Shown here piece after piece: positions 1 to 34,328 of a DNA stretch of 34,328 bases (positions within the stretch are counted from its first letter, which is position 1; each line of letters starts with the position of its first letter). Origin of the DNA: Formosa sp. (GTDB taxonomy: Bacteria; Bacteroidota; Bacteroidia; Flavobacteriales; Flavobacteriaceae); the NCBI GenBank assembly GCA_018673215.1, contig JABHDE010000058.1:1-34328 (forward strand). The letters run 5' to 3'. Below the pieces are notes generated by a model. The model was not told the origin of the DNA and did no database searches. It saw only the letters and a list, made by a program, of their open reading frames with translations. The position numbers and the translations under genes are program-made.

Positions 1-49
1 ACCTCCGCGTCCCAAACGCGGCGCGATAACCGGGCTACGCTACACCCCG
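1..49 (-). tRNA. tRNA-Pro(TGG), partial
   Basis: This is the 5' part of a proline tRNA read on the minus strand; its 3' part lies beyond the left edge. The mature 5' end is probably at 49. The anticodon stem CCGCG/CGCGG closes a 7-nt loop TTTGGGA with anticodon TGG, whose complement is at 12-14. The D-arm part (AGCGTAGCCCGGTTA) also fits tRNA-Pro. It lies 32 nt downstream of tRNA-Ser on the same strand, so both are probably made from one precursor. Confidence 0.9.
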
Positions 50-81
50 AATTGATTATCTGTTGTTGATCTATTTTTTTG

Positions 82-165
82 CGGAGAGACAGGGACTCGA
101 ACCCTGGCGACAGTTACCCGTCGACAGATTAGCAATCTGCTCCATTACCACTCTGGCACCTCTCC
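82..165 (-). tRNA. tRNA-Ser(GCT)
   Basis: Complete class II serine tRNA on the minus strand. The acceptor GGAGAGG pairs with TCTCTCC (one G-U pair), the T-stem is CAGGG/CCCTG, and a long variable arm is present. The anticodon loop TTGCTAA gives anticodon GCT (complement at 131-133), which reads AGC/AGU. The CCA tail is not encoded, since the discriminator base is at 82 and is followed by C and then A residues. It is the first gene behind the promoter at 201-232. Confidence 0.96.
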
Positions 166-200
166 TATTAAAAGAACTTAGGCAATTAAAATTGCGGTTG

Positions 201-232
201 CAAATGTAACTTTTCATTATCTAGAACGCAAA
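201..232 (-). promoter_or_regulatory. Bacteroidota-type promoter for the tRNA-Ser/tRNA-Pro unit
   Basis: On the minus strand, TTTG (229-232) and TACATTTG (201-208) are separated by exactly 20 nt. This matches the known Bacteroidota primary-sigma consensus (TTTG, 19-21 nt, TAnnTTTG). Transcription would start near 194-197, about 30 nt before the tRNA-Ser 5' end. It is the clearest promoter in the window. Confidence 0.8.
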
Positions 233-265
233 CAATTTTTTTACTTTTTTAAAAGCATTTTTAAT

Positions 266-2314
266 TTAATCCGGATATTCAATACGTAAGTGATACATAT
301 TGGCTAACTTTTGCTTCAATACCTTCTTAATAGACTGAATTTCTTTTAAAGTAATATCAGCATTCAAAAATTGATCTGTGTCCATTTGCTTAGAAATAAT
401 GGCATCTACAAAATTATTGATCTTGGTTGAATTAGGGTCCTTTAAACTTTTGGATGCTGCTTCTACACTATCACACATCATAAGTATAGCCGTTTCTTTA
501 TTAAATGGTTTAGGCCCATTGTAAGAGAAATCAGCAGCTTCAAAGTCTAGATTCAACTCAGCTTGTTTATTATAAAAGTAATATACGGTGCTTGTCCCGT
601 GGTGTGTTCTAATAAAATCGATGACACGATCTGGTAAATTGTTTTTCTTAGCCAACTCAACTCCATCAATGACATGGTTGATAATGATTTTAGCGCTTTC
701 TTTAGGAGACAATTCGTCATGCGCATTGGTTCCTGTCATTTGATTTTCGGTGAAATATGTTGGGTTTTTCATTTTACCAATATCATGATACAAGGCCCCT
801 ACCCTCACGAGCATGGTATTAGCACCTATTTCATTGGCAGCTGCTTCGGCTAAGTTTGCCACATTTAACGAATGGTGAAAAGTTCCTGGTGCTTTATCCG
901 ATAATTCTTTCAATAGCTTAGAATTGGTATCCGACAATTCTAACAGCGACACATCCGATACAAGTCCAAACAGTTTTTCATATACATATATAAGTGGCTG
1001 TACAAAGAGCGCTGCCAATCCACACAGTACAAATAATAAAAACGTTTCCCATTTTAGACTGTCAATACTCCCTTCGTGAATTACAAAAAAAGCAAAATAA
1101 GACACTATGTATATCAAGGTAATTTGTCCCACAGATATAAATAAATTTGCCCGTTTATAGAGTTCCGATACGGTTAGAATAGTCACTATTCCGGCAATAA
1201 TTTGTAAAAACATGTACTCATAATTGTTGGCTACAACAAATCCTAATAACAAGACTGTGAGTACATGGGTAAATAAACCCAAGCGAGCATCAAAAAATGC
1301 CTTCAATATTAAGGGTAAAATACACAAGGGAACAATATATATGTAAGACGAATTATAGTTGACAACCAAAGTGGTTAAAAATACCATCAAAACAATATTG
1401 AAAAAAATAAAGGTGACTTTAGTATTATTGGAAAACACCTCCATTCTGTATTTTTTCATAAACAGCAGCAACATCAATAAAGCCAACGAAACTAAAACCG
1501 TATAAGCCGTAACTACTAATGTGTAGTTTGAATCTGTCCATACCTGTGATTCATATTCAGAAACCAATGAATTTAGAGCAACAAGTTTATCGCCTTGTAC
1601 CACTTCACCTTTTGAGACAATAAGAGTTTGCTTATCGATGCGCCCTCTCACTAGTTTAATTTGATTTAAGCGTTCTTCAAGTGAAACTTGTGTAATTGAT
1701 TTATTTAACTGAGTATTGGGCTTAACAACGTCAAAAAACAGTGCTAGGTAACGTTGTTTGTATGCTTCTAAACCAAGTGCATCCACACGAGATTCAATAA
1801 ATGATTTTAAATTTGTTTGAAGAAAAAAACTATCGAATCGTTTGACACCACTTTGGGTTTTATCAACTAAAATAGAGATTTGTTGGTCAGGATTGTAATC
1901 ATATTGATTTTGGAGCACTCCACTTTGATACAATTCGTCCAAAAGCAATACCCCTTTAAAGTATAAATCAATTTTGATTTTATCTTTTGGCAACTCAAAA
2001 AACAATCTTTCAAACGTTGAGGAATACTCGCTTTTAACTTTGTTAACCACAGTGGTATCAACATCAAAAAAAACAGGAGATTGTAATGTGATTTGTTTTG
2101 TTTCTTCTTCAATCTCTTCGGCTGTTTTTTTGATCGCAAAATCAAATGGAGCATACAAATTTTCGGACTGCCAAGGCTTTCCTTTTTCAAAACTGTATCT
2201 AAAGGTTCCACTTTTAGGAAACAAATAAACAATTATAAAAGTGGTGAAAATAAAAAGAAACACCTTATAAATTAAGGAGTGGTTTTTATGAAAAAGGTTT
2301 ATTATATCCTTCAT
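266..2314 (-). CDS. pgpH: PgpH-like 7TM-HD family phosphodiesterase (probable c-di-AMP hydrolase)
   Basis: This 682-aa membrane protein has the architecture of Listeria PgpH. One N-terminal membrane segment (about 15-32) precedes a large extracytoplasmic 7TMR-HDED domain (about 40-260). A multi-helix membrane block (about 264-450) and a cytoplasmic HD phosphohydrolase domain (about 470-680) follow. The HD metal ligands are visible: H481, H510-D511 in ALYHDIGK, H547, H571-H572 and D615 in MCDSVEAA. The family hydrolyses cyclic di-AMP to pApA; that substrate is inferred from architecture. The ATG at 2314 gives a full-length family member. A lone -7-like box, TAAATTTG, lies upstream on the same strand (2396-2403) without a good -33. 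The gene stands alone, divergent from the thiolase. Confidence 0.88.
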   Translation of the reverse strand: MKDIINLFHKNHSLIYKVFLFIFTTFIIVYLFPKSGTFRYSFEKGKPWQSENLYAPFDFAIKKTAEEIEEETKQITLQSPVFFDVDTTVVNKVKSEYSSTFERLFFELPKDKIKIDLYFKGVLLLDELYQSGVLQNQYDYNPDQQISILVDKTQSGVKRFDSFFLQTNLKSFIESRVDALGLEAYKQRYLALFFDVVKPNTQLNKSITQVSLEERLNQIKLVRGRIDKQTLIVSKGEVVQGDKLVALNSLVSEYESQVWTDSNYTLVVTAYTVLVSLALLMLLLFMKKYRMEVFSNNTKVTFIFFNIVLMVFLTTLVVNYNSSYIYIVPLCILPLILKAFFDARLGLFTHVLTVLLLGFVVANNYEYMFLQIIAGIVTILTVSELYKRANLFISVGQITLIYIVSYFAFFVIHEGSIDSLKWETFLLFVLCGLAALFVQPLIYVYEKLFGLVSDVSLLELSDTNSKLLKELSDKAPGTFHHSLNVANLAEAAANEIGANTMLVRVGALYHDIGKMKNPTYFTENQMTGTNAHDELSPKESAKIIINHVIDGVELAKKNNLPDRVIDFIRTHHGTSTVYYFYNKQAELNLDFEAADFSYNGPKPFNKETAILMMCDSVEAASKSLKDPNSTKINNFVDAIISKQMDTDQFLNADITLKEIQSIKKVLKQKLANMYHLRIEYPD

Positions 2315-2567
2315 TTGTTTCGATTATTTATTTATTTTTTGAATTTCATAGCTTCAGATTAGGACAGATCACACGCAACTAAAGATGCATAAACACAAAT
2401 TTAAATTATAATAAAGGTTTTCACCTATAGTTCTTATTTCGTTATGCGTTTGTCACCACCCAAAAGTAATAAAAAGAAGTATCTTTTCTCTCTATATTAA
2501 AAAATTCCTACTTTATATATCCTAAATTTTAGTTATTTTCGCATGGAGCATCTCTAAATTCTAAACT

Positions 2568-3752
2568 ATGAGTAAAGACGTTGTAATTGTATCCGCAGCA
2601 AGAACTCCAATTGGGAGTTTTTTGGGAGGACTTTCCACGGTTTCTGCCCCTAAATTAGGCGCAGTTGCTATTAAAGGCGCACTTGATAAAATCAATCTAA
2701 ATCCCAAACTTGTAGACGAGGTCCTTATGGGCAATGTTGTACAAGCTGGCACTGGGCAAGCCCCTGCAAGACAAGCCGCAATTTACGCAGGAATTCCTGA
2801 CACAGTACCCTGTACTACAGTCAATAAAGTATGTGCTTCTGGAATGAAAACCATTATGCAAGCCGCCCAATCGATTGCTTTGGGAGATGCTGATATTATT
2901 GTCGCTGGGGGAATGGAAAATATGAGTTTAATTCCTCATTACCATCATGCACGTTCGGCATATAAATTTGGGGCAGTAACTTTGGATGACGGCTTACAAA
3001 AAGATGGCTTAGTAGATGCTTATACAAATCATGCGATGGGAATTTTTGCAGATAGCTGTGCGGCAGAACATAAATTTTCAAGAGAAGTACAAGATGCTTT
3101 TGCAATTCAATCCTACAAACGCTCAACAGAAGCATGGGATCAAGGTAAATTCAATTCTGAAGTGGTTCCTGTAGAGGTACCCCAACGAAGAGGAGAACCA
3201 ATTGTAGTAGATAGAGATGAAGAATACACAAATGTTCGTTTAGAAAAAATACCAAGCTTACGGGCTGCTTTCACAAAAGATGGAACAGTTACGGCTGCAA
3301 ACGCATCGACGATAAATGATGGCGCTGCCGCTTTGGTGCTTATGAGTCAACAAAAAGCAGACGAACTTGGATTAAAACCTTTGGCTACATTAAAGGGTTA
3401 TGCGGATGCCGCCAGAGAACCCGAATGGTTCACTCTAGCACCTTCCAAGGCATTGCCAAAAGCATTAAAAAAAGCTGGAATTGATCTTTCAGAAGTAGAT
3501 TTTTTTGAATTTAATGAAGCATTTTCTGTAGTAGGTTTAGCAAACATGAAACTATTGGGACTCACTGACTCAAATGTAAATGTCAATGGTGGAGCGGTTT
3601 CTTTAGGTCACCCACTTGGCTGTTCAGGTGCTCGAATTGTGGTTACTTTGCTGAGTGTCCTCGAACAAAACAACGGAAAAATTGGAGCTGCAGCCATTTG
3701 TAATGGTGGTGGCGGTGCTTCGGCATTGATTCTAGAACGAAATAATCAATAA
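2568..3752 (+). CDS. atoB: acetyl-CoA C-acetyltransferase (thiolase)
   Basis: This 394-aa cytosolic thiolase condenses two acetyl-CoA to acetoacetyl-CoA or runs the reverse cleavage. The whole catalytic set is present at the same numbering as the Zoogloea biosynthetic thiolase. C89 lies in NKVCASGMKT, H348 in GHPLGCSG and C378 in ICNGGGGA. The length is normal for the family. The ATG at 2568 directly precedes SKDVVIVSAARTPIG, the usual thiolase opening. It is followed after only 3 nt by the NlpC/P60 gene, so the two are probably cotranscribed although their functions look unrelated. A 3-hydroxyacyl-CoA dehydrogenase that could use its product lies 19 kb away (22296-23183). Whether it is biosynthetic or degradative cannot be told from sequence. 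Confidence 0.93.
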   Translation: MSKDVVIVSAARTPIGSFLGGLSTVSAPKLGAVAIKGALDKINLNPKLVDEVLMGNVVQAGTGQAPARQAAIYAGIPDTVPCTTVNKVCASGMKTIMQAAQSIALGDADIIVAGGMENMSLIPHYHHARSAYKFGAVTLDDGLQKDGLVDAYTNHAMGIFADSCAAEHKFSREVQDAFAIQSYKRSTEAWDQGKFNSEVVPVEVPQRRGEPIVVDRDEEYTNVRLEKIPSLRAAFTKDGTVTAANASTINDGAAALVLMSQQKADELGLKPLATLKGYADAAREPEWFTLAPSKALPKALKKAGIDLSEVDFFEFNEAFSVVGLANMKLLGLTDSNVNVNGGAVSLGHPLGCSGARIVVTLLSVLEQNNGKIGAAAICNGGGGASALILERNNQ

Positions 3753-3755
3753 GGA

Positions 3756-4508
3756 ATGCAATACGGCCTTTGCTACCTCAGTGTTGTCGCTTTAAGATCG
3801 GAAGCTTCTGATAAGAGCGAATTAATTTCGCAAGTACTCTATGGCGATTACTTTAAGGTTTTAGAACACCGAAAATCATGGAGCCGCATTCGTTTAGGGT
3901 TCGATAAGTACGAAGGATGGATTGATAATAAACAATTTCAATTTATTGACGAATTGAAATATAAAGAACTTCACAAATCGGATCCTCTAATGACGACGGA
4001 TTTGGTTGATTTTATCACCAATCAAGAACAGCAATTACATCCAATTTTATTAGGCTCATCCCTTAATGGACTTTCACACTTAGACCATGCATTTGAAGGC
4101 GCAAAAGCGATTGGATCGAAAGACAAATCAAAACTTGTCGAGACGGCTTTACTTTACCTCAACACTCCTTATTTATGGGGAGGTAAAACCCCTTTTGGGA
4201 TCGACTGTTCTGGATTCGTACAGATGGTTTATAAACTGAATGGATATAACATTTTGAGAGATGCTTCTCAACAAGCCTCTCAAGGAGATGCGCTTAGCTT
4301 TATTGAAGAAAGTGAACCTGGAGATTTAGCGTTTTTTGACAACAATGAGGGAGATATTATTCACGTGGGGATCATCATGGAGAATCATCATATCATTCAT
4401 GCGCATGGAAAAGTTCGCATCGACTTGCTGGACCAAAGCGGTATCTATAATGTAGACACTAAAACACACTCTCACAAACTAAGAGTCATCAAAAAAATTA
4501 TTTCATAA
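3756..4508 (+). CDS. C40-family (NlpC/P60) peptidase with N-terminal SH3-like domain
   Basis: This 250-aa protein has an SH3-like region (about 3-64) and an NlpC/P60 cysteine peptidase domain (about 124-250). The catalytic set is visible: C151 in IDCSGFVQMVYK, H203 in IIHVGIIME, and a third polar residue H215 in IIHAHGKVR. The family cleaves gamma-D-Glu-diamino acid bonds in peptidoglycan peptides. The layout resembles YkfC-like dipeptidyl-peptidase VI, which acts on recycled muropeptides. No signal peptide or lipobox is seen, which favours a cytoplasmic recycling role over secreted wall hydrolysis (inference). It starts 3 nt after the thiolase stop and ends at a hairpin terminator. Confidence 0.88.
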   Translation: MQYGLCYLSVVALRSEASDKSELISQVLYGDYFKVLEHRKSWSRIRLGFDKYEGWIDNKQFQFIDELKYKELHKSDPLMTTDLVDFITNQEQQLHPILLGSSLNGLSHLDHAFEGAKAIGSKDKSKLVETALLYLNTPYLWGGKTPFGIDCSGFVQMVYKLNGYNILRDASQQASQGDALSFIEESEPGDLAFFDNNEGDIIHVGIIMENHHIIHAHGKVRIDLLDQSGIYNVDTKTHSHKLRVIKKIIS

Positions 4509-4540
4509 AAAAAGCCATTCAATAATGAATGACTTTTTTA
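4509..4540. terminator. bidirectional hairpin terminator between convergent genes
   Basis: The inverted repeat AGCCATTCA / TGAATGACT (4513-4521 and 4526-4534) is flanked by an A-run and a T-run. One pair is C-A when read on the plus strand but a G-U wobble on the minus strand. It therefore serves the peptidase gene and, slightly better, the convergent TPR gene. Confidence 0.75.
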
Positions 4541-4562
4541 TTTACAGTAAAGTTAGTGGCTA

Positions 4563-5816
4563 TTATTTTGGCTCTAAGGCGTCTGAAATAGCTTTAAATT
4601 CTTTGTACTTATCAGTATCTCCTACAGCACTGTATATATTTGCTAAGGTTTTAGAAGCTTGGTAATTGTTTGGATCTATACCATATGCACTTTCTAAATA
4701 TGGGATGGCATCTAAGTACAACTGATTGCGCTTTTCTTTTAATTCGTCATACTTTCGATCGTCTGCTGCCGAAGAACCTAGCTGATTCATTTCATCAAGG
4801 ATGGACTCTTCTTGTCCTAAAATAAGGGCTGCTAAATTGATATAAGCATTTATATAGTCTGATTTTAATTCAATGGCTCTTAAATAGTATTTTTTAGCAC
4901 CTTCAAAATCATTTGTGTCTGTTGAAATAACCCCTAAGTTATATTGTAGCTCTGGATTCTTTGGGTCTTTTTGAATGGCTATTTCTAACAGTTCTTTGAA
5001 TTTTTCATTATTACCCATTGAGTAATAAACGTTGGCTTCGGTCAATAATAAATTTAAATCTTCAGGAGCTTCAGCTCTGGCTACAGCCATCGCTTGAAGT
5101 GCTTTTTCATTTTCGCCATTTTGAACATAAATAAGGGCGATGTTTTTAATGATTTCTGGAAATTTTGATTTAGTTGTTTCAACTTTTGGGTTGATATGTG
5201 TTTTTGCTTTCAAAGAAAGATCTCTAAGCATTTCGCTTCCAAATTGTTCTTCAACTTGTGTTTCTACGTTTGTGGCGAGGTAATTTGTTTCTATTCCTGT
5301 ATATCCTAAACTTCTCAATTCTTCATACATTACTAGAGAACGGTCATATAGTTTCGCATTGACTGCTGTTGAAGCGGCATAAAACAAGTAAATCGTATCA
5401 TTTGGAACTAATTTATAAGCTGATTCAAAATAATCTGAGGATGCTACATAGTCATCAGATTGTAAAAGAGAACTCGCTTTGTTGACTAAATGAACTTTTA
5501 AACTTTGTTTCTGGTTTCTTACTCCTTCTGATTGTGAAGGTGCAGTCGCTAACTTTAAAGCTTCAATAGATTTTTTGACAGTTCCAAAGTCAGGCTCACC
5601 ATTATTTAAGTAATACATACTTCTATAAAGGTAGTATTGACTTTTATATTTTTCGTCCATAGAGTCTAAAAGGCCTTCAGCTGCATCTAGGGCTGCCCCT
5701 GCTTTCTCATAATTCTCTTTATCTAACTCTTTACCAGCTGTTTTGATTTCTTTCTTTTGTGCAACAGCAGAAAATCCTAGGGCTAGTACTATTACAAATA
5801 CAAGATATTTTTTCAT
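4563..5816 (-). CDS. TPR-repeat protein with signal peptide (downstream of gyrA)
   Basis: This 417-aa protein has a clear N-terminal signal peptide (about 1-19, ending in FSAVAQ) and so is exported, probably to the periplasm. The rest is alpha-helical. TPR-type repeats are evident around residues 225-330, for example NPELQYNLGVISTDTNDFEG followed by AKKYYLRAIELKSDYINA, with another near the C terminus around YGIDPNNYQASKTLANIY. TPR domains serve as protein-binding scaffolds; the partner is not evident. It lies 28 nt downstream of gyrA on the same strand with no promoter seen between, so it probably shares the gyrA transcript. I do not recognise a specific named function. Confidence 0.85.
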   Translation of the reverse strand: MKKYLVFVIVLALGFSAVAQKKEIKTAGKELDKENYEKAGAALDAAEGLLDSMDEKYKSQYYLYRSMYYLNNGEPDFGTVKKSIEALKLATAPSQSEGVRNQKQSLKVHLVNKASSLLQSDDYVASSDYFESAYKLVPNDTIYLFYAASTAVNAKLYDRSLVMYEELRSLGYTGIETNYLATNVETQVEEQFGSEMLRDLSLKAKTHINPKVETTKSKFPEIIKNIALIYVQNGENEKALQAMAVARAEAPEDLNLLLTEANVYYSMGNNEKFKELLEIAIQKDPKNPELQYNLGVISTDTNDFEGAKKYYLRAIELKSDYINAYINLAALILGQEESILDEMNQLGSSAADDRKYDELKEKRNQLYLDAIPYLESAYGIDPNNYQASKTLANIYSAVGDTDKYKEFKAISDALEPK

Positions 5817-5844
5817 CGTATTTAAATTTAATAGTTAATATTAA

Positions 5845-8394
5845 TTATTCTTCTTCTTGAGTATCAATCGTTGTGCCATTTGTTTCAGCAGCAGCAGCAC
5901 CTTCTTCTGTTAAACCTTCAATTGCTTCCATGTCTTCTGCAACGATGTCTTCTTCATCTTCACGCATTACTTTAGCTACGGCCGCAATCGAATCGTTTCC
6001 TTTCAGATTGATTAAACGAACACCTTGTGTGGCACGTCCCATCACCCTTAAGTCTTCTACAGCCAATCGAATTGCAACCCCTGATTTATTAATGATCATT
6101 AAATCATCTTCGTCGGTTACATTTTTGATAGATACTAAATTACCCGTCTTATCTGTGATTGATATGGTTTTTACACCCTTTCCTCCTCGATTTGTGATTC
6201 GGTAATCTTCCAAGCTTGAACGTTTTCCATAACCATTTTCAGAAACAACCAAAATATTACTTTCCATATCATCCACAGCTATCATTCCGATGACTTCATC
6301 CGCTTCATGTGCGAGTGTAATTCCTCGAACACCAGATGCCCCTCGACCCATTGGACGTGTTTTGGCTTCTTCAAATCGAATGGCTTTCCCAGATTTTAAT
6401 GCCAACATCACTTGACTTTCGCCTGTTGTGAGTTTTGCTTCAAGTAATTCATCATCTTCTTTGATAGTAATGGCATTAATTCCATTGGTTCTTGGTCGAG
6501 AATACTGTTCTAAAGATGTTTTCTTAACCTGACCTTTTTTGGTTGCCATGATCACATAATGTGAATTCGTGTATTCTTCGTCCTTTAAATCTTGAGTACA
6601 AATAAACGCTTTGACTTTGTCGTCTTGTTCTATATTGATTAGATTTTGAATGGCACGTCCCTTAGACGTTTTACTGCCTTCTGGAATTTCATAAACCCGC
6701 ATCCAAAAACATTTTCCTTTTTGTGTGAAAAACAACATGTACTGGTGGTTGGTTCCTACAAATAAATGTTCCAGGAAATCCTCATTACGAGTGGTAGAGG
6801 CTTTTTGTCCTACACCCCCTCTGTTTTGAGTTCTGTATTCTGTCAACGATGTACGTTTAATGTATCCTGCATGCGAAATTGTAATGACAACTTGCTCGTT
6901 TGGAATCATATCTTCAATAGATAAATCACCTCCTGCATATTCGATTACAGAGCGACGCTCATCACCATATTTATCTTTTACAGCTGTAAGCTCTTCTTTA
7001 ATGATTGACATTCGACGTTCTTTTTTATCAAGAATATCTTTCAAATCGTCAATTGTTTTCATGATATCATCGTACTCACCTCGTAATTTATCTTGTTCTA
7101 AGCCTGTTAATTGTCTTAATCGCATTTCAACAATCGCTTTGGATTGTATGTCACTCAACTCAAAACGTTCAATTAATTTTTCACGGGCTTGTTCAGCGTT
7201 TGAAGAACCTCTAATAATGGCGATGACTTCATCAATATTATCAGAAGCAATGATCAAACCTTCTAATATGTGTGCGCGTTCTTCAGCTTTTCTAAGCTCG
7301 TAGGTGGTTCGACGTACAACAACTTCATGACGGTGCTCTACAAAATGATGAATCATATCTTTTAGATTCAACATTTCTGGACGTCCATTTACCAAGGCAA
7401 TATTATTGACACTGAAAGAAGACTGAAGTGCTGTATATTTATAAAGTTTGTTTAAAACAATATTAGGAATGGCATCTCTTTTTAAGACATATACAATGCG
7501 CATTCCATTTCTATCCGATTCGTCGCGGATAGATGAAATCCCTTCCATCTTCTTGTCATTGACCAAATCGGCAGTCTTTTTAATCATATCTGCTTTATTG
7601 ACTTGGTATGGGATTTCGGTAACGATAATACACTCACGCCCATTAACCTCTTCAATTAAAGCCTTGCCACGAATAACAACACGGCCACGACCAGTTTTGA
7701 AGGCTTCTCTTACACCATCGTACCCATAAATAATTCCTCCTGTAGGAAAATCGGGAGCCTTGACATGTGTGATTAACTCATCAATTTCGATATCTGTATT
7801 ATCAATATATGCTGTAATTCCGTCAACTACTTCCGAAAGATTGTGAGGAGGCATATTGGTTGCCATTCCCACGGCAATACCAGAAGCTCCATTAACCAAA
7901 AGACCAGGGATTCGAGTTGGTAACACGGTAGGTTCTTGTAATGTGTCATCAAAGTTCAACTTGTGATCAACTGTTTCCTTTTCGATATCGGCAAGCATGT
8001 CTTCCGATATTTTTCGCATTCTAGCTTCTGTATAACGCATAGCTGCCGGACTGTCACCATCAATCGATCCAAAATTCCCTTGACCATCTACCAGCATATA
8101 TCGCAAACTCCATTCTTGAGCCATACGGACCATTGCATCATAGACAGAAGTATCTCCATGTGGGTGGTACTTACCTAAAACTTCCCCAACTATTCTTGCA
8201 GATTTTTTGTGCGCCGTATTAGACCTCACACCCAATTCGTGCATCCCATACAACACCCGGCGATGTACAGGTTTTAATCCATCCCTTACGTCAGGAAGTG
8301 CTCGAGAAACAATTACAGACATCGAATAATCGATGTAAGCTGACTTCATTTCATCTTCAATATTTATGGGGATTAACTTTTCTCCTTCTATCAT
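5845..8394 (-). CDS. gyrA: DNA gyrase subunit A
   Basis: The 849-aa catalytic subunit of gyrase introduces negative supercoils as GyrA2GyrB2. The active-site tyrosine is Y121 in [10 protein letters not shown]. The quinolone-resistance region [17 protein letters not shown] has Thr82 at the position of E. coli Ser83 and Asp86 at Asp87. The C-terminal beta-pinwheel carries a GyrA-box-like NRGGKGV (about residue 745) and a related NRGGVGQ (about 520), which supports gyrase rather than topoisomerase IV ParC. The tail is acidic (about 805-849), as often seen in GyrA. The ATG at 8394 precedes the family opening [21 protein letters not shown]. gyrB is not in the window. The 250-bp gap to divergent clpC must hold both promoters; I found no exact TAnnTTTG for gyrA. 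Confidence 0.97.
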
Positions 8395-8644
8395 GCTACT
8401 CTATATTTTTGTTTATTAAATAACCTAGCTAATATACTACTTTTCAAAATATTATTAAGTTAATTTTAGGGACTTTTTTACATCTAATTTATCAACAATT
8501 TTAAGAGATAAAATGGTTAATAAATAGAGGCTAAAAAATTTTGTTTTTAATTAGTTTTTGCTATCATTTGTATGAATGAAAAATAAAAAGGTATAGTTTT
8601 TGATTTAATGCCTACGAATTTGTAATTTTAACCAAAGAATATTT
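8395..8644. promoter_or_regulatory. divergent intergenic region gyrA/clpC
   Basis: This AT-rich 250 bp separates divergent gyrA and clpC and must hold promoters for both. On the plus strand, TTTTG (8539-8543) followed by TATCATTTG (8562-8570) resembles a -33/-7 pair but has one extra base in the -7 spacer, so it is only a weak candidate for clpC. No exact TAnnTTTG is present on the minus strand. A TTATCAACA near 8489 is one base from a DnaA box and stands alone. Confidence 0.35.
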
Positions 8645-11194
8645 ATGGATGACAATTTTTCCCCCAGAGTTAAAGATGTGATTTCTTTTAGTAAAGAAGA
8701 AGCATTGCGTTTAGGTCATGATTTTATTGGCACTGAACACCTTATGCTTGGTCTGTTAAGAGATGGCAATGGCAAGGCAATTGATATTTTGAACGCTTTA
8801 GACGTTGACCTCAGTCACTTGCGTCGAAAAGTTGAAATCCTTAGCCCTTCCAATCCCAATATTATGATTACTTCAGATGAGAAAAAAAACCTTCACTTGA
8901 CACGTCAAGCGGAGCGGGCTTTAAAAACCACTTTTTTAGAGGCTAAACTTTTTCAAAGTAAATCTATAAATACTGCACATTTACTTTTATGTGTTTTAAG
9001 AAATGAAAACGACCCAACAGCGAAACTTTTGAATAAACTAAAAGTGGATTACGATAGTGTCAAAGAACAATTTAAACATATGATTACAAACGACGACGAC
9101 TATACAGAAACTCCTAAAGCAGCCTCTTTCCCAAGTGAAGACATGCCTAAAGATGGAAACAAAGACAGTTCTTTTAGTCAAAGTAGTAGTCAAAAAGGGA
9201 GCAAGAAATCCAAAACTCCCGTTTTAGACAATTTTGGCAGAGACCTTACTGCCATGGCAGAACAAGGGAAATTAGATCCTGTAGTTGGACGTGAAAAAGA
9301 AATTCAACGGGTGTCTCAAATTTTGAGCCGTCGTAAGAAAAACAATCCTTTGTTGATTGGTGAACCTGGCGTTGGTAAATCTGCCATCGCTGAAGGCTTG
9401 GCCATTCGAATTATCAAACGCAAAGTCTCTCGAATTTTATTCAACAAACGAGTGGTTACCTTAGACTTAGCCAGCATAGTAGCGGGCACGAAGTACCGCG
9501 GTCAATTTGAGGAACGAATGAAAGCGGTGATGAATGAATTGGAAAAAAATGACGACATCATTTTGTTTATTGACGAAATCCACACGATTGTAGGAGCCGG
9601 AGGTGCTACAGGGAGTTTGGATGCTTCTAATATGTTTAAACCCGCATTAGCTCGTGGCGAACTGCAATGTGTAGGTGCTACAACCCTTGATGAGTACAGA
9701 CAACATATCGAAAAAGACGGTGCACTTGAACGACGTTTTCAAAAGGTAATCGTAGAACCAACATCGGCTAACGAAACGATTGAAATATTAAACAACATTA
9801 AAAACAAGTACGAAGATCATCATAACGTTGAATACACACAAGAAGCCATTGAGGCTTGTGTTAAGCTAACCAATCGATATATGACCGATCGATTTTTACC
9901 AGACAAAGCAATTGACGCATTAGACGAAGCGGGTTCTAGAGTGCACATCACAAATATTGATGTTCCCGAACAAATTGTGGAGCTTGAAGCACAACTTGAA
10001 GAAGTTAAAGAGACTAAAAATTCTGTCGTTAAAAAGCAAAAATATGAAGAAGCTGCAAAGCTAAGAGATGACGAAAAACGTTTAGAAAAAAGTCTTGTAG
10101 AAGCACAAGAGAAATGGGAAACAGAATCTAAATTGAACCGTATTGTTGTTTCTGAAGAAAATGTAGCAGAAGTAGTTTCGATGATGACAAGCATTCCTGT
10201 GAACCGTATTGCCCAGAAGGAAAGCAATAAATTATCAAAACTTCCAGAGCTTATTAACGGAAAGGTCATTGGGCAAGACGAAGCGGTCTCAAAGGTTGTG
10301 AAGGCTATTCAGAGGAATCGTGCTGGACTTAAAGATCCTAATAAGCCTATTGGGTCATTTATATTTTTAGGGCAAACAGGTGTTGGTAAAACACAGCTAG
10401 CAAAAGTGCTTGCTAGAGAGCTATTTGACAGTGAAGATTCGCTTATAAGAATTGATATGAGTGAATACATGGAGAAATTTGCCATATCAAGATTAGTAGG
10501 TGCACCTCCAGGATATGTAGGCTATGAAGAAGGCGGTCAACTCACCGAAAAAATCAGACGCAAACCTTATGCAGTTGTTCTTTTAGACGAAATTGAAAAA
10601 GCACATCCAGATGTATTTAACATGCTTCTTCAAGTTCTTGATGATGGATTTTTAACGGATAGTCTGGGTCGAAGAATTGATTTTAGTAATACAATCATTA
10701 TCATGACCTCAAACATAGGAGCTCGTAAACTAAAAGATTTTGGTTCGGGGGTTGGGTTTGGAACTGCAGCTCAAAAATCTCAAGAAAGTTCAAATGCACG
10801 TTCTGTTATTGAAAACGCACTTAAAAAAGCATTCGCTCCAGAATTTCTAAATAGAATTGATGATGTAGTTGTTTTCAACAACCTAGAAAAAGATGATATT
10901 GATAAAATTATTGACATCGAACTTGAAAAACTATTGAAACGCATTTCGGAGCTAGGCTACACACTAAAAATAAGCAAAAAAGCAAAAAACTTTATTGCTG
11001 AAAAAGGATTTGACAAGCAATACGGAGCACGGCCTTTAAAACGTGCCATTCAAAAATATGTTGAAGACGCACTCGCTGAAGAAATTATTCAATCCAACGC
11101 TCACGAGGGAGATACCATCAATCTTGACATTGGAAAGGATGACACGAAGTTGGCTATTAAAATAACATCGCCTAAAGAGGCAAAAGAGTCCTAA
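8645..11194 (+). CDS. clpC: ATP-dependent Clp protease ATPase subunit ClpC
   Basis: This 849-aa Hsp100 unfoldase feeds substrates to ClpP. The N-domain has two Clp-N repeats (about 1-145) and is joined by a Ser/Lys-rich linker (about 150-192) to AAA1. AAA1 has Walker A GEPGVGKS (239-246), pore loop YRGQF (284-288) and Walker B FIDEIH. A UVR-type helical middle segment (about 460-495, [15 protein letters not shown]) precedes AAA2, which has Walker A GQTGVGKT (about 576-583) and [13 protein letters not shown]. The VGF tripeptide (703-705) sits where the ClpP-docking loop of ClpA/ClpC lies, which separates it from the ClpB gene 3 kb downstream. Start is ATG 8645; the gene ends at a strong terminator. 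clpP is not in the window. Confidence 0.96.
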
Positions 11195-11225
11195 AAAAAG
11201 CCTCACAATGTGAGGCTTTTTTTTT
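11193..11225. terminator. bidirectional terminator between clpC and hutH
   Basis: A perfect 8-bp stem AGCCTCAC / GTGAGGCT (11199-11206 and 11210-11217) closes a 3-nt loop and is flanked by A6 and T9. It is strong in both directions and lies between the stop codons of convergent clpC and hutH. Confidence 0.93.
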
Positions 11226-11230
11226 AAATA

Positions 11231-12730
11231 TTAATCAAACGATACCTCATTTTCTAATTCGAATGACTGTATAAATTTGATAGCTTTTTCTATATCATTG
11301 TGAAGTACTCTGTCTTCTGTTACTTTGGGAATTTCAGCCCTAAAACTAGACAGCATAGCCGATAAAAATGGGGATGTTTTTTTCTTTCTAAAAAACAATG
11401 CCTGAGAAGCATTTAGCAATTCAATTGCTAAAATGCGTTCTACATTTTCTAAAATTTGATAGGCTTGGATGGCAGCATTGGCACCCATACTCACATGATC
11501 TTCTTGTCCGTTTGAAGACACTATAGAATCAACACTTGCAGGCGTAGCCAACTGTTTGTTTGCACTCACAATGCTGGCTGCTGTGTATTGTGGAATCATA
11601 AACCCTGAATTTAGACCCGATTTTTCAACCAAAAAAGAAGGCAACTCTCGCAAACCCGACACCAACTGATAGGTTCTTCGTTCCGAGATATTTCCTAATT
11701 CTGCCATGGCTATTTTTAAGAAATCAAACCCAAACGCCAAGGGTTGTCCATGAAAATTACCACCAGATATTATTTTATCATCTTTTGTAAATATATTAGG
11801 ATTGTCAGTTACAGCATTTATTTCGGTTATAAATGTTTTTCTCACAAACGTCAAGGCATCTTTGGTAGCACCATGTACTTGTGGCATGCATCGAAACGAG
11901 TACGGATCCTGAACATGTTTCTTTGGCTGCTGCATCAACTCGCTATCTTCTAAGAAACTTAAAATTCGTTCTGCTGTTTTGATTTGTCCATTATGAGGCC
12001 TCACCAAATGCACCAAGGGATCAAATGGCTCCAGTCGTCCGTCATAGGCCTCTAAGGACATCGCGCCAATAAGGTCTGCCATATAGGATAACTTGAAAGA
12101 TTTTAACAATGAATGCACTCCGTAGGCTGTCATAAATTGTGTGCCGTTTAGTAATGCCAAACCTTCTTTTGACTGAAGAGTTATCGGACGCCAATCATAA
12201 ATATCTAAAACTTTAGAAGCAGGAGTTTGAACCCCTTTATACCAAACCATCCCTTCTCCAATGAGAGGCAATGCCAAATGTGCTAAGGGAGCGAGGTCTC
12301 CTGAAGCCCCCAAAGAACCTTGGGTGTATATGACTGGTAAAACATCGTTATTATAAAACGAGACCAAACGTTTTACGGTCTCCAACTGAATGCCACTATG
12401 ACCATAACTTAAGGACTTGATTTTCAACAAAAGCATTAGCTTTATAATGGGCAGTGCAACAAAATCTCCAGTGCCACAGGCATGAGAACGCACCAAGTTT
12501 TCTTGTAACTTTGTAAGATTCTCGGAGTGAATTCGCACATCACACAAAGATCCAAACCCCGTATTGATACCATATATAGGATCAGAAGTCGCTTCGATTT
12601 TTTGATCTAAATAATCTCTACATTCTTGAATTTTATAAATCACTTCATCCGAAAGTTCAATTGTTGAACCTTCAAACACTAATGTTTTAAGAATTGATAA
12701 ACTAAATGGCTTAGAACTTATAATATGCAT
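11231..12730 (-). CDS. hutH: histidine ammonia-lyase family protein
   Basis: This lyase deaminates L-histidine to urocanate. The Ala-Ser-Gly triad that cyclises to the MIO cofactor is in GSLGASGDLAPLAH. The substrate-selectivity pair in RSHACGTG is Ser-His, as in histidine ammonia-lyases; tyrosine lyases typically have His-Leu and phenylalanine lyases Phe-Leu. The reading frame is open to an ATG at 12769 (512 aa). I prefer the ATG at 12730 (499 aa) because it puts HIISSKPFS at the N terminus, as I recall for relatives, and leaves room for a leader. No hutU, hutI or hutG is adjacent, so the rest of the histidine pathway must lie elsewhere. Flavobacteria also have related tyrosine ammonia-lyases, so specificity is likely but not certain. 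Confidence 0.85.
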   Translation of the reverse strand: MHIISSKPFSLSILKTLVFEGSTIELSDEVIYKIQECRDYLDQKIEATSDPIYGINTGFGSLCDVRIHSENLTKLQENLVRSHACGTGDFVALPIIKLMLLLKIKSLSYGHSGIQLETVKRLVSFYNNDVLPVIYTQGSLGASGDLAPLAHLALPLIGEGMVWYKGVQTPASKVLDIYDWRPITLQSKEGLALLNGTQFMTAYGVHSLLKSFKLSYMADLIGAMSLEAYDGRLEPFDPLVHLVRPHNGQIKTAERILSFLEDSELMQQPKKHVQDPYSFRCMPQVHGATKDALTFVRKTFITEINAVTDNPNIFTKDDKIISGGNFHGQPLAFGFDFLKIAMAELGNISERRTYQLVSGLRELPSFLVEKSGLNSGFMIPQYTAASIVSANKQLATPASVDSIVSSNGQEDHVSMGANAAIQAYQILENVERILAIELLNASQALFFRKKKTSPFLSAMLSSFRAEIPKVTEDRVLHNDIEKAIKFIQSFELENEVSFD

Positions 12731-12820
12731 TAATATCGTGTTTAAGTTGCTCAAATTTGAACATTCCATAATAAATATGCAAATAATTGTTAATTTTTTA
12801 ATTTTTTAAGATGATTAACA

Positions 12821-12828
12821 TATTTTTG
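12821..12828 (+). promoter_or_regulatory. -7 promoter element for the TlpA-like gene
   Basis: TATTTTTG matches TAnnTTTG exactly, 29 nt upstream of the ATG at 12858, giving a leader of about 25 nt. No clear TTTG occurs at the expected -33 position, so this rests on the -7 box alone. Confidence 0.5.
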
Positions 12829-12857
12829 AAGACTTACTTACTTAAAAAATAAACACT

Positions 12858-13892
12858 ATGAAATCAATCCTCGCTCTATTTTCAGCGATCCTATTATTCG
12901 GATCTTGTTCAAGAAGCCCAAAAGACTATGCAACTCTTTCTGGGAAAATTACTAATGCGAATGAATTTAAAAAAATAACCATTAGCAATCGAAATGGATA
13001 CACAAAGGACATCAAAGTTAATGACAATGGGACTTTCAAAGATACACTCCACATTAGTGAAGGAATGTATCGTTTCTCTGATGGCAATGAAGTTGGAACT
13101 ATATTTCTAAAAAAAGGGAATACCACCTCGTTTACACTCGACACCAAAGCGTTTGATGAAACTTTAAAATTTGAGGGGGATGATGCAGATCAAAGTAATT
13201 TTTTAGTTGCCAACAGCCTGCTACAAGAATCGTATTTAAATGAAGATCTTTTTGAGAATAGCGAAGCTGAATTTTCAATAACATTTGACAAATTAAAATC
13301 CGCATACGATAGCTTAAAAAACGAATATAATCATCTAGATGCTGCTTATTTTGAAAATCGAGATAATGATTTTATTTCTATGGAAAAAGCTTACAGAAAT
13401 TATTTCATGGAAAAACTTGAAATGCGTAAGTTATTTGCAAAAGGTACAGTATCCCCAACATTCTCAAATTACGAAAATCACAAAGGTGGGACAACTTCCT
13501 TAAGCGACTTTAAAGGAAAGTATGTGTATATTGATATTTGGGCAACTTGGTGTGGTCCATGTAAGGTTGAAATTCCTTATCTAAAAAAAATAGAATCTAA
13601 ATACCACGATAAAAACATTGTATTCGTTAGTATTTCTGTGGACGATGACAGACGTAGTGGGACGATGGAAAGAGCTCACGACGCTTGGAAAAAAATGGTT
13701 ACTGAAAAAGAATTAACGGGTGTTCAACTGTTTACTGGTAATGGTTGGAAAGCAAACTTTGTTCAAGATTATAAAGTAAAGGGGATTCCGCGCTTTATAC
13801 TCATAGCTCCCGACGGGACTGTTGTAAATGCAGACGCCCCTCGCCCATCGAGTAAAAAACTCATTGCTATCTTTGAGGAGATTGGTATTTAA
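12858..13892 (+). CDS. TlpA-like thioredoxin-fold lipoprotein with DUF4369-like N-terminal domain
   Basis: This 344-aa protein begins with a lipoprotein signal peptide; the lipobox LFGSC has the lipidated Cys at 17, so it is membrane-anchored outside the cytoplasm. Residues about 25-120 form a beta-rich DUF4369-like region. A helical stretch (about 125-195) follows, then a TlpA/AhpC-TSA thioredoxin domain (about 200-344) with active site C232-G-P-C235 in WATWCGPCK. The cis-Pro loop is KGIPRFILI. Such proteins are thiol-disulfide reductases in extracytoplasmic redox or cytochrome maturation; the client is unknown. Its stop codon abuts the stop of convergent ytxJ with no intergenic base and no terminator. 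Start ATG 12858 is set by the signal peptide. Confidence 0.9.
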   Translation: MKSILALFSAILLFGSCSRSPKDYATLSGKITNANEFKKITISNRNGYTKDIKVNDNGTFKDTLHISEGMYRFSDGNEVGTIFLKKGNTTSFTLDTKAFDETLKFEGDDADQSNFLVANSLLQESYLNEDLFENSEAEFSITFDKLKSAYDSLKNEYNHLDAAYFENRDNDFISMEKAYRNYFMEKLEMRKLFAKGTVSPTFSNYENHKGGTTSLSDFKGKYVYIDIWATWCGPCKVEIPYLKKIESKYHDKNIVFVSISVDDDRRSGTMERAHDAWKKMVTEKELTGVQLFTGNGWKANFVQDYKVKGIPRFILIAPDGTVVNADAPRPSSKKLIAIFEEIGI

Positions 13893-14273
13893 TTATAAAA
13901 AATTAGTCAGATGAAGTTCATTTATTCCTTCATGGGATGAATTTGCGATGGCTTTTCCATTTTTGACCACTATCAATTGTGGCGATTGATGCTGGACTTC
14001 AAAACGTTCAGCTATGTCATTAGAGATATCTCGATAGTTCAATAAATCAAAATAATAGGCTCCAAATTCATTTTCCGAGAAAGTAAAATGCGCTATGAAA
14101 TCGGCCAAAACAAAACGACTGATACTACAACGAGTCGAATGTTTAAATATCAATTGAGGCGTTTTATACGAATTGCTAATAAGGTCGTCCAGTTGCTCCG
14201 TAGATTCAAGGAGGTGACCCGGCCAGTTTGAATCTTTAGTTTCAGATTTAAAAAAAGAATCGAAAATACCCAT
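13893..14273 (-). CDS. ytxJ: bacilliredoxin-like protein YtxJ
   Basis: This 126-aa thioredoxin-fold protein of the YtxJ (DUF2847) family is linked to the bacillithiol system, where it is thought to remove bacillithiol from protein thiols. The single conserved cysteine C49 is in KHSTRCSIS, matching the family pattern TRCxIS. No signal peptide is present, so it acts in the cytoplasm. Its presence suggests the organism makes bacillithiol (inference; no bshA, bshB or bshC gene is in the window). It is divergent from clpB; the shared 118-bp region carries a perfect palindrome starting 15 bp upstream of this ATG. It converges on the TlpA-like gene. Confidence 0.88.
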   Translation of the reverse strand: MGIFDSFFKSETKDSNWPGHLLESTEQLDDLISNSYKTPQLIFKHSTRCSISRFVLADFIAHFTFSENEFGAYYFDLLNYRDISNDIAERFEVQHQSPQLIVVKNGKAIANSSHEGINELHLTNFL

Positions 14274-14288
14274 AGTGTATAATTTTTA

Positions 14289-14313
14289 TAATGAACTAAT
14301 TATAAGTTCATTA
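14289..14313. promoter_or_regulatory. 25-bp palindrome between ytxJ and clpB, candidate operator
   Basis: TAATGAACT, 7 nt, AGTTCATTA is a perfect inverted repeat with 9-bp arms. It is 15 bp from the ytxJ ATG and 78 bp from the clpB ATG. No T-run follows, so it is a better operator than terminator. Its form (9-bp arms) resembles the CIRCE heat-shock operator, but the sequence differs and the spacer is 7 rather than 9. The regulator is unknown. Confidence 0.6.
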
Positions 14314-14391
14314 ATTATGTTTAAAAATGCCATTTTGTCGTTTCAAAAAAATGGTAAGGTTATTGAAATTGAATTGAGTAAAAAACCCATT

Positions 14392-16998
14392 ATGAACTTC
14401 GACAATTATACAATAAAAACTCAAGAAGCCCTACAACATGCGCAACAAATTGCACAAAGTTATAGGCATCAACAAATCGAAAACGAACACTTGTTTAAGG
14501 CAATCTATGAAGTAGATAAAAATGTATTGCCGTTTATCTTCAAAAAACTCAACCTCAACACTGGGTTGTTATTACAAATTTTAGAGAAAGAACTCGATTC
14601 CTTCTCTAAAGTAAGTGGCGGCGATCTCATGCTTTCAAGGAGTGCTATGAAATCACTCAACGATGCAGCAATTTTATCTAAAAAATCGGGAGGTGAATTT
14701 GTAGCCATCGAAGATCTGCTCTTAGCTATCTTTAATTCTAAAAGTAAAATATCTCAAATCTTAAAAGACCAAGGGGTTACAGAGAAAGACTTAATAGCAT
14801 CGATCGAAAACTTAAGAAAAGGGCATTCTGTAAAATCTCAAAACCAAGAGGAAACTTATAACGCTCTGAACAAATATGCCAAAAATCTTAATCAGATGGC
14901 CAAAGACAATCGCTTAGATCCTGTCATTGGTCGAGACGAAGAGATCCGACGTATTCTACAAATACTATCAAGACGTACTAAAAATAACCCGATTTTGGTG
15001 GGCGAGCCTGGAACTGGAAAAACAGCCATTGCAGAAGGATTGGCGCATAGAATCATTGCAGGAGATATTCCTGAAAACCTAAAAGACAAGCAAATTTTTG
15101 CACTTGATATGGGTGCCTTGATCGCTGGAGCGAAATATAAGGGCGAGTTTGAAGAACGTTTAAAAGCGGTGATTAAAGAGGTCACAGAGAGTGAGGGGGA
15201 TATTGTGCTTTTCATTGATGAGATTCATACCTTGGTAGGTGCAGGCGGCGGTCAAGGAGCTATGGATGCAGCTAACATCTTAAAACCTGCTTTAGCACGT
15301 GGCGAACTGAGAGCGATTGGCGCAACGACCTTAGATGAGTATCAAAAATATTTTGAGAAAGACAAGGCACTTGAAAGACGTTTTCAGAAAGTCATTGTCA
15401 ACGAACCAGATACTGAAAGTGCTATTTCTATTCTTAGGGGTATCAAAGAAAAGTATGAAACTCATCATAAAGTGCGAATCAAAGACGAGGCCATTATTGG
15501 AGCGGTAGAACTCTCAACCCGCTACATTAGCAATCGTTTTTTACCGGACAAAGCCATTGATTTAATGGATGAGGCAGCTTCAAAACTACGAATGGAAATC
15601 AACTCAAAACCAGAAGAACTAGATGTTCTGGATCGAAAGGTGATGCAGCTTGAAATAGAAATAGAAGCGATTAAAAGAGAGAAAGACGAATCAAAACTAA
15701 AATCTCTTAGAGCCGATTTAGCAAATATAAAAGAAGATCGCAATAGTTTGGAAGCGAAATGGCGTAGTGAAAAAGACCTTGTGGAGGCGATTCAAACAAC
15801 TAAATCTGATATCGAGAATTTTAAAAATGACGCTGAAAAAGCAGAACGTGATGGAGATTATGGAAAGGTAGCTGAAATTCGCTATGGCAAAATTAAAGAT
15901 TCCGAAGAACAGTTGCAGTCCCTTCAAAAAAAATTGATCGAAAATCAACAGAGCGCATTAATAAAGGAGGAAGTTACTTATGAAGATATTGCGGAAGTAG
16001 TCGCTAAATGGACAGGGATTCCGGTCACAAAAATGATTCAATCTGAGCGTGAAAAACTTTTAAAACTAGAGAAGGTTCTTCACAAACGAGTTGTAGGACA
16101 AACAGAAGCGGTAACGGCTGTCAGTGATGCGGTACGTCGAAGTCGATCTGGATTACAAAACCCACATAAACCCATAGGTACACTTCTATTTTTAGGCACT
16201 ACGGGAGTCGGGAAAACTGAATTGGCAAAAACATTGGCAGCTTATTTGTTTGATGACGAAAATGCACTGACACGAATTGACATGAGCGAATACCAAGAGC
16301 GTCATGCGGTCAGTCGTTTGGTAGGGGCACCTCCGGGATACGTGGGGTATGATGAAGGAGGTCAACTGACCGAAGCAGTGCGACGAAAACCCTACTCCGT
16401 AGTGCTATTGGATGAAATTGAAAAAGCACACCCCGATACATTTAACATCTTACTACAAGTGTTAGACGAAGGCCGGTTGACCGATAATAAGGGGCGTATT
16501 GCTGATTTTAAAAATAGCATTATTATCATGACTTCTAATTTGGGAAGTGAAGTGATTCAAGAGAAGTTTGAAGCGACTCCCGATATTGACACGGCCATGG
16601 AAGCTGCTAAAATTGAAGTATTAGGCTTGTTAAAAAAAGTAGTGCGACCTGAGTTTTTAAATCGAATTGACGATACGGTTCTGTTTACCCCTTTAACTCA
16701 AAAAGACATTGAGGCTATAGTTGGTTTGCAACTTAAAAATGTTTCAAAACTTATTAAAAAACAAGGGATTACTTTTGACACCTCCGAAGAAGCTATTAAA
16801 TATTTGGCAAAAAAAGGCTATCAACCCGAATACGGAGCTCGTCCCGTAAAAAGAGTCATTCAAAAAGAAGTTCTTAATGCGTTAAGTAAAGAACTACTAG
16901 CTGGAAGTATTACAAAAGACAGTATCATTTTACTAGATGCATTTGATGATCAGCTAGTATTTAGAAATCAAAGTGATTTAGTTACTGATAAACTGTAA
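14392..16998 (+). CDS. clpB: ATP-dependent chaperone (disaggregase) ClpB
   Basis: This 868-aa Hsp100 disaggregase works with DnaK to resolubilise aggregates. An N-domain (about 1-145) is followed by AAA1 with Walker A GEPGTGKT (about 204-211) and pore loop YKGEF. The long M-domain coiled coil (about 395-525) is much longer than the UVR linker of ClpC. AAA2 has GTTGVGKT (about 602-609) and [11 protein letters not shown]. No VGF/LGF ClpP-docking loop is seen, consistent with ClpB. The frame is open upstream to an ATG at 14275, but the ATG at 14392 (MNFDNYTIKTQEALQ) is the normal ClpB start. The extra 39 codons are low-quality sequence that spans the palindrome. Confidence 0.96.
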   Translation: MNFDNYTIKTQEALQHAQQIAQSYRHQQIENEHLFKAIYEVDKNVLPFIFKKLNLNTGLLLQILEKELDSFSKVSGGDLMLSRSAMKSLNDAAILSKKSGGEFVAIEDLLLAIFNSKSKISQILKDQGVTEKDLIASIENLRKGHSVKSQNQEETYNALNKYAKNLNQMAKDNRLDPVIGRDEEIRRILQILSRRTKNNPILVGEPGTGKTAIAEGLAHRIIAGDIPENLKDKQIFALDMGALIAGAKYKGEFEERLKAVIKEVTESEGDIVLFIDEIHTLVGAGGGQGAMDAANILKPALARGELRAIGATTLDEYQKYFEKDKALERRFQKVIVNEPDTESAISILRGIKEKYETHHKVRIKDEAIIGAVELSTRYISNRFLPDKAIDLMDEAASKLRMEINSKPEELDVLDRKVMQLEIEIEAIKREKDESKLKSLRADLANIKEDRNSLEAKWRSEKDLVEAIQTTKSDIENFKNDAEKAERDGDYGKVAEIRYGKIKDSEEQLQSLQKKLIENQQSALIKEEVTYEDIAEVVAKWTGIPVTKMIQSEREKLLKLEKVLHKRVVGQTEAVTAVSDAVRRSRSGLQNPHKPIGTLLFLGTTGVGKTELAKTLAAYLFDDENALTRIDMSEYQERHAVSRLVGAPPGYVGYDEGGQLTEAVRRKPYSVVLLDEIEKAHPDTFNILLQVLDEGRLTDNKGRIADFKNSIIIMTSNLGSEVIQEKFEATPDIDTAMEAAKIEVLGLLKKVVRPEFLNRIDDTVLFTPLTQKDIEAIVGLQLKNVSKLIKKQGITFDTSEEAIKYLAKKGYQPEYGARPVKRVIQKEVLNALSKELLAGSITKDSIILLDAFDDQLVFRNQSDLVTDKL

Positions 16999-17042
16999 CA
17001 ATTTGATTTGTTTCTCGTCTTACAAGTGTTGGTTAGTTAGTT

Positions 17043-17088
17043 AAAAAGCAATGTGAATTCTATTCTTTAGAACTGCATTGCTTTTTTT
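17043..17088 (+). terminator. hairpin terminator downstream of clpB
   Basis: AAAAAGCAATG (17043-17053) and CATTGCTTTTT (17076-17086) form an 11-bp stem with a 22-nt loop, which contains a small inner TTCT/AGAA pairing. A T-run follows. It lies 44 nt after the clpB stop. Confidence 0.75.
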
Positions 17089-17164
17089 CTATTTAAACGC
17101 TAAATAATAGAATGCTGTTTACTCAAACACCGCTAGTAAAATCCTAATAAATTATAGATACGAT

Positions 17165-17196
17165 TTAGCAATCGATTGATATTTTGCTTAGTTTTG
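17165..17196 (+). promoter_or_regulatory. promoter for smpB
   Basis: The -7 box TAGTTTTG (17189-17196) matches TAnnTTTG exactly. A TTAG (17165-17168), one base from TTTG, lies exactly 20 nt upstream. Only 7 nt separate the box from the smpB ATG at 17204, so the mRNA would be nearly leaderless. Confidence 0.6.
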
Positions 17197-17203
17197 ACCA
17201 TTA

Positions 17204-17662
17204 ATGAAAAAGTCTGTTAACATATTAAATAAAAAAGCACGATTTACGTATGAACTCTTAGATACGTACACCGCTGGTATTGTATTGACAGGAACTGAAA
17301 TCAAATCGATTCGGGAAAGTAAGGCGTCTATAACCGAGAGTTTTTGTGAGTTTAATTTAAGAGGTGAACTGTTTGTAATTAATATGACCATTCAAGAGTA
17401 TGATTTTGGAAATCATTACAATCATGCTCCTAAAGCAGAACGGAAGTTACTACTAAACAAGAAAGAGCTGAAAAAACTCGAAAAAGAAGTAAAAAACACG
17501 GGACTAACCATCGTTCCTCTCAAGCTTTTCATCAATGAAAAAGGCTTTGCAAAACTGAGAATTTCGCTTGCTAAAGGAAAAAAACTCTTTGACAAACGAG
17601 AAACAATGAAAGATCGCGATAACAAACGCGACTTAGACCGGGTGAAGAAGAATTTTAAGTAG
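17204..17662 (+). CDS. smpB: SsrA-binding protein SmpB
   Basis: This 152-aa protein binds tmRNA and brings it to stalled ribosomes for trans-translation; tagged products go to Clp proteases. Family signatures are visible: the N-terminal [29 protein letters not shown], the central [20 protein letters not shown], and a basic C-terminal tail (about 125-152, [16 protein letters not shown]) that enters the mRNA channel. Length is typical. The ssrA RNA gene itself is not in the window. It stands downstream of clpB, fitting the local protein-quality-control theme, and is transcribed from its own promoter. Confidence 0.97.
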
Positions 17663-17753
17663 TACTGTATTTGAACCTTCAAAAAAGGAAACGCTTTTTG
17701 TAACATCCAATAAAATCAATCGTCTTATAAATTACAAACCTACATCCAACAGC

Positions 17754-20210
17754 ATGCGTTCTTTAATCCTCTTATTTTTTTGTTCACTTTCTGTATCTGC
17801 CCAACTCAAAGGCAATATTTCAGACCTTGAAAACCAACCCATTCCATTTGTGAATATTTATATTGAAAATTCGTATCGAGGTACCACCTCTAATGAACAA
17901 GGGGATTATGAATTGGCGCTGTCAAAACCCGGAAGCTACACCATTGTCTTTCAGTTTTTGGGATATAAAACACAAACCAAAGCCCTTGACATTAAAGAAT
18001 TTCCTTATACCTTAGACATCACTTTGTTGGAAGAAAATATTTCTTTAAATGAAGTGGTCATTTCTTCCAATGAAAATCCTGCCAATCGGATTATACGAGC
18101 TGCTATTGCCAAGCGTAAAGCACAACTAGAAAAAATTAATTCCTATGCTGCCGACTTCTATTCCAAAGGCATCATCCGACTCAAAGACGTTCCAGAGAAA
18201 TTTATGGGTCAAGAAATAGGCGATATGAAAGGCGTCTTGGACTCAACACGATCTGGAATTTTATATCTATCCGAAACCGTTTCAAAAATAAATTACCAAA
18301 AACCTGACAAGCTTTCAGAAAAAATTATCGCATCAAAAGTAAGTGGCGATTCTAATGGGTTTAGCTTCAACAACGCAAGTGATGTCGATTATAATTTTTA
18401 CAAGAATACGATTGAAATGGGTTCAGAAATTGTGTCGCCTATTGCCGATTATGCCTTTAATTATTACCGCTACAAACTCAAAGGTGTTTTTTATGACAAT
18501 GGCGGCCGTTTGATTAATAAAATTAAGGTAATTCCAAGACGTGAAAACGACCGTGTGTTTTCGGGAGTGGTTTATGTTGTAGAAGATCAATGGGGCTTAT
18601 ACGGCCTTGAGCTGAGCGTTACGGGCAAGCAAATTCAATCGCCTGCCATAGATTTGATCACATTCAAACAAAATGCTTCTTATGATGGAGAAAGTGATTT
18701 TTGGGTGCTGCGTTCTCAAACAATCAGTTTTGAATTTGGATTTTTTGGCTTTAATGGCAACGGAAGTTTTGTGGCCAATTATTCCAATTACAAACTCAAT
18801 CCCAATTTTGAGAAAAATGTGTTTACAAATGAGGTTTTAGCCTTTGAACCCGAAGCCAATAAAAAAGATTCTACCTATTGGAATAGCTTCAGACCGGTGC
18901 CATTAACCTCCGAAGAGTTTAAAGATTATATCAAAAAAGACAGTCTTCAAACTTTATACAATTCCAAAAGCTATTTGGATTCAATTGATGCGAGTCATAA
19001 TAAATTTAAACTTGGAAATTTGATTTCTGGTTATACTTACGAAAACTCATTTGAGGACAAAGAATTTAGCATCAGCAGTCCGTTGGCTGGACTCAACTTT
19101 AACACGGTGCAAGGGTATAATATCAATTTAGATTTAAATTTCACAAAACAGTACGATGAATTTAGAAAACAACTTTCTATAGAAAATCAAGTGAATTACA
19201 GTTTTGATACCAATACGCTTAGAGCAACCATAGGTTTTAGATATAAATTTAACAACGTCAATGATTTAAACATAGGGTTTAGTAGTGGGATAAAAGTCCA
19301 ACAATACAACGAACAAGACCCCATTTCGAGTTTAATCAATGAAACGAGTAGCTTGTTTTTTGAGGACAATTATATGAAATTATTTGAAAATCGATTTGTC
19401 AAAATAAATTATGGTCAGGAGCTTTTTAACGGCTTCCGATTTGGGACTGCACTTAGTTATGAGAATCGACGAGGACTTCTTAATAGCAGCGATTTTACCT
19501 TCATCAATTACGATGATAAATCCTATACAAGCAACAACCCTTTGGATCCTTTAAATTTTGATTCTGCACCTTTTGAAAATCATAATATTCTGAAATTTAA
19601 ATTTAGAGGAGCCATACGATTTGGGCAAAAATACCTCAGCTATCCAGGGAGTAAATTTAATTTAAACACCCCTAAATATCCGAGGTTAAATTTTAGTTAC
19701 GAAAAAGGATTTGGAGCTACAAACTCACACTATAATTATGACCATCTGACTGTGAATCTGTCTCAAAATTTTAGTCTGGAAAACAAAGGAAGTTTAAGTT
19801 ACAACCTATTAGGAGGTACTTTTTTTGGAGCTTCTTCTGTTGCATTTATGGATGCTAAACACATCAATGGCAATCAAACGCATGTAAGTCTGGACAATAG
19901 GTATTTATCGAGCTTTAAAAATGTAGGCTATTACGACTTTAGTACTTCCGAAAATTATTTTGAATACCACTTAGAGCACGATTTTAAGGGGTATATTTTT
20001 GGCAAAATCCCCTTAATTAATACACTAAACTACAACCTGATTATTGGAGTTCATGGGTTTTCATCTCAAGACCAAAAACCGTATCAAGAGTTTAGTTTAG
20101 GGGTTAATAATATTGGTTGGAAAAAGTACCGCTTTTTAAGAGTTGATTATGTACGTTCTTACCATTCCGGCTTTGTAAACGACGGTGTATTGTTTGGAAT
20201 TAGTTTCTAG
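17754..20210 (+). CDS. DUF5686 outer-membrane protein with carboxypeptidase-regulatory-like domain
   Basis: This 818-aa protein has a signal peptide (about 1-16, ending SVSAQ). Residues about 17-95 form a CarboxypepD_reg-like beta-sandwich (GNISDLENQPIPFVNIYIENS, then GTTSNEQGDYEL), a module also common in SusC-type proteins. The large remainder matches what I recall of DUF5686 proteins, which are widespread in Bacteroidota. Its second half is rich in alternating aromatic/polar strands (for example YENRRGLLNSSDFTFINYDD) and the last residues form a strand ending in a hydrophobic/aromatic amino acid (GVLFGISF). This suggests an outer-membrane beta-barrel. There is no recognisable TonB box, and the function is unknown. 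It starts 91 nt after smpB and overlaps convergent pcm by 4 nt. Confidence 0.85.
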   Translation: MRSLILLFFCSLSVSAQLKGNISDLENQPIPFVNIYIENSYRGTTSNEQGDYELALSKPGSYTIVFQFLGYKTQTKALDIKEFPYTLDITLLEENISLNEVVISSNENPANRIIRAAIAKRKAQLEKINSYAADFYSKGIIRLKDVPEKFMGQEIGDMKGVLDSTRSGILYLSETVSKINYQKPDKLSEKIIASKVSGDSNGFSFNNASDVDYNFYKNTIEMGSEIVSPIADYAFNYYRYKLKGVFYDNGGRLINKIKVIPRRENDRVFSGVVYVVEDQWGLYGLELSVTGKQIQSPAIDLITFKQNASYDGESDFWVLRSQTISFEFGFFGFNGNGSFVANYSNYKLNPNFEKNVFTNEVLAFEPEANKKDSTYWNSFRPVPLTSEEFKDYIKKDSLQTLYNSKSYLDSIDASHNKFKLGNLISGYTYENSFEDKEFSISSPLAGLNFNTVQGYNINLDLNFTKQYDEFRKQLSIENQVNYSFDTNTLRATIGFRYKFNNVNDLNIGFSSGIKVQQYNEQDPISSLINETSSLFFEDNYMKLFENRFVKINYGQELFNGFRFGTALSYENRRGLLNSSDFTFINYDDKSYTSNNPLDPLNFDSAPFENHNILKFKFRGAIRFGQKYLSYPGSKFNLNTPKYPRLNFSYEKGFGATNSHYNYDHLTVNLSQNFSLENKGSLSYNLLGGTFFGASSVAFMDAKHINGNQTHVSLDNRYLSSFKNVGYYDFSTSENYFEYHLEHDFKGYIFGKIPLINTLNYNLIIGVHGFSSQDQKPYQEFSLGVNNIGWKKYRFLRVDYVRSYHSGFVNDGVLFGISF

Positions 20211-20848
20211 TTTTTGTTTTCTAAAAGCGGCACAAACTTAAAATTGCCTAATTCATGCTTTTCAAACTCTTTGGGTCCCTTTCGAATGTAGAGCGTCATG
20301 ATTTGATCTTCATCCCCCACAGGAATGACCAAACGCCCTCCAATTTTTAGTTGAGACAATAATGGTTTAGGAACAAATGGTGCACCTGCAGTCACAATGA
20401 TGCTGTCAAAAGGCGCTTCGTCTTTTAGTCCTTTATAACCGTCTCCAAAAATCAAACGTTTTGCCACATAACCTATTTTTGGTAAAAATTGACTGGTTTT
20501 TTTAAACAACTCTAGTTGGCGTTCGATGCTGTAAACTTGTGCACCTAACAGACATAATACGGCGGTTTGATAGCCACTTCCTGTACCAATTTCAAGAACC
20601 TTATCTCCTGGTTTAACTTCTAATAATTCAGACTGAAATGCCACAGTATAGGGTTGTGAAATGGTCTGGCTGGCTGCAATGGGAAATGCTTTGTCTTGAT
20701 AGGCATGGTCTAAAAATCCCGAGTCTATAAAAAGGTGCCGGGGTATATCGCCAATAGCAGCTAAAACTGCAGAATTTTTAATTCCTTTTGCAGAAAGTGT
20801 TGAAACTAATTGCTTGCGGAGTCCTTGATGTTTAAATGTATCTTTCAA
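20207..20848 (-). CDS. pcm: protein-L-isoaspartate O-methyltransferase
   Basis: This 213-aa enzyme uses S-adenosylmethionine to methylate isoaspartyl residues in damaged proteins and start their repair. The SAM site is VLEIGTGSGYQTA (about 94-106), and the substrate-binding stretch QTISQPYTVAFQSELL is typical. The start is a TTG at 20848 giving KDTFKHQGLRKQLV, which fits the family N terminus; no ATG lies near. The 3' end overlaps the convergent DUF5686 gene by 4 nt (CTAG shared by the two stop codons). Two -7 boxes lie upstream on the minus strand. The function fits the neighbouring protein-repair genes (clpB, clpC, smpB). Confidence 0.93.
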   Translation of the reverse strand: MKDTFKHQGLRKQLVSTLSAKGIKNSAVLAAIGDIPRHLFIDSGFLDHAYQDKAFPIAASQTISQPYTVAFQSELLEVKPGDKVLEIGTGSGYQTAVLCLLGAQVYSIERQLELFKKTSQFLPKIGYVAKRLIFGDGYKGLKDEAPFDSIIVTAGAPFVPKPLLSQLKIGGRLVIPVGDEDQIMTLYIRKGPKEFEKHELGNFKFVPLLENKN

Positions 20849-21322
20849 AGTTGTAGATAAAATGGAGAATACGCTTCAAATTTAAAAAAAGTAAAGATAG
20901 TCTAAACACTAAATGAAGTCAAATTTATAAGGAAATATTATTAGATTCAATGAGTGACCTAATTTACGAACTTAAACTTCAAATTGCTTATATTTTAAAA
21001 AACTCATATTCCATTCATTAGATAAGTTTCATCAAAGAAACTATTTTTCATTCTTAATAAACAAGTTGTGTGTTGGTAGGCTCTTCTACCTGAGTGATTG
21101 TTTTGTAGTGAAGTTAAAACACCAAAATATGTTATATGATTTTCTTATTCTTAATAATATTTAGAGTCTTTAAATACAATCGATGTAATCTGTAAATGAA
21201 TATTATTTAATCTAAGCAGTCTTATTTGAAAGAAGCTATTGTTAAAGTTTATTTGTGATAAAATTATGTTAGGATGTTAAGTATGCTATAAAAAAATCAT
21301 AGTTTTACAAAAAAAATATATC
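20849..21322. other. 474-bp gene-free intergenic region
   Basis: AT-rich sequence between divergent pcm and the dehydrogenase operon. It holds the pcm promoter candidates at its left end and a short hairpin GGTAG/CTACC with a 6-nt loop (21075-21090) inside a slightly more GC-rich patch. A 23-codon reading frame (20950-21021) has no support. No exact TAnnTTTG reads toward the operon; TTTATTTG (21249-21256) is the nearest. No repeat or RNA family is recognised. Confidence 0.6.
20877..20951 (-). promoter_or_regulatory. two -7 elements upstream of pcm
   Basis: TAAATTTG occurs twice on the minus strand, at 20877-20884 and 20920-20927. The distal copy has ATTG (20948-20951) exactly 20 nt upstream, a fair -33 match, and predicts a leader of about 65 nt. 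The proximal copy has no clear -33. Confidence 0.45.
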
Positions 21323-22285
21323 ATGAAGCTAAAAGCAGGCGTCCTAGGGGCTGGTCATCTTGGGAAAATACATCTAAAACTACTTCAAAAATCTGAGAAA
21401 TATGATCTTATAGGGTTTTATGATCCAGATGCTTCCAACGGAAAAAAGGTCGAAACTGAGTTTGGATACAAATTTTTCGAATCCTTAGAAGCCCTCATAA
21501 ATTCGGTTGATGTAGTTGACATTGTTACGCCCACTCTCTCTCATTATACTTGCGCTATCAAAGCAATCACCAAAGGGAAACATGTTTTTATTGAAAAACC
21601 TATTACTAATACCGTTGAAGAAGCCGAACAAATACGTTTATTGGTTTCTGAAAACAACTTAAGAGGACAAGTCGGACATGTTGAGCGATTTAACCCCGCT
21701 TTTAAAGCGGTAAAAAACGATATCCAATCTCCTATGTTTATTGAAACACATCGTTTGGCTGAATTTAATCCACGTGGTACTGATGTTCCTGTAGTTTTAG
21801 ATTTAATGATTCACGATATTGATATTATATTGAGCGTTGTAAAATCGCCTGTCAAAAACATCACCGCAAGTGGTGTCTCAGTTATTAGTGAAACTCCAGA
21901 CATTGCTAACGCAAGGATAGAATTTGAAAATGGCTGTGTTGCCAACCTGACAGCTAGTCGAATTTCTATGAAGAATATGCGAAAAAGTCGTTTTTTCCAA
22001 AAAGACGCATACATCAGTGTTGACTTTTTGGAGAAACAAGTAGAAGTGGTAAAAATGAAAGATGCGCCTAAAATTCCTGGAGATTTTGATATGGTTTTAC
22101 AAAATGCTGAAGGGGTTAAAAAACAAATCTATTTTGAAAATCCTGAAATTACTCCAAATAATGCTATTTTAGATGAACTTGAAAGTTTTGCTGACGCCAT
22201 CAATAACAATACGAAACCTGTAGTAACACTTAGAGATGGAACAGAAGCCCTGAGAGTTGCTTACCAAATTATAGGTTGTTTTTAA
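21323..22285 (+). CDS. Gfo/Idh/MocA family oxidoreductase
   Basis: This 320-aa NAD(P)-dependent dehydrogenase has an N-terminal Rossmann fold with GAGHLGKIH (9-17) and the family EKP motif (91-93, FIEKPITNT) with its conserved lysine. The C-terminal substrate domain includes VGHVERFNPAF, a stretch I associate with UDP-N-acetylglucosamine 3-dehydrogenase (GnnA/WlbA-like) members, and DLMIHDIDI. The substrate may therefore be a nucleotide sugar, but this is inference. It is the first gene of a tight plus-strand run and is followed after 10 nt by the 3-hydroxyacyl-CoA dehydrogenase. It is preceded by a 474-bp gene-free region. Confidence 0.88.
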   Translation: MKLKAGVLGAGHLGKIHLKLLQKSEKYDLIGFYDPDASNGKKVETEFGYKFFESLEALINSVDVVDIVTPTLSHYTCAIKAITKGKHVFIEKPITNTVEEAEQIRLLVSENNLRGQVGHVERFNPAFKAVKNDIQSPMFIETHRLAEFNPRGTDVPVVLDLMIHDIDIILSVVKSPVKNITASGVSVISETPDIANARIEFENGCVANLTASRISMKNMRKSRFFQKDAYISVDFLEKQVEVVKMKDAPKIPGDFDMVLQNAEGVKKQIYFENPEITPNNAILDELESFADAINNNTKPVVTLRDGTEALRVAYQIIGCF

Positions 22286-22295
22286 AAAAATAGAT

Positions 22296-23183
22296 ATGAA
22301 AAATATTGCAGTTATAGGAGCCGGAACCATGGGTAATGGCATTGCTCATACGTTCGCACAAGCAGGATTTAAAGTTCAATTAATTGATGTAAATCCAACA
22401 GCGTTGACAGCTGCCATTGCTACGATTACCAAAAATTTAGACCGCTTAATCGCTAAAGAAAAAATAGACGAAACTAAAAAGACACAAACCTTAGATAATA
22501 TTTCAACCTTTACAAATATTAATGAAGGTGTTGAATATGCCAGTCTCGTTATTGAAGCCGCTACTGAAAATATTGATTTAAAACTGAGTATCTTTAAGCA
22601 ATTGGATCAAGCATGTCCAGAAGACACTATATTAGCGACCAATACATCGTCTATATCCATAACTCAAATAGCTGCTCAAACTTCAAGACCAGAAAGTGTT
22701 ATTGGAATGCATTTTATGAACCCCGTACCCCTCATGAAACTGGTAGAAATCATAGCGGGCTACAACACTTCAAAATCAGTTGTTGAATTCATCATAAATC
22801 TTACTAAAAAAATTCATAAAATTCCCGTTGTTGTTAACGATTACCCTGGGTTTGTTGCCAACCGAATTCTAATGCCCATGTTAAATGAAGCCATCGAAAC
22901 ATTGTATACAGGAGTGGCAGGGGTTAAAGAAATTGATTCAGTAATGAAGCTTGGAATGGGCCATCCTATGGGACCTCTAGAATTAGCCGATTTTATAGGA
23001 CTCGATGTTTGTTTGTCTATTTTAGAAGTGATGTATGACGGATTTAAAAATCCAAAATATGCTCCAAACCCGCTTTTAGTAAATATGGTGCGTGCTGGGA
23101 AGTACGGCGTTAAAACTGGGGAAGGATTTTACGATTATTCAAAAGAACGAAAAGCAGTCATTGTTTCTGCTCAGTTTTCTTAA
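22296..23183 (+). CDS. hbd: 3-hydroxybutyryl-CoA dehydrogenase
   Basis: This 295-aa cytosolic enzyme oxidises 3-hydroxyacyl-CoA with NAD(P) or runs the reverse reaction. Its Rossmann motif is VIGAGTMGNGIAHTFAQAGF (GxGxxG at 8-13). The catalytic histidine is H139 in MHFMNPVPLMKLVEII. The C-terminal dimer domain has NDYPGFVANRIL and GHPMGPLELADFIGLDV. The short single-domain form matches Hbd/PaaH enzymes rather than the fused FadB/FadJ type. It could use the product of the thiolase at 2568-3752, though the two are far apart. It sits 10 nt after the Gfo/Idh gene and 16 nt before the DUF1015 gene. Confidence 0.93.
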   Translation: MKNIAVIGAGTMGNGIAHTFAQAGFKVQLIDVNPTALTAAIATITKNLDRLIAKEKIDETKKTQTLDNISTFTNINEGVEYASLVIEAATENIDLKLSIFKQLDQACPEDTILATNTSSISITQIAAQTSRPESVIGMHFMNPVPLMKLVEIIAGYNTSKSVVEFIINLTKKIHKIPVVVNDYPGFVANRILMPMLNEAIETLYTGVAGVKEIDSVMKLGMGHPMGPLELADFIGLDVCLSILEVMYDGFKNPKYAPNPLLVNMVRAGKYGVKTGEGFYDYSKERKAVIVSAQFS

Positions 23184-23199
23184 TATTCATTCCCAAGAA

Positions 23200-24435
23200 A
23201 TGGCAAAAATAAATCCATTTAAAGGGGTACGACCCTCAAAAAACAACGTTGAAAATTTCAGCTCAAGGTCATTTAATACATACTCCAAAGAAGAATTAGA
23301 TGAAGAATTAAAAAAACATCCCACGTCTTTTTTGAGTATTATCAATATAAAGAAAAATCCCCATCTAGAAATCGAAAAACCAGAACGGTACAAAATGGTA
23401 AAAGAAAAATTTGAAGCCTTTAAAGCTGAAAATATTCTCATTACAGATGCTAATCCTTCTTACTACATCTATGAAACAGTACAAGCTAACGGACATTTGT
23501 TTTGTGGCGTCATGGCTACGGCTAGTGTAGAGGATTACGACACCCAAGTCATCAAAAAACACGAAGCAACGATTTCGAAACGGGAGCATACATTTAAAAA
23601 ATATTTAGAAACTGTTCGCTTCAATGCAGCTCCTGTACTGCTAACATATCCAGACGATTTGCTGCTTGAATCCCATCTTGAAACTGCCAAATCAAAAGCT
23701 TCAGATATTCACTCTTGGAAAACTAACAATGAAACTCACAAACTTTGGCGTGTCGATAATCCAGAAGATATTATTTTTATTAAAAAGGCATTTCATAAGA
23801 TTCCCTCACTTTACATCGCAGATGGCCACCACCGCTCCGCATCCTCGGCACTGCTGGCACGTGAACTAACATCAAAAGAAACACCCATAATTGAACCGTC
23901 TTACAATTATTTTTTAGCCTATTTAATACCAGAAAGTCAACTCAAAATATACGATTATAACAGAGTAATTAAGGACTTAAATGGACTAAGCACATCAGCT
24001 TTTTTAGAAAAAGTTAATAGGGTTTTTAACCTTGAAAAAAAAGGATCTAAACCTTACAAAAGTTCAAAACGACATGATATTTCCATGTATATAGAGGGCG
24101 TTTTTTATTCCTTATCTTTACGTGAAACAATACATAACAGACCATCGGCAATCGACCAACTTGACACCTATATATTACAAACAAAGCTCTTAAAACCTAT
24201 TTTGGGAATTACCAATGTACGTTCCAACCCTCGGATAGGGTATATACATGGATCGGACAGTTTAGAGCAAATTAAATCAACCGTGGACTGTGGAGAGCAT
24301 GCTGTAGGGTTTACACTGTTTCCAATTGAAACAAAAGAGTTAAAGGCCATCGCAGACTCGGATGCTGTGATGCCCCCAAAAAGCACTTATATCTATCCGA
24401 AAATTAGAAGTGGAATCACTATATACGAGTTTTAA
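23200..24435 (+). CDS. DUF1015 family protein
   Basis: This 411-aa conserved protein has no established function. The family signature YIADGHHRSASSALLA (about 205-220) with its DGHHR core is present, as is the opening INPFKGVRPS. There is no signal peptide or membrane segment, so it is cytoplasmic. The frame is open 36 codons upstream into hbd, but ATG 23200 is preferred: it gives the family N terminus and avoids a 92-nt overlap with hbd. It lies 2 nt before yggS. Links of DUF1015 proteins to serine or amino-acid metabolism have been suggested; I see nothing here that tests this. Confidence 0.88.
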   Translation: MAKINPFKGVRPSKNNVENFSSRSFNTYSKEELDEELKKHPTSFLSIINIKKNPHLEIEKPERYKMVKEKFEAFKAENILITDANPSYYIYETVQANGHLFCGVMATASVEDYDTQVIKKHEATISKREHTFKKYLETVRFNAAPVLLTYPDDLLLESHLETAKSKASDIHSWKTNNETHKLWRVDNPEDIIFIKKAFHKIPSLYIADGHHRSASSALLARELTSKETPIIEPSYNYFLAYLIPESQLKIYDYNRVIKDLNGLSTSAFLEKVNRVFNLEKKGSKPYKSSKRHDISMYIEGVFYSLSLRETIHNRPSAIDQLDTYILQTKLLKPILGITNVRSNPRIGYIHGSDSLEQIKSTVDCGEHAVGFTLFPIETKELKAIADSDAVMPPKSTYIYPKIRSGITIYEF

Positions 24436-24437
24436 TT

Positions 24438-25100
24438 ATGTCTATAAAAACCAATTTATCTGAGATTCAATCTCAACTGCCGAGTCATGTATCCTTAGTG
24501 GCGGTGTCTAAAACAAAACCCGTCGAAGACCTGATGGAAGCCTATAATTCTGGACAACGTATTTTTGGAGAGAATAAAATTCAAGAAATGGCTGACAAAT
24601 ACCAACAAATGCCCAAAGACATACAATGGCATATGATTGGAAATGTACAACGCAATAAAGTCAAATACATGGCTGAATTTGTGGATTTGATTCACGGGGT
24701 GGATTCCGAGAAATTACTCAATGAGATTAATAAACAAGCCGTAAAACACCAACGGACAATCAACTGTTTGTTACAACTAAAAATAGCTCAGGAGGACACC
24801 AAATTTGGAATGACTGAGAAAGCAGCCCGTGCTTTGTTAGAGTCCGATCATTTTAAAAACTTAAAAAACGTAGCGATTGTAGGTGTGATGGGAATGGCTA
24901 GTTTTACAGAAAATACCGCTCAAATTAAAGAAGAATTTACAAGTCTTAAAAACTCTTTTGAGAGTTTAAAAAATATAAGCTCATCCCTAGAAATAGTTTC
25001 TATGGGAATGAGTGGCGACTATCCCTTAGCTATTGACTGCGGAAGTACGATGGTTCGCGTTGGAAGTAGTATCTTTGGAGCTAGAAATTACGCCATTTAA
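24438..25100 (+). CDS. yggS: YggS-family pyridoxal-phosphate homeostasis protein
   Basis: This 220-aa cytoplasmic PLP-binding protein (PLPBP/ProsC family) is a single TIM-barrel domain. The PLP lysine is K25 in VAVSKTKPVE. RIFGENKIQEM, WHMIGNVQRNKVKYM and the C-terminal MGMSGDYPLAIDCGSTMVRVGSSIFG are family hallmarks; the last binds the PLP phosphate. The family buffers PLP and influences amino-acid and coenzyme balance. It begins 2 nt after DUF1015. Its TAA stop (25098-25100) is in the same frame as the next gene, whose conserved coding begins 9 nt later. Confidence 0.95.
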   Translation: MSIKTNLSEIQSQLPSHVSLVAVSKTKPVEDLMEAYNSGQRIFGENKIQEMADKYQQMPKDIQWHMIGNVQRNKVKYMAEFVDLIHGVDSEKLLNEINKQAVKHQRTINCLLQLKIAQEDTKFGMTEKAARALLESDHFKNLKNVAIVGVMGMASFTENTAQIKEEFTSLKNSFESLKNISSSLEIVSMGMSGDYPLAIDCGSTMVRVGSSIFGARNYAI

Positions 25101-25109
25101 AACAGCACT

Positions 25110-26477
25110 ATCTACGCAGTCTTAGACATAGAAACCACCGGAGGTAAATTTAATGAAGAAGGCATTACGGAAATTGCTATCTATAAATTTGACGGGCATA
25201 AAATTGTAGATCAATTTATAAGTCTGGTCAACCCCGAACGGGACATCCAACCATTTGTTGTGAACCTAACAGGAATCAATAGTAAAATGCTTCGCTCTGC
25301 ACCCAAATTTTATGAAATAGCCAAACGAATTGTAGAAATCACTGAAGACTGTATTTTGGTGGCTCACAATGCGCAGTTTGATTATCGAATTTTAAAGACG
25401 GAATTTAGACGTCTTGGCTTTGATTTTGAACGTAAGAATTTATGTACCGTAGAGCTTTCTAAAAAACTCATCCCAGACCTTCCTTCCTACAGTTTAGGAA
25501 AACTTGTGCGCTCATTAGGAATTCCCGTGAGTGATCGCCACCGTGCTTCAGGTGATGCAACAGCTACCGTAAAGCTTTTTAAAATGCTCCTAGATAAAGA
25601 TGTCGAAAAAACAATTATCAAGGAAGCTATTCGTTTGGATGCAAAACATCAAATGGAACCCAAGCTCACCGATATTATTTCTAAATTACCATCAGTTACA
25701 GGCGTCTATTATGTTCACAAACCAGATGGAGAAATTGTATATATCGGAAAAAGTAAAAACATCAAAAGTCGTATCAACCAGCACTTCACTGGTCAAACGC
25801 CGAAATCAAAAAAAATTCAGCTCGAAGTAGCCACAGTCACCTATGACGAAACTGGCAGTGAATTGGTAGCGCTTCTTAAAGAAAGTGAAGAAATTAAACG
25901 TAATAAACCCAAATTAAATCGCGCACTTCGACGTACAATTTTCACACATGGCTTGTTTAGTTTTAGAGATCCTGAGGGCTATATCAACTTGAAAATTGAA
26001 AAAATCAAAGGCAAACAAAAACCAATTACTACATTTTCAAATCATGAAAGTGGAAAAAGTTTTATGAACAAAATTGTGGAACAAAACCAACTGTGTCAAA
26101 AACTTTGTGGGCTTTATAAAACTGCCAATTCCTGTTTTGGATACGATATTAAAAGCTGTGCAGGCGCCTGCATTTCGGAAGAACCTTCAGAAATTTACAA
26201 CAAAAGAGTTTTAAATCTCATTGATTCTCATACTTTTAAAGATCAAAACATGATCATCATCGACTACGGAAGAGAAGTTGATGAACGAAGTGCAGTCTTG
26301 ATAGAAAATGGAGTTTTTAGAGGATATGCGTATTTTAATTTAAACTTTCAAATTCATACCACCGCCGTACTTAAATCTATTTTAACCCCAATGGAACACA
26401 ATAAAGATGCCCAGCATATCATTCAAAGTTTTATGCGTCGTCACAAAAGATTAAAAATAATTAAACTTGAAGATTAA
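25110..26477 (+). CDS. DEDDh exonuclease - GIY-YIG (UvrC/Cho-like) fusion protein
   Basis: This protein of about 455 aa joins a DnaQ-like 3'-5' exonuclease to a UvrC-type GIY-YIG nuclease domain and probably acts in DNA repair. Exo motifs are all present: LDIETTGG (D6, E8), HNAQFDYRIL and HRASGDATATVKLF. The GIY-YIG domain runs from about 195 (GVYYV, then IVYIGKSKNIKSRI). A cysteine group C329, C342, C350, C354 (plus C333) resembles the UvrC Fe-S ligands. The start is abnormal: no ATG, GTG or TTG lies between the yggS stop and the catalytic motif. ATC at 25110 stands where relatives have ATG (xYAVLDIETTGG). A GTG at 25260 would delete the exo I motif. I use ATC 25110 provisionally. Confidence 0.8.
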   Translation: MYAVLDIETTGGKFNEEGITEIAIYKFDGHKIVDQFISLVNPERDIQPFVVNLTGINSKMLRSAPKFYEIAKRIVEITEDCILVAHNAQFDYRILKTEFRRLGFDFERKNLCTVELSKKLIPDLPSYSLGKLVRSLGIPVSDRHRASGDATATVKLFKMLLDKDVEKTIIKEAIRLDAKHQMEPKLTDIISKLPSVTGVYYVHKPDGEIVYIGKSKNIKSRINQHFTGQTPKSKKIQLEVATVTYDETGSELVALLKESEEIKRNKPKLNRALRRTIFTHGLFSFRDPEGYINLKIEKIKGKQKPITTFSNHESGKSFMNKIVEQNQLCQKLCGLYKTANSCFGYDIKSCAGACISEEPSEIYNKRVLNLIDSHTFKDQNMIIIDYGREVDERSAVLIENGVFRGYAYFNLNFQIHTTAVLKSILTPMEHNKDAQHIIQSFMRRHKRLKIIKLED

Positions 26478-26487
26478 TCTTTTTTAG

Positions 26488-26495
26488 TATTTTTG
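26488..26495 (+). promoter_or_regulatory. -7 element upstream of the potassium channel gene
   Basis: TATTTTTG matches TAnnTTTG and ends 4 nt before the ATG at 26500. A CTTG (26466-26469) lies 18 nt upstream. If active, it gives an essentially leaderless mRNA and makes the channel and miaA partly independent of the genes upstream. Confidence 0.5.
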
Positions 26496-26499
26496 AGAT

Positions 26500-27336
26500 A
26501 TGTCTAAATCAAATAAACCAAAAAATTGGAGAGAAGAAGTTCATGAAATTATTTATGAAGCTGACACGCCTGCAGGTAAATTGTTTGATGTCATTCTTTT
26601 AATTGTCATTCTTATCAGCATCCTGCTTGTGATGTTAGAAAGTGTCGAAAGTATCGAAACAAAATATGCAACATTTCTCAATTTTTCAGAATGGGTAATT
26701 ACAATTTTGTTTAGCATTGAATATATCCTTCGAATTATTACTGTTAAAAAACCGAGAACTTATATATTAAGTTTTTATGGAATTATCGACTTACTATCGA
26801 CCATTCCTAAATACTTGTCGCTATTTATTTTAGGAACACATTCTTTAGTGGCGTTGAGAGCCTTGCGATTATTGCGTGTATTTAGAATTTTAAAACTCAC
26901 TCGTTTTATTGGAGAAAGTGCTAATTTTGGAATAGCATTAAAACGAAGTCGAGCAAAAATAGCTGTATTTCTTTCTTTTGTCATTGTGCTATGTATCATT
27001 TTAGGAACGGTTATGTATTTAGTAGAAAGTAACCAAGAAAGCGGCTTTTCGAGTATTCCTCGCAGTGTTTATTGGGCTATTGTCACATTGACAACTGTTG
27101 GTTATGGGGATATTGCACCAATTACAGCTTTAGGACAATTTATAGCCTCATTAATAATGATTTTAGGATATGGAATTATAGCGGTTCCAACTGGAATTGT
27201 CACCTCTGAAATGACCAAAACACAAGAAAAACTAATTCCACACAACACCCAAACTTGCTCCAACTGTAACGAAGCATATCACCAAGATAATGCTGAATTT
27301 TGTCACAAATGTGGTCATAAAATTGGTAATGAATAA
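26500..27336 (+). CDS. voltage-gated-type potassium channel with C-terminal zinc ribbon
   Basis: This 278-aa inner-membrane protein is a six-helix ion channel. S1-S3 span about 28-105. The S4 helix has arginines every third residue (R120, R123, R126, R129 in LRALRLLRVFRILKL). S5 is about 153-175, the pore carries the K+ selectivity filter TVGYGD (199-204), and S6 is about 210-235. It belongs to the Kv-like ion-transport family. After S6 there is no RCK/KTN regulatory domain. Instead a short linker leads to a putative zinc ribbon C253-X2-C256-X11-C268-X2-C271. This tail may sense metal or redox state or aid assembly (inference). It follows the exonuclease fusion by 22 nt and overlaps miaA by 8 nt. 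Confidence 0.92.
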   Translation: MSKSNKPKNWREEVHEIIYEADTPAGKLFDVILLIVILISILLVMLESVESIETKYATFLNFSEWVITILFSIEYILRIITVKKPRTYILSFYGIIDLLSTIPKYLSLFILGTHSLVALRALRLLRVFRILKLTRFIGESANFGIALKRSRAKIAVFLSFVIVLCIILGTVMYLVESNQESGFSSIPRSVYWAIVTLTTVGYGDIAPITALGQFIASLIMILGYGIIAVPTGIVTSEMTKTQEKLIPHNTQTCSNCNEAYHQDNAEFCHKCGHKIGNE

Positions 27337-28243
27337 CTGTCTTATTTCGATTATAGGTCCTACAGGTATCGGGAAAACGGCTCTTAGTTTGAAGTTGGCT
27401 ACCCATTTTAATACCGAGATTATTTCTGCAGATTCTCGTCAGTTTTATAAAGAAATTCCGATTGGAACTGCAGCTCCAAACAACGAGGAATTAAAACTCG
27501 CTAGACATCATTTTATTCATCACAAATCAATTAAAGACATCTATAGTGTTGGTGCTTTTGAAAAAGATGCCCTAGAAAAACTTGAATTATTACATGTTTC
27601 AAATAATGTTGTCGTAATGGTGGGTGGCTCTGGGTTATATGTCAATGCAGTGATTAGAGGATTTGATGAATTTCCAAATATCATGACGGAAGTTAGAGAA
27701 CAACTCAACAGAGAATTAGAATCAAAGGGACTGGAATTTCTTCAGCAAGAATTAAAGCGATTAGATCCTAAAAGCTACGAAACAATTGCTCTTAAAAACC
27801 CACACCGTATCATAAGGGCATTGGAGATTTGTAGAGGTACAGGACAGCCTTACTCCTCTTTTTTAAACAAACACAAAGCACAAAGACCTTTTAAAACGAT
27901 ATCCATTGGGTTAAAGGCAGAGCGAACTTTGATTTATGAGCGAATTAATAACAGGGTTGAACAAATGATTGAAAATGGTTTGCTGGAGGAAGCCAAAACT
28001 GTATTTAAACACAGAAAACTAAATCCACTCAATACTGTGGGTTATAAAGAATTGTTTAATTATTTTGACGGGCAGTGGACCTTGGATTTTGCAATCTCAG
28101 AAATTAAGAAAAATACCCGGCGCTTTGCCAAACGTCAGTTGACTTGGTTTCAGAAAGACACGGAAACAAAGTGGTTTGAATACGATACGGACGTTCAAAA
28201 TATCTTAGATTATTTGAATACAGAGCTAAAAAAAATTAGCTAA
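27329..28243 (+). CDS. miaA: tRNA dimethylallyltransferase
   Basis: This 304-aa enzyme transfers a dimethylallyl group to A37 of tRNAs reading UNN codons. The P-loop is GPTGIGKT (10-17), followed by the family motif ISADSRQFYKEIPIGTA and later NTVGYKELFNYFDG. The frame is open 13 codons upstream inside the channel gene, but ATG 27329 gives the normal start MNNCLISIIGPTG. The first 8 nt overlap the end of the channel gene (ATGAATAA), which suggests translational coupling. Only 17 nt separate its stop from that of convergent rprY. Both tRNAs in this window lack UNN-reading anticodons, so neither is a substrate. Confidence 0.96.
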   Translation: MNNCLISIIGPTGIGKTALSLKLATHFNTEIISADSRQFYKEIPIGTAAPNNEELKLARHHFIHHKSIKDIYSVGAFEKDALEKLELLHVSNNVVVMVGGSGLYVNAVIRGFDEFPNIMTEVREQLNRELESKGLEFLQQELKRLDPKSYETIALKNPHRIIRALEICRGTGQPYSSFLNKHKAQRPFKTISIGLKAERTLIYERINNRVEQMIENGLLEEAKTVFKHRKLNPLNTVGYKELFNYFDGQWTLDFAISEIKKNTRRFAKRQLTWFQKDTETKWFEYDTDVQNILDYLNTELKKIS

Positions 28244-28260
28244 AAATGATTTCTTAGCTG

Positions 28261-28965
28261 TTATTTATTTATAACCAATCGGAAGCCTTCTCCGTGAATA
28301 TTTAAAATTTCTACTTTCGGATCGAGTTTCAAATATTTCCTTAATTTGGCAATATAAACATCCATACTTCGAGAAGTAAAGTAATTGTCATCTCTCCAAA
28401 TTTTAGTCAGTGCAATTTCGCGAGGCATCAGATCGTTTTCATGTAAAATCAACAATCGAAGCAACTCATTTTCTTTAGGAGATAACTTAGCTGGCTTTTC
28501 TTCTTTGTAGGTAAGAAAACGTAACTTAGAGTTCAGGCTAAATTCACCAATTGTAAACTCAAACTGTTTGCTGTCAGCAAGTGTATCTACTGTTTTACGT
28601 TGAATAATCGCTTGAATTTTCATCAAAAGAACTTCACTGTCAAATGGCTTGTTTAGATAATCATCAGCACCCACTTTATAACCCTTTAAAACATCTTCTT
28701 TCAAAGCTTTAGCGGTGAGGAAAATGATTGGAATTTTGGAGTTTTTTTCACGAATTTCCTTGGCCAGTGTAAACCCATCTTTATAGGGCATCATCACATC
28801 TAAAATACACAAATGGTAGTCTGTTTTTTTGAATTTCTCAAAGCCTTCCATCCCATTTTTGGCATGAACAACTTCATAACCATTAAGAGATAAATACTCT
28901 TTTAATACAGTTCCAAAATTTGGATCATCTTCGACTAGTAATATTTTTTTTAAATTTTCTTCCAT
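28261..28965 (-). CDS. rprY: OmpR/PhoB-family response regulator, RprY-like
   Basis: This 234-aa response regulator has a receiver domain (about 6-120) with acidic pocket E12-D13-D14, phospho-acceptor D56 in CILDVMMP, T84 and K106 (LNKPF). A winged-helix DNA-binding domain (about 135-232) contains SPKENELLRLLILHEND and SMDVYIAKLRKYL, then the C-terminal IHGEGFRLV. It is cotranscribed with the histidine kinase 4 nt upstream. The pair resembles Bacteroides RprX/RprY in layout and in the kinase N terminus. The regulon is not evident here. Possible operator palindromes lie upstream of the kinase gene. Confidence 0.93.
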   Translation of the reverse strand: MEENLKKILLVEDDPNFGTVLKEYLSLNGYEVVHAKNGMEGFEKFKKTDYHLCILDVMMPYKDGFTLAKEIREKNSKIPIIFLTAKALKEDVLKGYKVGADDYLNKPFDSEVLLMKIQAIIQRKTVDTLADSKQFEFTIGEFSLNSKLRFLTYKEEKPAKLSPKENELLRLLILHENDLMPREIALTKIWRDDNYFTSRSMDVYIAKLRKYLKLDPKVEILNIHGEGFRLVINK

Positions 28966-28969
28966 GATG

Positions 28970-30538
28970 TTATACTATTAGTGGTAATTTTATAGTAAAA
29001 GTACTTCCTCTGCCTTTTTCGCTTTCAACAGAGACAGTCCCTTGATGATTATCTACAATTCGTTTTACATTCGCTAAACCCAATCCATGCCCTTTAACGT
29101 TGTGTACATTGCCAGTGTATTCCCTATAGAACTCTTCAAATATACGTTTTTGTACGGCTTTATTCATACCCTTTCCTTGATCTTTGACACTTAACAAAAT
29201 GTTGTTACCTATATTTTCTGTGTACACATCAATTTTTGGCGCTTCGGGTGAGTATTTTATAGCGTTATCTAAAATATTTACGATCACATTTGTGAAGTAA
29301 GTTTCATTTGCCAATACAGAAGTTTTGGTGGCATTAAAATGTGTTTTAATATAACCACTTCTATCCTCTACAATAAGCTCTACATGCGTGATAGCATCCT
29401 CTACTAAGTCGTGTAATTTAAGCCGTTCTTTAGTTATGTTAAGTTGTTTCTTCTGAAGTTGAGAAATTCTTAAAACGTTTTCAACTTGCGCATTCATACG
29501 TTTATTTTCATCCTTTATCATTCCCAAGTAACGTTTTACTTTTTCTTGATCGTTGATGATTTTTGGGTTTTTAATAGCATCCAATGCTAGGTTAATGGTC
29601 GCAATCGGAGTTTTAAACTCATGGGTCATATTATTGATGAAATCAGATTTCATGAGCGATATTTTACGCTGCTTGATCAACTGATACAAAGCACTGGTAT
29701 AAGCAATGATAATAATTAAAGTGAATAATACCGACAATAAGGTGACCCCTATAATCGAAGAGATAATGAATTTTTTACGTTCTGGAAAATTAATAAATAG
29801 CTTAAAATCACTCTCATCATTATCGTCTAAAAAAATAGGAGCTCCGATCGTCGGAACCAAGGATTGATCAAAGTTATCGGATTGTATTTTGGTGCCAATA
29901 TCGTTGTGAAAGATTGCAAACTCAAAACCGATATCAATGTTGTCTTCACTTAATTTTTTTGACAATAATTTTTTAATCTCTTTGGTTGAAACACGCTGAT
30001 GAATTGGAGTGTTTTTGATTTCTGATTTGTATTGTGTTTCAAAAGTAGCTTTTTGTAATTTATCCATATTCAGGACTTTCTCAAAGGATTGTTCTGAGGT
30101 CGAAATAAGGTCACCACCAAAAATATTGTTATCATAAATTTTAGTAGTGGTTTTTCCTTTAAAACTGCTCAGACCCAAACTGTCTATGTTGAGATCTATA
30201 AGAGAGGGCACTTTGAAATTTTCTTCGAGAATCCCTGTATTGTAAACAATAATCTGATTGGTATTGTTGTCTTGTTTGTAAACTGTGATATTACGAATAG
30301 CAGTCGTATCTGGCTCTATTCCTTCAGAGATGATTTTATTGAGGGCTTTGACGTATTTCTTATATTCAGTGTCCGCAACTTGATTGGTGGTATAAGTCAA
30401 TGCTTTTTTCACATTGAATGTAAACTGTGCTTCTTTGGTTTCTAGCGAATTATTGATATAGTAAGCTTGAACAAAAATAATTCCGATAAGTGATAAACTC
30501 ATCAGAATAACCAACAAAGTGAACAATTTTTTATTCAT
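28970..30538 (-). CDS. rprX: sensor histidine kinase, RprX-like
   Basis: This 522-aa inner-membrane kinase has TM1 (about 6-27), a periplasmic sensor region (about 28-255) and TM2 (about 258-285). The HisKA domain has phospho-acceptor H306 in MTHEFKTPIATI, and the HATPase domain has the N box NILDNAIKYS, DQGKGM and GHGLGLANVKRIV. Partner of the response regulator 4 nt downstream. A TTG at 30541 is one codon upstream, but the ATG at 30538 is the better start. A -7 box TAGTTTTG ends 4 nt before this ATG, and palindromes lie just upstream. The sensor domain carries no motif that reveals its signal. Confidence 0.93.
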   Translation of the reverse strand: MNKKLFTLLVILMSLSLIGIIFVQAYYINNSLETKEAQFTFNVKKALTYTTNQVADTEYKKYVKALNKIISEGIEPDTTAIRNITVYKQDNNTNQIIVYNTGILEENFKVPSLIDLNIDSLGLSSFKGKTTTKIYDNNIFGGDLISTSEQSFEKVLNMDKLQKATFETQYKSEIKNTPIHQRVSTKEIKKLLSKKLSEDNIDIGFEFAIFHNDIGTKIQSDNFDQSLVPTIGAPIFLDDNDESDFKLFINFPERKKFIISSIIGVTLLSVLFTLIIIIAYTSALYQLIKQRKISLMKSDFINNMTHEFKTPIATINLALDAIKNPKIINDQEKVKRYLGMIKDENKRMNAQVENVLRISQLQKKQLNITKERLKLHDLVEDAITHVELIVEDRSGYIKTHFNATKTSVLANETYFTNVIVNILDNAIKYSPEAPKIDVYTENIGNNILLSVKDQGKGMNKAVQKRIFEEFYREYTGNVHNVKGHGLGLANVKRIVDNHQGTVSVESEKGRGSTFTIKLPLIV

Positions 30539-30542
30539 CAAT

Positions 30543-30604
30543 CAAAACTAAGGTTTTAAATTATGTTAAAATAACTTTTAACCTCAACTTAACAAAAATG
30601 TTAA
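30543..30604 (-). promoter_or_regulatory. rprX promoter with two tandem palindromes
   Basis: On the minus strand the -7 box TAGTTTTG (30543-30550) is followed after 4 nt by the rprX ATG. Two perfect inverted repeats lie upstream. GTTAAAA, 4 nt, TTTTAAC (30565-30582) covers the place of the -33 element. TTAACA, 4 nt, TGTTAA (30589-30604) starts 5 nt beyond the coaE stop. TTAA cores recur at 30566, 30578, 30589 and 30601, about one helix turn apart. This looks like an operator for a dimeric or OmpR-type regulator, perhaps RprY itself. The upstream hairpin could alternatively aid coaE termination, but no T-run follows it. Confidence 0.55.
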
Positions 30605-30608
30605 ATTT

Positions 30609-31205
30609 TTAGTTATTTTTTAAATTATTAATAATTTCATTATGAATTAATACGGACTTAGCTTTTAAATCTGTGATTTTTTCATTAAATATCACAAAAT
30701 TCGATTGATTAATTTTATCCGAATCTGGTAATTGGTTATTCATTATAGACATCACCTCCTTTTTGGATTTATGATCTCTATCCATCACTCGCTGAATACG
30801 GGTATCTATTGGTGCCGTAACCGTGATAATAAAATCAAAATGATGTTGGGTATTGGTTTCAAAAAGAATAGCGACCTCTTTGATAACATAGGGAGCATTT
30901 TGATTGGAGCACCACTGCTCAAAATGAGTAGCTACTTTTGGGTGTACTATGGCATTAATTTTCTCTAATAATCGTGGATTCGTAAACACTTTAGAGGCAA
31001 CATAAGAGCGGTTCAATTGACCATTTATATAACAATCTTCACCAAGTAAGTTGATGAGTTCTTGTTGTATAGCGGCGGAGTTTTGCATCAATAGCTTGGC
31101 TTCTTCATCAGCATTATAAACAGGAATACCCAAGGATTTAAAAATTTGAGCAACAGTTGTTTTACCACTGCCAATACCTCCAGTAAGACCTACAACTTTA
31201 GTCAT
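30609..31205 (-). CDS. coaE: dephospho-CoA kinase
   Basis: This 198-aa cytosolic enzyme phosphorylates the ribose 3'-OH of dephospho-CoA, the last step of coenzyme A synthesis. The P-loop is GLTGGIGSGKTT (6-17), followed by VYNADEEAK (the catalytic Asp region) and the family motifs IVHPKV and VMDRDHKSK. Length is typical. Its ATG lies inside the end of the YbbR-like gene (8-nt overlap, ATGACTAA), so translation is probably coupled. It is the last gene of the GT2-ybbR-coaE unit. Confidence 0.96.
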   Translation of the reverse strand: MTKVVGLTGGIGSGKTTVAQIFKSLGIPVYNADEEAKLLMQNSAAIQQELINLLGEDCYINGQLNRSYVASKVFTNPRLLEKINAIVHPKVATHFEQWCSNQNAPYVIKEVAILFETNTQHHFDFIITVTAPIDTRIQRVMDRDHKSKKEVMSIMNNQLPDSDKINQSNFVIFNEKITDLKAKSVLIHNEIINNLKNN

Positions 31206-32169
31206 TTTTTGGTGTGATTACATATTCAAATTCGGTGCTTTTTAATTGTGCTGTTTTCACTGTTGTTGGCTGTTTTACCAACACCGGATTCAAATACTTG
31301 TTCTCGGAAGTTAAGGAATTAAAATCACATTCAACAGAAAAATGCTTGGCTTCTATACTGTTATAAGCATTCAAGGATGCATAAAAAATGACCGTAATTT
31401 CTTTAGGGAAGAAATTAAGAGTCAGATTTTCAGGAACATTGACAATGGTGACTGGAACATTGACGCTGCCTTCAGTAAATTTATCAACCTCCCCTGTAAT
31501 TGAAACCGATTGATCGGAATAGGTGATTTGTTGTGTGGTTTTAGGAATGTCTAAGGCTACTACCCTTTCTATGTTGGAGTTGACATCCGTTAGGTTTAAG
31601 GTTTTAGTTTGTATTTTAGAAATTATTTTAAGAAGGGATTCTGGACCTATGAGGGTAATAGAATCCGGAACAGACTGATAAGAGTTGACCAAATCAAACC
31701 CAAACGCAAAGCTTGAATTCACAGAAACCTCCACAGGTATCTTTTTAATAAACTGACGGTCATATTCAAATAAAAGAGTGTCAGGGTTGATGGATTTTAC
31801 AACTATTTTTGAATCAAAATGATTAATTATTTTTTCAAGTTGACTGCGCTCCGTCCAAAAATAATGGGTTTTATCTTTATTTAACTGAGAAAAATCAACA
31901 TCAATAATTCGTGCTTCCACATAGTACTTTAAGAGTGTAAACCCTTTACCTGAAAGAGTCACATTGACAGTCTTTGCGTCTTTAGAAACTATGACTTCAT
32001 TGGACTCCAACTGTGTGGGTTTCAACTGAAATTGGAGTGTTTGTGTGTACGTATTTGATAGCTTTACCAGCATCGAAATTAAAAATGACAAAAACAAAAA
32101 CAACACAAACACGTTCAGACGCTTGCCTTGTACTAGATTTAATTTTATTTTTTTATTTTTTTTTATCAT
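31198..32169 (-). CDS. YbbR/CdaR-like domain protein
   Basis: This 323-aa protein has one N-terminal membrane anchor (about 18-38) after a lysine-rich start (IKKNKKIKLN). The rest is beta-rich and extracytoplasmic, as in YbbR-domain proteins (VSKDAKTVNVTLSGKG and ITYSDQSVSITGEV are typical strand patterns). In Firmicutes the YbbR protein CdaR binds and regulates the diadenylate cyclase CdaA; whether this holds here is unknown, and no cdaA is in the window. Its start overlaps the GT2 stop (ATGA) and its end overlaps coaE, so the three genes form one unit. Homologs beside coaE are, as I recall, common in flavobacteria. Confidence 0.8.
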   Translation of the reverse strand: MIKKNKKIKLNLVQGKRLNVFVLFLFLSFLISMLVKLSNTYTQTLQFQLKPTQLESNEVIVSKDAKTVNVTLSGKGFTLLKYYVEARIIDVDFSQLNKDKTHYFWTERSQLEKIINHFDSKIVVKSINPDTLLFEYDRQFIKKIPVEVSVNSSFAFGFDLVNSYQSVPDSITLIGPESLLKIISKIQTKTLNLTDVNSNIERVVALDIPKTTQQITYSDQSVSITGEVDKFTEGSVNVPVTIVNVPENLTLNFFPKEITVIFYASLNAYNSIEAKHFSVECDFNSLTSENKYLNPVLVKQPTTVKTAQLKSTEFEYVITPKND

Positions 32170-33176
32170 TGAGTTCTAAAAAATAAATGAGGGAATAACT
32201 GGGTTTCATTTTTAGAAGAAAGCCCTAATTTTAGGGTGGCTTTGAGGAATCCAAATCCATAGCCAAAGAACTGAATGAGAATGGCGGGTAGAACTAAAAA
32301 AGCAACTATGATATTATTTGAAGCGCGAAACGCCCCTATCATCGCGGCTAAAAAATACAGTCCATAACACGCTAAAAACCAATGAAACCCTATGACAGAC
32401 AAGACACTGCTTAGCAGTAAACCTAGAGTAAAAAACGTTGGAAACCAATAGGTCAAACGTTTAGATCGTGGATGCCATTTATTAAGAATTGGGCGGGCTT
32501 GCCCAAATTTATTAACTTGTGTATAAAAACTTTCTAATGTGATTCGGCGTTTGTGAAATACAAATGCTTCGGGGATGAGATGTAAGTGGTATCCCATTTC
32601 TTTAAGTCGAATGGATAAATCAGGGTCTTCTCCGGGGTGAATCCGTCCAAACCCTCCGGTTGCTTGAAAGGCTTCTTTTGAAATTCCCATATTAAAACTT
32701 CTGGGTTCGTAATTATCAACCGAGATTTTACCCCCGCGAATTCCGCCCGTAGTCATGTATGAAGTCATTGAAAAATTAATCGCTTTTTGGAATTCTGTAA
32801 AGCTATCTTTGGCAGCATCCGGCCCTCCAAACCCATCTACATAGCGGCTGTTTAATTTTTTAATAACGGCCTTTAAGTACGTAGGTGGTAGAATACAATC
32901 CGAATCTAAAATAATAAAATAACGCCCTTTGGCGCGCTCCATACCGTAGTTTCTGGAATGTCCAGGCCCTGTGTTTTCTTTGGCGTAATAGCTTATTTTA
33001 AGAAGGTCTTGAAAATGATCGACAATGAGTTTTGAGTCTAAAGTAGAACCATCTTCAATAATGACAATTTCAAATGTCTTGGGTGATTCTAAAGCACAAA
33101 AGCTATCAAGAAGTTCTCTAATTTCTTCTGGACGGTTAAAAACAGGAATGATAAACGAAAAATCACTTGCAATCAT
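32166..33176 (-). CDS. family 2 glycosyltransferase, membrane-associated
   Basis: This 336-aa GT-A-fold transferase opens with SDFSFIIPVFNRPEEI and has an acidic IIEDGS, the metal-binding ILDSDC (DxD-type), and HPGEDPDLSIRLKEMGY carrying the probable catalytic acidic pair. Two to three hydrophobic segments near the C terminus (about 245-320) suggest membrane association. The donor and acceptor are unknown; cell-surface polysaccharide or lipid glycosylation is likely. The frame is open to a TTG at 33194, but ATG 33176 is preferred because the -7 box TAACTTTG (33182-33189) ends 5 nt before it. Its stop overlaps the ybbR start by 4 nt. Confidence 0.88.
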   Translation of the reverse strand: MIASDFSFIIPVFNRPEEIRELLDSFCALESPKTFEIVIIEDGSTLDSKLIVDHFQDLLKISYYAKENTGPGHSRNYGMERAKGRYFIILDSDCILPPTYLKAVIKKLNSRYVDGFGGPDAAKDSFTEFQKAINFSMTSYMTTGGIRGGKISVDNYEPRSFNMGISKEAFQATGGFGRIHPGEDPDLSIRLKEMGYHLHLIPEAFVFHKRRITLESFYTQVNKFGQARPILNKWHPRSKRLTYWFPTFFTLGLLLSSVLSVIGFHWFLACYGLYFLAAMIGAFRASNNIIVAFLVLPAILIQFFGYGFGFLKATLKLGLSSKNETQLFPHLFFRTQ

Positions 33177-33181
33177 AGACA

Positions 33182-33189
33182 CAAAGTTA
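33182..33189 (-). promoter_or_regulatory. -7 element of the GT2-ybbR-coaE unit
   Basis: TAACTTTG on the minus strand matches TAnnTTTG exactly and ends 5 nt before the ATG at 33176. This supports that start over the TTG at 33194 and predicts an essentially leaderless mRNA. No good TTTG is found at the -33 spacing. Confidence 0.5.
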
Positions 33190-33227
33190 CGCAAAGTGAT
33201 TGAATTGAAGTGAGAAGTAAGGGTATA

Positions 33228-33260
33228 AAAAAAGCCTCGCTAATTCCTTAGCGAGGCTTT
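33228..33260 (-). terminator. Rho-independent terminator of the T9SS cargo gene
   Basis: A perfect 13-bp stem (AAAGCCTCGCTAA / TTAGCGAGGCTTT, 33231-33243 and 33248-33260) closes a 4-nt loop. On the minus strand it is followed by a T-run. It lies 20 nt after the stop of the secreted protein gene and insulates the GT2 promoter. Confidence 0.95.
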
Positions 33261-33280
33261 GTATAAAATTAAATTGGATT

Positions 33281-34328
33281 TTAATTTTTAATCACTCGTA
33301 CAGTTTCTATACTGTTGTTGATGGCTACTTGAACAAAGTAAGCACCAGTCTGTAATCCAGACATATCAACAGCTGTTGTCGTAGTGTTTGGTGTTGATCT
33401 CACAACCGTTTGCCCTAACATATTGTAAACGGTGATACTGTCAATAGAAGCTTGCGCTTTGATGGACAATACATTGTTTACTGGGTTCGGGAAATAGGTG
33501 AAGTTAGACGTTGTATTAACATCCTCAAGACCCAATGAAGTTGCGGCAATACATACATCATCAATTAATACTCCATAACCCCAACCAGATGTTGCGTTGA
33601 ATGCAATATAGTAATCATTACTTGCATTTGGTAGATTTAATGTTACTTCTGAGAATGTGGTTGTTGCATCTGAATACGTACCTAGAACAGACCATGCGTC
33701 TGCTGCAGTAGCTTTGTACCAAACTTCCAACACGTCCTGATCTGCACCCCACGAAGGGTTCGCTATTTGAAATGTAACCTGAGGACTTGCTAAAGCTGTA
33801 ATATCCATTGGACGTGAAATAAGAACAGAGCTATCTCCATTGTAGTTGCCACTGTAATAGTAAGCACTACCTCCGCCCGAATACGCTGCTACAGAATTAT
33901 TTGAAGATGATGCAGATTCCCAATTACTTGTACCTTGTGCAACTTCTGTAGACCAATCTCCTAGGTCAGTATCGAAGCTTGAACAGTAAGGGAATGATGT
34001 TTGTGTCGCAAGAGGCGTTGTAAAACTTACCGTGACCCATCCGCTTGTTCCATCAGCACCACAATTGGCTCTCACATATACATCATAGGATGTATTAGAT
34101 GTCAATCCTGTAAGCGCTAGTGGGTTATCTGAAGTCGCATCTCCTGTTGCATCAGGTGCTACTCCACTCTCTACCACTTGGTATTCCCAAGACGTTTCAG
34201 CATTGTTTGCAGTCCAGCTAGCTGAAGCTGTTGTTTGTGTGATATCCGAAACTGTAAGATCTGTTGGCATTAAACAGTCAGGTGACAAATCAATTGAAAT
34301 ATCATCAATAGAAATATAATAAGGTGAA
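33281..34328 (-). CDS. secreted modular protein with fibronectin III and T9SS type A sorting domains, partial
   Basis: This is the C-terminal part (about 349 codons) of a larger protein; the frame stays open through the right edge, where it encodes YYISIDDISID, the end of a jelly-roll-like domain. Next come a fibronectin type III domain (PTDLTVSDITQTTASASW to VTVSFTTP), a MAM/cleaved-adhesin-like jelly roll (FPYCSSFDTDLGDWS to YGVLIDDVCIA), and a type IX secretion sorting domain (about the last 75 residues, FTYFPNPVNNVLSI to ETVRVIKN). The T9SS signal means export across the outer membrane and probable surface attachment or release. Asn/Ser/Thr-rich composition is typical of such cargo. The catalytic part, if any, lies outside the window. 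A TTG at 34288 is inside the coding frame and not a start. Confidence 0.9.
   Translation of the reverse strand, partial: SPYYISIDDISIDLSPDCLMPTDLTVSDITQTTASASWTANNAETSWEYQVVESGVAPDATGDATSDNPLALTGLTSNTSYDVYVRANCGADGTSGWVTVSFTTPLATQTSFPYCSSFDTDLGDWSTEVAQGTSNWESASSSNNSVAAYSGGGSAYYYSGNYNGDSSVLISRPMDITALASPQVTFQIANPSWGADQDVLEVWYKATAADAWSVLGTYSDATTTFSEVTLNLPNASNDYYIAFNATSGWGYGVLIDDVCIAATSLGLEDVNTTSNFTYFPNPVNNVLSIKAQASIDSITVYNMLGQTVVRSTPNTTTTAVDMSGLQTGAYFVQVAINNSIETVRVIKN

What the first reader, a model, noticed from the sequence alone, without database searches (positions are those of the whole stretch)
25098..25262. Exonuclease-GIY-YIG gene has no standard start codon; an ATC sits where ATG is expected, in frame behind the yggS stop
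Conserved coding (xYAVLDIETTGG) begins 9 nt after the yggS TAA, in the same frame. Between the stop and the catalytic DIE motif there is no ATG, GTG or TTG. The ATC at 25110 is exactly where relatives begin with Met-Tyr. The first standard alternative, GTG at 25260, would remove the catalytic exo I residues. Options: genuine ATC initiation (rare, self-limiting, as with the AUU of infC), stop-codon readthrough giving a YggS-nuclease fusion, reinitiation, a recent start-losing mutation, or a sequence error.
Basis: partly seen in the sequence, partly recalled or inferred. Interest (0 to 1): 0.72.

Follow-up and report, generated by a model that had tools for sequence, protein, structure and literature searches.

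The report
Nuclease gene with conserved AUU/AUC start
A DNA-trimming enzyme gene in marine flavobacteria seems to begin with the unusual start codon AUC instead of AUG, and its closer relatives keep similarly weak start codons and avoid AUG, which suggests that cells deliberately keep this enzyme's production low.

Summary
In detail: no ATG, GTG or TTG lies in frame between the yggS stop (25098-25100) and GTG 25260, and ATC 25110 sits at the homologous start. It is not an error or recent loss: 18 of 18 genus loci have ATC (9) or ATT (9). Among 252 non-redundant orthologs, mostly Flavobacteriaceae, the start is ATT/ATC/ATA (ATH) in 104, TTG 86, ATG 54, GTG 8. One branch of 146 has 102 ATH, 44 TTG, no ATG. 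Neighbouring yggS has an in-frame ATG in 237 of 238 assessable loci. ATH starts nearly lack Shine-Dalgarno motifs, have T at -1 in 70/104, no ATG within 36 nt downstream, nearly fixed codons 6-7 and an open mRNA. Readthrough is excluded as a general route: the distance to the yggS stop varies widely, and one isolate has TAA directly before ATT. Best reading: genuine AUC initiation, a weak start kept by selection to limit a nuclease, like AUU in E. coli pcnB but without Shine-Dalgarno help. Initiation at ATC rests on elimination and conservation; low dosage is inferred. No expression data were available, and tests corrected for ancestry were underpowered.

The parts
24438..25100 (+). yggS (YggS-family PLP protein), ATG start, TAA stop; upstream neighbour
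   Evidence: ORF; Pfam PF01168, TIGR00044
25098..25100 (+). yggS stop TAA, in frame with the nuclease, 9 nt before ATC; in-frame TAA at the same place in 18 of 18 genus loci
25109..25109 (+). T at -1 of the start; T at -1 in 70 of 104 ATH-start and 64 of 86 TTG-start orthologs, 14 of 62 ATG/GTG ones
25110..25112 (+). ATC: inferred translation start codon (fMet)
25113..25133 (+). codons 2-8 (TAC GCA GTC TTA GAC ATA GAA): synonymous-site constraint strongest in ATH-start genes; holds the DIE exonuclease motif (25125-25133)
25110..26477 (+). DEDDh exonuclease-GIY-YIG nuclease gene, 455 codons plus TAA
25119..25580 (+). RNase_T / DnaQ-like exonuclease domain
   Evidence: PF00929, E 6.3e-33
25701..25919 (+). 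GIY-YIG domain (UvrC/Cho-like)
   Evidence: PF01541, E 1.2e-8; UvrC chains in the PDB match this part
25260..25262 (+). GTG, first standard start codon in frame; rejected as the start

Best explanation
Translation of the nuclease starts at ATC 25110 with initiator tRNA (fMet-Tyr-Ala-Val-Leu-Asp-Ile-Glu...). The weak codon is not decay. In this part of the Flavobacteriaceae the start switches between UUG and AUU/AUC/AUA and avoids AUG, so selection keeps initiation weak and the amount of a DNA-cutting enzyme low, as AUU does for E. coli pcnB. Because ribosomes of this class do not use Shine-Dalgarno pairing, the start seems to be marked by other means: U at -1 (which could pair with A37 of initiator tRNA; recalled), an A-rich G-poor leader, absence of nearby AUG, and an open structure helped by the synonymous choice in codons 2-7. 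Shown: codon conservation, AUG exclusion in one branch, context, coding constraint. Inferred: initiation itself (by elimination), fMet, low dosage as the selected trait, the -1U pairing.
For: ATC/ATT in 18 of 18 genus loci. 252 non-redundant orthologs: ATT 79, ATC 19, ATA 6, TTG 86, ATG 54, GTG 8 (four of the TTG ones start one codon upstream of the aligned place). Of six Leu codons only TTG and of four Val codons only GTG occur, which fits a start codon and not an internal residue. Branch of 146: 102 ATH, 44 TTG, 0 ATG; about 25 ATH-TTG switches on the whole tree. Control: yggS has an in-frame ATG in 237 of 238 assessable loci, the nuclease in 55 of 252. No ATG/GTG/TTG upstream in frame in 94 of 104 ATH loci; in-frame stop with at most 4 codons between in 59 of 104, directly adjacent in L187. 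-1 T: ATH 70/104, TTG 64/86, ATG+GTG 14/62. TAT before G (makes an out-of-frame ATG): ATH 0/87, TTG 1/75, ATG 13/47. ATG in +1..+36: ATH 0/104, ATG class 15/54. GAC6: 103/104, 72/86, 19/54. mRNA -35..+36 more open than its synonymous null in 98% of 53 ATH loci; mean energies -2.9, -4.0, -6.3 kcal/mol for ATH, TTG, ATG. Four-base SD-like motif 4/104 ATH, 12/54 ATG. infC, a known non-AUG gene, also lacks a standard start in this genus, 13 of 13 printed.
Against: No proteomics, ribosome profiling or expression data. Low dosage is inferred from the known weakness of AUH/UUG codons in other bacteria. The links of context with start class are confounded by ancestry: only 6 supported independent pairs, none of the three tests significant. 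The AUG-free branch rests on a FastTree tree of short sequences (support 80). Outside the branch of 157 most orthologs use ATG (53 of 95) or TTG (35 of 95), so the weak start is not needed everywhere. Avoidance of rival starts is not general: GTG within +1..+36 is commoner in ATH loci (43/104) than in ATG loci (8/54). The share of loci with an ATG in -40..-3 differs little (8/104 against 8/54). The window itself has G at -5 and T at -12, off the ATH consensus. Why GAC6-ATA7 is nearly fixed is not fully explained.
Confidence: 0.72

Rival explanations
1. Ribosomes that finish yggS reinitiate at ATC 9 nt downstream; the weak codon works only through coupling to yggS.
For: In the genus an in-frame TAA lies 9 nt upstream in 18 of 18 loci; yggS lies upstream on the same strand in 179 of 186 loci.
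Against: The distance from the yggS stop to ATH starts runs from 6 to 208 nt in 100 of 101 loci (253 in L020, whose yggS frame looks broken); TTG starts go up to 907 nt. Start context persists in the 46 ATH loci at 40 nt or more.
Confidence: 0.15
2. The AUH start is a regulatory sensor (of IF3 level, initiation fidelity or growth state), as in infC autoregulation, rather than a fixed brake.
For: infC shows the principle (PMC9410913, passages); S. aureus ccpN AUA responds to medium (PMC13009471, passages); codons 6-7 are nearly fixed.
Against: UUG and AUH replace each other about 25 times on the tree, which suggests that strength matters more than a specific AUH readout; a nuclease has no evident feedback route to initiation.
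Confidence: 0.15
3. Readthrough of the yggS stop makes a YggS-nuclease fusion.
For: Same frame with no other stop after the TAA in the window.
Against: L017 has two in-frame TAA; spacing and frame vary across the family, with other in-frame stops next to the start. TAA is kept in 18 of 18 genus loci.
Confidence: 0.01
4. Sequence error, start-losing mutation or pseudogene.
For: The window lies in a draft genome (78 contigs, completeness 90.9, contamination 7.8).
Against: Same codon class in 18 of 18 genus loci and in 22 ATH loci whose titles name a strain; pN/pS 0.058.
Confidence: 0.01
5. The protein starts at GTG 25260 and the upstream part is not translated.
For: It is the first standard start codon in frame.
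Against: Codons 2-50 are under strong protein-level constraint and hold the DIE motif.
Confidence: 0.01

Closest known systems
E. coli pcnB (AUU start, poly(A) polymerase I)
   Same: Non-AUG AUH start said to limit translation (title of Binns and Masters 2002 seen in reference lists).
   Different: Different protein; here the weak start is found across many genera, exchanges with UUG, and nearly lacks Shine-Dalgarno motifs.
infC (IF3) AUU/AUA start
   Same: AUH start; infC of this genus also lacks a standard start codon.
   Different: IF3 judges its own start codon (PMC9410913, passages); a nuclease has no evident feedback of that kind.
S. aureus cvfC1 (AUU) and ccpN (AUA)
   Same: Conserved non-canonical starts that lower protein yield (PMC13009471, passages).
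   Different: Those are predicted to be directed by extended Shine-Dalgarno motifs; here ATH loci have 0 of 104 five-base and 4 of 104 four-base SD-like motifs.
[quoted passage not shown]
   Same: AUU inferred because no standard start gives a full protein (PMC1780047, passages).
   Different: Single genomes named there; no clade-wide conservation or context described in the passages seen.
SD-independent initiation in Flavobacterium johnsoniae (PMC6847099)
   Same: AUG depletion and low structure around starts, A at -3 and -6 favourable (abstract and passages).
   Different: The terms AUU, non-AUG and GUG do not occur in that text; here AUG is absent from +1..+36 in 104 of 104 ATH loci and -1 is mostly U.
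Exonuclease-GIY-YIG proteins (PRK07883 models; Cho/UvrC-like)
   Same: The best model covers residues 4-370, both domains.
   Different: Scores below the curated cut-offs of the five PRK07883 models (best 265.2 against 495).

Membership tests
Genes with conserved AUU/AUC/AUA start (infC/pcnB kind) | Non-AUG codon at the homologous start in related genomes | tested here: met
   18 of 18 genus loci; 104 of 252 ATH, 86 TTG
Genes with conserved AUU/AUC/AUA start (infC/pcnB kind) | No standard start codon can serve | tested here: met
   94 of 104 ATH loci lack one upstream in frame; in the window the downstream GTG would remove constrained codons
Genes with conserved AUU/AUC/AUA start (infC/pcnB kind) | Initiation at the codon and lower yield than AUG, measured | not testable with these tools
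   needs reporters, proteomics or profiling
S. aureus-type non-canonical starts | Extended Shine-Dalgarno motif directs the start | tested here: not met
   SD-like five-base motif 0 of 104, four-base 4 of 104 ATH loci
DnaQ-like DEDDh exonucleases (Pfam RNase_T) | Profile match over the cut-off, motif DIE present | tested here: met
   PF00929 115.1 bits against 24
GIY-YIG nucleases | Profile match over the cut-off | tested here: met
   PF01541 35.6 bits against 22.6
PRK07883 equivalogs | Score over the curated cut-off | tested here: not met
   265.2 against 495 for the best of five models
SOS/LexA regulon of Bacteroidetes (a GIY-YIG exonuclease is listed in PMC8565304) | CTAA-N5-TTAG or GGA-N5-TCC upstream | tested here: not met
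   Strict motifs only, -300..+60: none in the window, none in 10 paralog B loci; 1 and 9 of 252 orthologs against 4 and 5 in one shuffle each. A weight matrix was not tried.

The most novel reading that the evidence does not exclude
The AUH codon, U at -1, an AUG-free G-poor leader and nearly fixed early codons form one Shine-Dalgarno-independent initiation element that senses the state of initiation (IF3, bS21 or ribosome supply), so that this repair-type nuclease is made only under certain conditions.
Probability: 0.15. Interest if true: 0.82.

Novelty: new variant of a known kind. Interest (0 to 1): 0.62.

Why it matters
Well-known bacterial AUU/AUC/AUA starts are few, and the S. aureus ones lean on strong Shine-Dalgarno pairing. 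Here a weak start is held by selection in a large branch of a class whose ribosomes do not use that pairing, so it is a natural system for asking how a ribosome finds a poor start codon without it. It is also a practical warning: a gene caller limited to ATG/GTG/TTG would truncate the window's nuclease past its catalytic motif, and could do so in other ATH-start genomes.

Tried and rejected
LexA-like boxes: strict motifs in 1 and 9 of 252 orthologs, against 4 and 5 in one shuffle each; no clear excess. RNA structure at the window's start: none (z 1.07 and 0.64). Avoidance of every rival start as the cause of the codon constraint: only partly consistent. ATG and TTG are rarer downstream in ATH loci, but GTG is commoner (43/104 against 8/54) and ATT is common (56/104). 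Phylogeny-corrected pair tests: 6 supported pairs, not significant. Regional check of 187 ORF pairs of G001 (400 kb) and G016 (309 kb): 51 candidates. By reading the list this gene is the one evident real gene whose conserved alignment runs far (42 codons) before any standard start. The two entries ranked above it look like spurious frames, and the next one below is yggS itself (36 codons before its evident ATG), so the measure is crude. About seven genes there look TTG-started by eye. Two scripts meant to read infC printed nothing; the third worked. Paper searches showed no report of this start codon in their listings; 'att start codon' with 'Bacteroidetes' and 'start codon' gave 0 papers. 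They cover open-licence PMC text only. [quoted passage not shown] Esposito 2003 (-1U pairing) is not held; title seen in a reference list, content recalled.

Sampling and rows dropped: family loci were taken from the highest-scoring matches of capped lists (best 80 of 581), then 80 lower-scoring genomes. 26 of the 138 loci L201-L338 had no readable motif and were not counted. 20 further loci (paralog B and remote homologs, five of them with GAA or AAA at the aligned place and a standard start upstream) were left out, leaving 278 orthologs, of which 252 remained after removing near-identical ones. In L271, L286, L291 and L332 the start was taken one codon upstream (TTG). The folding null used 53 of 104 ATH, 54 of 86 TTG and 54 of 54 ATG loci. 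At class level 22 of 27 loci could be read. The strain/MAG filter mislabels some MAGs, so I use only its 22 ATH titles with the word 'strain'.

Full report
Observation. The nuclease frame follows the yggS TAA (25098-25100) with AAC AGC ACT and then ATC 25110 TAC GCA GTC TTA GAC ATA GAA. No ATG, GTG or TTG occurs in frame before GTG 25260. The product is a DEDDh-type exonuclease (RNase_T, E 6.3e-33) with a GIY-YIG domain (E 1.2e-8); motif DIE lies at codons 6-8, so a start at 25260 would remove it. Among the 18 genus loci codons 2-50 have pN/pS 0.058, like codons 51-120 (0.064), so the stretch before the GTG is translated.

Not an error. The window lies in a draft genome of 1.94 Mb in 78 contigs. 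All 18 genomes of the genus have the gene; the codon is ATC in 9 and ATT in 9, each with an in-frame TAA 9 nt upstream. In L017 yggS itself already ends 9 nt earlier at another TAA, so readthrough would have to pass two stops.

Family picture. A search of 397 family genomes found matches in 376. In the first 88 family loci read, taken from the best-scoring matches, the codon was ATT 35, TTG 35, ATC 7, ATG 7, GTG 2, ATA 2. Adding genus loci and 80 named loci (the best 80 of 581) gave 186: ATT 82, TTG 63, ATC 23, ATG 11, ATA 5, GTG 2. This sample leans to close relatives and holds some genomes twice. With lower-scoring family members and a few from other families, and near-identical rows removed, 252 orthologs hold ATH 104, TTG 86, ATG 54, GTG 8. 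Only these start-type codons occur, once the start of four loci is taken one codon upstream at TTG: TTG but no other Leu codon, GTG but no other Val codon. Named strains with ATH include Olleya aquimaris DSM 24464, Algibacter pectinivorans DSM 25730, Mariniflexile gromovii KCTC 12570 (ATT), Tamlana nanhaiensis FHC16 (ATC) and Winogradskyella litoriviva KMM6491 (ATA); 22 ATH titles carry the word strain.

AUG is avoided. On a FastTree tree of the 252 orthologs (nuclease codons from 9 on plus yggS, rooted on L225 of another family) one branch of 146 rows has 102 ATH, 44 TTG and no ATG; a wider branch of 157 has 103 ATH, 51 TTG, 2 GTG and 1 ATG. The other 95 rows hold 53 ATG, 35 TTG, 6 GTG and 1 ATH. 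Parsimony gives about 25 switches between ATH and TTG, none from ATH to ATG and 0.6 from ATG to ATH, although ATH to ATG is a single base change. In other orders of the class no AUH is needed: 22 of 27 class-level loci could be read and each has a standard start within a few codons (14 ATG; one of the 22, L404, is same-family). The AUH start therefore arose within the family and was then held.

Controls. yggS in the same loci has an in-frame ATG in 237 of 238 assessable loci (4 more could not be judged); the nuclease in 55 of 252. Paralog B, present in many family genomes, has an in-frame ATG at most five codons before the aligned place in 8 of the 10 loci read (L249, L250, L252, L253, L258-L260, L329), GTG in L254 and TTG in L251; G170, for instance, has ATT for A (L227) and ATG for B (L252). 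In 187 ORF pairs from 400 kb of G001 and 309 kb of G016 this gene stood out as the one with conserved coding far before any standard start (my reading of a crude list). infC, the textbook non-AUG gene, also has no ATG/GTG/TTG before its conserved INRKI/INKRI motif in 13 of 13 loci printed (14 of 18 genomes matched, and the 14th, a partial match, was not printed).

How the start may be recognised. ATH loci have T at -1 in 70 of 104 and TTG loci in 64 of 86, against 14 of 62 ATG/GTG loci (Fisher 2.7e-8 and 3.3e-10, not corrected for ancestry). In the 46 ATH loci lying 40 nt or more from yggS, A at -12 is 83%, A at -5 is 74%, T at -3 only 4%, T at -1 52%, so the signal is in phase with the codon even without yggS nearby. 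The window has T at -1 and A at -3 and -6, but G at -5 and T at -12. SD-like four-base motifs occur in 4 of 104 ATH loci, 5 of 86 TTG and 12 of 54 ATG. Bacteroidia ribosomes fail to recognise Shine-Dalgarno sequences (PMC9976891, start of abstract). From memory, -1U can pair with A37 of initiator tRNA and helps AUU starts in chloroplasts (Esposito 2003; text not read).

Early codons. Synonymous choice is extreme: in 167 loci TAC2 152, GAC6 155, ATA7 165, far above their gene-body shares of 0.36, 0.27 and 0.24. In codons 2-8 of 278 control ORFs the shift is mild at most (TAC 0.37, GAC 0.35, ATA 0.43, GCA 0.51). The constraint grows with the weakness of the start: GAC6 103/104 ATH, 72/86 TTG, 19/54 ATG; ATA7 104/104, 80/84, 38/51. 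TAT followed by G, which makes an out-of-frame ATG, is 0/87, 1/75 and 13/47; ATG anywhere in +1..+36 is 0/104, 3/86, 15/54; any ATG/GTG/TTG in the first 25 nt or so 13/104, 19/86, 28/54. Against this, GTG in +1..+36 is commoner in ATH loci (43/104) than in ATG loci (8/54), and upstream ATG (-40..-3) differs little (8/104, 8/54). AUG depletion near starts is reported for Bacteroidetes in general (PMC6847099, abstract and passages). Against a synonymous null the start region is more open in 98% of 53 ATH, 91% of 54 TTG and 91% of 54 ATG loci, with mean gains of 2.6, 1.7 and 1.4 kcal/mol. These associations may partly reflect shared ancestry: only 6 supported independent pairs exist and none of the tests is significant (-1 T: 3.2 pairs the same way, 1.2 the other; GAC6 1.7 and 0.1; no TATG 1.7 and 0.0). 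The near-fixity of GACATA remains partly unexplained.

Mechanism. Most likely the ribosome initiates at AUC with fMet, helped by an open, AUG-free, A-rich start region and -1U, at a rate well below AUG. The simplest reason to keep this is to limit a DNA-cutting enzyme. Coupling to yggS may help in this genus but is not general (6-208 nt in 100 of 101 ATH loci). A regulated start remains possible. LexA-type control, suggested for a GIY-YIG exonuclease of Bacteroidetes (PMC8565304, section read), finds no support here with strict motifs.

Known context. E. coli infC and pcnB are described as its only two AUU-start genes (PMC9410913, passages); S. aureus has conserved AUU and AUA starts with extended Shine-Dalgarno motifs (PMC13009471, passages); AUU was inferred for lepA in two species (PMC1780047, passages). 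The present case is of the same kind but nearly SD-free, clade-wide, and interchangeable with UUG. My paper searches (listed under tried and rejected) showed no earlier report; they cover open-licence text only.

Noticed in passing
L039, L060, L065, L071, L072, L076, L089, L187 just upstream of the start: Tandem TTTTAAC heptamers fill the leader right up to the ATT/ATC start in several Flavobacteriaceae; origin and role unknown.
   Followed up: no
window 26094-26171 (residues 329-354 of the nuclease, counted from ATC): Four cysteines invariant in the 10-sequence alignment A1 (C329, C342, C350, C354), with 12, 7 and 3 residues between them; from memory this resembles the Fe-S cysteines of UvrC.
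   Followed up: no
L339-L351, infC of the genus: infC lacks ATG/GTG/TTG between its upstream stop and its conserved INRKI/INKRI motif; an ATA codon is the likely start.
   Followed up: partly
G015:C4:28652-30024 (L020, L021): In one genus genome the nuclease gene matches in two overlapping pieces, each with a stop inside, so it is probably frameshifted or wrongly assembled there; its yggS frame also ends early.
   Followed up: no
window 25153 (+43 from the start); 82 of 104 ATH loci: An out-of-frame ATG about 43 nt downstream, in the window just after a GGAGG (25140), is common in all start classes.
   Followed up: partly
L249-L254, L258-L260, L329: A second exonuclease-GIY-YIG paralog without yggS upstream exists in many family genomes, mostly ATG-started, some as ATG-ATH-TAY.
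   Followed up: partly
L204, L205, L208, L215, L216, L219: Several loci of genus g127 have an ATG start preceded by repeats rich in TTGA.
   Followed up: no
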